This document shows, in pieces, positions 1 to 64,000 of a stretch of DNA of 64,000 nt. The notes beneath the pieces are model-generated. The model did no database searches and had not been told where the DNA came from. It saw nothing but the letters and a program-made list of their open reading frames with translations. Position 1 is the first letter of the stretch. Every line of letters begins with the position of its first letter. Source of the DNA: Gammaproteobacteria bacterium (GTDB lineage Bacteria > Pseudomonadota > Gammaproteobacteria > HK1). The position numbers and the translations under genes are program-made. The stretch is from NCBI GenBank assembly GCA_021773645.1, contig JAJFJU010000010.1, positions 124,001 to 188,000 of the forward strand, in the 5' to 3' direction.

Positions 1-1468
1 CACCGCTCCCCTTTAATTGGGTGTCAAAGGCGTCCAGGGAGGGTATCTGCAACACCGGTGCCGTTTCGCTACGTGATGGCAGATAACCGCCCAACTCCTT
101 GCGCCGGGCGTGGATGTATTTAAGCTCGGGGCTGTCATCCGCAGGCCGGTAGAAGGGGGCCTCATCAATCTCGTCATCACTGACGGGGATTTCAAAACGA
201 TCACGGAAGGCGCGTAAGGCGTCCGCCCCCATTTTTTTCTGGTTATGGGTAATGTTCTGGCCTTCACCGGCCTCGCCCATGCCATAGCCTTTGACCGTGT
301 GGGCCAAGATGACCGTCGGTTGGCCGCGGTGTTTGGCAGCAGCGGCGTAGGCAGCATAGATTTTCAGCGGGTCATGGCCGCCGCGATTGAGACGCCAGAT
401 GTCCTTGTCACTCATATTGGCGACCATGTCGGCCAACTCGGGATATTTTCCGAAGAAAAACTCGCGGGTGTAGGCGCCACCCTTGGCCTTGAAGTTCTGG
501 TACTCGCCATCTACCGCTTCTTCCATGCGCTGGCGTAGCAGACCGGTATCGTCGTTTTGTAGCAGTGAGTCCCAGCGAGAGCCCCACAGCACCTTGATGA
601 CATTCCAGCCGGCACCACGGAAGGTGCCTTCCAGTTCCTGAATAATCTTGCCGTTGCCGCGTACCGGGCCGTCAAGACTCTGCAAGTTACAGTTGATGAC
701 GAAGACTAGGTTGTCGAGATCTTCTCGTGCTGCCAGGCCAATGGCACCGAGAGATTCCGGTTCGTCCATCTCGCCATCACCGAGGAAGGCCCAGACCTTG
801 CGATCGGTGGGGGGGAGGATTTTCCGATCCTGCAGATAGTGCAGAAAACGGGCCTGATAGATGGACATGATCGGTCCAAGCCCCATGGAGACCGTGGGGA
901 ACTGCCAGAAATCAGGCATCAGCTTGGGGTGAGGATAGGATGACAAACCGTTGCCGCCGACTTCCTGGCGGAAATTGCGTAATTGATCTGCGCTCAGCCG
1001 GCCTTCGAGGTAGGCGCGGGAATACATTCCCGGGGCGCTGTGGCCCTGGAAGAAGATCAAATCGCCATTGTGTTCTTCGTTGGCACCACGCCAAAAGTGA
1101 TTAAGACCCACTTCATAAAGGGTGCAGGCGGAGGCAAAGCTGGCGATGTGGCCACCGAGTTCAGTAGTTTTGCTATTGGCCTGGACCACCATAGCCATGG
1201 CATTCCAGCGCACCAGCGCGCGCACACGGCGCTCTACGTTGAGGTCACCCGGGTGGTTCGGTTGCAGCCGCTCTGGAATGGTATTTACGTAGGCGGTATT
1301 GGCCGAATAGGGCATGTTGGCACCGCTGCGGCGGGCCTGGTCGATGAGCTGCTCCAGCAGAAAATGGGCGCGTTCGACACCCTCTCGTTCGGTAATGGCG
1401 GCCAGTGCTTCGAGCCACTCCTGGGTTTCTTCCCGATCGATATCAGGGCTTGGGGATGCTGCGGTCAT
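1..1468 (-). CDS. aceE: Pyruvate dehydrogenase E1 component, homodimeric type (5' part)
   Basis: E1 of the pyruvate dehydrogenase complex decarboxylates pyruvate with thiamine diphosphate and passes the acetyl group to E2 lipoate. Reading the minus strand from ATG at 1468 gives about 489 codons open to the window edge. The N-terminus contains a DIDREETQEWLEAL stretch followed by NMPYSANTAYVNTIP, typical of AceE. The thiamine diphosphate / Mg motif GDGEMDEPES is visible, with the closing N about 30 residues later (VFVINCN). A GAGG sequence lies 8 bases before the start. The C-terminal half is outside the window. The leader contains competing hairpins, described separately. Family assignment is firm; the end is truncated only by the window. 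Confidence 0.95.
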   Translation of the reverse strand, partial: MTAASPSPDIDREETQEWLEALAAITEREGVERAHFLLEQLIDQARRSGANMPYSANTAYVNTIPERLQPNHPGDLNVERRVRALVRWNAMAMVVQANSKTTELGGHIASFASACTLYEVGLNHFWRGANEEHNGDLIFFQGHSAPGMYSRAYLEGRLSADQLRNFRQEVGGNGLSSYPHPKLMPDFWQFPTVSMGLGPIMSIYQARFLHYLQDRKILPPTDRKVWAFLGDGEMDEPESLGAIGLAAREDLDNLVFVINCNLQSLDGPVRGNGKIIQELEGTFRGAGWNVIKVLWGSRWDSLLQNDDTGLLRQRMEEAVDGEYQNFKAKGGAYTREFFFGKYPELADMVANMSDKDIWRLNRGGHDPLKIYAAYAAAAKHRGQPTVILAHTVKGYGMGEAGEGQNITHNQKKMGADALRAFRDRFEIPVSDDEIDEAPFYRPADDSPELKYIHARRKELGGYLPSRSETAPVLQIPSLDAFDTQLKGSG

Positions 1469-1599
1469 GGATATTCCTCGCAATCAAATAACGCCTGCTG
1501 TGACCGTGGATGTTTTCCGTCGGTACAGCCACTTTCGCCCGTGGAACCGAGTTGCGGCCCAGCAAGTGCAAAAAGCGGGGATAGCCCCGGTTGGGTCAT
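1465..1599 (-). other. Possible 44-codon leader ORF overlapping aceE start
   Basis: On the minus strand an ATG at 1599 opens 44 codons and closes with a TGA at 1467-1465 that overlaps the aceE ATG (ATGA arrangement). The ORF begins inside the hairpin region of the aceE leader. I see no strong ribosome binding site before its ATG and recognise no protein. It could be a regulatory leader peptide or chance. Confidence 0.2.
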
Positions 1600-1608
1600 T
1601 AACCGGGG
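1570..1608 (-). promoter_or_regulatory. Mutually exclusive hairpins in aceE leader (attenuator candidate)
   Basis: Hairpin A pairs CCCCGGTT (1585-1592) with AACCGGGG (1601-1608), a perfect 8-bp stem with an 8-nt loop. Hairpin B pairs CGGGG (1576-1580) with CCCCG (1585-1589) around a 4-nt loop. On the minus strand hairpin B is followed directly by CTTTTT (1575-1570), the layout of a short intrinsic terminator. The two hairpins share bases 1585-1589, so only one can form. It lies about 100 nt before aceE. The 5-bp terminator stem is short, so the function is inferred. Confidence 0.4.
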
Positions 1609-1632
1609 AGCTATAAAGCCGAGCAATTTACC

Positions 1633-1660
1633 AGATTAGGGCCTGTTAAAGCCAGTCCAA
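1633..1660 (-). promoter_or_regulatory. Candidate sigma70 promoter for aceE
   Basis: On the minus strand TTGGAC (1660-1655) is followed after 16 bases by TAATCT (1638-1633). A start near 1626 would give a leader of about 160 nt including the competing hairpins. The match is moderate. Confidence 0.3.
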
Positions 1661-1771
1661 CGGTGTTTTTGGAAGGGCGCAGGGTGTCCTGCAAGCAGCT
1701 AGCTTGAGGCTTATTTTTAGGTGCTTGCTGTTATGCTATCGCGGTATCTAAAGATGCCCTAACCATGGAGC

Positions 1772-1920
1772 CTCTGATCTATTCGTGAACTCGTATCTTG
1801 CGCCCAAAAGGCCCATCTTTATCGTTGCTGCTCTTCGCAATAGCCGGCTATTACGTGCGAGCAGCGCCTCAAAGCTGAACATCCTGAATCACAATCTACT
1901 TCGTTCAGAATAAATCAGAG
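1772..1920 (+). repeat. 149-bp near-palindromic dispersed element, copy 1 (MITE-like)
   Basis: This stretch recurs at 38943-39091 with the same length and about 14 mismatches by hand count (roughly 90 percent identity, no gaps). Its ends are inverted: CTCTGATCTATTC on the left and GAATAAATCAGAG on the right pair at 12 of 13 positions. The interior is also an imperfect palindrome centred on AATAGCCGGCTATT, with GCTGCTC on the left arm facing GAGCAGC on the right. It contains no ORF of note. It ends 7 bases before the pyrC ATG, so it supplies the whole immediate 5' region of that gene. The type (MITE or ERIC-like) is inferred from size, inverted ends and lack of a transposase. Confidence 0.8.
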
Positions 1921-1927
1921 ATTCCCT

Positions 1928-2962
1928 ATGCAAAAACTGACTATCCGCTGCCCCGACGACATGCATCTCCACCTGCGCGATGGTGCTGCCCTTGCCCGTA
2001 GCGTGGCTGATAGCGCGCAGCGTTTCGCCCGCGCCATCGTCATGCCTAATCTCGCGCAACCGGTCACCACCACGGCCCAGGCGCTGGCCTACCGGAAACG
2101 GATTCTCGCAGCATTACCAGCAGAGATGACATTCAAGCCGCTAATGACGCTTTATCTCACCGAGACCCTGAGCCCTGACGAAATAGCCGTGGCGCAGCAA
2201 AGTGGCCATATCCACGGCATCAAGCTTTACCCGGCAGGGGCGACTACCAATGCAGAGTTTGGTGTGAGCCGTATGGAGCGGGTCTATCCGGTATTGGCGC
2301 AGATGGAGAAGCTCGGTATGCCACTGCTGGTGCATGGCGAGGTGGTCGGTCCTGAGGTAGATGCCTTTGACCGTGAGGCAATTTTTATCGAAAGAGAACT
2401 GGCGCCACTGATGGTTCGTTTTCCTGAGTTACGGATTGTCTTTGAGCACATTACTACCTGCGAGGCGGTGGATTTTGTGCGCGCCGGGTCTGCGCATCTG
2501 GTGGCCACAGTGACCGCCCATCACCTGCTGCTAAATCGCAATGCGTTGTTTACGGGAGGCATACGGCCACACCATTACTGTCTGCCACTGCTCAAGCGCG
2601 AGAGTCATCGTCAGGCCCTGTTAGCGGCGGCTACCAGCGGTAATCCGAAGTTTTTTCTAGGTACCGATTCAGCCCCCCATGCCCGACACGCCAAGGAATC
2701 TGCTTGTGGCTGTGCCGGAATCTATACTGCACATGCGGCCATCGAGCTGTATGCCGAGGCCTTCGCGGCTGCGGGTGCCTTGCCGAGGCTGGAGGCATTT
2801 GCCAGTCAATATGGAGCGGATTTTTATGGTCTTTCTCACAATGCGGATTCAGTGACTTTAGAAGCCGTGTCTTGCGAGGTGCCAACCGGTTTATCCTTTG
2901 GCGCTGAAGAAGTGGTGCCTTTTCGTGCAGGTGAAGCGCTTGCTTGGCGGTTATGCTCATGA
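1928..2962 (+). CDS. pyrC: Dihydroorotase
   Basis: Converts N-carbamoyl-aspartate to dihydroorotate in pyrimidine synthesis, in the cytoplasm. At 344 residues it has the length of the E. coli-type (class II) enzyme. The zinc ligands HLH are at residues 13-15 in DDMHLHLRDG; the lysine that is carboxylated in this family is at about residue 99 (GIKLYPAG); further metal and substrate motifs VHGEV, FEHITT and GTDSAPH follow in order. The start is the ATG directly after repeat copy 1, with only a weak AGAG upstream, so initiation may depend on the repeat-derived leader. The stop overlaps the start of the next gene. Confidence 0.96.
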   Translation: MQKLTIRCPDDMHLHLRDGAALARSVADSAQRFARAIVMPNLAQPVTTTAQALAYRKRILAALPAEMTFKPLMTLYLTETLSPDEIAVAQQSGHIHGIKLYPAGATTNAEFGVSRMERVYPVLAQMEKLGMPLLVHGEVVGPEVDAFDREAIFIERELAPLMVRFPELRIVFEHITTCEAVDFVRAGSAHLVATVTAHHLLLNRNALFTGGIRPHHYCLPLLKRESHRQALLAAATSGNPKFFLGTDSAPHARHAKESACGCAGIYTAHAAIELYAEAFAAAGALPRLEAFASQYGADFYGLSHNADSVTLEAVSCEVPTGLSFGAEEVVPFRAGEALAWRLCS

Positions 2963-3627
2963 ATGTATCTGACGACATCAAGGCCATGGTCGCGAAGCGT
3001 TTTCGCGGTTATCTGCCGGTGATAGTAGACGTGGAAACAGGCGGGGTTAACTGGGCCACCGATGCCCTGCTGGAGGTGGCAGCAGTGATTGTGGCGCCGG
3101 ATGCCGAGGGGCACTGGCAGCGAGTGGAAACCCATGCCGCCCACGTGGAGCCCTTTCCCGGTGGCAAGCTGGAACCGGCGGCGCTGGAATTTAACGGCAT
3201 TGATCCCTTTCACCCTTTTCGCTTTGCGGTGCCGGAAAAGGAGGCGTTGCAAAAAATATTTTTGCCGGTGCGCAAGGCCATGAAGGCCTATGGTTGTATC
3301 CGTGCCGTGCTGGTGGGTCACAATCCTTCGCTGGATCTTGGATTCGTCCTCGCCGCGGCCAAACGTACCCGCCTCAAGCGCAATCCCTTCCATCCTTTTA
3401 CCGCTTTCGACACCGCCACCCTAGGCGGATTGATTTATGGTCAGACCGTGTTGGCTCGCGTGGTTCAGGCCGCAGGTATGGAGTGGGATGCCAATGAGGC
3501 TCACTCAGCCATCTACGATGCTGAGCGTACGGCGGACCTGTTTTGCACCATCGTTAATTTGTGGGGGGAGAGAGCGGCTCCAGGCAGCATACCTGGCATG
3601 CCGGCGAAAGAGCCGAATAGCTTGTAG
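2959..3627 (+). CDS. rnt: Ribonuclease T
   Basis: A 3'-to-5' exoribonuclease that trims the 3' ends of tRNA and other stable RNA. The DEDD exonuclease residues are visible: VDVETGG near the N-terminus, VGHNPSLDLGF in the middle, and HSAIYDAERTADLF near the C-terminus. FNGIDPFHPFR is typical of the family. The start ATG at 2959 overlaps the pyrC stop as ATGA, implying translational coupling; in-frame TTG (2944) and ATG (2953) lie upstream but the overlap start fits family length (222 residues). A pyrC-rnt pair is common in gammaproteobacteria. Confidence 0.93.
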   Translation: MNVSDDIKAMVAKRFRGYLPVIVDVETGGVNWATDALLEVAAVIVAPDAEGHWQRVETHAAHVEPFPGGKLEPAALEFNGIDPFHPFRFAVPEKEALQKIFLPVRKAMKAYGCIRAVLVGHNPSLDLGFVLAAAKRTRLKRNPFHPFTAFDTATLGGLIYGQTVLARVVQAAGMEWDANEAHSAIYDAERTADLFCTIVNLWGERAAPGSIPGMPAKEPNSL

Positions 3628-3655
3628 CCTACGAGCGCCTAAATCCGACAGGCTG

Positions 3656-4672
3656 CTAGAAAAACTGGATTTCTCCATCCTGGATGGCTTCTTCCTCCAG
3701 CTTTCCGTTTTCCATCAGTTCTTCATATAAATTTGTTTGATTGCGGCCGTTTTCTTTGCTGAAATAAAGCGCCTTATCCGCCTGCCCTATCACCGACGAC
3801 GGCAGATCCTGGTCATGAACCATGGCGATGCCAATGCTCACGGTTATATATCCAACTTGAGGGAAGTGGTGCTTTTCTACTGCGAGGCGAAAGCGTTCGA
3901 AGGCAATAAGTGCTTGTTCGGGGTTGTCTGCCTTTAACAAAACGATAAATTCTTCCCCGCCATAGCGGAAGAATAGGTCGTCCTCACGAAATGTCTGTTC
4001 CATCAAGCGTGAAATTAAGATGAGCACTTCATCGCCATATAAGTGGCCAAACGTGTCATTCACTTTCTTAAAGTGATCGATGTCGAGAATTCCAATCCAT
4101 GCGGCCCTGTGATCTTTACGCCGGTCAGCAAATTCCGATTGCTGTTGTTGCAGCGTCGTCGCCAGTTTTTCATCCAGCGTTCGGCGATTTAGCAGTCCAG
4201 TGAGTGTGTCTTGGGAGTGTTCCTGCAATAAGGACAAGAAATTGCTGTAGACGCGCAATAGCCCTGCTGAAATTTGCTGCTGCCCATGCGTCGCTAATTT
4301 GCAGCTTTGTACCAAAACGGCCTCGACGTCATCACCATTATGTATGATGGGCGTAATGACGATATGTTCCTCGCTCGCCGGCTCCATGAACATCATGGAT
4401 TCTTTTGATGAGAGCGCCTCTTGGATGCCATTGATGATCGCTGGCGGAAGCGATTTTCCCTCATCAACGGTGCCTGTATATCGCTCATCCTTTGAGCAGG
4501 CGGTTAATGCGAGGCCAATGGTGTCAGGTGGGCTGATAGTTACCTGATATAAGGCGTTATAGTAGCTGGGAACGAGCTCAAGCAAGCTATTGAGCAGGCT
4601 TTCTTCTATCAATTGTTGCTCGCGGAAATTCGTCAAATCTCCCAAGCGTTTGACTAGTTTCAATATCGACAT
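3656..4672 (-). CDS. GGDEF-domain diguanylate cyclase
   Basis: Predicted to make cyclic di-GMP from two GTP. The C-terminal half carries the active-site motif GGEEF in FRYGGEEFIVLL, and an RxxD inhibitory site (REDD) five residues before it, so feedback inhibition by cyclic di-GMP is likely. DTLTGLLNRRTLDE marks the start of the GGDEF domain near residue 160. The first 150 residues have no membrane segment and look like a GAF-type sensory domain, though I cannot assign a ligand. It is a single gene convergent with rnt. Domain call is firm; the signal it senses is unknown. Confidence 0.92.
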   Translation of the reverse strand: MSILKLVKRLGDLTNFREQQLIEESLLNSLLELVPSYYNALYQVTISPPDTIGLALTACSKDERYTGTVDEGKSLPPAIINGIQEALSSKESMMFMEPASEEHIVITPIIHNGDDVEAVLVQSCKLATHGQQQISAGLLRVYSNFLSLLQEHSQDTLTGLLNRRTLDEKLATTLQQQQSEFADRRKDHRAAWIGILDIDHFKKVNDTFGHLYGDEVLILISRLMEQTFREDDLFFRYGGEEFIVLLKADNPEQALIAFERFRLAVEKHHFPQVGYITVSIGIAMVHDQDLPSSVIGQADKALYFSKENGRNQTNLYEELMENGKLEEEAIQDGEIQFF

Positions 4673-4768
4673 GCTGTGTAACCGTGGAATTGGCGTTCAG
4701 GCCTGAATAATAACACTCTTGGGTCGGGGCTAGTTTACGAATAGAGCTGGGGTCCCTTAGGAAAGATT

Positions 4769-5218
4769 ATGCGTATTTGGGTTGATGCGGACGCCTGTCC
4801 GAATGTTGTCAAAACCATCCTGTTTCGTGCCGCTGAGCGACGCTGCATACAGTTGACCCTAGTGGCCAATCAGCCGTTACAGACGCCACCCTCTCCCTAT
4901 ATCAACAGCGTTCAGGTTTCAGCGGGTTTTGATGTGGCTGATGATCGCATCGTTGAATTGGCTGCGGCCGGCGACCTAGTGATTACTGCTGATATCCCAC
5001 TGGCGGCGGCAATAGTGAAAAAGGGTGCCTTGGCCCTTAACCCGCGCGGGGAGTTGTATACCGAGGAGAATATCGGTGAGCGCCTCGCGGTGCGGGACTT
5101 CATGGATGAACTGCGAGGTAGTGGGGTGGTGACGGGGGGCCCCCCGGCGCTCAGTAAGAGCGACCGACAGGCTTTTGCTAATCAATTGGACCGCTTGCTG
5201 GCGAAGTGGGGTGGTTAG
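4769..5218 (+). CDS. YaiI/YqxD family protein (UPF0178, DUF188)
   Basis: A 149-residue protein beginning [15 protein letters not shown], the diagnostic N-terminus of the YaiI/YqxD family, followed by [12 protein letters not shown] and TADIPLAAA. The family has a PIN-like nuclease fold with conserved aspartates but no established role. An AGGAAAGATT ribosome binding region precedes the ATG. It stands alone between the diguanylate cyclase and the helicase gene. Confidence 0.88.
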
Positions 5219-5377
5219 CATCAAAGCCAAAAGGTCCACGCCCTAGCCCATAGCGGTGTTATGATGCGCCGTTGCATTGCGCACTGCCCTGTCAGACCTG
5301 GTAGGTTGCGTGCATTTTCTTAATACGTTTCGTCGGATGAAGCCGGTGGGACATTCACCGCTTTGAGGTGCCCGCTG

Positions 5378-7249
5378 ATGGCTTCCGAACCTTCATCCCC
5401 TGATTTTAGCGAACTTGAACTTGCGCCCGAGGTGTTGCGCGCGGTGCAGGGCCTCGGCTATGAAACCCCGACGCCGGTTCAGGCGCAATGTATTCCGCAT
5501 CTATTGGCAGGCCACGACATGGTGGGCCAGGCGCAGACGGGCACCGGCAAGACCGCTGCCTTTGCTTTGCCGCTGCTTAGCCGCATCGAACTGGGTCGGC
5601 GTGAGCCTCAAGTGCTGGTGCTGGCACCCACCCGTGAGTTAGCGCTACAGGTGGCCGAGGCCTTTCAGAGCTATGCGCGCCATCTCAAGGGCTTCCACGT
5701 ATTGCCCCTTTATGGCGGCCAGAATATCGAAACCCAATTACGCCAGTTAAGGCGTGGTGCACACGTGATAGTGGGGACCCCTGGCAGGGTGATGGACCAT
5801 CTGCGCCGGCGCACACTGTCGCTGGCTGGGCTGGCGACGGTGGTGCTTGATGAGGGTGACGAGATGCTGCGTATGGGCTTCGTCGATGATATCGAGTGGA
5901 TCCTGGAGCAGGCACCAGAAAAACGCCAGGTGGCTCTGTTTTCTGCCACCATGCCGGCACCGATTCGCAAGGTGGCCGGACGCCATTTAAAGGACCCGGT
6001 GGAGATCAAGGTGGCGTCCAAGACGGCCACTGTTTCCGCCATTGTGCAGTCCCACTGCATCGTCAATCGCCATCAAAAGATGGATGCGCTAACGCGTTTG
6101 CTCGAAGTACAGGAATTCGACGCGATGCTGATCTTCGTGCGCACCAAAACTGCTACCACCGAGGTGGCGGAGAAGCTCCAAGCCCATGGTTTTGATGTGG
6201 CGGCCATGAATGGTGATATGAATCAGTCCATGCGCGAGCGTGTGATCTCTCGCCTGAAGAAGGGCGAGGTGGATATTGTGGTGGCCACGGATGTGGCGGC
6301 CCGTGGGCTCGATGTGAAGCGCATCAGCTATGTGCTCAACTTCGATATTCCCACCGAACCCCAGGCCTATGTGCACCGTATCGGTCGTACCGGCCGGGCC
6401 GGGCGTGCAGGGCGGGCGCTGTCCTTCGTGCAGCCCCGTGAACGGCATTTGCTGAAGGCCATCGAGCGTGCCATCGGGCAGCGTATTCAGCCGATGGAAT
6501 TGCCTACAGCGGATAATCTCAGCGAGCATCGTATCGATCGCTTTGTGGCTCGCTTGCAGGAAACAATCAGCAATCAGAAGCTTGATTTCTTCTATCGTCT
6601 AGTGGCCCGAATTGAGGAAGATAACGAGTTGAGCGTGACGGACATCGCTGCCGCGCTGACCTTCCTGAGCCAGGGGGAGCGACCCTTTGTAGTAGAGACG
6701 CTGAAAGCACCACCGGGCAAACAGCGCCGTGAGCGTGAGCCGGCAGCGCGCTCACAATCCCACCCTACGCGTGATTCCAGCTCGCGTCCTCCAGCTAAAC
6801 GAGCGCCTGAAGCCCCAGCGCGTTCGGAATCCAGAGCTCCGCGTGAGGACAGAAAACACGATGATGATGTGCCACGGTTGAACTACCGTATAGATGTGGG
6901 TACCACCCACGGCGTGACCGCACGGGAAATCGTTGGTGCCATCGCCAACGAAGCCGGGCTGGATGGCCAATATATCGGTCGCGTGGTTATCGGTGATAAG
7001 CACAGCACTGTGGAGCTGCCCGAGGGCATGCCCCACGATATCTACCAGCACCTGTGCAAGGTCTACGTCTGCAACCAGCAGCTAAATCTGCGTATCCAGG
7101 ATATGCCGAATCAGGGCGAGCGACTGCCCACCAAGGCAGGTAAACGGGTGGTGCCAGACAAGCCAGCCCGGGTTAAGAAGAAAAAGAAACCGGCGGCCAT
7201 GCGGCGGGCGAAAAGGCGTAAGGAAGAACGCAAAAAACTCGGGAAGTAA
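5378..7249 (+). CDS. deaD: DEAD-box ATP-dependent RNA helicase, CsdA/DeaD type
   Basis: ATP-dependent RNA helicase acting in ribosome assembly and RNA decay, usually cold-induced. Motifs in order: Q motif (YETPTPVQAQCIP), Walker A AQTGTGKT, PTRELALQ, TPGR, motif II, SATMP, ARGLDVKRI and HRIGRTGRAGR. The DbpA-type RNA-binding fold follows (LNYRIDVGTTHGV to VELPEGM) and the tail is lysine/arginine rich. Motif II reads VLDEGDEMLRMGF, i.e. DEGD instead of DEAD; the bases gatgagggtgac support this. Start chosen at ATG 5378, which has GAGGTG 7 bases upstream; an in-frame TTG at 5363 is less likely. 623 residues, near the family norm. Confidence 0.94.
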   Translation: MASEPSSPDFSELELAPEVLRAVQGLGYETPTPVQAQCIPHLLAGHDMVGQAQTGTGKTAAFALPLLSRIELGRREPQVLVLAPTRELALQVAEAFQSYARHLKGFHVLPLYGGQNIETQLRQLRRGAHVIVGTPGRVMDHLRRRTLSLAGLATVVLDEGDEMLRMGFVDDIEWILEQAPEKRQVALFSATMPAPIRKVAGRHLKDPVEIKVASKTATVSAIVQSHCIVNRHQKMDALTRLLEVQEFDAMLIFVRTKTATTEVAEKLQAHGFDVAAMNGDMNQSMRERVISRLKKGEVDIVVATDVAARGLDVKRISYVLNFDIPTEPQAYVHRIGRTGRAGRAGRALSFVQPRERHLLKAIERAIGQRIQPMELPTADNLSEHRIDRFVARLQETISNQKLDFFYRLVARIEEDNELSVTDIAAALTFLSQGERPFVVETLKAPPGKQRREREPAARSQSHPTRDSSSRPPAKRAPEAPARSESRAPREDRKHDDDVPRLNYRIDVGTTHGVTAREIVGAIANEAGLDGQYIGRVVIGDKHSTVELPEGMPHDIYQHLCKVYVCNQQLNLRIQDMPNQGERLPTKAGKRVVPDKPARVKKKKKPAAMRRAKRRKEERKKLGK

Positions 7250-7266
7250 TTTTTCAGGGGGGCTTG

Positions 7267-8532
7267 ATGGCGAAAGACGGAGCAAAGGGTCGCGGGTTGG
7301 GGATCTACCTCCTTTCCCATCTATTTCAGCGTTTCATTCAGAAAGGCACCTTGCGGGTTATCGACTCCAGTGGAGAGGTGCATGAGTTCAGTGGCTCGCC
7401 GGAGCCGTTGGCGACTATCCAACTGCACCAGGCTGATCTGCCGCGCAAGCTGTTTCAGAATTTTGAGTTACACCTGGGTGAGGGTTATATGAATGGCACC
7501 ATCACCTTCGTGGATTGCACCCTCGAAGATTTTATCGGCCTTTTCTCCATCAATCGCGGGGGCATGGCATCCCATCCCTGGCAGCAGGTGTTCCGGCGGA
7601 TCTCACGATTGCTACGCGACTTCCAGCAGCACAATCCCATTGGCAAGGCGCAGCAGAATGTTGCCCATCACTACGATCTGTCACGTGAGCTCTACCAGCT
7701 TTTTCTCGATGAGGACATGCAGTACTCCTGCGCCTATTTCCAGAGTCCGGAAGATACGCTAGAGATCGCCCAGCAGAACAAAAAGCGCCATATCGCTGCG
7801 AAATTGGGGTTGGCCGATGGCCAGCGCATTCTCGATATCGGCTGCGGCTGGGGTGGGTTGGCCTTTGACCTGGCCCGTCGTGCCGATGTGGAGGTGTTGG
7901 GGGTGACCCTTTCCAAGGAGCAGCATCGCTTAGCCAGCGAGCGCGCCGTGCAGCTGGGACTGGATGATCGGGTGCATTTTGAACTGATGGACTACCGCAA
8001 GGTGACGGGGCGCTTTGATCGCATCGTCTCAGTGGGCATGTTCGAGCATGTGGGGGTGAGCCGCTACGATGAGTTTTTTGCCCGTATTTACGAGTTGCTG
8101 GCAGACGATGGTCTGGCAGTGATGCACTCCATTGGCCATATGAGCCCGCCGGGTACCGCCAGTTCGTGGTTACGCAAGTACATTTTCCCCGGGGCCTACT
8201 CACCTGCGCTTTCCGAGGTCTTTGCCGCCACTGAGCGCCAGCATCTCTGGGTCAGTGATGTAGAGGTGTTGCGGCTGCACTATGCCAACACCCTGGTGGA
8301 ATGGATCATACGCTTCAAACAGAATCGGGCGCGTATCGCTGAGCTCTACGACGAGCGCTTTTGCCGCATGTGGGAGTTTTATCTCATTAGCGTGGAGAGC
8401 ATGTTCCGTACCGGTGCACAGATGGTGTTTCAGATGCAGCTCGCACGTATTCGCGATGCCGCGCCACTGACCCGGGATTACATGTTGGATACGGAGCGAA
8501 ACTATCTGGAGGCCGAGCAGGAAAAAGCCTGA
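7267..8532 (+). CDS. Cyclopropane-fatty-acyl-phospholipid synthase family methyltransferase
   Basis: Predicted to transfer a methylene group from S-adenosylmethionine to unsaturated acyl chains of membrane phospholipids. The SAM-binding motif ILDIGCGWGGLAFDLA is near the middle, with VTLSKEQ and VGMFEHVG after it. The residue block before it (VAHHYDLSRELYQLFLD, MQYSCAYF) is the classic cyclopropane synthase signature, and the first 100 residues match the lipid-binding N-terminal domain. 421 residues, comparable with E. coli Cfa. A GGGGGG stretch precedes the ATG by 4 bases. It follows the helicase gene after 17 bases, so cotranscription is possible. Confidence 0.92.
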   Translation: MAKDGAKGRGLGIYLLSHLFQRFIQKGTLRVIDSSGEVHEFSGSPEPLATIQLHQADLPRKLFQNFELHLGEGYMNGTITFVDCTLEDFIGLFSINRGGMASHPWQQVFRRISRLLRDFQQHNPIGKAQQNVAHHYDLSRELYQLFLDEDMQYSCAYFQSPEDTLEIAQQNKKRHIAAKLGLADGQRILDIGCGWGGLAFDLARRADVEVLGVTLSKEQHRLASERAVQLGLDDRVHFELMDYRKVTGRFDRIVSVGMFEHVGVSRYDEFFARIYELLADDGLAVMHSIGHMSPPGTASSWLRKYIFPGAYSPALSEVFAATERQHLWVSDVEVLRLHYANTLVEWIIRFKQNRARIAELYDERFCRMWEFYLISVESMFRTGAQMVFQMQLARIRDAAPLTRDYMLDTERNYLEAEQEKA

Positions 8533-8568
8533 GTCGATATTTCGTGGTGGCGTGGCATACTCGCGCCC

Positions 8569-9525
8569 ATGAAAACTGACAAGCTTATTTCCCGTGCCCA
8601 GCGTGGTGTAGCCAAGACCGCGCGCATTCCCATCCCTGTTGTTCCCAGCGTAGGAAAACTGCCTCGCAAGCCGGCGTGGATACGGGTGCGTGCGCCCATG
8701 GGGCCGAAGGTTCAAGAGCTGAAGGCCTTGTTACGCCAGCAATCGCTGAGCACCGTGTGTGAGGAGGCCTCCTGCCCCAATCTCGGTGAGTGTTTCAGCC
8801 ACGGTACCGCCACCTTCATGATTCTCGGTGAGCTGTGCACGCGCCGCTGCCCCTTCTGTGATGTGGCCCATGGTAGGCCCTCGCCGCCTGATGCAGATGA
8901 ACCCGAAAAGTTGGCAGAGACGGTATTGGCCATGGGGCTTAATTATGTGGTGGTGACCTCGGTGGATCGGGACGATTTGCGTGATGGGGGTGCTGGCCAC
9001 TTCGCTGCGTGCGTGCAGGCGCTGCGAGAGCATTCTCCCGAGACCCGGATCGAGGTGCTAGTGCCAGACTTTCGTGGCCGTATGGACAAGGCACTAACCG
9101 CTCTGGCTATGGCCCCCCCGGACATCTTTAACCACAATCTGGAAACCGTACCGCGACTCTATCGCAAGGCCCGCCCGGGAGCTGATTACGCCTGGTCGCT
9201 AGAGTTGCTGCAGCGTTTTAAGGCGGCCCATCCAGATGTGCCCACCAAGTCTGGCCTGATGTTGGGCTTGGGTGAGGAGCTGGATGAGGTGCGTCAGGTG
9301 ATGGCCGATCTGCGTGCCCATGATTGCGAGATGCTGACCCTTGGCCAGTATCTGCAACCCAGTCGGGGTCATCTTGCGGTAGAGCGTTTTGTCACCCCCG
9401 ATGAGTTCGCCCAGCTGGCGGAGGATGCGCGTGCGCTAGGCTTTGACAAGGTGGCGAGTGGTCCCCTGGTGCGTTCCTCCTACCATGCCGATCTGCAGGC
9501 AGCCGGTGAGGTGGTGGGCGCCTGA
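8569..9525 (+). CDS. lipA: Lipoyl synthase
   Basis: Radical SAM enzyme that inserts two sulfurs into octanoyl groups on E2 and glycine-cleavage proteins. The radical SAM cluster motif CTRRCPFCD and the auxiliary cluster motif [12 protein letters not shown] are both present, and the conserved C-terminal serine region is [17 protein letters not shown] and [11 protein letters not shown] are typical. The 318-residue length is normal. The usual partner lipB is not adjacent here. Functionally linked to aceE at the start of the window, whose complex needs lipoate. Confidence 0.97.
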
Positions 9526-9549
9526 GCGCTCCAGTACTGAGCTGCTCTT

Positions 9550-10308
9550 ATGGGAATTTTCTTCGCTAAGGTGCTCAGCACCCTGCTGTTTCCCCCGGCC
9601 GCCAATCTCATCTTGTTAGCTGTTGCTTGGCCATTCCGTCGTCGCTGGCCACGGTTAGTCATCAGCATCGTGCTGTTCTCCCTTGGTAGTCTATATGTGT
9701 TCAGCACCCCCATGGGGGCATACGGTTTAATTCAGAGCCTGCAGCGTAGCCCGGCATTGGTGTCCGGAGCATTGGAGGAGCCGGTGGGGGCCATTGTGAT
9801 CCTCGGTGGTGGACGTTATCGGAATGCCCCAGAGTACGGTGAAGATACCGTTTCAAAGTGGACACTGGAACGCCTGCGCTACGGAGCTCGTTTGCATCGG
9901 CAGAGTGGATTACCGTTGCTGGTGACGGGGGGCAATGTCTACGAGCAGCGTTTGCCCGAGGCGGAATTGATGGCGCGAGTATTGGTAGAGGATTTCAGAG
10001 TGCCGGTGCGCTGGCGCGAGACGGCTAGCCGTAATACTTGGGAGAACGCAGTTTTTACAGCGCCGTTGTTGGCGGCTGCGGGTATTAGCCGGGTGCTGCT
10101 GGTCACCCATGCCTCACATATGCCACGTTCTTTGGATGCCTTTCGGCGCAACGGCATAATGGCCATTGCTGCTCCCACTGGGTTCTTTAGCCGTCCCTCT
10201 CCCGGGCGCGGGGTGTTAAACTGGTTGCCTCGTGCCAGTGCGCTCCACGCCAGCACTAGGGCCTTGCATGAGTATTTGGGTCTGCTCTGGTATCGGTTGC
10301 GTTACTAG
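9550..10308 (+). CDS. ElyC/YdcF-family (DUF218) envelope protein
   Basis: A 252-residue protein with two hydrophobic segments in the first 55 residues (FFAKVLSTLLFPPAANLILL, then LVISIVLFSLGSLYVF) followed by a soluble DUF218 domain: AIVILGGGRYRNAPEY, PLLVTGGNVYEQ, ETASRNTWENA and VLLVTHASHMPRS. This layout matches ElyC of E. coli, a factor linked to peptidoglycan synthesis and lipid carrier homeostasis. The exact reaction is not known for the family. It follows lipA after 24 bases. Confidence 0.85.
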   Translation: MGIFFAKVLSTLLFPPAANLILLAVAWPFRRRWPRLVISIVLFSLGSLYVFSTPMGAYGLIQSLQRSPALVSGALEEPVGAIVILGGGRYRNAPEYGEDTVSKWTLERLRYGARLHRQSGLPLLVTGGNVYEQRLPEAELMARVLVEDFRVPVRWRETASRNTWENAVFTAPLLAAAGISRVLLVTHASHMPRSLDAFRRNGIMAIAAPTGFFSRPSPGRGVLNWLPRASALHASTRALHEYLGLLWYRLRY

Positions 10309-10544
10309 CAGAGCGTTGGGAATTAGCTTAGATTGAACATTGCAGATTTTGGCCTGCTACGCGGTATCGAGATGCGGGCCAACCCCCGGTAAATGATCTC
10401 CGCCAGAGTACTCGAAGCGTCTTGTAGTCATTCAACATGCACTACGGTTGGTTATCTCATGGTGAGGCGAGGCTGGCTTGTCATGGGCCGCAATCCTATT
10501 TCTATCCATTTTTTAAGTCATTAAAACTAAAGAAGAAAATAATA
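10309..10544. other. Intergenic region upstream of SulP gene
   Basis: 236 bases. An upstream extension of the next reading frame covers 10437-10544 but begins with residues unlike SulP proteins, so I treat it as non-coding leader. No clear promoter or repeat was recognised. Confidence 0.5.
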
Positions 10545-12140
10545 GTGAAATCACGATTTAAGTTTTTTGAGCAAACCCAGGGCAGTGTCAAAGATGATGT
10601 GCTGTCTGGCCTGACCGTAGCCCTGGCCCTGGTTCCTGAGGCCGTTGCCTTTGCCTTTGTCGCTGGCATTTCTCCCATAGTCGGGCTCTACGGGGCCTTT
10701 ATGATGGGCTTGGTCACGGCAATTTTCGGCGGTCGTCCGGGGATGATTTCCGGTGCTACTGGAGCCCTGGCGGTGGTGATGGTTCACCTTATCAAGGAAG
10801 GCAATGCCATGGGTCCGGAGGGTGCCATGATGGGGCTGCAGTTTCTGTTTGCTACGCTGATATTGACCGGGATTTTTCAGGCAGCAGCCGGTTTCTTCAA
10901 GATGGGAAAATTTGTCCACATGATCCCGAGCTCGGTGATGATGGGCTTCGTCAATGGTTTGGCCATCGTCATTTTTACCTCGCAGCTGGGGATGTTTAAA
11001 AGCGGTGGCGAATGGTTATCCGGAACGCAGCTTTACACCATGCTGGGTTTAGTGGCACTGACCATGGCGATCATGTGGGGCTTGCCGAAAATCACCAAAC
11101 AATTGCCGGGTGCCTTAACGGCCATTCTGGTGATTTCGGTGATTGTTATCTTTGGTGATGTGAATACAGAGACAGTGAAATCCTTCATTGTCGCGGGCGG
11201 CGGCGAGGGCATTAAGGCTGGGCTGCCGAGCTTTAATATTCCGATGATTAGTCTGTCTTGGGAAACGCTGTCGTTTATCGCGCCCTATGCCTTAATTCTG
11301 GCGGCCATTGGTTTGATTGAGTCACTCATGACCCTGAACCTCATCGATGAACTGACCGAGACTCACGGTAGAGGCAATAAAGAATGTCTGGCCCAAGGTG
11401 CGGCCAATATCATCAATGGTTTCTTTGGCGGCATGGGCGGCTGCGCCATGATTGGACAGAGCATCATCAACATCAAGTCCGGTGGGCGCGGGCGTTTGTC
11501 GGGCATCGTGGCGGCATTGGCGCTGCTGTGCTTTATCTTGTTTACCTCCACCTACATCGAAATGATCCCGATCGCCGCCTTGGTGGGGGTGATGTTCATG
11601 GTGGTTATCGGTACCTTCGCCTGGAACACCTTCAAGATTCTCAATCAGGTGCCATTGGCAGACTTTATGGTGGTTTTGATGGTGACGGTGATGACCGTCA
11701 TTTTCGATCTGGCCATTGCGGTTATCTCTGGCGTTATCGTGGCATCTTTGGTGTTTTCCTGGGAGAACGCCCTGCGTATTCGCGCACGTAAATACACCGA
11801 TGAACATGGCGTGAAGCATTACGAAATTTTTGGACCTTTGTTTTTTGGCTCCGCGGGTTTGTTCCAAAGCAAGTTTGATGTGACGAATGACCCCGATGAA
11901 GTGATCATTGATTTCAAGGAATCAAAAATTACTGATCAATCGGCTATTGAGGTGATTAACAAGGTGGCTGAGCGTTACCAACAAAATGGCAAAACCATCC
12001 ATCTGCGCCATTTGTCATCGGATTGTGTGAAGTTGATTAAGCGGGCCGATAAAATTTGCGATGTGAATGTGTTGGAAGACCCGGATTACTTTGTGGCGAT
12101 CAATAACTATAAGGACGCAGTGGCGAGAACAAACGTCTAG
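10545..12140 (+). CDS. SulP-family anion transporter with STAS domain
   Basis: Inner-membrane anion transporter of the SLC26/SulP family; bacterial members carry sulfate, bicarbonate or other anions, and the substrate cannot be read from the sequence. The signature DVLSGLTVALALVPEAVAFAFVAG is at the N-terminus, followed by about ten to twelve hydrophobic segments (PGMISGATGALAVV, MMGFVNGLAIVIF, IGLIESLMTLNLIDE). The last 100 residues form a STAS domain (VIIDFKESKITDQSAIEVI). The start is uncertain: GTG 10545 gives the usual SulP N-terminus KSRFKFFEQ, whereas ATG 10437 would add 36 atypical residues. The stop overlaps that of the convergent threonine synthase gene by 4 bases. Confidence 0.9.
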   Translation: MKSRFKFFEQTQGSVKDDVLSGLTVALALVPEAVAFAFVAGISPIVGLYGAFMMGLVTAIFGGRPGMISGATGALAVVMVHLIKEGNAMGPEGAMMGLQFLFATLILTGIFQAAAGFFKMGKFVHMIPSSVMMGFVNGLAIVIFTSQLGMFKSGGEWLSGTQLYTMLGLVALTMAIMWGLPKITKQLPGALTAILVISVIVIFGDVNTETVKSFIVAGGGEGIKAGLPSFNIPMISLSWETLSFIAPYALILAAIGLIESLMTLNLIDELTETHGRGNKECLAQGAANIINGFFGGMGGCAMIGQSIINIKSGGRGRLSGIVAALALLCFILFTSTYIEMIPIAALVGVMFMVVIGTFAWNTFKILNQVPLADFMVVLMVTVMTVIFDLAIAVISGVIVASLVFSWENALRIRARKYTDEHGVKHYEIFGPLFFGSAGLFQSKFDVTNDPDEVIIDFKESKITDQSAIEVINKVAERYQQNGKTIHLRHLSSDCVKLIKRADKICDVNVLEDPDYFVAINNYKDAVARTNV

Positions 12141-13351
12141 GGAAATTTGCTCCCCTTATCCATGTGCCTTTCAGTTGCGGGCAATGGATATTTCAGGCCG
12201 GTAGCGCAGTTAAATAACACTGCCGTATCGTCCGCGCCAATCCGCCCACTGGCCAGTTCCTGCTGGTAGGCGGCATAGGTGGCGGCTCCCTCGGGGCACA
12301 TGAGCAGTCCTTCCCGGGCGGCCATTTCAGCCAGCGCGGCAACGATGACTTCATCGTCTACCGCCGTTGCGAAGCCGTTACTTTCACGCAGCGCCCGCAG
12401 AATCAGAAAGTCTCCAATGGCTACCGGCACCCGAATGCCCGCCGCCACCGTGTGGGCATCGGGCCATAGTTCAGCGTATTCCGCACCCGTATCAAAGGCC
12501 CGCACGATGGGTGCGCAGCCGCTGGCTTGCACCGCCACCATGCGTGGCAGCGGGCCATCGAGCCAGCCTATGGCCTTGAGCTCTTTGAAGACCTTCCACA
12601 TGCCGATGAGGCCGGTACCACCACCCGTGGGATAAAAGATTACCGAGGGCAGGCGCCATCCAAGCTGTTCCACTAACTCCAGCCCCATGGTTTTCTTGCC
12701 CTCTATTCGATAGGGCTCCTTGAGGGTTGAGAAGTCATACCAATGCTGGGCTTCCTTATTCTCAGCAATGATTTTTCCACAGTCGTTAATGAGCCCGTTG
12801 ACCCGCCACACCTTTGCACCCTGAGCAGCCATTTCCCGCACATTGATTTTCGGCGTGTCGTCGGGGCAGAAAATGGTGCTCTCGATATCCGCACGGCTGG
12901 CGTAGGCCGCTAAAGCCGCCCCGGCATTGCCGTTGGTGGGCATGGCGATGCGGGTAATGCCGAGCGCCTTGGCCATGGACACAGCAACACAGACTCCGCG
13001 TGCCTTGAAGGAGCCCGTCGGTAGTCGACCCTCATCCTTGATGAGCAACGCACCCTTGCCTGTCTCGAGCTTGTGAGCACGGATGAGCGGGGTGGTGATC
13101 TCGCCGAGACTGACGATGTGTTCCGCCCGGCGCACCGGCAGGAATTCCCGGTAGCGCCACAGATCAGCAGGGCGCCTGGCAATCATTTCCTTGCTGACGG
13201 ATTTGGCCAAGGCCTTGAGATCGTAGCGCACCAACAGGGGCTTGCCAGCCTTTGATAGGCCATGGAGCTGGTCGGCGGGATAGTGATCACCCTTCAGGCC
13301 GCATTCCAGATGAGAGACAAAGGTCGGGCGCTCGGCGATGGTATTGTCCAT
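12137..13351 (-). CDS. thrC: Threonine synthase
   Basis: PLP enzyme forming threonine from O-phosphohomoserine. The PLP lysine lies in TGSFKARG, phosphate binding in PTNGNAGAALAAYA, and the second glycine-rich loop is YPTGGGTGLIGMW. The N-terminus begins HLECGLKGDHYPAD, like the plant-type/short threonine synthases of about 400 residues, not the longer E. coli form. Threonine dehydratase-like proteins share the fold, but ECGL and the overall pattern favour threonine synthase. Single gene; convergent with the SulP gene and divergent from the small cysteine-rich gene. Confidence 0.88.
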   Translation of the reverse strand: MDNTIAERPTFVSHLECGLKGDHYPADQLHGLSKAGKPLLVRYDLKALAKSVSKEMIARRPADLWRYREFLPVRRAEHIVSLGEITTPLIRAHKLETGKGALLIKDEGRLPTGSFKARGVCVAVSMAKALGITRIAMPTNGNAGAALAAYASRADIESTIFCPDDTPKINVREMAAQGAKVWRVNGLINDCGKIIAENKEAQHWYDFSTLKEPYRIEGKKTMGLELVEQLGWRLPSVIFYPTGGGTGLIGMWKVFKELKAIGWLDGPLPRMVAVQASGCAPIVRAFDTGAEYAELWPDAHTVAAGIRVPVAIGDFLILRALRESNGFATAVDDEVIVAALAEMAAREGLLMCPEGAATYAAYQQELASGRIGADDTAVLFNCATGLKYPLPATERHMDKGSKFP

Positions 13352-13435
13352 GAATGGTCCCTGTTGTTTTGACTTCTATACTCTCAGTATGCCCGCAGTG
13401 GCAGAACTAGCGAAAATAATGCTCTGGAGGTCCGC

Positions 13436-13627
13436 ATGATTGCTCTGGAAACAATGCCGATTCGGTGTCCCTATTGTGGTGAGCGAATCTCGGTGGTGGT
13501 GGATTGCTCGGTGGAGAGCCAGGAATATACGGAGGATTGCGAGGTGTGTTGCCAGCCTATGGTGCTTAACGTCTACATGGATGAGGAGGATAATCCGCAC
13601 GTTGCGGTGAGGACTGAAAGCGAGTAA
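13436..13627 (+). CDS. CPXCG-motif cysteine-rich small protein
   Basis: A 63-residue protein with two paired-cysteine knuckles, IRCPYCGE near residue 10 and CEVCCQP near residue 37, in the pattern of the CPXCG family (probable zinc ribbon). The middle holds a repeated valine stretch and the end is acidic. CTGGAGGTCCGC precedes the ATG as a good ribosome binding site. No function is established for the family; it is probably cotranscribed with the phosphatase that follows after 26 bases. Confidence 0.8.
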   Translation: MIALETMPIRCPYCGERISVVVDCSVESQEYTEDCEVCCQPMVLNVYMDEEDNPHVAVRTESE

Positions 13628-13653
13628 TTCGCTGGTATTTATAAAGGAAGGGA

Positions 13654-14145
13654 ATGAAGCACGTTTTTTGGCTGGAACAGGATCGTATTGGCGGGCGTAG
13701 CGGGCCCAATAAAGATGAGTGGTCGCTTGAAGAGCTCCGAGCTGGTGGCATCGCTGCAGTTATTTCGGTGAATGATGGAGCACTTTGCCAGCACGAAGAA
13801 TTTATCGATTTCGGGATGGCTTACGCTCGTGTCTCGCTGGCCGAAAACATCCCGCCACGCCCCGGGGATCTGGAACTTTGCACGGCACGCCTTCCCGCTG
13901 CCTATGAGTTTCTCACCCAGCGCTTGGATGCCGGTGAAAAGGTGCTAATCCACTGTCGCTCGGGTAGGGACCGCACCTGCTTATTGATGGCCTACTATCT
14001 GTGTCGGCAATATGGATTGACCCCAGTAGATGCCATGGCGCGGGTGAAGGCGGTGCGCGCGATCGCTTTTTCCTCAGAGGGTTGGGATGCCTTTGTATTG
14101 GAGGTCTTGCAGGAGTGTGAGGGGCACGGAAACTCAACGAGGTGA
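13654..14145 (+). CDS. Dual-specificity / tyrosine phosphatase-like protein
   Basis: Small 163-residue phosphatase. The CX5R catalytic loop is visible as VLIHCRSGRDRTCLLMAYYL, and an upstream region around residues 34-60 (GIAAVISVNDG, DFGMAYARVSL) matches the dual-specificity fold. No membrane segment or signal. AAAGGAAGGGA precedes the ATG. The 3' end overlaps the convergent metC gene by 12 bases. The substrate (phosphoprotein, nucleotide or inositol) cannot be inferred. Confidence 0.83.
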   Translation: MKHVFWLEQDRIGGRSGPNKDEWSLEELRAGGIAAVISVNDGALCQHEEFIDFGMAYARVSLAENIPPRPGDLELCTARLPAAYEFLTQRLDAGEKVLIHCRSGRDRTCLLMAYYLCRQYGLTPVDAMARVKAVRAIAFSSEGWDAFVLEVLQECEGHGNSTR

Positions 14146-15300
14146 AGTTAAACGCTCAAAGCCCCGTTCCAGATCTTGGGTAAGATCATCCACGTCTTCC
14201 AGCCCGATATGCAGGCGCAGGCAGGGGCCCTCGGTTTCCCAAGGTACGGCGCTACGGCATTTTTCTGGCCAGGTGGGAATCGCTAGGCTTTCGTAGCCAC
14301 CCCAGGATTCACCGATACCGAAGAACTCCATATCATCCAGCATGGCGGCGACCGCGGCTGCTGAAACTGGCTTTAGGACCACCCCAAAAAGTCCGCTGGC
14401 CCCGAGGAAATCTCGTTTCCAGATGGCGTGTCCTGGATCCTCCGGGAGCGCTGGATAGAGCACCCGCGAGACTTCAGGCCGTTGCTGTAGCCAGCGCGCA
14501 AGGTGCAGGGCATTTTGCTGATGCTGGCGTAGGCGTACGCCTAGTGTGCGCAGTCCGCGGAGTGCGAGATAGCAGTCGTCTGGACCCGGGCAGGCACCGA
14601 GCAGACGGGCGGTTTTCCACAGTTTCGGGTGCCATTTTTCCGTACAAGTCACCGTGCCCAGCATCACGTCTGCGTGTCCCACGATATATTTGGTGGCTGC
14701 CTGGATGGAGATATCGACCCCATGTTCGAAGGGTTTGAAGAAAAGTGGTGAGGCCCAGGTGTTATCCAGTATTACCGCCACGTTTTGTTCGTGGGCGGCC
14801 GTGGCAATGGCGGGTACATCTTGCACCTCGAAGGTGAGAGAGCCGGGGGATTCCAGAAATACTGCGACGGTTTCCGGGCGAATGAGATGCTCTATCTTCC
14901 CGCCAATCAGCGGGTCAAAATAGTCGATTGTCACACCCAGCGGCTTGAGCACCTGTTGGCAGAAGCGGCGGGTGGGGAAGTAAACGCTGTCGGCGATGAG
15001 CAGATGCGCGCCGGCCTTGGCAAAGCTCATCAGTACGGTATTGATGGCGGCGACCCCCGAGGACACGGCGATACTGCGATAGCCGCCCTCGGCTGCGGCG
15101 ACGGCTTGCTCCAGGGCAAAGGTGGTGGCGGTGCCCAGGCGCCCATAGCTGGGGCTATCGAAGGGCTGCTTGTGGGCCGCATGCATCGCTGCCACGCTGG
15201 GAAACAGAATGGTGGAGGCATGATAGACCGGTGGATTAACCACGCCGTCATGGGCTACGGGATCACGGCCCGCGGTAACTAGAATCGTATCTTCTTTCAT
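14134..15300 (-). CDS. metC: Cystathionine beta-lyase / Cys-Met metabolism PLP enzyme
   Basis: PLP enzyme predicted to split cystathionine into homocysteine, pyruvate and ammonia. The PLP lysine is in SIQAATKYIVGHADVMLGT; substrate binding elements YGRLGTATTFALEQAVA and SSGVAAINTVLMS precede it. The segment GVDISIQAATKYIVGH and the C-terminal GIGESWGGYESLA match MetC more than gamma-synthases. Start placed at ATG 15300, which overlaps the stop of the sel1 gene as ATGA; the reading frame continues 15 codons upstream but without family resemblance. Third gene of a minus-strand unit cls-sel1-metC. Confidence 0.9.
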   Translation of the reverse strand: MKEDTILVTAGRDPVAHDGVVNPPVYHASTILFPSVAAMHAAHKQPFDSPSYGRLGTATTFALEQAVAAAEGGYRSIAVSSGVAAINTVLMSFAKAGAHLLIADSVYFPTRRFCQQVLKPLGVTIDYFDPLIGGKIEHLIRPETVAVFLESPGSLTFEVQDVPAIATAAHEQNVAVILDNTWASPLFFKPFEHGVDISIQAATKYIVGHADVMLGTVTCTEKWHPKLWKTARLLGACPGPDDCYLALRGLRTLGVRLRQHQQNALHLARWLQQRPEVSRVLYPALPEDPGHAIWKRDFLGASGLFGVVLKPVSAAAVAAMLDDMEFFGIGESWGGYESLAIPTWPEKCRSAVPWETEGPCLRLHIGLEDVDDLTQDLERGFERLTSPR

Positions 15301-16469
15301 GGCGTGGTTTCCCCGTCTGAAGCTTGCTTTGTCCACAGAATCCAACTGAGTTCGCGTCCGTCGGCCAGTTCCAGCGGATAGAATTCTGAGGCGATACTAA
15401 GGCTATATTTTTGTGCGCGCTGACTGCCATTCATGGCCGCGACTCGCCACCAGGCGTAGGCGCGCAGCGGATTACGTGGTGTACCCTTGCCATTGGCATG
15501 CAGGGCAGCAAGATTTCCCTGGGCCGCGGCATGGCCAGCTAGCGCTGCGCTGCGATACCAACGGAACGCTTTATTGGCTTCGGTCTCGCCACCAAGGCCT
15601 TGGGCATACAGATAAGCGAGGTTGTATTGGGCGCGAGCATGTCCCTGTCGTGCGGCGCGTTTGTACCAGTTGCGCGCGGTTTTAATATCTTCAGTTGTAC
15701 CCAGGCCTCGCCGCAATAGTTGGGCAAGATTGTACTGTGCCTGGGCGTGTCCCTGCTCGGCGGCCTTTTGGTACCAGCCATGGGCTTCGTGGGCGCTTTT
15801 TGGCAGCCCCTGACCGCTGTGATAGAGGCGGCCGAGCGCATACTGGGCATCGCTATTGCCAGATTTCGCGCCCTTTTGAAACCAGTACACCGCCTGCTTC
15901 AGATCTTGCGGGATGTCCTTTCCCTGCAGGTACAGAAAGCCGAGGTTGTACTGGGCCAGGGCATGCTCCCGCTTGGCCGCCTTGCGATACCACTTGGCTG
16001 CTTCGGCCTCATTCCGAGGGACACCGAGACCATTGCTATGTAGATAGCCGAGGCTAAATTGGGCCGGTGCATCGCCTGCTTGAGCGAGCGGTTGGAGTAG
16101 GGCGATGGCAGCCGGATAATCGCGTCTTACGCCCAGCCCCTGGCTATACATGCGCGCCAGGTTATAGCGTGCGGCCTGATCTCCTTGATCTGCCGCCCGA
16201 CGAAACCATAAAGCGGCCAAGTGGTGATCTTGTGGCAGGCCCTTGCCTTCCAGATACAGTGAACCGAGAAAATATTGGGAGACGGCATCACCACGCTCGG
16301 CATCTTCCTGAAAGCCTTTGGCGGCTATGCGGTACTCATGGCGATGATAGGCGGCAATTGCCGTTTCCAGCCGTGCCGAAGCCGCCTGGGCTAGACCGAG
16401 ACTGATGGCCATGAACAGCCAGGGTAGGCCATGTTTGGATTGGGATAAGGTGTGGGTTATCAGATTCAC
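15297..16469 (-). CDS. Secreted Sel1-repeat (TPR-like) protein
   Basis: About 390 residues with an N-terminal signal peptide (LPWLFMAISLGLAQAASA) followed by about eight or nine Sel1 repeats, recognisable by AQYNLAxLYxxGxG and AxxWYRKAAxxGxA cores. Such proteins act as periplasmic scaffolds; the partner is unknown. The repeats fill most of the protein and a short tail (SEFYPLELADGRELSW) ends it. The GTG at 16469 is preferred because it gives a normal-length signal peptide; the frame stays open to 16517, overlapping cls. The stop overlaps the metC start. Confidence 0.8.
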   Translation of the reverse strand: MNLITHTLSQSKHGLPWLFMAISLGLAQAASARLETAIAAYHRHEYRIAAKGFQEDAERGDAVSQYFLGSLYLEGKGLPQDHHLAALWFRRAADQGDQAARYNLARMYSQGLGVRRDYPAAIALLQPLAQAGDAPAQFSLGYLHSNGLGVPRNEAEAAKWYRKAAKREHALAQYNLGFLYLQGKDIPQDLKQAVYWFQKGAKSGNSDAQYALGRLYHSGQGLPKSAHEAHGWYQKAAEQGHAQAQYNLAQLLRRGLGTTEDIKTARNWYKRAARQGHARAQYNLAYLYAQGLGGETEANKAFRWYRSAALAGHAAAQGNLAALHANGKGTPRNPLRAYAWWRVAAMNGSQRAQKYSLSIASEFYPLELADGRELSWILWTKQASDGETTP

Positions 16470-16488
16470 TAGTGCAGATATCTCTGAT

Positions 16489-17880
16489 TCAAAGTAGCGG
16501 CGCGACCATGCGGGCAATGCCTCCCAGTAATTCCCGCACCCGACCTACGGACCGCACCCCGCGTATAGCATTGGCCTCAAGTTCAAGAAAATAAATGGCT
16601 ATGGTAGAGATCTCCTTCTGGCCATAGAAAAATGAGACCACCTCATAGTTGAGAAACAGGCTGCGGGCATCCATGTTGGCAGAGCCTAGGGCAACAAAAT
16701 CATCGTCCAGCAGCAGGGCCTTGGTGTGCAGCATGTTGCCGGGAAAGCGGAATACCTTTCCGCCTGCCGCCTGAATATCGCGCAGAAATCCGCGTCGTGC
16801 CAGATCGATGATGCGGTTATCCGAATGCTTGGGCACGATGATACGGACATCCACGCCGCGATGGGCGGCAATGGTCCAGGCATGGGTGAGGGCATCGTCG
16901 GGAATGAAGTAGGGGGTGATGATCCAGATCCGCTGTCGGGCCTGGAAGCTGGCGCTAAGAATCGCGGTATAGAGCGGATCGGCAGGGACATCGGGTCCTG
17001 AAGGGATCACCTGCACGCTCGTGGTGGGTGTGTCTTCCGTCTGCGGCGATGCTATAGGTGGATAGTGATGCAGCGCCTCCCCACTGGCGAAGGCCCAGTC
17101 CGAGCGGAAGATGGCATCGTAATAACGCGCGGCAGACCCTGCCAGCAGGAAAGACAAATCCAGCCAGCGTTTCGGGTCTGGCCCGGCACCGATATATTCA
17201 CTAGCGATATTGGTGCCGCCAGCCCAAGCGCGAGCGCCATCGACCACCGCCAGCTTGCGATGATTGCGGAGATTGGCATTGGCGCGAAAGGCACCGAGCA
17301 ATAAGGGATTGAAATAGGCCACATAACCCCCCGCCTCGGTGAGGGGATTAAGCGCCCCACGGGTGGTGGCCCAGGAGCCCGCACCATCGAGCAACATCCG
17401 CACTTCGATGCCCTCTGCTGCGCGCTGCGCCAGCCGGGCAATAATGTCCCGCCCCACTTCATCCGGGCTGAAGATGAAGATGGTGAGATAGATGTTGCGG
17501 TGGGCGCTGGCAATAAGCCCGGTGAGCGCGGCGTATCCGGCTTCTCCCTCGATGCAGATTTCCACCTGATTGCTACGGGTCGCTCCGGGGATCTGATAAC
17601 TGCGTAATAGGCGGTCGATGGGGGTGGCCTCGGCCTCGGGTAACTCATCCTCGGCGGCGAGCACGAGATTGGCCTTGCTGGCCGCCATCTTGCGCATCTT
17701 GCGTCCGCCAAAGGCCAGATATAGCGGTACACCCAAATAAGGGGCAAGGACGATGATCAGGAACCAGGCCAGAGTGCCGGTGGGTGAGCGGCGTTCGCGC
17801 ACCAGATGGGCGAGCACCAACAACGAGAGCAAAAATCCCATGATGACGGTGAGATGGGAAAAGACCAGTAGTTCAGACAT
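16489..17880 (-). CDS. cls: Cardiolipin synthase (phospholipase D family)
   Basis: Membrane enzyme joining two phosphatidylglycerols, or a related phosphatidyl transfer. Two N-terminal membrane segments (VIMGFLLSLLVLAHLV, LAWFLIIVLAPYLGVPLYLAF) precede two HKD motifs: HRKLAVVDGARAW at about residue 220 and HTKALLLDDDFVALGSANMD at about 390. The YLAFGGRK turn after the second segment is typical of Cls proteins. 463 residues, close to the 480-ish norm. First gene of the minus-strand unit with sel1 and metC. Confidence 0.9.
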   Translation of the reverse strand: MSELLVFSHLTVIMGFLLSLLVLAHLVRERRSPTGTLAWFLIIVLAPYLGVPLYLAFGGRKMRKMAASKANLVLAAEDELPEAEATPIDRLLRSYQIPGATRSNQVEICIEGEAGYAALTGLIASAHRNIYLTIFIFSPDEVGRDIIARLAQRAAEGIEVRMLLDGAGSWATTRGALNPLTEAGGYVAYFNPLLLGAFRANANLRNHRKLAVVDGARAWAGGTNIASEYIGAGPDPKRWLDLSFLLAGSAARYYDAIFRSDWAFASGEALHHYPPIASPQTEDTPTTSVQVIPSGPDVPADPLYTAILSASFQARQRIWIITPYFIPDDALTHAWTIAAHRGVDVRIIVPKHSDNRIIDLARRGFLRDIQAAGGKVFRFPGNMLHTKALLLDDDFVALGSANMDARSLFLNYEVVSFFYGQKEISTIAIYFLELEANAIRGVRSVGRVRELLGGIARMVAPLL

Positions 17881-18025
17881 TAGCCACCGTATGCTTGCTC
17901 TCAGTCATTGCTGCTCCCGTGCTTCGCTACACAAAACCCGGAAGTTATGGGGATGATTCATTGACCCAAGTGCAGAGGATATTACAGACTCTGCGGTACG
18001 TGAATTTTCCATATGAGGGATGGCG

Positions 18026-18529
18026 ATGAAAATTGTGACGCTTGGTGTGGGTGCATTGTTGCTATTGGTGAATATTTCCAGCTATGCGGGCGAGCCTATC
18101 GCGACTTCAGTGGCGCGTGAGGCGGCCCGGGCTGCATTCAGCGAGTTGGAGCGGCAGTTTATTGACCGCTATTTCGGCAAGCGGGAGCCGGTGCGAGAAG
18201 ATGAATTAAAGGATGAGCATCGACACGAGAAGAAGCACAAGAAATATAAGGGGCATAAAAAGCATAAAAAGCACGACAAGCACCACAAAGATCGGCCGCA
18301 TGGATTGGCGAAAAAGAAGGCCTTGCCGCCGGGGCTTGCTCGTCAGCTGAAACGTAATGGAAAGCTTCCGCCTGGACTAGAAAAACGTCAGCTGCCTGGC
18401 GATTTGCATGATCGTTTGCCGGTACCGCCTGCCGGGCACGAGCGGGTTGTCGTCGGCCAAGATGTGGTTCTGATAGAAACTGCTAGTGGGTTGATCCGCG
18501 ACATTATCCGCGATGTGGTGCGCCGTTAA
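18026..18529 (+). CDS. Secreted His/Lys-rich protein with CigR/RcnB-like C-terminus
   Basis: A 167-residue exported protein. A signal peptide (IVTLGVGALLLLVNISSYAG) is followed by a short region, then a stretch near residues 65-95 made almost only of H, K and D/E (HEKKHKKYKGHKKHKKH). The C-terminus has the repeated LPPGLARQLKRNGKLPPGL motif and GHERVVVGQDVVLIETASGLI, which resembles CigR of Salmonella and the RcnB family. The histidine-rich stretch could bind metal; this is inference. ATG 18026 is chosen because GAGGGATGGCG lies before it. It directly precedes the kinase gene. Confidence 0.7.
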   Translation: MKIVTLGVGALLLLVNISSYAGEPIATSVAREAARAAFSELERQFIDRYFGKREPVREDELKDEHRHEKKHKKYKGHKKHKKHDKHHKDRPHGLAKKKALPPGLARQLKRNGKLPPGLEKRQLPGDLHDRLPVPPAGHERVVVGQDVVLIETASGLIRDIIRDVVRR

Positions 18530-18571
18530 AGCGCGGGAAACACTCTGATGGGGGAGCGAGGGATTCCTAGC

Positions 18572-20449
18572 ATGTCTCCTCCTGAACTCGCATTGCCGCC
18601 TGGCTTCGAATTGCTCTGGTACCGGCTTGAGCGGGTGCTGGGGCAAGGTGGTTTCGGCATCACTTATCTCGCCCGGGATACCAATCTCAATACCCAGGTA
18701 GCGATCAAGGAGTTTCTCGCCACCGCCTTTGCTACTCGCGGCCCGGATGCCACGGTGGTGCCACTCACCGCGAGTCACCGCGAGGATTTTGCCTGGGGAC
18801 TGGAGCGCTTCATCACCGAGGGGCAGACCTTGGCACGCTTCGACCACCCCGCCATCGTCAGTGTCCATTCGGTTTTCGAGGCCAATCAGACCGCTTATAT
18901 GGTGATGCGCTACGAGCAAGGAGAGTCTCTTGCCGAAATGCTGGCGGGCAAGCAGGACTTTCCGGAAACTCAGCTAGTAGCGATGGTGCTGCAATTACTG
19001 GAGGGCCTTGAACAGGTGCATAAGGCCGGTTTTATCCACCGGGATATCAAGCCTGCCAATATTTATATCCACGCAGACGGTAGCCCGGTGTTACTGGATT
19101 TCGGCGCCGCCCGCCAAGCCTTGGGAGTGCATACCCAGATTCTTACCACCATGGTGTCACCCGGTTATGCCCCCATAGAACAATATGCATCCTCCAGTGC
19201 CAGTCAGGGGCCGTGGACGGATATTTATGCCTTCGCGGCTACCCTTTACCGAATGGTGATGGGCACCGCACCATTGTCTGCGGTGGATCGTAGCAAGGTA
19301 ATTCTCGATACCGGGCGAGATCCCTTGATACTGGCACAGGATGCTGCGGCAGGCGGTTACAGTGCCTCCCTGTTGGCCGCTATCGATCACGGTCTTGCTT
19401 TCCGAGAGGGAGATCGTTCGCAGACCATTGCGCACTGGCGTGCCGAATTGTTGGGGCAGGGTGAAGTCACGGTTCCGCCCGTATTTACGCACGATCCGGA
19501 AGCGGAAACCGTACGACGGGTCGAGGTGCCAACGGAGAAAATCACCGCTCCGAAGGAAGCTGAGACAGCCGTCGTCCTTCCAAAAAAGCGGCGTAACTGG
19601 TTCCGGGTGACGGCCGTGCTGCTACTCGTATTCCTGGTACTTGTGGTCCTTGGTTTCTTGGGAAAAAAGAACAAGAGGGCTTCAAAAATAGCGGATTTGG
19701 ATACGGTTGAGATCGCTGAAACCATCCGTTCACAACCGCAGGGTGTTGCCGCTGTACTTGCCGCCGCCGCGCAGGATCTCGATGCGCTACGCCTGACCAT
19801 TCCCATAGGCAACAATGCTTGGGAAAAGTACCGCGAGGTGTTAGCGCGGGAGCCCGAAAATCGGGCGGCACAGGATGGGTTGCGAAAGATTGTGAAGGCC
19901 TATATAGGGCTTGCAAAGGACGCCGTAAGCAAAGGTGAGCTTGGGCGTGCAGATGATTATCTACGGCGGGCCGCGCTGGTCTTGCCAGATGACCGACGTT
20001 TGCAGAGCGTCCGTGAGCGCTTGGCGGCAGCGCGTGCCCCCGCGCCGATTGAGCTGGCACCGGCATCGGAGCCACGCCGTCAGCAAAGTCTGGATAAGAA
20101 GAGTCAAAAACATCTGCAAGAGGCACGCAAGGCCGCGGATAAAAAGGATTACCGCAAGGCCGCACGACTGCTGGCCAAGGTGGCGGAAAAAGGCAGCCCC
20201 GAGGCGCAATACTGGCTTGGGGCTCTGTATACCACTGGCCGTGGAGTCAAGCAGGATTATGCCGAGGCCGCCCGACTGTTTCGGGCCTCAGCCGAGAGTG
20301 GCTTCCCCCAGGCCCAGCATAATCTCGCGGTACTGCTGGACAACGGGCGTGGGCTCGCTCGGGATCCGGGCGCGGCATGGCGCTGGTATCAGCGCGCCGC
20401 AGCCCAGGGATTTCAGCCTGCTATCGAGGCCTTGGCCAAACGCCGTTAG
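18572..20449 (+). CDS. Membrane-anchored Ser/Thr protein kinase with Sel1 repeats
   Basis: Hanks-type protein kinase. Visible elements: glycine loop GQGGFGITY at residues 24-32, lysine VAIK at 46, catalytic HRDIKPANI near 156, DFGAARQ near 176 and SPGYAPIEQY. A membrane segment (AVLLLVFLVLVVLGFLG) follows at about 345-362. The outer part starts with a helical TPR-like region and ends in two Sel1 repeats (AQYWLGALYTTGRGVKQDYAEA and a second with AQHNLAVLLDNGRG). The kinase is predicted inside and the repeats outside the membrane. ATG 18548 is an alternative start. It may be cotranscribed with the CigR-like gene. Confidence 0.9.
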   Translation: MSPPELALPPGFELLWYRLERVLGQGGFGITYLARDTNLNTQVAIKEFLATAFATRGPDATVVPLTASHREDFAWGLERFITEGQTLARFDHPAIVSVHSVFEANQTAYMVMRYEQGESLAEMLAGKQDFPETQLVAMVLQLLEGLEQVHKAGFIHRDIKPANIYIHADGSPVLLDFGAARQALGVHTQILTTMVSPGYAPIEQYASSSASQGPWTDIYAFAATLYRMVMGTAPLSAVDRSKVILDTGRDPLILAQDAAAGGYSASLLAAIDHGLAFREGDRSQTIAHWRAELLGQGEVTVPPVFTHDPEAETVRRVEVPTEKITAPKEAETAVVLPKKRRNWFRVTAVLLLVFLVLVVLGFLGKKNKRASKIADLDTVEIAETIRSQPQGVAAVLAAAAQDLDALRLTIPIGNNAWEKYREVLAREPENRAAQDGLRKIVKAYIGLAKDAVSKGELGRADDYLRRAALVLPDDRRLQSVRERLAAARAPAPIELAPASEPRRQQSLDKKSQKHLQEARKAADKKDYRKAARLLAKVAEKGSPEAQYWLGALYTTGRGVKQDYAEAARLFRASAESGFPQAQHNLAVLLDNGRGLARDPGAAWRWYQRAAAQGFQPAIEALAKRR

Positions 20450-20616
20450 CATTGAAGGCCGTGCGGCAGCGTTGCCGCGCGCAGGCGGCGCTTGTTCAAG
20501 TTCGGGTATGGATGTAGTATCCGGCCGCAACTGATTGTTAAAAAAAGAGTTTATTCTTATTGAAGCTTGCCTGGGGAGGGGGAGTGGATACCTTTATAAA
20601 AGGCCGCGTGGGGACG

Positions 20617-22116
20617 ATGGCAAGCCGGTGTGTCGGGCGCATGATCTGTGCTTCCCTGCTGTTCTCATCCGCAGGCCTCAATGCCGCCATCATCAGTGGT
20701 TCCATCAGCAATTGGGTGGAGAGCGGCCCGCTCATGACCATTGGCGATGGTACGAATCATGTCAACCTCTATTGGTCCATCAATACCACCGACCGGGGCT
20801 GGTTCTACGGTACCAATTTCACTGGTGACAGCGATGTGGCTTTTGCTGCCGGGGTGTCGGATATCACCCAGATCACCAATGCCGGGGCACTTACTTATAC
20901 CAACATAAATTTACCTAACCCCCACTGTGACCCTGCTTGTGCCGCTCACGGGGTGCCTGGTGTGGGCGAATTTATCGTTTGGAAGAATACCGCCACCGGC
21001 CATTTCGGTGCCTTGCGTATAGATGATATTCATCCTGGTGCAACCGTTGACGAGCTCGACGGCACGTGGTGGTTTGAAACATTGGCCACAGGTGATTTTA
21101 CCGGTGCGACCATACCGGCGCCGGTTCCCGGCGTGGAGGTGGTTTCCGAGGTGCCCGCCGAGCGGGCGAGTAGCACCACCACGACCACCGAGATCCTGAA
21201 ACAGGGGTTGGCCCAAGTTGCAGTATCCATGAGCAACCGTATCGGTTCTGTACTATCTGGAAAGCGACAGCGGACCGGGTTCAAGCTACCGGTTTCCAAT
21301 AACCTGCTGCTGGAAACCGGCACAGGTTTGTCGGCGGGTGATGCTTCGGGAAACTTAGGAGTCTGGGCCAGCTATGGGCACATGGATATCCGCAATAATT
21401 TTGTCTCAACGGCTTTTGCCGCGGATATGGATAGTATCGTAACGGGCGTGGACTACCTCACCCCGGATAATCTGCTTATTGGTGTTGCCCTCTCCTACGA
21501 GAAACAGGATGTTGTCACATTCTTCAATGTGGGATCGCAGAAGGTGCACGGTTACACGGTGGCTCCCTATCTGGGCTATTTGCTCAATGACACCTTCAGT
21601 GTGGATCTGACGCTGGGCTACTCAAGTTCGGATATCAAACAAAGCCGTACCTTGGCGGGCGCAATGATTAACGGGAAACAGGATTCCCGTCGGCTCTTTG
21701 GTGCTGCAAATCTCAATGGCGTGACCGGCTTCGGTAATTGGCTCGTGACCGGAAATATTGGTTATCTTTATGCCAAGGATGAGTTGCGATCCTTTACGGA
21801 GAGCAATGGACTGCTAAACCCCAAATCCACCGTCAAGCTTGGTCAGGGGCGTATCGGTGGAGAACTCGCATACTCCTTCGGGGAATGGGAGCCCTATGCG
21901 AGTGTTGCTATGGTGCGGGATTTCGTGACTACTGAGGTGCAGGTAGGTGCCGGGGTTCCTGCTCCCTCCGATGACCGGGATGAAATGCAGTTTGGGTTTG
22001 GGCTGCGACTATTTAGCAAGCGGGGCATATCAGGCAATGCGGGCTGGGTAACGACCCGAGGGCGAGACAATGTGGATAGTGATGTCTACTCGGTAACCCT
22101 CAGAGTTGATTTCTAG
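20617..22116 (+). CDS. Outer-membrane autotransporter-type beta-barrel protein
   Basis: About 499 residues. A signal peptide (MICASLLFSSAGLNA) is followed by a passenger-like region of about 150 residues, then a threonine-rich patch (SSTTTTTEIL), then a C-terminal barrel domain of about 280 residues with the autotransporter pattern (LGVWASYGHMDI, SIVTGVDYLTPDNLLIGVALSYE, GYTVAPYLGYLLN). The protein ends in aromatic F (VTLRVDF), the usual outer-membrane barrel signal. The passenger is short with a few cysteines (HCDPACAAHG). ATG 20617 is chosen; a TTG at 20560 would extend it with an atypical N-terminus. The stop overlaps the convergent Lon gene by 17 bases. Confidence 0.82.
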   Translation: MASRCVGRMICASLLFSSAGLNAAIISGSISNWVESGPLMTIGDGTNHVNLYWSINTTDRGWFYGTNFTGDSDVAFAAGVSDITQITNAGALTYTNINLPNPHCDPACAAHGVPGVGEFIVWKNTATGHFGALRIDDIHPGATVDELDGTWWFETLATGDFTGATIPAPVPGVEVVSEVPAERASSTTTTTEILKQGLAQVAVSMSNRIGSVLSGKRQRTGFKLPVSNNLLLETGTGLSAGDASGNLGVWASYGHMDIRNNFVSTAFAADMDSIVTGVDYLTPDNLLIGVALSYEKQDVVTFFNVGSQKVHGYTVAPYLGYLLNDTFSVDLTLGYSSSDIKQSRTLAGAMINGKQDSRRLFGAANLNGVTGFGNWLVTGNIGYLYAKDELRSFTESNGLLNPKSTVKLGQGRIGGELAYSFGEWEPYASVAMVRDFVTTEVQVGAGVPAPSDDRDEMQFGFGLRLFSKRGISGNAGWVTTRGRDNVDSDVYSVTLRVDF

Positions 22117-24556
22117 GCACTATGAGCCGCGTCTCCGGTATCGTCTCACCCGTAGCAATAGCCAGCTGCCAGTATTCTCCCGCGCGTTCCTCTGCAATTC
22201 CCAGCAGGCTGTCCGCCGGATACAGACCCTCTTCATCCCGTTCTCCAGAGTGGTATCCGCTAAGGATGATAAGGGCCTCTTCAATGGTCTCTACAGCGTA
22301 GATCTGAAAGCGGCCCTTGGCACAGGCCGCGATTACGTCGGAACGCAACATCAGGTCGCGGACATTGGCGCGGGGAATGATTGCTCCCTGGGTGCCACTG
22401 AGCCCCATGTCCTTGCAGACATCAAAGAAGCCCTCCAGTTTTTCACTTACTGCCCCCACAGGTTGAACATGGCCCAGTTGATCGATGGCTCCGGTGAGTG
22501 CGATATCCTGGCGTAGCGGAATATTAGTGAGGGCGCTGAGCAGGCAGCAGGCCTCTGCCGCCGAAGCGGAATCGCCGTCGATACCCCCGTAGGTCTGTTC
22601 AAACGCGATGGAGGCGCTAAAGGCCAGCGGATGATCGGTTTTTAATAGATGTCGGAGTAAGCCACCAAGGATGTAGAAGCCTTTGGTATGCAGCGCACCG
22701 CTTAATTCCGCTTCACGCTCGATGTTGATGGTGCCCGCGGTGCCGGCACCGATGGTGGCGGTAATGCGTGCAGGAAAGCCGTAGGTAATAGGTCCGGCAC
22801 GGCTGACCGCGAGGCCGTTGACTTGCCCCACCACCGTGCCACTGGTCTGGATACGGATGGTGCCGTCGCTGATGTATTCCCGAAAACGCCGTGCCGGCAG
22901 ATCGGCACGACCTCGCATCAGTCGTGTCGCCTCATGGATATCGGCATCACGTACTACCTTTTGCCTGGATTTTTGCGCTATAAAGGCGGCCTCTCGGGCG
23001 ATATCGGCTAGGCGCCCAAAACGTGCGGTGAGGCGGTCCTGACGGGCCGCCACTCGTGCTCCTTGTTCGGCAATGGCCGCCATTGCTCCGCGGTCGAAGG
23101 GCAGAAGTTTTTCCTCGCTGGCGATGCGGGCGAGTACTGCGGCATACATTTCAAGTCCTTCTGCATCCTGTGGAATGGTGGTGTCAAAGTCCGCCAACAC
23201 TTTGAATAGATGGGGGAAATCTGTATCGTAGGCATCCAGTAAGGCGTAAGTTTCCGGATCCCCCAGCAGTACCACCTTGAGTTGTATCTCAATGGGTTCT
23301 GGTTGCAACGAGGGACCGAACCAGGGCCATTGAAATTCTGGGGGTACGATTTCCAGCTTGCCTGTCCTGAGTGCACGCACCAACACCTTCCAGGCACCGG
23401 ATTCCATCAGCAAATCATGCACTTCCAACACCAGGTAGCCACCATCGGCGCGTAGTATGGCTCCGGCGCGAATCAGGGAATGGTCTGCAACTGCACGGCC
23501 GTCGGCACCATAACTACGCTCGATGGTACCCAGCAGATTGCGCATGGTAGGCGTGATTTCCATGACGATGGGGTGGCGCTCTCCGGGGGAGTGTGCAGAC
23601 AGCAGATTGACCTGGTAGCGATGCAGGAATCCTTCATCACCTTTGGCCATTGCACCCTGATTGAGGATGACATCTTCTTCCAGTTCGGCGAGAAAACAAT
23701 CGATCGCCTCGTGGTTGAAGGACTGTCTTACTTCCGTTGTTTCGTCACTAAGCGCATTGCGAATTTCTGCTTCCAAAAGTGCCTGCAATGCCTTGCGATG
23801 GCTTCTGTGTACCTCCATTAACCGGGTGGTTACTTTGTCGAAATCTCGTGTATGGGCGGAGATGCCGGCAAGGATTTCCTTGACCGCTTTCTCGTCGAGT
23901 TTGCCGCTGGCCTGCAAGCGTGCAAATTCAGTGGGCGGTACCGGCTGACCTTTAATGAGCGGCATGATCATCGGTTGCTGGCTGGTGCCTGCCGTCACCG
24001 TGACCAAGGTGAGATCATCCTCGCGCAATTGTTTGTCGAAGGGAGCTGTGAGGGCGTTAGCGTCGGCCTGGGCGGCTTCTTCCAGCGTACTGCGCTTGAC
24101 CTGCAGGGTGTCCGAGGTGAGTACCTTGGGTAACTCGTTCTGGATGAAGCTGATGAGTTCGTCGATACGCTGGCGGAAGCGCTCTCCCAGTCCGGGCGTC
24201 AGGCTAATAAGACGGGGACGTTCGGGAGCCAAAAAATTATGCACATAGCAGCGCTCCGGTGCGGGCCGCAAGGGACAGTCCTGGGACTCCAGCAGTTCCT
24301 TCAACAGGGTCATGCGCCCGGTGCCGGTGAGCCCACGAACAAATATGTTTTGGCCGGGCGCGGTGGTGGAGAGGCCAAAATTAAGCGCCTCTACCGCTTT
24401 GTCCTGGCCGATTACCTGGGCGACGGGCTCTACATCCTGGGTAGTCTTGAACTTGAATTGGGCCGGATCACAGTGCCAGTGCAAAGCCTCCACTGGCACC
24501 TTGAGTCGGTCAACGTATTGCGTTGCGGACGTAGACTTTCCTTTCGGGTTAGACAT
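22100..24556 (-). CDS. Lon-family ATP-dependent protease (LonH/YcbZ-like AAA protein)
   Basis: An 818-residue AAA protease. The nucleotide-binding loop near residue 75 is GLTGTGRMTLL and AILRADGGYLVLEVHDLL marks the later AAA part. The C-terminal Lon proteolytic domain has the serine in GGIDGDSASAAEACCLLSAL and the lysine in PVGAVSEKLEGFFD, the Ser-Lys dyad. The N-terminus lacks the Lon substrate-binding domain and starts ALHWHCDPAQFKFKTT, as in the YcbZ-like group. A GCAGGAGG ribosome binding site lies just before the ATG. Predicted cytoplasmic protein quality control. Confidence 0.9.
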   Translation of the reverse strand: MSNPKGKSTSATQYVDRLKVPVEALHWHCDPAQFKFKTTQDVEPVAQVIGQDKAVEALNFGLSTTAPGQNIFVRGLTGTGRMTLLKELLESQDCPLRPAPERCYVHNFLAPERPRLISLTPGLGERFRQRIDELISFIQNELPKVLTSDTLQVKRSTLEEAAQADANALTAPFDKQLREDDLTLVTVTAGTSQQPMIMPLIKGQPVPPTEFARLQASGKLDEKAVKEILAGISAHTRDFDKVTTRLMEVHRSHRKALQALLEAEIRNALSDETTEVRQSFNHEAIDCFLAELEEDVILNQGAMAKGDEGFLHRYQVNLLSAHSPGERHPIVMEITPTMRNLLGTIERSYGADGRAVADHSLIRAGAILRADGGYLVLEVHDLLMESGAWKVLVRALRTGKLEIVPPEFQWPWFGPSLQPEPIEIQLKVVLLGDPETYALLDAYDTDFPHLFKVLADFDTTIPQDAEGLEMYAAVLARIASEEKLLPFDRGAMAAIAEQGARVAARQDRLTARFGRLADIAREAAFIAQKSRQKVVRDADIHEATRLMRGRADLPARRFREYISDGTIRIQTSGTVVGQVNGLAVSRAGPITYGFPARITATIGAGTAGTINIEREAELSGALHTKGFYILGGLLRHLLKTDHPLAFSASIAFEQTYGGIDGDSASAAEACCLLSALTNIPLRQDIALTGAIDQLGHVQPVGAVSEKLEGFFDVCKDMGLSGTQGAIIPRANVRDLMLRSDVIAACAKGRFQIYAVETIEEALIILSGYHSGERDEEGLYPADSLLGIAEERAGEYWQLAIATGETIPETRLIVPRNQL

Positions 24557-24698
24557 AGCAAACCTCCTGCCCTAAGTATTGTTCAAAAACTGGAAAATCC
24601 CAGCGCTATTAAGGGAGGTTTGTAGCGTCAGGTAGCGGCAATTTGTAAATTGTTATGTTTCACGAGTCAGGTCAGATGTGTAAAAGTTACCAGTAACA

Positions 24699-25955
24699 AT
24701 GATTCAGCTAAGACAGCAGCAAGGCCCCATTCAGCACGAAGTACATTTTTGCTACAACTTGGCAGGTTATGGTGCGGACCGAAGTATGTTGACCTTGTTG
24801 CAGGGGTTGGCAAAACACGAGCCGGAAGTTCGGCGCACGCTGTTATTGGTGAAACCTCCGGGAGCCATGAGAGCCGAATTACCGGCCGAAATTGGGCTCG
24901 GAATGCTGGATCACGAACCCGCCCCGGATGAGGAGCGAACGGGATGGGTCTGGCGGCTGTTGGCTCGAGGCCTGCCGTTTCGCCTTTCCCACTGGTTGTG
25001 GATGGCGGGTTGGCAGTTGCGTTTGCACTATCGCGTGCTGAAACAAATGCCGCAGCGACTGCACGAACTCCGTCCTGATTTGGTGGTAAGCCATACCTAT
25101 GGCTCCGGTGCCACTGCCCTGGTGTGTCGGGCAATGGGAATTCCCTGTGTGGTGTACATTCATGGATGGATTCGGCGCCATACCTACGGTCCTTATCGAT
25201 GGCTGACGGTGCGCGGTATTCGGTGCGCGAGCCACGTGATCGCTATTTCCCGTTTACATGCTGATGATCTGATTGGAAATCAGCGTATCCCGTCGGAGCG
25301 GGTATCCGTTCAATACAATAGCCTGGATCTTGAAGATATAAAGGTGCGGCTGGAGGGGCGGGACACCGTGGATTGGCCACCAGATTCTACTGTGCCGCTG
25401 GTGCTCAATCTGGCTCGCTACTATCCTGAAAAAGGGCTGGATGTTTTGCTTGATGCCTTTGCCCTGTTGCTCCGGCAGCGCCCCGCCTACTTGCTGTTAT
25501 GCGGCGACGGGCCGGAGTTGCCTCGCCTTCGCGCTCAGGCCGTTCGCCTCGGGATTAGCCAGCAAGTAAAGTTTCTGGATTGGGTGGCGGATCCATTTCC
25601 ACTTTTGAAGCGCGCCAGCCTGTATGTGCTTGCCTCCCGTTGGGAGGTGCTTTCACGCTCGCTACTGGAGGCCCAGGCCGCGGGACTTGCCGTGGTTAGC
25701 ACCGACCATCCACTCAGCGCCCGCGAGGCAGTTAGTGAGCACTCGGCCATCTTGGTGCCTGTAGATGATGCGGTGGCCCTGGCAGAGGCAATGTTCAAGG
25801 TTCTGGATGACCCGGAGCTTGCGGTACGCATGGGTGTTGCCGGGCAAAAATACGCTGTGCGTTTTTCACAGCAACGTCAGATCGCTGCCTATTTCGCACT
25901 ACGCCAACAGCTGCTAGGTGAAGCTGGCAAGACAGCCCCCCAGATGCTGGACTAA
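24699..25955 (+). CDS. Glycosyltransferase family 4
   Basis: A 418-residue GT-B glycosyltransferase. The N-terminal acceptor domain starts EVHFCYNLAGYGADRSM. The C-terminal domain has LNLARYYPEKGLDVLLDAFALL, LLCGDGPELPRLRAQA, and an EX7E motif in WEVLSRSLLEAQAAG, all hallmarks of GT4 retaining enzymes. Donor and acceptor are unknown. The region before the ATG holds the near-palindrome GTTACCAGTAAC (24685-24696) in place of a clear ribosome binding site. First gene of a possible three-gene unit with the diiron oxygenase and GNAT genes. Confidence 0.9.
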   Translation: MIQLRQQQGPIQHEVHFCYNLAGYGADRSMLTLLQGLAKHEPEVRRTLLLVKPPGAMRAELPAEIGLGMLDHEPAPDEERTGWVWRLLARGLPFRLSHWLWMAGWQLRLHYRVLKQMPQRLHELRPDLVVSHTYGSGATALVCRAMGIPCVVYIHGWIRRHTYGPYRWLTVRGIRCASHVIAISRLHADDLIGNQRIPSERVSVQYNSLDLEDIKVRLEGRDTVDWPPDSTVPLVLNLARYYPEKGLDVLLDAFALLLRQRPAYLLLCGDGPELPRLRAQAVRLGISQQVKFLDWVADPFPLLKRASLYVLASRWEVLSRSLLEAQAAGLAVVSTDHPLSAREAVSEHSAILVPVDDAVALAEAMFKVLDDPELAVRMGVAGQKYAVRFSQQRQIAAYFALRQQLLGEAGKTAPQMLD

Positions 25956-25985
25956 CATGCAGCTGTAAGCCTTCGGAGATGTGAG

Positions 25986-26942
25986 ATGTCAGGTGGTAGG
26001 GGTGTTCCTTCAAGTTTATTAAACCGTATTGATATTGAGGTAGCTCGTCTCAAGGACACGCGGTTGAAGCCGGCGGTTATTGCTGATGGTGAGCACCCGG
26101 ATCCCGCTATCCCCTGGATTCCTGAAACCCTCGTTCCGCTATGGGGAACGGCCGGCTACAAGCAGCTTAGTGATGAGCAGCGCCTGCGTTATAACCACTA
26201 CTACGCCTTACAGATGCTTGAGCAGTTCATCTGGATTGAGAATGCACTCGCGCTGGGCCCGCTGCGGATGTTGCTCGCGGGCACTCGGAAACCGGGGCTC
26301 GTTCGTATTATCCAGTCCTTTATTGCGGACGAGGTAGACCATAGTGCGGCGCTTTGGGAACTGGCCAACAGGGCGCGGCCGGACCTCTATTGCGGCCAGC
26401 ACCACCTTCTATTCCAGCCTCCGGCCAGAGTTCGCTTTCTGGCCTTTTTGATGGGCCGATTTCCCTCATTGTTATCTGGCTGGACGCTGTTTCTCAATGT
26501 TCTTGAAGAACATACGTTGGTGCTACACCGTGAGTACAAGCAGGCTGGAAATACGGTGGATTCGCTGTTTGCCCGGATCCATTTTCTGCATGCTCAGGAC
26601 GAGGCACGTCACTGCAGTATGGATTCTTTACTTGGGGCCTGGCTGATAGAGGGGCAGACTGGCTGGCAGCAGCAATTGAACGCCCGGGCTTTGGAAGGCT
26701 TGATGGCCGTTTATTACGACACGGATTGGGGATGGAAGCAGTCTCTGGAGCAATTGGTGAAAGACTTTCCAGAACTGCGTGACGATTTGTCGGATTTGCT
26801 CCGGGATGCCTCTTCAAGTCGTGGTCGGGGATATCTTGAACACCTCTTTGACTCAAAGACTGTTCCTATAACCACGCGTAATCGCAATCGACATACCATG
26901 CTGGATCAGGCTGTGACCCGCGTGTTGCGTCGAGCGTCCTAG
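25986..26942 (+). CDS. AurF-like diiron N-oxygenase / ferritin-like oxygenase
   Basis: A 318-residue all-helical protein with the diiron ligand pattern of AurF (p-aminobenzoate N-oxygenase). Visible ligands: E in QFIWIENALA, ExxH in IADEVDHSAALW, E in NVLEEHTLVLH, and the HxxxExxH set in HFLHAQDEARHCSM. The spacing of the last three (H, +4 E, +7 H) equals that of AurF H223, E227 and H230 as I recall them. Known relatives oxidise aryl amines or other small molecules. GGAGATGTGAG precedes the ATG. It is flanked by a glycosyltransferase and a GNAT gene, so the product may be a modified small molecule or sugar; the substrate is not inferable. Confidence 0.78.
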   Translation: MSGGRGVPSSLLNRIDIEVARLKDTRLKPAVIADGEHPDPAIPWIPETLVPLWGTAGYKQLSDEQRLRYNHYYALQMLEQFIWIENALALGPLRMLLAGTRKPGLVRIIQSFIADEVDHSAALWELANRARPDLYCGQHHLLFQPPARVRFLAFLMGRFPSLLSGWTLFLNVLEEHTLVLHREYKQAGNTVDSLFARIHFLHAQDEARHCSMDSLLGAWLIEGQTGWQQQLNARALEGLMAVYYDTDWGWKQSLEQLVKDFPELRDDLSDLLRDASSSRGRGYLEHLFDSKTVPITTRNRNRHTMLDQAVTRVLRRAS

Positions 26943-26951
26943 AGACGGCCA

Positions 26952-27576
26952 GTGCACATGCTCCGACGCCTGCTCATCTATCGTAGCGATTTACGGGAAA
27001 TGAGTTGGTTTCGGCGCGGCCAGCCTGCGCCTATGCCAAGCAGTGATGAGCGGGTGGAAATGCGCTGGGTGGACGAGGCTGCGTGGTTGGATAACCCTGC
27101 CATATTGCCTACCGCGTCACCTGTTGTACGGCAGCGATATGTCGCGCATGGCCGTTGCCTGGTAGGCATAGACCGGATCTCTGGCAAGACCGTTTACCAC
27201 CTGTGGTTGAGCACTGGATCGGCTTATATCGACTGGATATTCCGAACACTCACTGCACCTGGGGACGGTGTGCTGATCTTTGATGTTTGGGTTGACCCTT
27301 CTCTGCGAGGTAGCGCTGTGCATCGATTGGGGACGGCCCGCCATAGAGGCTGGTGTGGAGGAACACGAATACCCCTCTTTTGCCACCCTGTACGCACGCA
27401 TGGGGCTTGGAATCTGCCTGCCTCTTTATGTGCTGGCGGGATTACGATTGGGCTCAAGATTCTCGTTTCATTGGCGAGGGTCGCCGCCTGCCCGCCTGCA
27501 GGAATTCGGGGTGCGGCTGAGAAGCCGATATCCGGAACGCTCGCCTGACAGCCATCCACTTCCCGTGAGCTTATGA
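26952..27576 (+). pseudogene. GNAT-like N-acetyltransferase, probably frameshifted
   Basis: The first 120 codons from GTG 26952 read as the N-terminal part of a GNAT protein, ending in GVLIFDVWVDPSLRGS, the usual acetyl-CoA binding region. After about 27330 that frame becomes meaningless and runs to 27548. The +1 frame from about 27333 to 27576 reads AIEAGVEEHEYPSFATLYARMGLG, the expected C-terminal half of a GNAT domain. Removing one G from the GGGG run at 27329-27332 joins the halves. Either the gene is broken or the run is a sequencing error. It follows the oxygenase gene after 9 bases. Confidence 0.65.
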
Positions 27577-29055
27577 CCGTGTGGGCGGATCGTTGTCGGG
27601 GGGCGGCACAAAATCTGAAGTGAAATACTCAAACTTCAAGGCACGTCCCCAAGGAATCTCCTCCATTTGCACAATGGCCAGCGGGTGGGTTGGTTCTTCG
27701 GTGGCCTCTTCCCAGAACTTGCGCACGTGGCGGTGAAAGGCGCTGCTCAGAGGGTGGCTGGCACGGATGCGCAACTCATAGGACTGGTTTCGGTACTGAT
27801 GCAGCTGGTACTGGCGGATCGGCGCCAGTAAATCCGCTGCGATAAGGCGGAGACTGAACGCGCGCTGAATTGCTATCAAGTAGGCCCAGCTGTCTTTGGG
27901 CTGCAGTGCAAGGCGCCGGTAGCGCCCATGGATGGCGGTGAAGGCGGGAAGGGTACGTCCACAGAGACAGGGGCCCACCGCAAGCTCAGCAAGATCTCCG
28001 GTATCGTAGCGGATGAGTGGCATGGCTGCATTTGCCAGTGGTGTGACGATGATGCGTCCAATTTCACCGGGTTCGCAGGGCTTATCGTCCGCGTTCAGCA
28101 CCTCTACCAGGCAGTTTTCCAAGTGGATATGAAAACGTCCGCCCTCCCGACATTGTGCCGCTACGTGTCCGACTTCGTTAAGCGAATAACTCTGGTATAC
28201 CGGTACCCCAAAGATGCTTTCGATGCGTTCCTGCATCTGGGGGGTGAGCTGTTGTGCAGAGGCGCGCAGGGCCCGCAGGCTGGCTGGCGGAGCGTGGTCC
28301 TGGTAAGCAAAGGCTAGTTGCTCCAGCAGGGTAGCTTGGGTGGTGAGATAGTCCGGGGCGAGTTCATCCAGCCATGCCACCTGTTTGTCGATGGAATTGG
28401 TATCAGCAAAGCCGACGCTGGGGCCGGTGTCAAAGTGATTCCCCACGTTGAACCAGCGTGGATAGTGATAGCTATGGTCCAGCGGATATTTTTGTCTCTC
28501 ATGGACGGTTCCTAATTCGTGCAGGCCGCGGGTCATGGCGAGGGTGCCGCTGGGGTCAAAGCGCTGCCAGCGTAATTCCCGCTGGGTCATGATGCCCACC
28601 ATCATGTTGCTGTGTTCGCTGTGCCAGACTTCGACCGGCTGGCCGGTGGAGCCGGATGTGGCGACCTTACGGTCAATGCGGTGACCATCTGGCAGCACCT
28701 CAGCGCGCAGTTGCTCGCTATTCCCCTGCAAGTCTTCACGCGTCAGGATGGGTAAGCGGGCCAGGTCCTCCACGCCCCCTATGTCTTTGCTATCAATGCC
28801 GAGTTTGTGGAATTGCGTGCGATACCAGGGCACATGTGTCGAGGCAAAGGCTATCAAGTCGCCCAGCACCTCTGCTTGCCATGCACACTGGTCGGCGGGA
28901 CTAAGGAATTCGTTACGAATCAGCTCCCCGGACCAGTCCATCTGAGACCAGTCTGCTCGGAGCTGCCAGCGGGATTGTGCTGTCTGCTCCGTCTCCATTG
29001 TTGCGGGTGTGCTCAGGGGAATGCTGTAACGGAATGGATGGGGAGCAGCAGCCAT
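27571..29055 (-). CDS. PaaK/CapK-family adenylate-forming enzyme
   Basis: A 494-residue member of the phenylacetate-CoA ligase / CapK family, which activates carboxylates with ATP. The phosphate-binding motif is TSGSTGQPVEVWHS near residue 135. VYQSYSLNEVGHVAAQC and PLIRYDTGDLAELAVGPCLCGRTLP match the later adenylation motifs. CapK-type members occur in capsule loci, which fits the glycosyltransferase nearby, but a CoA ligase role is also possible. ATG 28998 is an alternative start. The gene lies downstream of the FecR gene on the same strand with a gap of about 54 bases. Confidence 0.85.
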   Translation of the reverse strand: MAAAPHPFRYSIPLSTPATMETEQTAQSRWQLRADWSQMDWSGELIRNEFLSPADQCAWQAEVLGDLIAFASTHVPWYRTQFHKLGIDSKDIGGVEDLARLPILTREDLQGNSEQLRAEVLPDGHRIDRKVATSGSTGQPVEVWHSEHSNMMVGIMTQRELRWQRFDPSGTLAMTRGLHELGTVHERQKYPLDHSYHYPRWFNVGNHFDTGPSVGFADTNSIDKQVAWLDELAPDYLTTQATLLEQLAFAYQDHAPPASLRALRASAQQLTPQMQERIESIFGVPVYQSYSLNEVGHVAAQCREGGRFHIHLENCLVEVLNADDKPCEPGEIGRIIVTPLANAAMPLIRYDTGDLAELAVGPCLCGRTLPAFTAIHGRYRRLALQPKDSWAYLIAIQRAFSLRLIAADLLAPIRQYQLHQYRNQSYELRIRASHPLSSAFHRHVRKFWEEATEEPTHPLAIVQMEEIPWGRALKFEYFTSDFVPPPDNDPPTRS

Positions 29056-29109
29056 TGGGAAGCACGTATCGGTCTTAGCTGTGGACCGATATGAGTGCCG
29101 TGCGGGGGT

Positions 29110-29874
29110 CTACACACACTCAAAGCAAACGGGAATTTCGGGTGGAATCACCTCGGGCGGAATGACCTCCCAGCCTTCCGAGGTAAATCCAGAGCTGTCC
29201 TCGGTAACGTTCTTGCGGGCGGGATAACCTTCCTGAATCTGAAATCGCCCTTCAGTTCGTACCAGAAAACTGCCACCCATATCGTTGCCGTTTTCGTCGA
29301 GGATGAAGTACTGGCCCGGCTCCAACAGGTACCAGGAGGAACCATCTATATCCACTAATACCGGCCCATCATTCTCGTCGCTATCGTTGATCGCTCGGAT
29401 GACCCAGTTACCGTTGGCATCTTGTTCTACTTCGGGGTGAGTGCCGCGGATGCCGATGGTGGCGACCGGTGTTCTGAGGCGATAGCCGCGTGGATTGTTA
29501 CGGCCAATGAGGCCGGTGATGCTGCGAAAACCACCCTTCAGGATGCTGAAGAAGCTTTTTCCCGCGGCCGCCTTTTTCTCCTCAAAAGCGTATTCATCGA
29601 TGCGAAAAACACTATTGGACTTGAGTGCAGTGTAGGAACCGTCACTAAAGCGCAGATGAGCGATGCCTCGCTTGGTTTTGATAGTGTCTCCGCTATCAAT
29701 ACTCGAACCGCGTTTGAGGTCTCGGGTCTGACCGTCTTTTGTGGTGGCCTGAACCTTGCCAAAGGCAAAATCCACCCGTCCTGCAGCCGCATTGGCGCTA
29801 AGTGGCAGGGCGGCGGCGATGGCGGTGGCGAGCAGCGTTTGTGTGGCTCGACCTATGCGGCTCTTTGCGGACAT
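29110..29874 (-). CDS. Exported FecR-domain protein
   Basis: A 254-residue protein with a signal peptide (TQTLLATAIAAALPLSANA) and a FecR domain: DLKRGSSIDSGDTIKTKRG, AHLRFSDGSYTALKSNSVF and LRTPVATIGIRGT. This type is found in free-standing periplasmic proteins, not only in FecI/FecR regulators, and here there is no sigma factor gene near. The tail has two cysteines in IPVCFECV. It lies 12 bases after the outer-membrane TPR/barrel gene, so the two are likely partners. Confidence 0.85.
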   Translation of the reverse strand: MSAKSRIGRATQTLLATAIAAALPLSANAAAGRVDFAFGKVQATTKDGQTRDLKRGSSIDSGDTIKTKRGIAHLRFSDGSYTALKSNSVFRIDEYAFEEKKAAAGKSFFSILKGGFRSITGLIGRNNPRGYRLRTPVATIGIRGTHPEVEQDANGNWVIRAINDSDENDGPVLVDIDGSSWYLLEPGQYFILDENGNDMGGSFLVRTEGRFQIQEGYPARKNVTEDSSGFTSEGWEVIPPEVIPPEIPVCFECV

Positions 29875-29886
29875 CGGCTTAATCCC

Positions 29887-31206
29887 CTAATCAAAATTTC
29901 GGCGCAAGGTGACTGTATAGATGTATCTGTCAAAGTCAGTCACTGGAATATTGGAATTATTCCGGATATAGCGGAATTCGGGAATGACGTGCCACTTTTT
30001 CCACGGCCTGTAGTCGAGCCCCAGGGCCAGTTTAATGAAGGAATCATCCCGTTTTCTGAGGAAACTTGGATCTGCACCCTCGTAGTCCCGTTCCTCCAGA
30101 GAACCGGATACATAGGCCGTCAGATGGGGAACGAGCTCCAGATTACCGCCAGCGCGCAGGCCCCAGAAGTTGTGTTCGAGATAGGCGGCTCCGGTGGCAT
30201 CCTTCGATTCCTTGCCGCCGTAGGCACCGGCATAGACAGAAGCGGGGCGTTCACTGTCGAGAGAGGTTACATAGGTAGCCCCAAGGGTAACCCGGTCCCC
30301 GTCACGCAACTGCTGACCTGTCGGACGGTAGTCCAGGTTGGCGTAGCGCAGATACAGGCCTGCCGTGACCCCGGGTGCTACTACATGTTGCCAGCGACCG
30401 AGTACGCCCAGACTGTTGCGCAGGGTCGCATTATCGAAGCGGTAGTGATTGCCCCCGATCTCACCGGAGTAGATGTTGTCACCATCGCGGTATTGCAGGC
30501 CGATGGCGGCATTGAGGGAGCCGGTGTCAAAGTCATTCTCGGTGCTGTTCAAGCGTTGAAAGGCGCTACCACGGGCGAGCAAGTGCAGGTCATCGCCGAG
30601 AGGGCGGCGGAGTAAAATCCGGCCTGAAAGGCTGGAAAACACATCGTCTTCCTCGCCGATGCTAAGGAGGCGAATAGCACCACCCTGAGCGGGAATAGCC
30701 TGATTACGTTCGCCGGTGGCGGAAGTTACGTTACTGTCGTAACCCAGAGTGAGCGCCACGTGACCACGAATATCATTCTGGGCCCAACTAAGGCGAGTCA
30801 GCTGCCTCTGTGCCTCATTTCGGGTGGCTGCAGGTGCTTTACTTGCGGCGACTTGGCTGAGCAATTCCCGGGCCTGATCGAGCTTGCGCATGGCGATATA
30901 AGCACGGGCGGTAGCGACCTTCGCACCCGCATGATCGGGATCGATGATAAGGACTCGCTCTAGGGCAAAGGAGGCGATGCCCGGTTGTCCGGCATCCAGT
31001 GCCGCGAGGCCAAGTAAATAATCGTAGGCAACTTCCCCGGCACGGTCGGACTGAAGTGGCAGCAGCAGCTCATAGGCGCCCTGGGCATTACCACTATCAA
31101 GCAGACTCTGGGCCTGGGCGAGCGCATCGCCTTTCGCCTGGAGGTTACTTGCGGCGGCGAGCAGTGCCACCAAAAACAATATTTTCCATTGTCGAACAAC
31201 GGTCAT
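29887..31206 (-). CDS. Outer-membrane protein with TPR N-terminus and beta-barrel (SLAM-like / DUF560)
   Basis: About 439 residues. Signal peptide (ILFLVALLAAASNLQA), then TPR repeats (AQAQSLLDSGNAQGAYELL, ALERVLIIDPDHAGAKVATARAYI), then a barrel of about 290 residues with alternating strands, ending KWHVIPEFRYIRN and VTLRRNF. This order matches the surface lipoprotein assembly modifier / DUF560 type. A GGGAGAGG site lies 4 and 7 bases before two adjacent ATGs (31209 and 31206). The first gene of the minus-strand group with FecR and the PaaK-like enzyme. Substrate unknown. Confidence 0.78.
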   Translation of the reverse strand: MTVVRQWKILFLVALLAAASNLQAKGDALAQAQSLLDSGNAQGAYELLLPLQSDRAGEVAYDYLLGLAALDAGQPGIASFALERVLIIDPDHAGAKVATARAYIAMRKLDQARELLSQVAASKAPAATRNEAQRQLTRLSWAQNDIRGHVALTLGYDSNVTSATGERNQAIPAQGGAIRLLSIGEEDDVFSSLSGRILLRRPLGDDLHLLARGSAFQRLNSTENDFDTGSLNAAIGLQYRDGDNIYSGEIGGNHYRFDNATLRNSLGVLGRWQHVVAPGVTAGLYLRYANLDYRPTGQQLRDGDRVTLGATYVTSLDSERPASVYAGAYGGKESKDATGAAYLEHNFWGLRAGGNLELVPHLTAYVSGSLEERDYEGADPSFLRKRDDSFIKLALGLDYRPWKKWHVIPEFRYIRNNSNIPVTDFDRYIYTVTLRRNFD

Positions 31207-31591
31207 CATCAAGCCTCTCCCGATGGCGTGGTCAGTCTATTCATGAATAACCGCTTCCCATGATACCGATTCAGCTGAGACGGAATATAACTAACGATCC
31301 GCAACTCCCTGAAAGATAACCGATTCTATGCCTGTTGTCAGGGTATTTCAAAGCGGGGTTGGCATCCATGCTCATTAAAAATCAATATCCACCTCGATTC
31401 GGTGGGTTATAAGTATGACTCCAAGGGGGATATTAGACAGATTGTGGGACTGAAGTCGTAGTCAAGGTGAGGGGATTTGACTGTTTCGCTGGGCGCGCAC
31501 CATGGAAGGCCTGCATCCACCTCCTACCTTAAATGGTGTAGGAGGCATGACGTTAACAAGGAGATTTAAGAGGTTGCGGGAATAAATAAAT
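31207..31591. other. Intergenic region between outer-membrane gene and tRNA-Pro
   Basis: 385 bases without an ORF. Hairpins seen: CCACC/GGTGG at 31389-31405, and a perfect 8-bp stem at 31520-31545. A 15-base segment near 31465 resembles the tRNA-Pro T-arm. No clear promoter for the minus-strand operon could be fixed. Confidence 0.5.
31520..31545. other. Perfect 8-bp hairpin
   Basis: CCTCCTAC (31520-31527) and GTAGGAGG (31538-31545) form a perfect stem around a 10-nt loop. No T run follows on either strand, so a simple intrinsic terminator is not supported. It lies 46 bases past the tRNA-Pro 3' end. Confidence 0.4.
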
Positions 31592-31668
31592 TGGTCGGGG
31601 TGAGAGGATTTGAACCTCCGACCCCTGCCTCCCGAAGGCAGTGCTCTACCAAGCTGAGCTACACCCCG
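31592..31668 (-). tRNA. tRNA-Pro (anticodon CGG)
   Basis: A 77-nt tRNA read on the minus strand: acceptor CGGGGTG pairs with CACCCCG, the D-arm is AGCTCAGCTTGGTAGAGC, the anticodon stem-loop is CTGCC-TTCGGGA-GGCAG giving anticodon CGG, and the T-arm contains GGTTCAAATCC. CCA is encoded. It lies 64 bases downstream of ispB on the same strand. Confidence 0.96.
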
Positions 31669-31732
31669 ACACAGGTTTTATTGCAGTGATTGCATCTCTT
31701 TCTGAATCCAATCGCGAGGTTGATTCTAAGCC

Positions 31733-32731
31733 TCAGTAACAGCGGCTAACGGAGAATTCCGTGAGGGTCTCCAGAGCATCGCGATACGGGGATGGATTGA
31801 TGCGAGCGAGGGCTTGCACGGCGTGTTTCGCCTCAGCCCTTGCTGCGCGCGCAGTGTACGTGATGGCCTCGGTGGATTCAACGATAGCGACGATCTCTTC
31901 GATGCATTCGCGGCTGCCGTTTTCGATGGCCTGGCGCACTGTTTTTACCTGGCTGGCTGAGCCGTGTGCCATGGCATAAATAAGCGGCAGGGTGGTCTTT
32001 CCCTCGGCCAAATCATCTCCCAGGTTTTTGCCGATGCTGTCCACTGAGCCCTTGTAGTCGAGGAGATCGTCGACGAGCTGAAAGGCAGTACCCAAATGCA
32101 TGCCAAACTTGGCTAGGGCCTGTTCTTCTTCAGTAGGCTGGGCAGCCAATATGGCTCCCAGGCGTGCTGCGGCCTCAAAGAGTTTGGCGGTTTTGGAGCG
32201 GATCACTTGTAGATAGGCTTGTTCGCTGAGTTCCGGGTTGCCGCAGTTGATGAGCTGGAGCACCTCGCCCTCGGCGATGATATTGGTGGTGTCAGCGAGA
32301 ATTTCCATGACCCGCATGTCGCTAACTTTAACCATCATTTGGAAGGCGCGGGAGTAGAGAAAGTCTCCCACCAGCACGCTGGCTTCGTCACCCCAGCGGG
32401 CATTGGCAGTGTCCTGACCACGCCGGAGTGAGGAGGCGTCTACAACGTCATCGTGCAGCAAGGTAGCGGTGTGGATAAACTCTATGATGGCTGCCAGCTC
32501 AATGTGGTGCTGGTTCTGGTAGCCACAGGCGCGGGCGCTGAGCAGGTGAATTAGTGGTCGCAAGCGCTTGCCACCGCTATAGATGATGTAACGTGATACT
32601 TCGTCAATCAGTGCCACTTCGGAACGCAGGGCGTCAGTAATACAGCGGTTTACTGCTTCCAATTCATCACCGACCAGAGCCTTGATGGCTTCGAGTTCGG
32701 TGGCGCTTGTGGTGGCTGGGCTAGGGGGCAT
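31733..32731 (-). CDS. ispB: Octaprenyl / polyprenyl diphosphate synthase
   Basis: Extends isoprenoid chains for the quinone side chain. The first aspartate-rich motif is LLHDDVVDASSLRRG near residue 90 and the second is FQLVDDLLDYKG near 215; GGKRLRPLIHLLSA is typical of long-chain trans-prenyl synthases. 332 residues. Placement divergent from rplU is the conserved gammaproteobacterial arrangement. Chain length cannot be fixed from the sequence alone. Confidence 0.94.
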   Translation of the reverse strand: MPPSPATTSATELEAIKALVGDELEAVNRCITDALRSEVALIDEVSRYIIYSGGKRLRPLIHLLSARACGYQNQHHIELAAIIEFIHTATLLHDDVVDASSLRRGQDTANARWGDEASVLVGDFLYSRAFQMMVKVSDMRVMEILADTTNIIAEGEVLQLINCGNPELSEQAYLQVIRSKTAKLFEAAARLGAILAAQPTEEEQALAKFGMHLGTAFQLVDDLLDYKGSVDSIGKNLGDDLAEGKTTLPLIYAMAHGSASQVKTVRQAIENGSRECIEEIVAIVESTEAITYTARAARAEAKHAVQALARINPSPYRDALETLTEFSVSRCY

Positions 32732-32770
32732 TACTGGGCTTCATAGTCAGGGTCATTTAGAGAGGGCGAG

Positions 32771-32776
32771 ATTATA
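32771..32776 (-). promoter_or_regulatory. Candidate -10 box for ispB
   Basis: The minus strand reads GTGTATAATCTCG, a perfect TATAAT, 39 bases before the ispB start. No good -35 was seen at the proper distance. Confidence 0.4.
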
Positions 32777-32820
32777 CACTTCATGGGCCTGTTTTCTGGC
32801 CTTGCGAGAGTTATTCGTCC

Positions 32821-32849
32821 TTGTGGAGTTGCCGCAAAATCACTAGAAT
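32821..32849 (+). promoter_or_regulatory. Sigma70 promoter of rplU-rpmA
   Basis: TTGTGG (32821-32826) and TAGAAT (32844-32849) are separated by exactly 17 bases, about 50 bases before the rplU ATG. Confidence 0.6.
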
Positions 32850-32899
32850 ACTCTGCTTTTTCGGGCATCCTGCGTGTGCAGGATTTGGGAGTAGGTCGC

Positions 32900-33223
32900 A
32901 TGCATGCAGTTTTTGTAACGGGCGGTAAGCAATACCGCGTGAAAGAAGGGGATACCCTTAAGGTTGAGAAGCTCGACGCGGCAGAAGGCGCGACTATTGA
33001 TTTTGAGCAGGTATTGCTAGTCCACAATGGTGACGATATCCAGGTCGGCGCACCTTATGTAGACGGTGGCAAGATCTCGGCCAAGGTCAGATCTCATGGT
33101 CGTGGCAAGAAGGTCCACATCATCAAATTTAAGCGACGCAAGCATTACATGCGTCAGGCGGGTCACCGCCAGTCCTATACCGAGCTCGAGATCAGCGCGA
33201 TCCAGCCCGGCAGCGCCAGTTAA
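32900..33223 (+). CDS. rplU: 50S ribosomal protein L21
   Basis: Large-subunit protein that contacts 23S rRNA. From ATG 32900 the protein begins [18 protein letters not shown], the canonical L21 start, and contains [21 protein letters not shown], the basic C-terminal signature. 107 residues. GGGAGTAGG precedes the start. The frame is open further upstream to 32783, but that part overlaps the promoter and is not L21-like. Followed by rpmA after 11 bases. Confidence 0.97.
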
Positions 33224-33234
33224 AGGGGAACACC

Positions 33235-33492
33235 ATGGCACATAAGAAATCAGGTGGTAGTTCACGCAACGGCAGGGATTCAGAGTCCAAACGCCTAGGT
33301 GTGAAGCGTTACGGTGGCGAAGAGGTTCGTGCCGGCAACATCATCGTGCGTCAGCGCGGCACCCATTTTCACCCTGGACCCAATGTCGGTTGTGGCCGTG
33401 ACCACACCCTGTTTGCCAAGGCAGACGGGCGGGTGTTGTTCCAGAATAAGGGTCCGAAGGGACGTAAGTTCGTCAGCATTGTCGAGGCCTGA
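33235..33492 (+). CDS. rpmA: 50S ribosomal protein L27
   Basis: Large-subunit protein near the peptidyl transferase centre. Starts [19 protein letters not shown] and contains [19 protein letters not shown], the L27 signature; 85 residues. The N-terminus already begins with AHKK, so no processing is needed. AAAGGGGAACACC precedes the ATG. Second gene of the rplU-rpmA operon; a hairpin terminator follows. Confidence 0.97.
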
Positions 33493-33549
33493 CGGCAGCC
33501 GCTCTGGCGGCAATGGACCGCGGTTGGTGGTCCTGTAAAAAGTATTTAT

Positions 33550-33580
33550 AGCGCCGGGTTAATCCCCGGCGCTTTTGTTT
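33550..33580 (+). terminator. Intrinsic terminator after rpmA
   Basis: AGCGCCGGG (33550-33558) pairs with CCCGGCGCT (33565-33573) and is followed by TTTTGTTT. Confidence 0.85.
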
Positions 33581-33617
33581 CTGGACCAGATAGACTGGGG
33601 AAATTCCCCACAGGTAG

Positions 33618-34652
<1,035 letters not shown>

Positions 34653-34656
34653 GGGC

Positions 34657-35769
34657 ATGAAGCAAGGGGCTAAGCGCTGTGTCATCAAGATCGGTAGCGC
34701 CCTGGTCACTGACGAGGGGCGCGGGCTCAAACGTGAAGCCCTGCACCTTTGGGTGGACCAGATCGCCGCTCTGCGTCAGCGTGGGTATGAGTGTGTGCTG
34801 GTGTCCTCGGGAGCGATTGCGGAGGGCATGAGTCGGCTCGGTTGGAAGCAGCGCCCGGTGGCGGTGTACGAATTACAGGCCGCGGCGGCAGTGGGGCAAA
34901 TGGGTTTGGTACAGGTCTATGAGTCCTGTTTTCAGCGCCATGATATGCACACCGCTCAGGTGCTTTTTTCCCACGAAGACTTTTCAAATCGTGGCCGCTA
35001 TCTCAATGCTCGTAGCACCCTGAGGACCTTGTTAGCGCTGGGGGTGGTGCCAGTGGTCAATGAGAACGATACGGTGGCCACCGAGGAGCTTTGTCTGGGC
35101 GACAACGATACCCTGGCGGCGTTGGCTGCCAATTTGATCGAGGCGAGCCTGCTGGTAATTTTGACGGATCAGGAGGGGCTCTACTCGGCAGATCCGCGCA
35201 GCCATCCCGAGGCTAAATTGATACAAAATGCGCGTGCTGGTGATGCCGAACTGATGGCCATGGCCGGGGGTAGTGGCACCTTTGGCCGCGGAGGTATGCA
35301 GACCAAACTCAAGGCAGCTGAGCTGGCGGCACGCTCTGGAACCACTACGATAATCACCTCGGGGCGTGCCCCTGATGTGTTGCTGCGCTTAATGGACGGA
35401 GAGCGGTTGGGAACCCGCCTGGAACCAGGACAACGGCCCATCGCTGCACGTAAGCGCTGGCTGGCAACGCACGTAAATGTGCGCGGACGTTTGTTGCTCG
35501 ATGCTGGTGCCGCCAAGGTGTTGCGTTCCTCGGGACGAAGTTTGCTGGCAGTGGGGGTGAGCGGAGTGGAAGGCGAGTTCTCCCGTGGTGATATCGTCGC
35601 CTGTGTGGATCCGGAGCAGCGTGAGTTTGCCCGCGGCTTGGTAAATTACAGTGCTGATGAGGCACGCCAGATTATGGGTAAGGCGAGCGACCGTATTTTA
35701 GAGACGCTGGGCTATGTAGATGAGCCGGAGTTGATCCATCGGGATAATTTGAGCTTGCTGGGGACTTAG
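34657..35769 (+). CDS. proB: Glutamate 5-kinase
   Basis: First step of proline synthesis: phosphorylates glutamate on its side-chain carboxyl. The amino acid kinase domain starts [14 protein letters not shown], with [21 protein letters not shown] and [15 protein letters not shown]. The C-terminal PUA domain is present ([25 protein letters not shown]). 370 residues. Start at ATG 34657 just after the obgE stop; an in-frame ATG at 34630 lies inside obgE. Cotranscription with obgE is likely. Confidence 0.95.
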
Positions 35770-35882
35770 GGCTGGCGCGCCCCGTCATTACCCGTGACAA
35801 CGGATAATTTAGGGCGCGAAGGCAGGGAAAACAGGCATCACCAGACTAGCAATATTCGCCTTGCTTCGCCTTAGTTCCCTGG

Positions 35883-35914
35883 ATCCCGGATTTCCGCTAC
35901 GCTGCAACCGGGAT
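35883..35914. repeat. REP-like palindrome
   Basis: ATCCCGG (35883-35889) and CCGGGAT (35908-35914) are inverted around a loop with TTCCGCTACGCTGCAA. Its flanks (CTGGATCCCGGA, CCGGGATGACG) resemble REP-type palindromes found in many proteobacterial intergenic regions. It sits in the proB-rpsT gap (35770-36023), between two genes that end towards each other. Confidence 0.55.
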
Positions 35915-35971
35915 GACGGTGGTGCTAGTTGGTTGAATCCGCGAAGATCAAATCCATAAATCCCAGATATT

Positions 35972-36000
35972 AAAAAGGGCCGTAAAAACGGCCCTTTATT
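35972..36000 (-). terminator. Intrinsic terminator, rpsT (possibly bidirectional)
   Basis: AAAGGGCCGT (35974-35983) pairs with ACGGCCCTTT (35988-35997). The minus strand continues with T residues, so it ends rpsT transcripts 24 bases after its stop; on the plus strand it may also serve proB. Confidence 0.85.
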
Positions 36001-36023
36001 ACACCTGCGAAAAGTGCTTTGTA

Positions 36024-36284
36024 CTACAGCGCCTTGATGCGGGTATTGAGACGGCTCTTATGACGAGCGGCCTTGTTCTTATGGATAAGGCCATCACCAA
36101 CGGCGACATCAATGGCCGGTACCGCGCTACGGTAAGCCTCAGTCGCCGCGTCTTTGTCGCCTGCTTCTAGGGCATTGACAACCTTTTTGATCTGGGTGCG
36201 CAGGGCGGACCGACGACTGGCGCTGTGCTGGCGGCTTTTTTCCGCCTGACGGGCGCGTTTGAGGGCTTGTGGTGAATTGGCCAA
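36024..36284 (-). CDS. rpsT: 30S ribosomal protein S20
   Basis: Small-subunit protein binding 16S rRNA. The 86-residue sequence [19 protein letters not shown] and the C-terminus [19 protein letters not shown] are diagnostic. The start codon is TTG at 36284, with GGAG 9 bases upstream; E. coli rpsT also uses UUG, part of its translational feedback. Divergent from murJ, as in relatives. Confidence 0.96.
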
Positions 36285-36322
36285 GGATTTTGCTCCGGGT
36301 TAATTGATAAACTAAACGACGA

Positions 36323-36351
36323 ATTATGAATCCAGTACAGCACAATATCAA
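36323..36351 (-). promoter_or_regulatory. Sigma70 promoter of rpsT
   Basis: On the minus strand TTGATA (36351-36346) and CATAAT (36328-36323) are 17 bases apart, about 39 bases before the rpsT start codon. Confidence 0.7.
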
Positions 36352-36357
36352 GGGCTT

Positions 36358-37932
36358 ATGGCCTTTGCCGCGGAGGATGGGGCGCTGAGCAAGGCATTAT
36401 TGCGATCGACGGCCACCGTGGGCCTCAATACCATCCTGTCGCGGGTGCTGGGTTTGGTGCGGGATGTGGTTATTGCCCGCATCTTTGGCACCGGGGCCGG
36501 GGCCGATGCCTTTTTTGTCGCCTTCCGTATTCCCAATTTCCTCCGGCGCCTGTTCGCTGAGGGGGCCTTTTCACAGGCCTTTGTGCCGGTACTTGCCGAG
36601 TATCGTAGCCAGCATCCACCAGAGGCAGTGCGTGAATTGGCGCAAAGCACCGCTGGTGTGCTCGGTGGCATTTTATTTTTGGTGACCGCTGTTGGCGTGA
36701 TCGCCGCGCCGGTGCTGGTGATGATTTTCGCCCCAGGCTTTATCGATGAGGCGGAAAAATATGAGCTCACCGTCAGCATGCTGCGCATCACCTTTCCTTA
36801 TCTGCTGTTTATCTCGCTGACTTCGCTGGCGGGCGGCATCCTTAATACCTATGGCGTATTCAGCGTGCCGGCCTTTACCCCGGTGCTATTAAATATCTTT
36901 CTTATCGGTGCAGCGACCTTGCTGGCGCCCCATCTGCAACAGCCGATCACGGCGTTAGCCTGGGGCGTATTGCTGGGGGGGATAGCGCAACTGTGCTTTC
37001 AGTTCCCCTTTCTATATCGACAGGGCTTTCTCTGTATACCCCATTTTAATTTTCGTCATCCGGGAGTGCGGAAGATCTTTAAATTGATTCTGCCGGCCAT
37101 TTTCGGGGTCTCGGTGTCGCAGATTAATTTGTTGGTAGACACCCTCATCGCCTCATTCTTGGTGACCGGCAGCGTCTCCTGGTTGTATTACTCGGATCGG
37201 CTGGTGGAGTTTCCTCTGGGAGTTTTTGGCATCGCGCTGGCCACGGTGATTCTGCCCAATTTGTCCCGTAAACATGCTGAAGGGGCAGGAGATGCCTTTG
37301 CCGCCACCCTAGATTGGGCGCTGCGCTGGGTGGTGCTTATTGCGGTACCGGCGGCTATCGGCTTGATGTTCCTCGCCGCACCCATCCTGGCCACGCTGTT
37401 TCAATACGGTGCCTTTGATGCCCATGGCGTGGCCATGAGTAGTCTGAGTCTGATGGCCTATGCATTGGGCCTGCCCGCCTTTGTGCTGGTGAAAATACTG
37501 GCGCCGGGCTTTTATGCCCGCCAAGACACGCGTACCCCTGTGCGCGTAGGCATTATCGCCATGCTGGCTAATATTGTGCTTAATTTGGCGCTGGTGTTTC
37601 CGCTGGCGCATACGGGGCTGGCGCTAGCGACTTCTTTAGCGGCTTGGCTTAATGCGGGCCTGCTCTATCGTGGTTTACGCCGATTGAACGTCTGCCGTCC
37701 TCTTCCTGGCTGGGGCCTGCTGTGGCTGCGGGTGGTAGTGGCTGGAGGCGCTATGGCAGCCATGCTTTGGTGGTGGCGCGGTGAGTTGGCGCAGTGGATA
37801 GAATGGGGGCTTGGCGAGCGCGTTCTGGCCCTTGCTACCTTGGTGCTTGGCGGCGTTGCACTCTATGGCTTGTTGCTGCTGCTCAGCGGCTTTCGACCAA
37901 CTTCATTAGTGCTTAAGAGCGATGGGGAGTGA
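36358..37932 (+). CDS. murJ: Lipid II flippase MurJ
   Basis: Flips lipid II across the inner membrane for peptidoglycan synthesis. At 524 residues it has about 14 hydrophobic segments. The N-terminus has TVGLNTILSRVLGLVRDVVIARIFG and FRIPNFLRRLFAEGAFSQAFVP, the MviN/MurJ signature, with the conserved charged residues R18/R24-like and RR near residue 60. AAGGG lies before the ATG. Divergent from rpsT and followed by ribF after 67 bases. Confidence 0.95.
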   Translation: MAFAAEDGALSKALLRSTATVGLNTILSRVLGLVRDVVIARIFGTGAGADAFFVAFRIPNFLRRLFAEGAFSQAFVPVLAEYRSQHPPEAVRELAQSTAGVLGGILFLVTAVGVIAAPVLVMIFAPGFIDEAEKYELTVSMLRITFPYLLFISLTSLAGGILNTYGVFSVPAFTPVLLNIFLIGAATLLAPHLQQPITALAWGVLLGGIAQLCFQFPFLYRQGFLCIPHFNFRHPGVRKIFKLILPAIFGVSVSQINLLVDTLIASFLVTGSVSWLYYSDRLVEFPLGVFGIALATVILPNLSRKHAEGAGDAFAATLDWALRWVVLIAVPAAIGLMFLAAPILATLFQYGAFDAHGVAMSSLSLMAYALGLPAFVLVKILAPGFYARQDTRTPVRVGIIAMLANIVLNLALVFPLAHTGLALATSLAAWLNAGLLYRGLRRLNVCRPLPGWGLLWLRVVVAGGAMAAMLWWWRGELAQWIEWGLGERVLALATLVLGGVALYGLLLLLSGFRPTSLVLKSDGE

Positions 37933-37967
37933 ACTACGGAGCTCCCTCTAACGGGCGCTGCTTAGGC

Positions 37968-37973
37968 TATAAT
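37968..37973 (+). promoter_or_regulatory. Candidate -10 box for ribF
   Basis: A perfect TATAAT, 26 bases before the ribF ATG; the -35 region is weak. ribF may instead be read from murJ. Confidence 0.35.
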
Positions 37974-37999
37974 CCGCCCTTTTTTACGTACCTTTGACG

Positions 38000-38926
38000 A
38001 TGGAACTGATACGCGGAATTCATAACCTGCAGCCTTTTCATAATGGCTGCGTACTGACCATCGGTAATTTTGATGGTGTGCAGCTTGGCCATCAGGCGAT
38101 ACTCAAGCAATTGGCCTGCATTGGTGAGCGTGAGCGCTTGCCCGCGGTACTAATGACATTTGAGCCTCATGCACGGGAATTCTTCGACAGTGCCAAGGCA
38201 CCTGCACGCCTTACCCGGTTGCGCGAAAAGGTCTTGGCCTTGCGGGAAACCCCGTTGGATCGGATTTTTGTGTTGCGCTTTAATCAGGCGCTGGCTGAGA
38301 TGAGCGCCGAGCATTTTATAGAAGATTTGTTGGTGCGCAGACTTGGCATACGTCATTTGGTGGTGGGGGATGATTTTCGCTTTGGTCACCGGGGCGTGGG
38401 CAATCTGGCGCTGTTGCGCGAGGCCGGCGAGCGCTTGGGGTTTAGGGTACATCGGACTGCCACTTATCGCCTTGAGGGGCGTCGGGTAAGCAGCTCTTGG
38501 GTACGCGAGGCGCTGGCCGCCGATGATTTGAAGCAGGCGGAGGTGCTGTTGGGACGGCCCTATCGTATGGGCGGGCGTGTCATCCATGGCGAGCGCAAGG
38601 GGCGGGAGCTAGGTTTTCCCACCGCCAACATCGCGCTGCATCGCCTGGTTTCCCCGCTTTCTGGCATCTATGCGGTGCGGGTGCATGGGATTGGTGACGG
38701 TACTCTGCCGGCGGTGGCTTATGTGGGGCGCCGCCCCACCGTGGATGGCAACTGCATCCTGTTAGAGGTGCATTTATTTGATTTTTCCAAGGATCTCTAC
38801 GGCTGTTATTTGGAGGTGGATTTCCTTGAGCATATTCGTGGCGACCGGCGCTTTGATACGCTGGACGCACTGCAACAGCAAATTCGTGTAGACACCCAGG
38901 CGGCGCGTGCGTTGCTCGCCGTTTGA
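38000..38926 (+). CDS. ribF: Bifunctional riboflavin kinase / FAD synthetase
   Basis: Converts riboflavin to FMN and then FAD. The nucleotidyl transferase domain has LTIGNFDGVQLGHQAIL (HxGH-type motif) and VVGDDFRFGHRGVG; the kinase domain has GRVIHGERKGRELGFPTANI with the PTAN motif and GIYAVRV. 308 residues from ATG 38000; an in-frame TTG lies at 37994. Upstream of ileS in the conserved gammaproteobacterial order. Confidence 0.95.
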   Translation: MELIRGIHNLQPFHNGCVLTIGNFDGVQLGHQAILKQLACIGERERLPAVLMTFEPHAREFFDSAKAPARLTRLREKVLALRETPLDRIFVLRFNQALAEMSAEHFIEDLLVRRLGIRHLVVGDDFRFGHRGVGNLALLREAGERLGFRVHRTATYRLEGRRVSSSWVREALAADDLKQAEVLLGRPYRMGGRVIHGERKGRELGFPTANIALHRLVSPLSGIYAVRVHGIGDGTLPAVAYVGRRPTVDGNCILLEVHLFDFSKDLYGCYLEVDFLEHIRGDRRFDTLDALQQQIRVDTQAARALLAV

Positions 38927-38942
38927 GTACCAACTAAGGAAG

Positions 38943-39091
38943 CTCTGATCTATTCGTGAACTCGTACCTTGCGCCCAAAATGTCCATCTTTATCGTTATT
39001 GCTCTTCGTAATAGCCAGCTATTACGTGCAATCAATGCCTCAAAGCTGAACATTTTGAATCACAATCTACTTCGCTCAGAATAAATCAGAG
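38943..39091 (+). repeat. 149-bp near-palindromic dispersed element, copy 2 (MITE-like)
   Basis: Matches 1772-1920 in the same orientation relative to the downstream gene. The inverted ends are longer here: GGAAGCTCTGATCTATTC on the left and GAATAAATCAGAGCTCCCC on the right. The centre pairs TAATAGC with GCTATTA. Compared with copy 1, the left-arm pair GC has become AT while the facing right-arm GC has become AT, two compensatory changes. The element fills most of the ribF-ileS gap and ends 29 bases before ileS. Confidence 0.8.
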
Positions 39092-39120
39092 CTCCCCTAA
39101 AATACCGATTATCCGAGACT

Positions 39121-41943
39121 ATGGCCGACTATAAAGACACCCTGAACCTGCCGAAAACAGACTTTCCCATGCGCGCCAATCTCGCCCGCCGTGAGCCGGA
39201 GTTGCTGGCCTTCTGGGAAGACATGGACCTCTACGGGCGGCTACGCAAGCAGCGCGCCGAAAGTGAGAAATACATCCTCCACGATGGCCCTCCCTACGCC
39301 AACGGGGACATCCACATCGGTCACGCGGTCAATAAGATTCTCAAGGACATTATCGTCAAGGCACGTGGTCTCAATGGCCTGGATGCCCCCTATGTGCCTG
39401 GCTGGGATTGCCATGGTCTGCCCATTGAATTGATGGTGGAGAAAAAAATCGGCAAGGCCGGGGTGAAGGTGGATCACGCTTGTTTTCGTCAGGCATGCCG
39501 TGAGTACGCAGCCAAGCAGGTAGACCGCCAGCGTAAGGATTTCAAGCGTCTTGGGGTCTTTGGTGACTGGGATAACCCCTATCTCACCATGGATTTTGAG
39601 GTGGAGGCAGACATCATCCGTGCCCTAGGCAAAATAATAGCGGCCGGGCATCTTGAGCAGGGCTTCAAGCCGGTGCATTTTTGTACCGACTGTGGCTCGG
39701 CGCTGGCCGAGGCCGAGGTGGAGTATGAGGATAAGGAATCTCCAGCCATCGATGTGCGCTTCCGGGTAGTTAATCCCGAGGCCTTTTGTGCCGCCTTTGG
39801 GCTGGAAACCGCTGTAGCCGGGCCACTCTCAGTGGTCATCTGGACCACCACACCCTGGACCTTGCCCGCCAATCAGGCGGTGGCCCTGCACGCGGATCTG
39901 GAATATGTCCTGGTAGCCTGCGACGGCGGCGAACATCTGGTGGTTGCTACGGCCCTGCTGGAAGGGGTGATGGCCCGTTGTGGCGTGGAGTCATGGGAAG
40001 TGCTGGGCCATTGTCACGGCGGGGATCTCGAATACCAATCCCTGCGCCATCCTTTTTATGCGCGTGAAGTGCCGATCATTCTGGGTGATCACGTCACCCT
40101 GGAGGCCGGTACCGGTGCTGTTCATACCGCGCCGGGTCATGGCCAGGACGATTATGTGGTGGGGCAGCGCTACAAACTGGCGGTGGATAATCCCGTAGGG
40201 GCCAATGGCTGTTTTGTAGAGGGCACCGAGTTATTTGCCGGGGAGCACGTCTTCAAGGCCAATGATCATGTGCTGGAGGTATTGCGCGAACACGGGACAT
40301 TGCTCAAGGCGGAGCGCTTGCGTCATAGCTATCCCCATTGCTGGCGTCACAAGACCCCGATTATTTTTCGCGCCACCCCACAGTGGTTTATCAGTATGGA
40401 CAAGGCCGGTTTGCGCAAGCAGGCGATGGCGGCCATGGATGAGGTGTCCTGGCAGCCGGACTGGGGGCAGGCACGGATTCAGGGGATGGTGGAGAACCGC
40501 CCCGATTGGTGCATCTCGCGTCAGCGCAGTTGGGGGGTGCCGATCCCGGTTTTTGTGCATAAGGATAGTGGTGCCTTGCACCCGGACACACCGCAGCTCA
40601 TCCAGCGGATTGCCGATTTGGTGGAGGCCGACGGTATCGATCGCTGGTTTGAACTGGATGCGGCGGAGCTACTGGGAGATGAGGCCGAGGATTACCTTAA
40701 AGCTGGCGACACCCTGGATGTGTGGTTCGATTCCGGTGTAACCCATTTTTCGGTACTTGGGCGCACCCCCGGGCTGAGCTTTCCGGCAGATCTTTATCTT
40801 GAGGGTTCGGACCAGCATCGTGGCTGGTTCCAGTCCTCCTTGCTGACCTCCATTGCCATGAACGGCAAGGCACCCTATCGCAGCGTGCTCACCCACGGCT
40901 TCACCGTGGATGCCGATGGCAAGAAAATGTCCAAGTCTCGCGGCAATGTGGTTGCTCCCCAGAAGGTGATTAATAATCTGGGTGCGGATATCCTGCGTCT
41001 GTGGGTGGCGGCGACGGATTACAGTGCGGAGATGAATGTCTCCGATGAGATCCTCAAGCACACCGCCGATGCCTATCGGCGCATTCGCAATACCGCGCGC
41101 TTCTTGCTGGGCAATTTGCACGGCTTTGACCCCGCTATGGAGCTATTGCCTGAGGGGGAAATGCTGGCACTTGATCGCTGGGTAGTGGGGCGTGCCTACG
41201 ACCTACAGGCCGAGCTGCGCGAGGCCTATGACCAAAATAATTTCCACCTTGTTTATCAAAAGGTACATAACTTCTGTGCCGTGGATTTGGGCAGTTTTTA
41301 TCTGGATATCCTCAAAGATCGACTATACACCACACCGACCAAGGGCATTCCCCGGCGCTCTGCCCAGACTGCCATGTACCACATCGGTTGTGCCCTGGTG
41401 CATTGGCTGGCGCCGGTGCTGAGCTTTACTGCCGAGGAGATCTGGCGAGCCCTGCCTGGGGAGCGTGAGCACGAATCGGTGTTTCTCTCTACCTGGTACG
41501 AGGGGCTGTTCCCGCTACAGGATGAGGCCATGGATCACGCTTTCTGGAACACCATGTTGGCTACCCGTACGGTGGTGAACAAATCACTCGAGGCGCTGCG
41601 GGCCGGGCGGGAGATTGGCTCGGCACTGGAGGCTGAGGTCACGCTTTATTGTGATGATGCCTTGGCCAGTGCGCTGGAAAGCCTGGGCGACGAGCTGCGT
41701 TTTGTGTTTATTACCTCGGTGGCCACTGTACGTCCGCTGGCGGAGCGACCCTCAGATGCAGAGCGCGTAGAGCCGCTACCAGGGGTGGAGCTGTGGCTGC
41801 AGATCACGCCTTCATCCCATTCCAAGTGTGTGCGTTGCTGGCATCGACGGGAGGATGCGGGCCAGAACACAGAGCATCCGGAGCTCTGCCTGCGTTGTGT
41901 GGAGAATGTCGAGGGTGCAGGTGAGGTGCGGCGTTACGCCTGA
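39121..41943 (+). CDS. ileS: Isoleucyl-tRNA synthetase
   Basis: Class I aminoacyl-tRNA synthetase charging tRNA-Ile, with editing of valine. HIGH motif in [20 protein letters not shown] motif in [14 protein letters not shown]1 editing region with [14 protein letters not shown] and [15 protein letters not shown]. The C-terminal zinc knuckle is [14 protein letters not shown] then CLRC. 940 residues, the usual bacterial length. The stop overlaps the lspA start. The 5' leader is largely repeat copy 2. Confidence 0.98.
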
Positions 41944-42410
41944 TGATGTGGCGCTGGATTCTGCTTGCCGCCGTGGTTTGTGGCCTCGATCAATTCACCA
42001 AGGCATTAGCAGCTACACATCTCGAATTGCATCAGCCATTGGCCCTCATCACGGGTTTGCAGTTCCGCCTTACTTATAACAGTGGTGCAGCGTTTAGCTT
42101 TCTTAGTGATGCTTCCGGGTGGCAGCGCTGGTTTTTTGTAGTGCTCACCCTGTTGATCAGCTCATTTATTGTTGCCTGGATCTACCGTCTGCAAAGGACG
42201 GAAATCTGGACGGGTGTGGCGTTGGGTCTGGTGTTGGGTGGGGCGCTGGGAAATCTCTGGGACCGGCTGGCTCTGGGGGCCGTGCTAGACTTTATCGATG
42301 TGTACTACGGACGGTGGCACTGGCCAGCTTTTAATCTGGCTGATTCAGCCATCAGTGTTGGCGCGGTTATTCTGATCCTGGCGAGTCTGGACGGGGAAAA
42401 AGCGGAATAA
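41943..42410 (+). CDS. lspA: Lipoprotein signal peptidase (signal peptidase II)
   Basis: Inner-membrane aspartyl protease cleaving prolipoprotein signal peptides. Four membrane segments in 155 residues. The catalytic aspartates lie in GGALGNLWDRLALGAVLDFIDVYY and WPAFNLADSAISVG; LTYNSGAAFSFL is also diagnostic. The ATG overlaps the ileS stop (TGATG), indicating coupling. Its activity would process lipoproteins such as TadD in this window. Confidence 0.96.
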   Translation: MMWRWILLAAVVCGLDQFTKALAATHLELHQPLALITGLQFRLTYNSGAAFSFLSDASGWQRWFFVVLTLLISSFIVAWIYRLQRTEIWTGVALGLVLGGALGNLWDRLALGAVLDFIDVYYGRWHWPAFNLADSAISVGAVILILASLDGEKAE

Positions 42411-42447
42411 TCGTTGCTGGCATAGCTGAGGTGTTGAGGATCGAAGT

Positions 42448-44187
42448 ATGGGCCTGACTTTATCTGTACCTGCCATGTCGGCACAGCCTGATCCTGCGGT
42501 GGAAATTCGCCCGGTCTATGCACGCGAGTGGATTGAAGGCCTGCCTTATGCCAATCCCTTGAATCTGGTGACTGCCCTGCACCGGGGGCTTGCTGCATTG
42601 AATCGTAGCCCGATGAAACCGGCGCTGCGGCTGGAATTGCTGGAGCTCTATCTGCGGCCCTACGGTTACCTTATGGAACTTGAGGAAAAGCAGGGTCCGG
42701 TGCACAGCATTGCCGGTTTGGAGAAGAATCGTGCTGGTACCGATGCCACCAAGAATGTAGCCCATGAGCTGGCCCTAGGTTACAAGCTGGTACTGCTTGG
42801 GGCATTACAACAAAAGAAGCGGTTGTGGGGAAAAAACCGCGAGGTGGAGGTGGCCCTGCAACGCGCTACCTTGTTCCTCTCGCATGTGTTGCTGCATGCC
42901 TACCACGAATATTTGCCGACACCGCCACGGGTGTGGCTAGAGCTGGCACAGCTCCATACCTATGGGACGGAAATGGAACTGGGTGGGGTGCGTCCGCCCA
43001 AGGCAGAAATTGACGGCTCTTTGCAATGTACCTTGGCCGAGGCCTATAAGCGTATTTTGCTGACTAGTTTGGTGGACCCCTATCACTTGGCCTATGGCGA
43101 TGTCTGGAAGATTTATCGCTTGCTGGGTGACTGTGCGGGAGATGCCGGTTTGTCGACATTGCATACGGTGGATCAACCCGCCGGGATCTTTGTTATCGAG
43201 CCGGCTTCTGACTCTCGCCCACGCGCTTATGTGGATTATGAAACGGAGAGTCTGAATGGCGACTTCCTGCTGCTGGATGCTAATCCATTGGTGCAGCGCT
43301 TCAAGGGACGCTTGGAGTCCAGCGAAAGATCGGTAGAGCCATCGGGCGCAAGTTCGGCAAGCTTTCTGAAATATATGATTCGTAGCTGGGGGTTGCCACC
43401 GCAGCGTCATACCCCGCGGCGTGGTTCGGATGGCCAAATCAGACTGATGACCGGTCTCACCAATCTCTATTATCTATTGGGCGGAACTGCTACGGATCTG
43501 GATGGTGCCTCCAGCTTTGGGGGCCGTGATCTTGACCATGTGTTTGACACCAAGCAGGAGGCGGAGACGCTGGATGTCATTAGCGTTAAGAGTGGTGGTG
43601 TGGTGACCGTGAGCGCAGGCCATTGGGGCGGGGAAGAGAGGCAAAAACAGCCAGTAAGGCAAGGGAAAAAACCGGCGGCATCACCGATTCCCACACCGGA
43701 TAGTTTTTCTGCAGAGTACTGGGAATTGGTCAATCAGGGGCCTGGTGGCCTGGGTATCGTCAAACATATCCGCCCTAACTACGCCATTGGCGTGGGGGGC
43801 ACCATCGGCATCCAGTTTCCGAGCAAAGTTGATCAGGGTGGTCCTTGGGCACTGGGTGCAGTGCGTTGGCTTAGTATTGCGGACTCAGGTGAATATCAGG
43901 CGGGAGTGCAGTTGCTATCGCCCCGAGCTACCCCTGTGGCTGTACGTGCTGCCAGTGTAGTTGGCCAAGGGGCGAGCCTGCGTGCTGGGCTGGCCTTGCC
44001 GGATCTGGAAGGTGGCTCTGGTAGCAGCCTGATTAGTCCGCGTGGCACTTATCGAAAGGGTGGAACATTGATAGTCGAAACTGACGAGCAGGTGCTCAGG
44101 GTGCGGATGGAATCCCTGGAGGAAACCACGGGCAGTTATGATCGCTTTGCTTTCGCCCTGCTGGGCGAAATGGATACCGGGGAATAA
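42448..44187 (+). CDS. Conserved protein with PilZ-like C-terminal region
   Basis: A 579-residue cytoplasmic protein with no signal or membrane segment. The first 250 residues are helical ([37 protein letters not shown]). The C-terminus from about 425 ([53 protein letters not shown]) resembles PilZ-like domains; NQGPGG may be a degenerate form of the D/NxSxxG motif, and I see no clear RxxxR. Cyclic di-GMP binding is thus uncertain. GAGGATCGAAGT precedes the ATG. It sits between lspA and ispH, where fkpB is usually found. Confidence 0.6.
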
Positions 44188-44188
44188 C

Positions 44189-45118
44189 TTGCATTTAATA
44201 CTTGTTAGTCCCCGTGGTTTCTGTGCCGGTGTCGATCGTGCTATTGCTATCGTTGATCGGGCCCTTGAGCGTTTTGGTGCGCCCATTTATGTGCGCCACG
44301 AGGTGGTGCATAACCGTTTCGTGGTGGAAGGCCTGGAAAGCAAGGGTGCAGTTTTCGTCGATGAACTGGATCAGGTGCCTGATGGCAGCATCGTCATTTT
44401 CAGTGCTCATGGCGTTTCCCGCACAGTGCGGCGGGAGGCGGCGGCTCGTGAGCTGCGAGTATTTGATGCGACATGCCCGCTGGTTACCAAAGTGCACACG
44501 GAGGTTGGGCGCTACGAACGCGGGGGCCGTGAATGTGTGCTCATCGGTCACGCGGGCCATCCAGAAGTAGAGGGCACCCAGGGTCAGTATGAATCTGAGC
44601 TTGGAAATATGTATCTGGTGGAATCTCCGGCGCAGGCTATGACGCTAGCCGTGCGGGACCCGGAACAACTTTCCTTTGTCACCCAAACGACGCTTTCTAT
44701 GGACGATACGATGGAAATTGTCGATATATTACGCGCTCGCTTTCCTGCCATAAGTGGCCCTAAAAAGGATGATATTTGTTACGCCACTCAGAATCGTCAG
44801 GATGGCGTCAAACGGGCTGCGCCGGAATGCGATGTCTTCGTAGTGGTGGGATCACGTAACAGTTCGAATTCCAATCGCTTGCGGGAAATTGCCGAAAAAA
44901 TGGGCTCTCGTGCCTATCTTGTGGACGATGCTGAAGACCTCCAGAAAGAATGGTTTGATGATGTGAAAGCGGTGGGAATTACCGCCGGGGCATCGGCGCC
45001 TGAAGTCTTGGTGCAAGGGGTGGTGGAACGTCTCATTTCCTGGGACGGTGTGCTTGTTAACGAGATACGGGGAAAGACCGAGCGGGTGCGTTTTTCATTG
45101 CCGGTGGAGTTGGCCTAA
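44189..45118 (+). CDS. ispH: 4-hydroxy-3-methylbut-2-enyl diphosphate reductase
   Basis: Last step of the MEP isoprenoid pathway, an iron-sulfur enzyme. Three cluster cysteines are visible: [24 protein letters not shown] and [20 protein letters not shown] with the [10 protein letters not shown] stretch after it. The start is most likely TTG 44189 ([11 protein letters not shown]), with GGGG 6 bases upstream and just after the previous stop; this gives 309 residues, the normal length. An ATG at 44138 would overlap the previous gene. Confidence 0.95.
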
Positions 45119-45218
45119 ACCTTCTGGTTTTTTACATTAACCACCGTTCATCCAAGGTTTTCTGCCATTCGTCGGCTTCTCCGTGACAAATTCTCCCTGC
45201 GTTGCTAAACCTTTTTAC

Positions 45219-45728
45219 ATGGCTAAGCAGAGACAGTTCGGTTTTACCCTGATTGAGTTGTTGGTCACCCTGGTGGTGGCGTCGGTGTTGGCGACACTTG
45301 CAGTGCCCGCTTATCAGGGGCTCATCCGAGATACTCGCTTCACCACCCAAATCAATGATTTTGTCGCCGCCTTGCATTATGCGCGTAGCGAGGCGGTTAA
45401 ACGTGGGAGCAACGTCAATCTTGATGCATTGAGTGTCACCACCAACTGGACCAGTGGTTGGCGAGCTTATGCGGACACGGATGCCGACGGCGTACAGGAT
45501 GTGGGAGAGACGGATATACGCCGTGGCGATGCCCTTTCGGCTCCGCTATCACTGACCGCTGGTCCGGCGGGTACCACCAGTGTTCGCTACCGTCCTACTG
45601 GCACCATCACCTCGGTAAATCCCATCACCTTTGACCTGTGTGACAGTAATGTTGCTGGCGAAACCGGTCGACGGATCACCATCGCGGCTATTGGCCGCAT
45701 CAGCATTGCCGATTTCACATGCCTATGA
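45219..45728 (+). CDS. fimT: Type IV pilus minor pilin, FimT/GspH family
   Basis: Minor pilin that helps start type IV pilus assembly. The prepilin cleavage site is QRQFG/FTLIELLVTLVVASVLATLA, with E at position +5. From ATG 45219 the leader is 8 residues; the frame is open to GTG 45183. A GspH/FimT-type C-terminal region includes RDTRFTTQINDFVAALHYARSEAVKRG. First gene of a minor-pilin operon, next to ispH as in Pseudomonas. Confidence 0.88.
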   Translation: MAKQRQFGFTLIELLVTLVVASVLATLAVPAYQGLIRDTRFTTQINDFVAALHYARSEAVKRGSNVNLDALSVTTNWTSGWRAYADTDADGVQDVGETDIRRGDALSAPLSLTAGPAGTTSVRYRPTGTITSVNPITFDLCDSNVAGETGRRITIAAIGRISIADFTCL

Positions 45729-46342
45729 TGAATCAAACCATTTTGTGCAGGGATGCACTTAACTCGCAACGGCATGGATGCCGAAGAGCGATAAACCATC
45801 GTCACATTCGGGGGCTGAGCCTCATTGAGGTCATGGTGGCACTGATGATCCTCTCTATTGGCCTGTTGGGGATTGCCGGATTGCAGGTGGTCAGCATGCG
45901 TTCTAACCATGGTTCTTACGTGCGTGGGCAAGCCATTGTGTTGACCTACGACATGGCCGATCGAATGCGCGCCAACAGCCTTGGGGTCAGGGACATCAAC
46001 CTTGCTGCGGTGAATTTTTATAACAGTTCTGATACCGGCGGACAGTTTCAGGCCGCGGCCAATAATAGTTGTTCCGAGAGCGTTGGTGCCGCGGCAACCA
46101 CCTGTACTGTCGCTCAGGTGGCAGCCAATGACCGCTTTGAGTGGCAGGCGGTATTGGCTGCGCGCTTACCGCAGGGACAGGGAACGGTTTGTCGCGATAG
46201 CACGCCCAATGATGGGACCAATGTTGCCGGAGCCGCTTGTGATAACACGGGCAACGTGTATGCCATCAAGGTCTGGTGGCAGGAAGTAGAACCTGAGACT
46301 GGGCCGGTGAACAAGCGCTTTGTAATGAGGTTCCAGTTATGA
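45719..46342 (+). CDS. pilV: Type IV pilus minor pilin PilV
   Basis: Prepilin-like protein with leader ending HIRG/LSLIEVMVALMILSIGLLGIAGLQ and conserved E at +5. The body includes SYVRGQAIVLTYDMADRMRANS, typical of PilV. 207 residues from ATG 45719; ATG 45725 and 45728 are possible and overlap the fimT stop. The leader is long (about 32 residues), so a later start is plausible. The stop overlaps pilW as ATGA. Confidence 0.88.
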   Translation: MPMMNQTILCRDALNSQRHGCRRAINHRHIRGLSLIEVMVALMILSIGLLGIAGLQVVSMRSNHGSYVRGQAIVLTYDMADRMRANSLGVRDINLAAVNFYNSSDTGGQFQAAANNSCSESVGAAATTCTVAQVAANDRFEWQAVLAARLPQGQGTVCRDSTPNDGTNVAGAACDNTGNVYAIKVWWQEVEPETGPVNKRFVMRFQL

Positions 46343-47106
46343 GCTGCCGATTCCAGGGTAGGGCATTTCGTATGGGTGGCTTGTCACTGCCAGAGCTGAT
46401 GGTGGCGTTGGTTATCAGCCTATTGGTGATGGGCGGCGTGATGCAGATCTTTGTCAGCAATCGCCAGAGCTTTCGTGTTGAGACCAATCTTGGACGGGTG
46501 CAGGAAAATAGCCGCTACGCACTGGAGCAGTTGTCACGTGTAGTACGCATGACCGGTTACCAGGGCAATAGTGCAAATCAATGGGTATTGGGCCCTCTGA
46601 CCGCGGCCAACGGCGGTGTGGTGCCGCTCGCCGGCACCGAGGATGATGTCAATAACTCCGATACCTTTACGTTGATTTATCGAGGTACGGATGATGGTTT
46701 GATCAAGGATTGCCATGGCAATGCGGTGGCTGCCGCAACCACGGTATGGAACCGCTTTTCTCTGAGCGCCAATGACGAGTTGCAGTGTGGAGTCAGCACC
46801 GACGCTGGAACCAACTGGACCACCTTAGTGCTGGTAGATGGTGTTGAGGCCTTGCACGTTCTTTATGGTGAGGACACGGACAATGATGATAGCGCCAATC
46901 GCTATGTGTCGGCACCTAACGTAGCCGATATGGATACGGTGGTCAGCCTGCGGGTTGGTTTGCTGCTAGTGACCCAGGATGATGCCCTCGCCCTTGCCAC
47001 CGGGGGTGCCACTACGGGGTTGCTCAATGAAATAGTTAATCACGGTGCCGATCGGCGCCTGCGTCGAGTTGTGTTCACCACCATTAATCTGCGTAATCAC
47101 TTGTGA
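46339..47106 (+). CDS. pilW: Type IV pilus assembly protein PilW
   Basis: Minor pilin of 255 residues. Leader ends FRMGG/LSLPELMVALVISLLVMGGVMQIF, with E at +5; RVQENSRYALEQLSRVVRMTGYQGN is the PilW signature. The start ATG overlaps the pilV stop by 4 bases. Part of the initiation complex of type IV pili with FimT, PilV, PilX and PilY1. Confidence 0.9.
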   Translation: MSCRFQGRAFRMGGLSLPELMVALVISLLVMGGVMQIFVSNRQSFRVETNLGRVQENSRYALEQLSRVVRMTGYQGNSANQWVLGPLTAANGGVVPLAGTEDDVNNSDTFTLIYRGTDDGLIKDCHGNAVAAATTVWNRFSLSANDELQCGVSTDAGTNWTTLVLVDGVEALHVLYGEDTDNDDSANRYVSAPNVADMDTVVSLRVGLLLVTQDDALALATGGATTGLLNEIVNHGADRRLRRVVFTTINLRNHL

Positions 47107-47120
47107 GGAGGCCGGGCCGC

Positions 47121-47666
47121 ATGATCTCCTGTATACAAACCAAAGACGCTCAGCACGGTGCAGTACTCGTGGTCTCGCTGATGATTCTTTTGCTGATGAC
47201 CCTGCTTGGGGTCACTGCCATGCGTACGGCTAATTTTGAGTTGGTAATGGCGACCAATACCCAAGCTCGCAGCACGGCCATGGCCGCAGCGGAAAATGCC
47301 TTGGTAGATGGAGAGGTGGATATCACCACTAACTTTGGCGGCACCCCGCTATTTGACTGGTCTGCGGACACCACTGACGGCATGTACATTACCGGAGATA
47401 CTGTGCAGGGGGTAGGTGGTGGTACGGTCCTTAATGATGTGAGCTGGGAGGGTGCGGACCAGAGTGCCGATGGCTTCAAAGATGGGCCTAGCGGTGGCAA
47501 ATATACACTTGAGTATCTCGGCCCGTTTACCACGGCGGGGGCCTCCCTCACTCTTGGGGGCGGTGCTGGTGCAGACAAGCGCTACCTGTATCGGATATCG
47601 GGACGCGGAGAATTTGGCAAAGGGGGGACGCGCTTTGTTCAGTCCATATATGCAACCCGGGATTAA
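47121..47666 (+). CDS. pilX: Type IV pilus assembly protein PilX
   Basis: Minor pilin of 181 residues. The N-terminus QHGAVLVVSLMILLLMTLLGVTAMRT is the PilX hydrophobic helix, and MATNTQARSTAMAAAENAL follows. Note that the helix start GAVLVVSL lacks the usual glutamate at +5, as in many PilX proteins. ATG 47121 has AGGAGG 9 bases upstream; a GTG at 47103 overlaps pilW. Next to pilY1. Confidence 0.88.
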   Translation: MISCIQTKDAQHGAVLVVSLMILLLMTLLGVTAMRTANFELVMATNTQARSTAMAAAENALVDGEVDITTNFGGTPLFDWSADTTDGMYITGDTVQGVGGGTVLNDVSWEGADQSADGFKDGPSGGKYTLEYLGPFTTAGASLTLGGGAGADKRYLYRISGRGEFGKGGTRFVQSIYATRD

Positions 47667-47740
47667 CCGAAGTCAGGAGAGCTCGTTAGAAGCTAACTGC
47701 CGGTATCTATCCATCATTCGGGTTGGGAAAAGGTGACATC

Positions 47741-50700
47741 ATGAAACGACCGATTAAACAAATAGCCCTCATTGTCTCGCTTACCTTGGCAGCGATCATT
47801 GCCTTGTTTGCCGCCAATTTCTTCCAGCCTACCAACCAGCCCTTTGGTTATGTGGCAGGGCCGGTGGGAAGCAGCGGTAATCTGGCCTCGGGCAGTGAGC
47901 GCATCTTCGCTCCTTGGTTTGAGAATGGCACCTTCGGTGGCGATCTGCTGGCTATTCCCATAGCTGCTGACGGCACCCCGGGGTTCACTACGCCTGTGTG
48001 GCGTGCACAGCTCAGACTGGCCAACCAGCACTGGAATACCGGGCGTTTTATTGCGACCACCGATGGTGTCGGCACCGTGGTGCCCTTTGGCTGGGACACG
48101 CTGACCGCAGCCCAGCGTACCTTGGTTGATCCGGTGGTTGCAGCCAATGCCGGGCTTACGGCCCGTACCGACAGCCCGATTCTCAATTTTATTCGTGGTG
48201 ATCGCAGTAATGAGATCGCCAATGGCGGCGCCCTGCGGGATCGCTCTACCGTGATGGCGGACATTATCCACATGCAGCCGGCCTATGTGCAGGCGCCAAG
48301 TGCCGGTTTTACCTTTGACGGTTATCCCGCCTTTGCGGTGGCCAATGCGGCACGCAGCCCGCGGGTTTATGCCGGTGCCAACGGCGGCATGCTGCATGCT
48401 TTTGATGGCGATACGGGTGACGAGGTTTTCGCCTTCGTACCCTCGCCGGTATACGCAAATCTCAACAATCTAAGTAAAAGCCCCTATAACCATCGCTACT
48501 TCGTGGATGGCCGTCTCAATGCGGCGGATGTTTTCTATGGGGGCGCTTGGCATACCATCGTGGTGGCTGGTCTTGGTGCGGGTGGTCAGGGTTATTTCGC
48601 CCTTGATGTTACCTCTGCCGGGGCAATAACCACTGAGGATAATACCGCCAGTGGTGCGGGCAGTAAGGTGCTGTGGGAGTTCACCGAGGCCACTGATGCG
48701 AATATCGGTTATACCTACGGACGGCCCTCAGTAGTGCGACTGGAATCCAGTGGTCAATGGGCAGTTATCGCGGCCAACGGCTATGTGAATAGTGCGGATT
48801 TTGGGGACACCGTGGGTGATGTTATCGGGGACGGTAAGGCCTATCTCTACGCTATCAATGTTCAGACTGGTGCGTTGCTCGGAAAGATTGGTGTTAGTGA
48901 CGGGAGTGACAGCGTCAATAACCCCAATGGCCTTAGCAGCCCCACAGTGATCGACTCTGATAATGATTTTAAGGGGGATACGGTTTACGCGGCCGACATC
49001 AAGGGCAATCTGTGGAAGTTCGATATCAGCACGGCGCCTGGCACTTGGACCGCGGCCAATGCCACCTTGATTTTTAGTGCTACGGATGATGCGGGTGTGG
49101 CGCAGAGTATTACTACCGCGCCTGAGGTGACCTTCCATCCGGACACCGGTTTTCTGGTCTACGTGGGCACTGGACGGCTCTATGACACCGATGATGTGGA
49201 GAGCATTTCGCCACAGACCGAGACCATCTACGCCATTTGGGACAAGCCCGCAGCTACCTTCCCAGTGCCGCGCTCCAGCCTACTGGCACAGAGTCTGACC
49301 GAGAAGACCCATTCCAACGGCACACGCGTGCGTGTTGCCAGCAATGGCCCACTGGATAACAGTAGCAATCCCATCGCTATGGACTGGTCGGTCTACCGTG
49401 GCTGGCGTACTAATCTTCCGGTGGCCGGTGAGCGTTTGCTTACCGATCCGATACTTCGTGACAAACGCCTGCAATTTTTGACCGTGAATCCGATTATTGC
49501 CAGTGGCGAAAATTGGTTTAACCAGCTCGATTTTCTCAAGGGTGGTGCGCCACCCAAGACCATTATAGATGTCACCGGGGATCAGAATCTGACTCAGTCG
49601 GATAATGTGGATGGCAATGGTAATGCCAATATGGATGAACCCGAGGATCGGGTGGTGTCCCTGCACCAGAGTTTTGGTCTCGCCTCGCAGCCTCTCATCG
49701 CTTCCTTGAGCGCTACCAAAGATACGGCCTTGGTAAATCATCTCAACGCTATCGACCCAGCAGTGGTGCCGCCAGTGACCAACGACCCGGGTGATGTCGG
49801 TCTGCGGGGTGGGCACTTTGATCTGGATACCTCCTCTCAGATCTATGCCTTTGATGCGGGTAGTACAGACCAGCACGAGCACCAGTGGGATGATAAGACT
49901 GGCCTCACTACCGTGGATTTCATGAATATCGTGATCTGTTCTGGCTACAATCCCAAGAACGATCCGCCCCCGCCTCCATGTATAGCCGATCCGAACCTGT
50001 ATCAGAACCATACGGGCTTCAACGACATTGACGAGCAGATCACGGATCCCACCAAGCAATTTATTATTACGCTGGGTAATGCAGCCCTTTCCACGGGCGG
50101 CGTAATCGAGATCAATGGTGCTTCCATGGGGGTGGTGACCTATGAGAATCTGGTGGCTCAACATATTGCCGGAACTACGCCTTTAATGGTCTACCAGCTG
50201 GGGCCGAATCCGCCTGCTGGGGTGCAGCAGCTCACCAGCCTGAAGATTAGCTTTGATGCCAATGTGATCTTCCAGGGGGGGCTCATCGGCACCGAGACGG
50301 GTTGCGTACGTGGTAATGATACTGCTCCAAATGGTGAATACCGTAACGGTGCGCTATTACTTCAGGCACTGGATGCGAGTCAGGCTGTGGGTAATACCAT
50401 TGACCCCAATATGCATTACGCCACCAGCGGTCTGCTATGGGAAGCCACCATCTTCTGGCACTGGAGCGCTGGCTGCTACAGTGATGCTGGTTGGCAGGCG
50501 AGTTGGAATGATTGCATCGTTGCCGGCAATATCTGCAACTGCATCAAGGCCGACGATCACCCGGAGCTATGTGGCACCGGTACCACGACCACTACCACGA
50601 CCACCAGCGGCACGACCACAACCAGTGGCACCACCGGCGTGGGCGGCTGCACTATCACCCAGACCTTTCCCAATCCTTTGGTGTGGGATCTGGAATTTGG

Positions 50701-51748
50701 AGAGCGCTTGTGTTCAGCGGGGGGTGGACAGACCTATGAGTATGAGCTGGTGCTTGAAAATGACGTTAGCGATGAGCAGTTTACCCTCACGGTGCATTAC
50801 AACAGTGGCTCTACGGAGAGCGTGAACTTTGATGCCACCAGTATCTTCAATAACACTCAGGGTGATCCGCTGGTAATGGACCTCACCAGCCTGAACTTTA
50901 AGCAGGATAAGATTCAGAAGGTGAAGCTGAGAAATATTGGTGCGGGTGATCTCACCATTGACCGCATTGACCTCACTTGGACTGGTGGTTCATCGGGCCA
51001 GACTCTGAAGGAGGTGAAGCAGAAGAATCCATCCAGGGTGACCTATAAATCCGATTTGCCCTCGGGTTCGACAGCGGATCAGGCTATCAACCTTACCCTG
51101 CCCGGTTCCGCGGCGGGGGGAAGTTGCAGCTATGACCTCACCGTCGATTACATTGATACTGCGGGTAATGCTGGACAGTCTACCCTCAGCTTTGAAGAGG
51201 GCCTTGCTGGTATCGGTGGCAGCCCAGTGGAGATTGACCTGGATGAGGCGAGCCTGGATGGTCCTAAGGAAAAGGTCCGGGATATTCGTATCCGTGCGCT
51301 GGGTGAGGGTGCCTTCCTCATCACCAGCATCAATCTGAGTTGGAGCGGGGCGCCGGCTGGTCAGCAACTGCTGAAGATCAAGGACAGTACTGGTAACGCT
51401 TTTGATATTTTCTCTGGTGCAACCAGTTCTCCGGTAACCATCAATGGCCCATCGTCTCCGGACTTCCCGATTTTCCCCGGGCTGCCTGTGGGTGGACTCA
51501 CCAAGAGCGGGGATTGCCCGGATGAGGGTAGTTCTACAACCAGTGGTGGTAGCACCACCACGACCTCCAGTGGAGGCAGTACGACTACGACAACAACTTC
51601 GACGACGAGCACCACTAGTGGCAGCACCAGCAGTTCTGGTGGCACGGATCCCGTTGGTCCCATTGACCCTGGTTTCAACGTTACCAATACCACTGGTAGC
51701 GGTGACAACCAGACCGGTCGTCTGCTGTGGCGGGAGATCATTCGCTAG
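47741..51748 (+). CDS. pilY1: Type IV pilus tip/adhesin protein PilY1
   Basis: A 1335-residue exported protein of the pilus tip complex. A signal segment (IALIVSLTLAAIIALFAANF) is followed by the PilY1 beta-propeller: VYAGANGGMLHAFDGDTGDEVFAFVP, RYFVDGRLNAADVFYGGAWHTIVVAGLGAGGQGYFALDV and a calcium-type loop DSDNDFKGDTVYAADIKGNLWKFD. I see no N-terminal von Willebrand A domain. After about residue 940 there are two similar beta-rich domains, each beside a Thr/Ser/Gly-rich linker, before the conserved end TGRLLWREIIR. AAAGGTGACATC precedes ATG 47741. Confidence 0.9.
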   Translation: MKRPIKQIALIVSLTLAAIIALFAANFFQPTNQPFGYVAGPVGSSGNLASGSERIFAPWFENGTFGGDLLAIPIAADGTPGFTTPVWRAQLRLANQHWNTGRFIATTDGVGTVVPFGWDTLTAAQRTLVDPVVAANAGLTARTDSPILNFIRGDRSNEIANGGALRDRSTVMADIIHMQPAYVQAPSAGFTFDGYPAFAVANAARSPRVYAGANGGMLHAFDGDTGDEVFAFVPSPVYANLNNLSKSPYNHRYFVDGRLNAADVFYGGAWHTIVVAGLGAGGQGYFALDVTSAGAITTEDNTASGAGSKVLWEFTEATDANIGYTYGRPSVVRLESSGQWAVIAANGYVNSADFGDTVGDVIGDGKAYLYAINVQTGALLGKIGVSDGSDSVNNPNGLSSPTVIDSDNDFKGDTVYAADIKGNLWKFDISTAPGTWTAANATLIFSATDDAGVAQSITTAPEVTFHPDTGFLVYVGTGRLYDTDDVESISPQTETIYAIWDKPAATFPVPRSSLLAQSLTEKTHSNGTRVRVASNGPLDNSSNPIAMDWSVYRGWRTNLPVAGERLLTDPILRDKRLQFLTVNPIIASGENWFNQLDFLKGGAPPKTIIDVTGDQNLTQSDNVDGNGNANMDEPEDRVVSLHQSFGLASQPLIASLSATKDTALVNHLNAIDPAVVPPVTNDPGDVGLRGGHFDLDTSSQIYAFDAGSTDQHEHQWDDKTGLTTVDFMNIVICSGYNPKNDPPPPPCIADPNLYQNHTGFNDIDEQITDPTKQFIITLGNAALSTGGVIEINGASMGVVTYENLVAQHIAGTTPLMVYQLGPNPPAGVQQLTSLKISFDANVIFQGGLIGTETGCVRGNDTAPNGEYRNGALLLQALDASQAVGNTIDPNMHYATSGLLWEATIFWHWSAGCYSDAGWQASWNDCIVAGNICNCIKADDHPELCGTGTTTTTTTTSGTTTTSGTTGVGGCTITQTFPNPLVWDLEFGERLCSAGGGQTYEYELVLENDVSDEQFTLTVHYNSGSTESVNFDATSIFNNTQGDPLVMDLTSLNFKQDKIQKVKLRNIGAGDLTIDRIDLTWTGGSSGQTLKEVKQKNPSRVTYKSDLPSGSTADQAINLTLPGSAAGGSCSYDLTVDYIDTAGNAGQSTLSFEEGLAGIGGSPVEIDLDEASLDGPKEKVRDIRIRALGEGAFLITSINLSWSGAPAGQQLLKIKDSTGNAFDIFSGATSSPVTINGPSSPDFPIFPGLPVGGLTKSGDCPDEGSSTTSGGSTTTTSSGGSTTTTTTSTTSTTSGSTSSSGGTDPVGPIDPGFNVTNTTGSGDNQTGRLLWREIIR
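50574..50640 (+). repeat. Low-complexity Thr/Gly-coding repeat in pilY1
   Basis: Runs of ACC/ACG/ACA with AGC-GGC units encode a TTTTTTTSGTTTTSGTT linker. It joins the propeller part to the first C-terminal beta domain. Confidence 0.8.
51529..51645 (+). repeat. Low-complexity Thr/Ser/Gly-coding repeat in pilY1
   Basis: A second, longer tract of ACN/AGN/GGN codons near the C-terminus of pilY1, similar in composition to 50574-50640. Such tracts can vary in length between strains by slippage. Confidence 0.8.
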
Positions 51749-51767
51749 GTAACGGTCTTTAAGCAAT

Positions 51768-51798
51768 ATTCCTGCCCCATGCGTCGTGGGGCAGGAAT
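51768..51798 (+). terminator. Hairpin after pilY1
   Basis: ATTCCTGCCCCA (51768-51779) and TGGGGCAGGAAT (51787-51798) form a perfect 12-bp stem with a 7-base loop, 20 bases past the pilY1 stop. No T run follows, so it may protect the 3' end or terminate with help. The remaining gap to 52031 shows nothing else. Confidence 0.6.
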
Positions 51799-52031
51799 GC
51801 GCAATTCATTGCTGTGGGTATAGGGGCCTGCTTAGCGATATAGCGGGCCGTACCTATCCATCCTTTTCTCGTGGTATCACACGCGGGCTTTGTTTATCAC
51901 AATCCGTGTATAGGGACGAAATCCGATAGCTTCATTCGTTGGAGGTCGATTTTTCACTCTGCTGCAGCTGGCTGGACGAAACTCATTAGAGTGTCTCTAA
52001 GGCCTTTGGCGTGGGCTGGTAAGTGCGTTGA

Positions 52032-53045
52032 TCAGCCGCCGATGTAGGACATCTCTATTTTTGCAGGGATGGTGTTTTGTTGGGTGCGTAGGGCAGAGTA
52101 TCGATCTTCGCGTTGTTGCCACCAGCCGCTGATAAGTTGGCGTAGTTGTTCATCTGAGGCGTCGCTGCGTAGTGGTTCGCGCAGGTCGTGGCCATGACTG
52201 GCGAACAGGCAGGTGTGCAGGGTGCCGGCGGCGGAGATGCGGGCGCGGGTGCAGCCCTCGCAGAAGGGCTCGGTGACCGAGGTGATGACGCCGATTTCGC
52301 CTGCTCCATCCACATAGCGCCAGCGTTTTGCTACCTCACCGGGGTGATTGGAAGGCAGGGCTTCGATAGGGAATTCTTGGTGAATGCGTTGCAGTAATTC
52401 AACGGATGGCAGGACGTGGTCGTAACACCAGCCATTGCTGTTACCGACATCCATGTATTCGATAAACCGCAGTATCTGTCCACTGTCTCGAAAATGGCGG
52501 GCCATAGGTAAGATGGCTTGGTCATTGACCCCACGCTTGACCACCATATTTACCTTGACCGGAGCAAGCCCGGCGGCCGTGGCGTGGTCTATGGATTGCA
52601 GCACCTGGCCTAGTGGAAACTCCACCCCATTCATGGATTGGAAGACCTTGTCGTCCAAGGTGTCGAGGCTGATGCTGATGCGTTTTAGGCCGGCCGCTTT
52701 CAATTTTTCGGCGACTTCGCGAGTAAGCAGCGCGCCGTTGGTGGTCAAGCTGAGATCGTCTATCTGGGGGATTTCGGCCAGCATGGCGATGAGGCGATGG
52801 AGATCGCGGCGGAGCAAGGGTTCACCACCGGTCAGGCGAAGCTTACGAACTCCGAGGGAGGTGAAAACCGTGGTGATGCGGTGAATTTCCTCGAAGCTAA
52901 GCAGCGATGAGCGGGGAAGAAAGTGATGCTCAGCGCCGAACAGCTCTTTCGGCATGCAGTAAGGACAGCGGAAATTACAGCGGTCAGTAACCGAGATGCG
53001 GAGTTCACGCAGCAGTCGCTGGAAGGTGTCGGTGGGGCTATTCAT
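52032..53045 (-). CDS. moaA: GTP 3',8-cyclase MoaA
   Basis: Radical SAM enzyme of the first step in molybdenum cofactor synthesis. The radical SAM cluster is TDRCNFRCPYCMP; LRLTGGEPLLRRDL binds SAM; the second cluster cysteines lie in EPFCEGCTRARISAAGTLHTCLF. The C-terminus ends in the essential GG (MSYIGG). 337 residues from ATG 53045, which overlaps the transporter stop as ATGA; the open frame extends 11 codons upstream without family resemblance. Confidence 0.95.
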   Translation of the reverse strand: MNSPTDTFQRLLRELRISVTDRCNFRCPYCMPKELFGAEHHFLPRSSLLSFEEIHRITTVFTSLGVRKLRLTGGEPLLRRDLHRLIAMLAEIPQIDDLSLTTNGALLTREVAEKLKAAGLKRISISLDTLDDKVFQSMNGVEFPLGQVLQSIDHATAAGLAPVKVNMVVKRGVNDQAILPMARHFRDSGQILRFIEYMDVGNSNGWCYDHVLPSVELLQRIHQEFPIEALPSNHPGEVAKRWRYVDGAGEIGVITSVTEPFCEGCTRARISAAGTLHTCLFASHGHDLREPLRSDASDEQLRQLISGWWQQREDRYSALRTQQNTIPAKIEMSYIGG

Positions 53046-54208
53046 TCGCAATGATCGGATGCCAAGTATCGCTTCCAAAGGAAGAAGGCCAAGGCGCCAG
53101 CGCCACCGAGTAAAAATCCAGTCAAAGTGTTCGCTCCGAGAATGCCAACCGCGGTTAACAAGGCGATGGTGGAGTCCGTTTTGTTATCCAGCACTAAACC
53201 ACTCTTCGCCAACTCGATGCCGGCAAATACCAGCATGGGGGCAAGGATAGCGTATGGATAGGCACTTAACACTTGTAGCAGGAAGCCACCGATGATGAGA
53301 CCCAACAGCAGTTTGATGGCACCGAGCATGATCACGCTGCCACCCGTGCGGGCCCCAAAGCCATATTGCGCTGCCAGGCCTCCAGCACCGTGACACAAAG
53401 GGATGGCACCAAAGGGCACACACAGAATATTCATCATGCCGACGCTTAGGGCCATTTTTCGTGGCGCGATGCCCCGCTGAGGAAAATAACTGGCGCTCAA
53501 GGCACACACGGCGATCACTGAATTGAGCAGGGTCAGGGGCATTTGAACCAGGGTTCCCTGGAATAAACCGCTTTTCCACTCGGCCAGTGTGGGCGGAGCG
53601 AAGGCCAGTGAGGGAAGTGAAAAATTGATGTTCGAGAATAGTACTGGATTGTCCATATAGATGAGCAAGAATCCGGCGAGAAATATAAATAGCAGCCCCG
53701 GGATTTTCCTGAGGCTGAAGTAGAGCATCAGGCCACCGACCAGGATGGCCGTGCCGATGCTATTGATGCCCAGATTCGGCAGTTCCAGAATCCACTGGAT
53801 GCCTTTTTCAGCCAACTTCAGCCCCACGCCCAACTGGGTCCCGCGGACCAACGCATCGGGAACATAACGACGAATAAAGTCAATGCCGCCACTGAGCGAC
53901 AAGGCAAGGAGCAAGAAGCCCATTCCCAGCCCCGCTGCCATGATACTGCCACGGCTTAATCCATCGGTAATGGCGACCGCAGCGATGGCCTTCATGGGTT
54001 GTACGGGGATGGGTTGGCGAAACAGATAGCCGGTGAGGATGTTCATCACGCCCGCGGCTATCAGAATGAGGCCGAAATTCATATCACTGAGCTGGGCAAC
54101 CGCCACCACCAACGGGATGAATAGTCCCAGATCACCCAGAGACCCGGAAAATTCCTTCAGGGAGAATGATAATTGTGGTTTAACGGTTGTTTCCTCGTGG
54201 GATTTCAA
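53042..54208 (-). CDS. MOT1-type molybdate/sulfate transporter
   Basis: A 388-residue inner-membrane protein with about 10 hydrophobic segments. The conserved start FSGSLGDLGLFIPLVVAVAQLSDMN and PIPVQPMKAIAAVAITDG match the putative sulfate/molybdate transporter family (related to plant MOT1 and SulP, but without STAS). PLCHGAGGLAAQYGFGARTGG is the second signature. Its stop overlaps the moaA start, which strongly suggests molybdate as substrate. No molybdenum cofactor riboswitch was recognised in front of it. Confidence 0.85.
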   Translation of the reverse strand: MKSHEETTVKPQLSFSLKEFSGSLGDLGLFIPLVVAVAQLSDMNFGLILIAAGVMNILTGYLFRQPIPVQPMKAIAAVAITDGLSRGSIMAAGLGMGFLLLALSLSGGIDFIRRYVPDALVRGTQLGVGLKLAEKGIQWILELPNLGINSIGTAILVGGLMLYFSLRKIPGLLFIFLAGFLLIYMDNPVLFSNINFSLPSLAFAPPTLAEWKSGLFQGTLVQMPLTLLNSVIAVCALSASYFPQRGIAPRKMALSVGMMNILCVPFGAIPLCHGAGGLAAQYGFGARTGGSVIMLGAIKLLLGLIIGGFLLQVLSAYPYAILAPMLVFAGIELAKSGLVLDNKTDSTIALLTAVGILGANTLTGFLLGGAGALAFFLWKRYLASDHCE

Positions 54209-54405
54209 GATTGAAACGGGAAAATTATATCAGCCTGAGCGATTATCTAGATGATAGTGAGGCTAGCCGAAAAATCTGTGTGGGAGTTGGCTGAACCAAA
54301 GTGATACTTGGAGAATCATACATAGGGCAAGAATCTTCGCTTGATCGCGATAGATGAGGCGTAAACTAGTACGTTGGCAATGGCATTAAACAAATGGGAG
54401 ATATG

Positions 54406-55122
54406 ATGGCTTTTGGAAAAATCAGTTTGGCACTGGGGCTGGTGCTTTGGAGCATGCTCGTGGTGGCCGCAGAAGAAGAGGCTCCCCCGCTGAGGATATT
54501 GCAGGGCGTGATGAAGCTCTCACCGGGCATTCCTCCGAGCCGTATCGTGCCATCAGCCATTCCTGGTCTCTACGAAGTGACCCTCGGCCCGCATGTGGTC
54601 TACATGAGTGAGGATGGTCGCCATGTGGTCCGTGGAGATCTCATTGAGATTGAATCCGGTGAGAATCTGACCGAGGCAAGCCGTAGCACGGCGCGCCTGG
54701 CTCAGCTTAGCCAGTTGAATGAAGCGGATATGGTGGTGTTTGCTCCAGAAGAGACCAAACACACAATTACCGTATTTACCGATGTGGATTGCCCTTATTG
54801 CGCCAAACTCCACCGCGATGTTCCCAAGCTCACAGCCCAGGGCGTGAAGGTCCGTTATCTGGCCTTTCCAAGGGCCGGTATTTCATCAGGAACCTACAAT
54901 AAGATGGTGTCAGTCTGGTGTGCGGACGATCGAGTCCAGGCTATGACCGATGCTAAAGCCCGGCGACCGGTGGTGAGCAAGGACTGCCCGAACCCGGTGG
55001 CTGAGCAATATGGCCTGGGTCGTAGCCTGGGTATCCGTGGTACACCGACAATTTTCCTTGAAAGTGGCCAGATGATTCCTGGTTACGTGCCTGCCGAGCG
55101 GTTGGTGCAAATGATGGAATAG
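54406..55122 (+). CDS. dsbC: Thiol:disulfide interchange protein DsbC
   Basis: Periplasmic disulfide isomerase. A signal peptide (ISLALGLVLWSMLVVAAEE) is followed by the dimerisation domain (PGLYEVTLGPHVVYMSEDG, GDLIEIESGENLT) and a thioredoxin fold with the CPYC active site in VFTDVDCPYCAKLHRD. The cis-proline loop is IRGTPTIFLESG. Two further cysteines (VWCADD, SKDCPN) form the structural disulfide. ATG 54406 has GGGAG 5 bases upstream; 54394 and 54403 are alternatives. Confidence 0.93.
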   Translation: MAFGKISLALGLVLWSMLVVAAEEEAPPLRILQGVMKLSPGIPPSRIVPSAIPGLYEVTLGPHVVYMSEDGRHVVRGDLIEIESGENLTEASRSTARLAQLSQLNEADMVVFAPEETKHTITVFTDVDCPYCAKLHRDVPKLTAQGVKVRYLAFPRAGISSGTYNKMVSVWCADDRVQAMTDAKARRPVVSKDCPNPVAEQYGLGRSLGIRGTPTIFLESGQMIPGYVPAERLVQMME

Positions 55123-55539
<417 letters not shown>

Positions 55540-55564
55540 AATACAGGCGGTTAGCGCCTAGCTC

Positions 55565-57001
55565 GTGTCTGCCTCGTGGATACTGGCGCTAGACCAAGGC
55601 ACCCATGCCTCGCGGGCGGTGCTTTGGGATGGTGACGGTCAGCACCAGGCTACGGTGTTGCGCAAAGTAGAACTGCAGCGGCCACAGGAAGGGTGGGTCG
55701 AGCAGGATGCAGCGGCGCTGTTAGATTCCCTGCGTGATGCTATGAATGAGGCCTTGGCTATTGCCCGAGAGGCGAAGGCTACGGTGATCGCGGCGGGTCT
55801 CGCCACACAGCGTTCCACCGTGGTGGCCTGGGACCGTGAAACCGGCCAGCCGTTGGCCCCGGCACTTAGTTGGCAAGATACCCGGGCGCAGGCGGTAATA
55901 GACGCCCTCAGCGATTCAGCATCGCTAATCAAGGCCCGCACCGGCTTGCAACTCTCATCACATTACGGCGCCTCCAAACTCCGCTGGTTATTGGACCACG
56001 TGCCGGCGGTGCATGAAGCCGCTAGGGCTAAACATCTTTCGGTTGGACCGCTTGCCTCATTCCTGCTTTTTCACCTACTGGAGGGGCAACCATTGGTCTG
56101 CGATGAGACCAATGTCGCCCGTACGCTGTTGTGGAATTTCCGCGCGCGGGATTGGGATGAAGAGCTACTGGCCTTATTTCAAATTCCACGGGAGATACTG
56201 CCACTAGGGCACCCGGTCATCCATCCATACGGTCGCTTGTGCGATAGCCATATTCCACTGCGGGTGGTGAGCGGCGATCAGAATGCAGCGCTCTATGCCA
56301 CGGGCCGGCCACCGGCAGATACCGCTGCGGTGAATGTGGGTAGCGGTGCTTTTGCCTTAGCACTTACGGCAACACCGAAAAGCAGGGGCTCACCGTTGCT
56401 CAGCGGTATCGCTATGAGTCGGGCTGAGCAGCGTGACTACTTACTGGAGGGGACGGTTAACGGCGCGGGTGCTGCCCTCGAATATGCGGTACGGCAGTGG
56501 GGAATTACTGATCCGATTCAATTGTTGGAGCCGTGGCCCGAGTGTCCAGACGGGGTGCCGATCTATATGAATGCCGTGAGTGGCTTGGGTTCGCCCTGGT
56601 GGCGGGCGGGATTTACCCCGGAGCTATCTGAGCTATCGGACGGGCGTGAGTATTCCGACGCGTGTCGGCTGGCGGGTGTGGCCGAGAGTATTGTGTTTCA
56701 CCTCGAAACCAATCTTCGCTGTCTGCGAAAAGCTGGCTGCCGGTTTAAGTCTTTGCGCATCAGTGGCGGCCTCTCGCATATCGATGGATTTTGCCAGCGA
56801 TTGGCCGATCTCACGGGCTTGGCGGTCGTGCGACCACAGGAAACCGAGGCTACGGCCCGTGGCATTGCATGGCTCGCAAGCGGTGAGTCTGCAGGGTGGG
56901 AGGCCGATGAAATGACCCACTTTGAGCCGCAATCCAATGCGGCGCTGAAGCATCGATATACTATTTCTATAGGCGAGTTGGAAAAGAGGTTGGGCGAGTG
57001 A
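55565..57001 (+). CDS. FGGY-family kinase, probable glycerol kinase
   Basis: A 478-residue sugar/polyol kinase. The first ATP motif is LALDQGTHASRAVLWDGDG, and GWVEQDAAALLDSLRDAMNEAL matches glycerol kinase spacing. Later motifs are LSWQDTRAQ, VVSGDQNAALYATG, VNVGSGAFALAL and RISGGLSHIDGFCQRLADL. The start is GTG 55565. Glycerol as substrate is supported by the adjacent glpD-type gene, not by the sequence alone. The stop overlaps the next start. Confidence 0.82.
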   Translation: MSASWILALDQGTHASRAVLWDGDGQHQATVLRKVELQRPQEGWVEQDAAALLDSLRDAMNEALAIAREAKATVIAAGLATQRSTVVAWDRETGQPLAPALSWQDTRAQAVIDALSDSASLIKARTGLQLSSHYGASKLRWLLDHVPAVHEAARAKHLSVGPLASFLLFHLLEGQPLVCDETNVARTLLWNFRARDWDEELLALFQIPREILPLGHPVIHPYGRLCDSHIPLRVVSGDQNAALYATGRPPADTAAVNVGSGAFALALTATPKSRGSPLLSGIAMSRAEQRDYLLEGTVNGAGAALEYAVRQWGITDPIQLLEPWPECPDGVPIYMNAVSGLGSPWWRAGFTPELSELSDGREYSDACRLAGVAESIVFHLETNLRCLRKAGCRFKSLRISGGLSHIDGFCQRLADLTGLAVVRPQETEATARGIAWLASGESAGWEADEMTHFEPQSNAALKHRYTISIGELEKRLGE

Positions 57002-57753
57002 ACACGATTCCCCAACTGGTCGCCCACCGGGGCTATCGGGGGTGCTATCCAGAAAATACCTTGCTCGGCATTGAGGCTGCGGTAAAAGCAGGGGCGCGTT
57101 ATGTGGAATTCGATGTCCAGCTTTCCGCTGACGGCGTGCCGGTGGTACTTCACGATGATACTTTAGAACGCACTTCCGACCGCGTTGGGGATGCACTAGC
57201 GATGTCCGCGGCTGCCTTGGCACAGGTGGATGTGGGCGAGCCTTGCCGCTTTGGCGTGCGTTACCTCGGCACTCATCTTTCGCTACTCACGGATGTCGTG
57301 GCTTATCTGAATCAACATCCAGAAGTGACCGCCTTCGTCGAGGCCAAGCGCCAGAGTATGGAGCGATTCGGTGCAGAGCAGGTCGCTATGGCCATTACTG
57401 AGGCCATGGCCTCCGCCCAATTCCAGTGGGTGTTGATCTCATTTGAAATCAGTGTGTTGCGTTGTTCCAGAGCGCTTTCAGATCAACCCGTCGGCTGGGT
57501 GATGCGGAATTACCATGGACCATCGTGCACGGAAGCCGAAGCCTTGGTGCCGGAATATCTATTTGTCGGTGCGCGGTATCTGCCAGGGACGGAAGAGACA
57601 CTGTGGCCGGGGGCGTGGTCATGGGTGATCTATGGCGTTGATGAGGCCGAGCAGGCCTTGGATTTGGGGCGGCGTGGGGCGGGCTTTGTGGAGACCGATG
57701 AGATTGGCTCATTGCTTGAGCACCCGGCCTTTAGGCTAGCGGAGGGCACTTGA
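56998..57753 (+). CDS. ugpQ: Glycerophosphodiester phosphodiesterase
   Basis: Hydrolyses glycerophosphodiesters to glycerol 3-phosphate and an alcohol. The family start LVAHRGYRGCYPENTLLGIEAA and YVEFDVQLSADGVPVVLHDDTLERTS carry the catalytic H, R, E, D and H residues. 251 residues, no signal, so cytoplasmic. GTG 56998 overlaps the previous stop. The product feeds the dehydrogenase encoded next. Confidence 0.93.
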   Translation: MNTIPQLVAHRGYRGCYPENTLLGIEAAVKAGARYVEFDVQLSADGVPVVLHDDTLERTSDRVGDALAMSAAALAQVDVGEPCRFGVRYLGTHLSLLTDVVAYLNQHPEVTAFVEAKRQSMERFGAEQVAMAITEAMASAQFQWVLISFEISVLRCSRALSDQPVGWVMRNYHGPSCTEAEALVPEYLFVGARYLPGTEETLWPGAWSWVIYGVDEAEQALDLGRRGAGFVETDEIGSLLEHPAFRLAEGT

Positions 57754-58928
57754 GTGATAGCGTTGATGTACTGGTAATCGGTGCCGGCATTCACGGCGCA
57801 GGTGTAGCCCAGGCGGCCGCAGCCGCCGGCTATACTGTGCGGGTGCTGGAGCAATACTCGACGCCGGCACAGGGGACCTCCAGCCGCTCTAGCAAGCTCA
57901 TCCATGGCGGCCTGCGTTATCTCGAAGGCTTTCACTTCGGGCTGGTGCGGGAAAGCCTCCGCGAGCGTGCACTGCTACTAAAGAATGCGCCGGAGTTGGT
58001 GCATCTCACTCCCATGCATATCCCCCTTTATGGCCATAGCCAGCGTGGTCCCGTACTCATCCGCGCGGGTCTTTCGCTGTATGCCTTTCTGGGGGGAATG
58101 CGCCAGGAAAATCGCTTCCAGCAACTTCCCTGCAGTGAATGGGAAAATCTTGATGGCCTGGAAACTAAAGATCTGAGGGCGGTGTTTCGCTACTTCGAGG
58201 CCCAGACTGACGATGCGGCACTAACCTGTGCGGTGCTGCACTCAGCCGAGGAGCTGGGTGCTGAGGTTTCATTTGACGCGCGTGTGGCCACAGTAGAGCT
58301 GGCTCCCGATGGTGGCGTGGCGCATTATTTCAAGGGTGAGCATGAGCAAAGCGTCTCCTTTCGAGCCCTAGTTAATGCGGCGGGGCCATGGGCTTCTGAG
58401 GTGTTGGCGAAAATCTCTCTAGCTCAGTCTGCACCTGCGGTGGAGCTGGTTCGAGGCTCCCATATCGTCCTGCCAGGTGCGCTCTCCGGTGCCTACTATG
58501 TGGAATCACCCCGTGACCAGCGTGCGGTATTTGCGCTGCCTTGGCACGGTCATACCTTGGTGGGTACTACCGAGGCCCTGTATCAGAGGGATCCCGGGGC
58601 GGTCACCGCACCTCAGGATGAAATAGATTATCTGTTGGAGACCTATCAGCACTACTTTGCCTCATCATTAGGTGATCACGATTTGCGGATTCTCGAAAGC
58701 TTTGCCGGCCTACGGGTGCTGCCCGCTACCCAGGGGATATTAAGCGCCCGTTCCCGTGAAACCGGCTTAGTGGTGGATCGCTGCTCACAACCACGATTAC
58801 TGAGCGTGCTGGGCGGGAAACTCACCACCTATCGCTCCACATCCGAACGTGTGATTCAGCGCCTGGCAGGCAGTCTGCCGGAGAGGAGGGCGCAGGCGGA
58901 TACCATGGCAATACAATTGGGGAGCTGA
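57750..58928 (+). CDS. glpD: FAD-dependent glycerol-3-phosphate dehydrogenase (short form)
   Basis: Oxidises glycerol 3-phosphate to dihydroxyacetone phosphate and feeds quinones. FAD motif VDVLVIGAGIHGAGVAQAAAAAG at the N-terminus, then SSRSSKLIHGGLRYLEGFHFGLVRESL, typical of GlpD. The C-terminal FAD residue region is LGGKLTTYRSTSE. At 392 residues it lacks the extra C-terminal helical domain of E. coli GlpD (501 residues). TTG 57750 is the start and overlaps the ugpQ stop (TTGA). Third gene of the operon. Confidence 0.9.
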   Translation: MSDSVDVLVIGAGIHGAGVAQAAAAAGYTVRVLEQYSTPAQGTSSRSSKLIHGGLRYLEGFHFGLVRESLRERALLLKNAPELVHLTPMHIPLYGHSQRGPVLIRAGLSLYAFLGGMRQENRFQQLPCSEWENLDGLETKDLRAVFRYFEAQTDDAALTCAVLHSAEELGAEVSFDARVATVELAPDGGVAHYFKGEHEQSVSFRALVNAAGPWASEVLAKISLAQSAPAVELVRGSHIVLPGALSGAYYVESPRDQRAVFALPWHGHTLVGTTEALYQRDPGAVTAPQDEIDYLLETYQHYFASSLGDHDLRILESFAGLRVLPATQGILSARSRETGLVVDRCSQPRLLSVLGGKLTTYRSTSERVIQRLAGSLPERRAQADTMAIQLGS

Positions 58929-58934
58929 GCGGTG

Positions 58935-59285
58935 ATGGCAACGATTCAAAACCAGCTGGTGACGCATGTGATTGAGTTGATGCAATTGATGGGTCCCGTG
59001 AGTGCAAGGCGGATGTTTGGTGGTTATGGATTCTTCCTCGATGGCTTGATGTTTGCCTTGATGGCCGACGACATTCTTTATCTGAAGGCTGATGCCGAAA
59101 CCATAGAGGATTTTGCTCATCGGAATCTGGAGGCTTTTAGTTACCAAAAGCAAGGCAAAAAATATTCGATGTCCTACTACTGCGCGCCGGAGGAAGTCTT
59201 TGAAAATTCCGGGGATATGAGTCTGTGGGTAAATAAAGCCTATGAGGTTGCCCTGAGGGCCGCAGCAAGAAAGCGGGGGGGATAG
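58935..59285 (+). CDS. TfoX N-terminal domain protein
   Basis: A 116-residue protein consisting of a TfoX N-terminal domain alone: VSARRMFGGYGFFLDGLMFALMADDILYLKAD and FSYQKQGKKYSMSYYCAPEEVF. Full TfoX/Sxy regulates competence through CRP, but the single-domain form has no known role. ATG 58935 follows the glpD stop by 6 bases. Confidence 0.85.
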   Translation: MATIQNQLVTHVIELMQLMGPVSARRMFGGYGFFLDGLMFALMADDILYLKADAETIEDFAHRNLEAFSYQKQGKKYSMSYYCAPEEVFENSGDMSLWVNKAYEVALRAAARKRGG

Positions 59286-59891
59286 GTGAAATTACTTTTA
59301 TTCAGTGATCTTCATTGTGATACAACGGCGGCCAAGGAGTTGGTGCGTCGTTCAAAAAATATTGATTTCGCCGTTGGTGCGGGGGATTTTGCCAAGATGC
59401 ATCGTGGCCTCGATGGGGTTGTTGATGTGCTGCGGGCCATGAGGTGTCCGACGGTGCTGGTGCCCGGAAATAACGAAAATATTGATGAACTTCGTGAGGC
59501 GTGTCGTGGTTGGAGGGATGTGCATGTCCTGCATGGTTCCGGGGTCACGCTGCAGGGAGTGGAATTCTACGGTGTGGGCGGCGGCATTCCGGTCACCCCC
59601 TTCGGTTCCTGGAGTTACGATTTCAGCGAGGCGGAGGCTGCGAAACTGCTGGGGGACTGTCCTCTCGGAACGGTTCTTGTGACCCATTCGCCGCCCTACG
59701 GGGTGGTGGATTTATCGGGGGAGGGCCAGGGTGTAGGCAGTACGGCGATCCGTAAGGCCATAGAACGGACTAATCCCCTCCTGGCTGTATGTGGCCACGT
59801 ACACGGAGATTGGGGAAAACATGAGTTCATCGGCGACACGCCGGTAGTCAATGCCGGGCCGGATGGGGTGGAATGGACGCTCGCCGGATAA
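59286..59891 (+). CDS. Calcineurin-like metallophosphoesterase
   Basis: A 201-residue phosphoesterase. Metal ligands in LLLFSDLHCDTTA (D, H), VGAGDFAKM (D in GD), VPGNNENID (N), VTHSPPYG (H) and CGHVHGDWG (H-x-H). No signal, so cytoplasmic. GTG 59286 lies directly after the TfoX-N stop with GGGGGGATAG before it. Substrate unknown. Confidence 0.88.
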   Translation: MKLLLFSDLHCDTTAAKELVRRSKNIDFAVGAGDFAKMHRGLDGVVDVLRAMRCPTVLVPGNNENIDELREACRGWRDVHVLHGSGVTLQGVEFYGVGGGIPVTPFGSWSYDFSEAEAAKLLGDCPLGTVLVTHSPPYGVVDLSGEGQGVGSTAIRKAIERTNPLLAVCGHVHGDWGKHEFIGDTPVVNAGPDGVEWTLAG

Positions 59892-59910
59892 CCTGCCCTG
59901 ACGCGCAGCC

Positions 59911-60612
59911 TTATGGAATCGTTGCCAGGGTGGCGGCCGATTGCATGCGAATAATCGCCTGGGAGTAGATGGGAAAGCCCATGCGTCCGGCGTCCTGTGG
60001 ATTGAGGACACAGGACGCCGCGAAGGAGCCGGCCTCCGGCGGACCGATGTTTTCCGGCTCCAGGGCTGTGGGGGCTAGCGACATCATGCGTACCAGTAGG
60101 CGGTTTACGAAGGGGACAAAGAGTTCGTAGCAATAACCCACGTGGATCTTCAGCAGATTGGCATCCTGGATGCTCTGCTTCGAGGCGCCACCACTGATGC
60201 TGGCATCACGGTACATCAGGTTGTCATTGGGTATGACCCGTTCTCCATTCAGGTCCACGCCGTGGTCAAGAAAGGACTCCGGGCTGGGATTGATGAGGCG
60301 AATGCGTACATAGCCGGCGGTAATCTCGTCCTTGATCTGATTCTTTGCGCGGATGACTTCGGTTTGTCCCTTGGAGTGGGTAAACAAGGGGGCCAGTCCA
60401 CGGGCAAAGGCACGTTCCATGGGGACCATCTTTGCGTTATTCAGACTGCCGGCGCGTGCTGCCTCGAAGGTCGCGTAATTGAGGGTAATCTTGGCGTGAT
60501 AGATAAAGGCGAATTGCAGCGCACCAAAGACCAGCAGTAGCAGTAGCGGTATGACGATGAGGAATTCCACCATCGCTTGACCACGGACTTCAGGGCTGTT
60601 TTGTTTGATCAT
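59911..60612 (-). CDS. TadE/TadG-like pseudopilin
   Basis: Minor component of the Tad pilus. The N-terminus RGQAMVEFLIVIPLLLLLVFGALQFAFIYHAK is the TadE signature, with one membrane segment. ATG 60612 is the start; the frame is open to 60696, but the extension overlaps tadD and is not TadE-like. 233 residues; the C-terminal part (residues 60-233) is poorly conserved. Last gene of the minus-strand Tad unit in this window; overlaps tadD by 23 bases. Confidence 0.85.
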   Translation of the reverse strand: MIKQNSPEVRGQAMVEFLIVIPLLLLLVFGALQFAFIYHAKITLNYATFEAARAGSLNNAKMVPMERAFARGLAPLFTHSKGQTEVIRAKNQIKDEITAGYVRIRLINPSPESFLDHGVDLNGERVIPNDNLMYRDASISGGASKQSIQDANLLKIHVGYCYELFVPFVNRLLVRMMSLAPTALEPENIGPPEAGSFAASCVLNPQDAGRMGFPIYSQAIIRMQSAATLATIP

Positions 60613-61099
60613 TGGCCGAGGGAGGAATCGCCGGTGGCAGCGAGCCTTGGCGAAGCAGGCGAGCGATATCCCCGCCCAGACGCATGCTCTGTGCATATAG
60701 CGGGTTAGTGGGATCGATGTGCTGGCTCATCTGGAGGAAGGTGTTGTTCGCCTGTTCAATTTGAATGACCCCCATGTTGTGCCAGGCGCGGGCATGTTGA
60801 GGATCGCGTACCAGTACTTCGCGATAGGCCGCTACCGCCAGTTCCGGGCGCCGGGTGCGGGCATAGATGTTGCCGAGGCGAAACCACGGTTCCAGTTCTG
60901 CGGGAACTCGTCGGGTGATGATGGCATAGTGTTTTTCGCTCTCCACCCAGTCGCTGCGCTGGTAGGCCTCCCGGGCGGCTGCCTGCACTTTGTCCAGTTC
61001 CAGATTCTGCTCTGTTTCCCGCACCGTGCTTTGTTGCATCGAACACGCACCTAGCAGTAACAGAATGAGCAGGCTGGTCTGGCGAAGTATCTCAGGCAT
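60590..61099 (-). CDS. tadD: TadD-like TPR lipoprotein
   Basis: A 169-residue lipoprotein with a signal peptide and lipobox (LLILLLLGAC) and three TPR units (AREAYQRSDWVESEKHYAI, PWFRLGNIYARTRRPELAVAAYREV, ARAWHNMGVIQIEQANN). It is the usual TPR partner in Tad loci. ATG 61099 has GGAGTGGCAGG upstream. It overlaps the DUF192 gene at its start and tadE at its end. Confidence 0.85.
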   Translation of the reverse strand: MPEILRQTSLLILLLLGACSMQQSTVRETEQNLELDKVQAAAREAYQRSDWVESEKHYAIITRRVPAELEPWFRLGNIYARTRRPELAVAAYREVLVRDPQHARAWHNMGVIQIEQANNTFLQMSQHIDPTNPLYAQSMRLGGDIARLLRQGSLPPAIPPSANDQTKQP

Positions 61100-61445
61100 C
61101 CTGCCACTCCAGGCGGCTTCCGGCGGCAAGGTCAAGCGCATCGAGGGTTCCGGCAAGCAGTTCCAGGGTCATGCAGGCGCCACCACAGCGGGAAAGCCGC
61201 CACGGCTTGAGGTTGCTCACTTGCTTGAGTACGGTGCCACGCCGATCCAGATAGACCAGATCGATGGCATAGCCCATGCCCACAGTGTGTACCGAGTTAC
61301 AGTGGGTGATAAGCAGGCCCTCATCCCTTGCAAGCGGCGGACGTGCAAGTAACCCGCGCATGCGCTCGAATAGGGTGGCGGTCTTGCGTACCCGGGGAAG
61401 TACGCAGTGGCGATTGTCCGTACGAAAGAGCGCACCGGGAGTCAT
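61092..61445 (-). CDS. DUF192 protein
   Basis: A 117-residue protein of the DUF192/UPF0127 family: ATLFERMRGLLARPPLARDEGLLI, HTVGMGYAIDLVYLDRRGTVLKQVSNLKPWRLS and ALDLAAGSRLEW. The family has no known role. It lies inside the Tad operon, its ATG overlapping the tadC stop as ATGA, so it is probably translated with the pilus genes. No signal peptide is evident, unlike many DUF192 proteins. Confidence 0.85.
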   Translation of the reverse strand: MTPGALFRTDNRHCVLPRVRKTATLFERMRGLLARPPLARDEGLLITHCNSVHTVGMGYAIDLVYLDRRGTVLKQVSNLKPWRLSRCGGACMTLELLAGTLDALDLAAGSRLEWQDA

Positions 61446-62332
61446 AACAATCCACCGGCCATAAATTTCATTACGATGGGAAAGCCAAGGATGATGAAAG
61501 TGACTGGAAAGATAAAGATGATGAGTGGCCCTACTAGCTTGATCGGTGCTTCCATAGCGAGCTTTTCCGCACGTTGGAAGCGCTCGCTACGGCGCTGATC
61601 TGCCTGTACCCGAAGCACGGTGGCAAGGCTTGCCCCCATTTTTTCCGCCTGGATCACCGAGCTAACAAAACTGGTGATCTCGGATATATCCAGGCGATCC
61701 GCCATGCGCCGCAGGGCATCGGCGCGGGACAGGCCGGCACGGAGATCGCGCAGCACGATACCGAACTCGTTACGTAATGGTCCAGCGGGGCCTTTCTCCA
61801 TAGCCTGCCCCAGTGCGCCTGTCAGATTAAGGCCTGCCTCCACGCACATGGTGATGAAATCCAGATAGACCGGCATCGCCCTGATCACCCCGAGTTTTCG
61901 TCGTTTACGCGTGTCACGAAGCCACAGATCGGGAAATAGAAACCCTAAAACCAGTGCAAACAGGAGCCAGAGAAGCTCAAAGCGTTCCAGCATGGCCATG
62001 GTGAGATAAACGAACACGGGCACTAAAAACATACTCAGTATGCGCAAGGCAACGAACTGCTCGGCGGTCAGCAGGTAGCTAACACCGGTGCGCATCAGCC
62101 GTTTTTCAGTGCGCTCCATCATCTCGTAGGGCAGAAAGGAACAGAAGAAGAAGGAAATCACCTGGATCGCGGGCCACAGGATGCGTAGTTTCCACGACAG
62201 CGGATCCATATAGGCGCGCTCGTCCTCGTCCACCATGGCGTAGAGGCGATCGAAAAAGACCAGCCCCAGGATCACGCTTAGCCCAGTACACGTGGCGATC
62301 ACCTTCATCAGTAAGGAGGCGAATAGTTCCAT
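61442..62332 (-). CDS. tadC: Tad inner-membrane protein TadC
   Basis: GspF-family inner-membrane platform protein, 296 residues. Membrane segments at the N-terminus (CTGLSVILGLVFF) and C-terminus (LVGPLIIFIFPVTFIILGFPIV), with a cytoplasmic T2SF domain between (MPVYLDFITMCVEAGLNLTGALGQ, SFVSSVIQAEKMGASLATVLRVQAD). ATG 62332 overlaps the tadB stop. Works with TadB. Confidence 0.92.
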   Translation of the reverse strand: MELFASLLMKVIATCTGLSVILGLVFFDRLYAMVDEDERAYMDPLSWKLRILWPAIQVISFFFCSFLPYEMMERTEKRLMRTGVSYLLTAEQFVALRILSMFLVPVFVYLTMAMLERFELLWLLFALVLGFLFPDLWLRDTRKRRKLGVIRAMPVYLDFITMCVEAGLNLTGALGQAMEKGPAGPLRNEFGIVLRDLRAGLSRADALRRMADRLDISEITSFVSSVIQAEKMGASLATVLRVQADQRRSERFQRAEKLAMEAPIKLVGPLIIFIFPVTFIILGFPIVMKFMAGGLL

Positions 62333-63210
62333 CAGACGTCGATACTCGTGATCTTGCTGATCATCAGATAGCCCATGGTTTCCATAACGGCCACCACCGC
62401 CAGGACGCCCCAACCGACAGGCGTGGTCCACAGTTTGCTCATGGCCTCGGGCTCGAGGAAGTTCAGCAACACTCCCAGCAACAGCGGCAGGCCGGTCATG
62501 ACGATACCCTGCAACTTGCCCTGTGCGGTCAGGCTGCCGATCTTACCTTCCATTGTGGACTTACGGCGCAGGGTCTCGCCCAGGGATTCCACCGTCTCCG
62601 CCAGATTGCCGCCCACTTCGCGGTTGATACGCAAGGCGGTGACCACGAGACTGAAGTCGGGCAATGGCAGACGTGCCTCCATGTGGCGCATGGAATCATC
62701 AAAGTCCACACCGATACGCTGTTCGCGCAGTAGTAATTCAAATTCCTGGGAGATAGGTGCGGGCTGTTCTTTGACCAGACCCTCGATGGCGATATTGAGA
62801 CTGGCCCCGGCGCGCATTGCGCCTGCCACCATCATCAGGCCGTCGGGCAACTGACTTTCAAAGCGTTTCAGGCGCTTGTTCCGCAGGCTTTTGTAGGCGA
62901 CCCCCGGCAGCACGATGAGCAGTATCATTACGCCCAGGCTAAGAGGAACATCACCACTGATGAGCCACAACAGGATGGGCAACACCACAATTGCTGCGCC
63001 GTTAATGAGGAACAGCCGGTTGGGGTCGATGAACAGGAACATATCCGCCATATTGGCGCTAGCGGTGGTAGTGAAGGTTTCCCGGTAGCGGTCCAGATGG
63101 CCTTGGCCCTTGAGCAGCAAGATCAGCCATAACAGGGTCGCGGCGAGAAATACCGAGACCACGGTGAGCAGAAACAGTGCGTTGCCGGCGAGATTGAGCA
63201 GGATTTGCAT
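62332..63210 (-). CDS. tadB: Tad inner-membrane protein TadB
   Basis: GspF-family platform protein, 292 residues. Membrane segments at the N-terminus (LFLLTVVSVFLAATLLWLI, AAIVVLPILLWLI) and C-terminus, and a T2SF domain with QLPDGLMMVAGAMRAGASLNIAIEGL and REVGGNLAETVESLGETLR. Start ATG 63210 lies 4 bases after the tadA stop. Pairs with TadC. Confidence 0.92.
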   Translation of the reverse strand: MQILLNLAGNALFLLTVVSVFLAATLLWLILLLKGQGHLDRYRETFTTTASANMADMFLFIDPNRLFLINGAAIVVLPILLWLISGDVPLSLGVMILLIVLPGVAYKSLRNKRLKRFESQLPDGLMMVAGAMRAGASLNIAIEGLVKEQPAPISQEFELLLREQRIGVDFDDSMRHMEARLPLPDFSLVVTALRINREVGGNLAETVESLGETLRRKSTMEGKIGSLTAQGKLQGIVMTGLPLLLGVLLNFLEPEAMSKLWTTPVGWGVLAVVAVMETMGYLMISKITSIDV

Positions 63211-63214
63211 GGGG

Positions 63215-64000
63215 CTAGTCGAAAATACTCATATCGACTTGAAGCCCGCGTTGCCGCAAGTCTTCATAGAACTCCGGCACCGTGCCGTTGGATAGGAATT
63301 GCCCCTTGATCCGGCCTTCGCCATCGAAACCCTCCTGCTGGTAATGGAAGATGTCCTGCATTTGGACGATGCCCCCCTCCACGCCGGTGATCTCGGTAAT
63401 ATTGACCACTCGTCGGCTGCCATCGGAGAAGCGTGTCTGCTGCACAATGAGGTCCACCGCGGAGGCTACCTGCTCGCGGATCGCTTGTACTGGAAGATCC
63501 ATGCCGGACATCATCACCATCACCTCAAGGCGTGAGATCAGGTCTCTTGGCGTGTTCGCATGGGCGGTGGTTAGAGAACCGTCGTGGCCGGTATTCATGG
63601 CCTGTAGCATATCCAAGGTCTCGCCACCGCGGCACTCGCCGACGACGATGCGGTCTGGGCGCATGCGCAGGCAGTTTTTCACCAGGTCGCGAATAAACAC
63701 GGCACCCTTGCCCTCGAGGTTGGGCGGCCGTGCTTCCAGGCTTACCAGGTGGGGCTGAGCCAGTTTCAACTCTGCCGCATCTTCTACGGTTACGATGCGT
63801 TCGGTGGAGGGAATGAAGTTGGAAAGCACATTGAGCAGCGTGGTTTTGCCGCTGCCGGTACCTCCCGAGATGATGATGTTCATGCGCTGTTCCACCGCCA
63901 TCTTGAGGAAGGTCGCCATGGCCTGATTCAACGCCCCAAAGCCAATCAGATCCTCATCGGTGAGCTTCTGCTTGGCAAACTTTCGGATAGTGAGGCAGGG
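63215..64000 (-). CDS. tadA: Tad secretion ATPase TadA/CpaF (3' part)
   Basis: Hexameric secretion ATPase powering Tad pilus assembly. Walker A in [19 protein letters not shown], Asp box and Walker B in [20 protein letters not shown], His box in [22 protein letters not shown]. The frame remains open to the window edge ([21 protein letters not shown]), so the N-terminal half lies outside. First of the visible Tad genes in transcription order. Confidence 0.94.

Follow-up and report, generated by a model that had tools for sequence, protein, structure and literature searches.

The window analyzed here is a 64,000-nucleotide stretch of a gammaproteobacterial genome (GenBank assembly GCA_021773645.1; contig JAJFJU010000010.1, here C28, positions 124,001 to 188,000); the genome comprises 2.49 Mb in 28 contigs. 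An original prediction, made from the sequence alone, proposed that a GT4 glycosyltransferase, an AurF-like diiron oxygenase and a GNAT gene in tandem form, with a neighboring PaaK/CapK adenylating enzyme, a small biosynthetic or surface-modification cluster. The features of the locus are as follows.

24699..25955, plus strand: GT4-family glycosyltransferase, 418 aa (Glycos_transf_1 domain, EX7E motif)
25986..26942, plus strand: AurF-type diiron oxygenase, 318 aa (PF11583, ligand set)
26952..27576, plus strand: GNAT-like acyltransferase gene, frameshifted (intact 219-aa orthologues in loci L004 and L005)
27571..29055, minus strand: PaaK/CapK-type adenylate-forming enzyme, 494 aa (Pfam AMP-binding)
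29110..29874, minus strand: FecR-domain protein with an apparent signal peptide (PF04773)
29887..31212, minus strand: TPR and outer-membrane barrel protein, SlipAM/DUF560-like (TPR_19 and SlipAM matches)
31592..31668, minus strand: tRNA-Pro(CGG), by ARAGORN; marks where the genus-specific segment meets the family-conserved backbone

The four open reading frames that had been proposed, at 24699-25955, 25986-26942 and 26952-27548 on the plus strand and at 27571-29055 on the minus strand, are real, and the tandem gaps of 30 and 9 bases were confirmed for the plus-strand run of GT4, AurF and GNAT-like genes. The PaaK gene does lie beside this run on the other strand, but it is not the lone neighbor that had been described: it closes a run on the minus strand, SlipAM-FecR-PaaK, which has internal gaps of 12 and 54 bases and converges with the GT4 run. 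A promoter-like site is found 5' of SlipAM (31351-31323), such sites being no more common here than in shuffled sequence. Both runs are carried by a genus-specific segment bounded by a LonC-type protease gene and the tRNA-Pro. In the two available congeners, G016 and G015, represented by the gammaproteobacterial MAG contigs JAJFJT010000023.1 (OFTM50) and JAJFJV010000017.1 (OFTM98), respectively, the GNAT-like and PaaK genes are arranged tail to tail and share their final six bases.

The chromosomal backbone of the region in relatives is ProB-Obg-RplU-IspB, of which Obg, RplU and IspB are common to six sampled relatives from other genera, and tRNA-Pro(CGG) was present in all five of the other-genus relatives scanned for tRNAs. 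Within the 5-17 kb beyond IspB in the six other-genus relatives, none of the kinase, LonC, GT4, AurF, GNAT-like, PaaK, FecR and SlipAM genes was found. The segment is thus lineage-specific, and it is not recognizable as a recent insertion, since its G+C content equals the window mean and a search for a duplicated tRNA end was negative; a recent integrase-mediated insertion at tRNA-Pro is unsupported for the same reasons. Nearby genes differ within the genus. Between the kinase and LonC genes, an autotransporter-domain protein is encoded in the window (20560-22116) and in L005, and a LamG-like protein with a PEP-CTERM-like tail in L004 (4697-5539). An 883-aa NMT1/GGDEF-like sensor gene lies between SlipAM and tRNA-Pro in L004 (15079-17730), in this congener only.

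The known diiron ligands of AurF are E101, E136, H139, E196, H223, E227 and H230. The window oxygenase, for which an AurF-like identity had been predicted, scored 57.3 bits against Pfam AurF PF11583 (gathering cut-off, 29.6) and contains the full ligand pattern, with the seven ligands at E85, E116, H119, E174/E175, H202, E206 and H209. In an alignment of 13 homologues that takes in ten distant AurF-family proteins, the columns of E85, E116, H119, E174, H202, E206 and H209 are invariant; E175, an alternative fourth ligand beside the invariant E174, is present in most of the 13. The ExxH and HxxxExxH spacings are those given for DnfA, the diiron ligand set of which is the same as in AurF and CmlI (PMC9478400). 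The second-sphere aspartates D115 and D205, which are invariant in the genus, occupy the positions of AurF D135 and D226, the criteria for which are given in PMC12101540; the same source reports QExxH, with glutamine at the first second-sphere position, for CylC homologues. A CylC-type halogenase function is disfavored, as the oxygenase has DExxH in all three genus members and not QExxH. An AlphaFold model of the oxygenase is all-helical and too poor to interpret (mean pLDDT 40.9), and no solved AurF or CmlI structure was matched by sequence profile. Judged from its sequence, the protein is a catalytically plausible AurF-type enzyme.

The third gene of the tandem run had been described as an intact GNAT gene, which does not hold for the window genome. 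Nucleotide alignment with the two congeners revealed a 35-bp deletion near position 27330, beside a putative acyl-CoA-binding loop, so that the open reading frame at 26952-27548 corresponds to a frameshifted gene. The native frame runs to approximately position 27325, beyond which the coding sequence is read one frame over until the stop at 27574-27576, the shift falling after approximately residue 126 of the 219-aa protein; likewise, the 219-aa profile splits on the window genome, its residues 1-129 and 131-218 matching in different frames. The protein is intact, with 219 residues, in both congeners. In L004, the segment missing from the window genome is flanked by two copies of CGATTGGGG, making slippage a plausible cause of the deletion; the genome being a draft, the deletion may also be an assembly error. 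The family assignment likewise changes in status, because neither the window open reading frame nor its intact counterparts in the congeners matched any Pfam acetyltransferase model. The intact protein does carry an RGGA...G loop and PSFATLYARMGL, which resemble GNAT motifs, and the strand and helix order of its AlphaFold model is compatible with a GNAT topology at low confidence (pLDDT 44.6). The designation GNAT is therefore a reading from motifs.

The assignments of the two remaining enzymes were upheld. The glycosyltransferase matched Pfam Glycos_transf_1 (3.7e-31, 108 bits), contains the EX7E motif (E316...E324), and is 84% identical to its congener orthologues (dN/dS 0.13-0.22); its match to NCBIfam TIGR03088, a glycosyltransferase of the XrtA system, is weak, scoring 92.9 bits where the cut-off is 409. 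The adenylate-forming enzyme matched Pfam AMP-binding, with PaaK-type CoA ligases as the best family matches, and carries a P-loop TSGSTGQP and a YDTGDL motif. A profile search of PDB returned PaaK structures (4r1l at 1.7e-27), and the match to TIGR02155, phenylacetate-CoA ligase, reached 73.7 bits against a cut-off of 646; all PaaK-family NCBIfam matches fell well below every named cut-off. Identity to the congeners is 81-83% for PaaK and 94-95% for the FecR-domain protein.

Co-occurrence in other genomes, without which the original prediction would take the grouping as chance, was borne out within the genus and failed outside it. The order GT4, AurF, GNAT-like, PaaK is kept in all three genus genomes, with 75-85% protein identity. 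The dN/dS values, which are 0.12-0.22 for these four genes and 0.05-0.09 for FecR and SlipAM, indicate purifying selection on all six. Orthologues of AurF were found in three of the 17 genomes of the order, all of them in the genus; neither AurF nor GNAT-like orthologues were found in the 366 other genomes of the class (in a 369-genome sample) or elsewhere in the family. The 369 class genomes contain 13 further AurF family members, all distant, and in the ten neighborhoods of such distant relatives that were read, no homologues of GT4, GNAT-like, PaaK or FecR genes were found beside them. An AurF alignment scan of 84,980 species genomes recovered the two congeners only, using strict patterns that would miss distant relatives. 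A phylum-level sample of 398 genomes, in which the genomes listed are all of the same class, gave no AurF match beyond the window genome at E 1e-10. Neither AurF nor the intact GNAT-like protein gave any match in searches of plasmids, and no matching system was found in the literature on AurF together with polysaccharide genes.

Distant AurF relatives also occur in L023, L024 and L025, loci from other gammaproteobacterial families. In L023 and L025, the relative is followed by a membrane-like protein without a Pfam match and by a fatty-acid desaturase. L023 also encodes a GH3 amido-synthetase, an FG-GAP/RnfD-like protein and a 255-aa protein common to L025 (44% identity); L024 resembles L023 by sequence, and L025 has B12 radical SAM genes instead.

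Relatives of PaaK and SlipAM are more widespread, occurring in 51 and 42 other genomes of the class, respectively. The best PaaK relatives (in G100 and G270) adjoin sulfotransferase and methyltransferase genes, the one in G100 also being near an asparagine-synthase gene; the neighbors of PaaK relatives outside the genus are of this kind or are FecR/SlipAM, and not AurF. A PaaK homologue in G244 (L069, 17618-19012) is broken by a TAG stop. The SlipAM search returned seven loci from outside the genus, six of which have an adjoining FecR homologue. The order SlipAM-FecR-PaaK recurs, without AurF, in G135, a genome from another family and the only one outside the genus, among genomes with both matches, in which PaaK and SlipAM are adjacent. 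There (L068 on contig C52, 2877-10113), the three genes are followed by an open reading frame that reads as methyltransferase-like and by a GT41-family TPR glycosyltransferase, possibly forming a surface-protein glycosylation locus. Given the lack of co-occurrence outside the genus and the PaaK relatives found elsewhere without AurF, the GT4-AurF-GNAT run is a unit specific to this lineage, linked to PaaK by adjacency only. Best supported is this conserved, genus-restricted operon with its catalytically plausible AurF-type enzyme.

On the sequence evidence, our preferred reading, held at a probability of roughly 0.4, is that the segment encodes a lineage-specific gene set for tailoring a surface glycan or a glycosylated small molecule. 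Going by enzyme family, the GT4 protein would glycosylate an acceptor, either lipid-linked or free, and the diiron enzyme could oxidize an amino group, on the sugar or its substituent, to a hydroxylamine, nitroso or nitro group. PaaK would activate a carboxylic acid, giving acyl-AMP or acyl-CoA; the GNAT-like enzyme would transfer an acyl group, and the SlipAM/FecR pair would act at the cell surface. The 35-bp deletion has probably abolished the acyl-transfer step in the window genome, unless it is an assembly error. Such a tailoring set is supported by the complete AurF ligands and DExxH, by dN/dS values of 0.12-0.22, and by the gene order shared by three of three genus genomes, the last being weak evidence of a shared pathway because synteny in the genus covers most of the region, housekeeping genes included. 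The sulfotransferase and methyltransferase genes beside the best PaaK relatives, the SlipAM-FecR-PaaK order in G135 and the absence of the segment by IspB/tRNA-Pro in six other-genus relatives point the same way, as do an exosortase and a priming glycosyltransferase encoded 4 kb apart on another contig of the window genome, which suggest a surface-polysaccharide locus elsewhere in the genome. Against it stand the confinement of the co-occurrence to the genus, the location of PaaK in a separate run on the opposite strand, and the motif-based identity of the GNAT-like protein, with no Pfam match and a low-confidence model. No genes for sugar-nucleotide synthesis, a flippase or a polymerase were identified in the set.

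A single pathway that includes PaaK is plausible. A serious competitor, itself tentative, is that the locus consists of two unrelated convergent units, a GT4-AurF-GNAT operon and a SlipAM-FecR-PaaK surface unit, with no four-enzyme pathway. The opposite strands of the runs are consistent with this, as are the many genomes with SlipAM-FecR pairs but no AurF, the AurF-free SlipAM-FecR-PaaK run of G135, and the much slower evolution of FecR and SlipAM (dN/dS 0.05-0.09) than of PaaK and the GT4 operon (0.12-0.22). However, all of the genes have been kept together in three species despite changes in nearby genes (autotransporter versus PEP-CTERM protein; the sensor insertion of L004), and the site lacks every one of them in the sampled relatives. 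The ligand set and DExxH would also fit an N-oxygenase in a small natural-product pathway, leading to a glycosylated nitro, azoxy or N-hydroxy compound with PaaK loading the starter acid; the characterized relatives of AurF produce nitro, nitroso or azoxy compounds or oxidize hydroxylamine (PMC9478400; PMC6783550, PMC10724926). We consider such a pathway unlikely, as the interval from LonC to tRNA-Pro holds only the GT4, AurF, GNAT-like, PaaK, FecR and SlipAM genes, and the set lacks genes for a carrier protein, an NRPS, a PKS, an exporter or a regulator. Less probable still is a role of the oxygenase in nitrogen metabolism, with hydroxylamine as its substrate as for DnfA and the neighbors incidental: the seven diiron ligands of DnfA are those of AurF (PMC9478400), but no DnfB-like ferredoxin-reductase partner adjoins the window oxygenase, and its tandem partners are a GT4 enzyme and a GNAT-like protein.

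Within the tailoring reading, a more specific version, which we regard as improbable, is a genus-specific surface-glycan pathway in which the AurF-type enzyme would N-oxidize an amino sugar or its acyl substituent and the acyl donor would be the PaaK-activated acid. If the AurF-type enzyme does act on a glycan, the range of diiron N-oxygenases, known from pathways to nitro and azoxy natural products, would extend to cell-surface sugars. If not, familiar enzymes make up a tailoring set specific to the lineage, and the main gain is the corrected gene model and the separation of the two runs.

All of the parts belong to known enzyme families, and several can be compared with known systems. Like the AurF/CmlI/AzoC N-oxygenases (PF11583), the window oxygenase has an above-cut-off Pfam match, a seven-ligand set of three histidines and four carboxylates, and aspartates at the AurF D135 and D226 positions; unlike them, it is encoded beside GT4 and GNAT-like genes and not in a PKS or NRPS cluster. 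With the CylC-type dimetal halogenases it shares a distant AurF resemblance and an HxxDExxH motif, but it differs in having DExxH in place of the QExxH of CylC homologues (PMC12101540). The adenylate-forming enzyme resembles the PaaK/CapK enzymes of polysaccharide-like loci in its family, its AMP-binding motifs and the sulfotransferase and methyltransferase genes beside its relatives, whereas its scores lie far under the NCBIfam cut-offs for phenylacetate-CoA ligase and other named relatives. Finally, as with SlipAM/DUF560 proteins (type XI secretion) in other gammaproteobacteria, the TPR and barrel gene lies directly upstream of FecR, but here PaaK comes next, an order shared with only one other sampled genome, G135.
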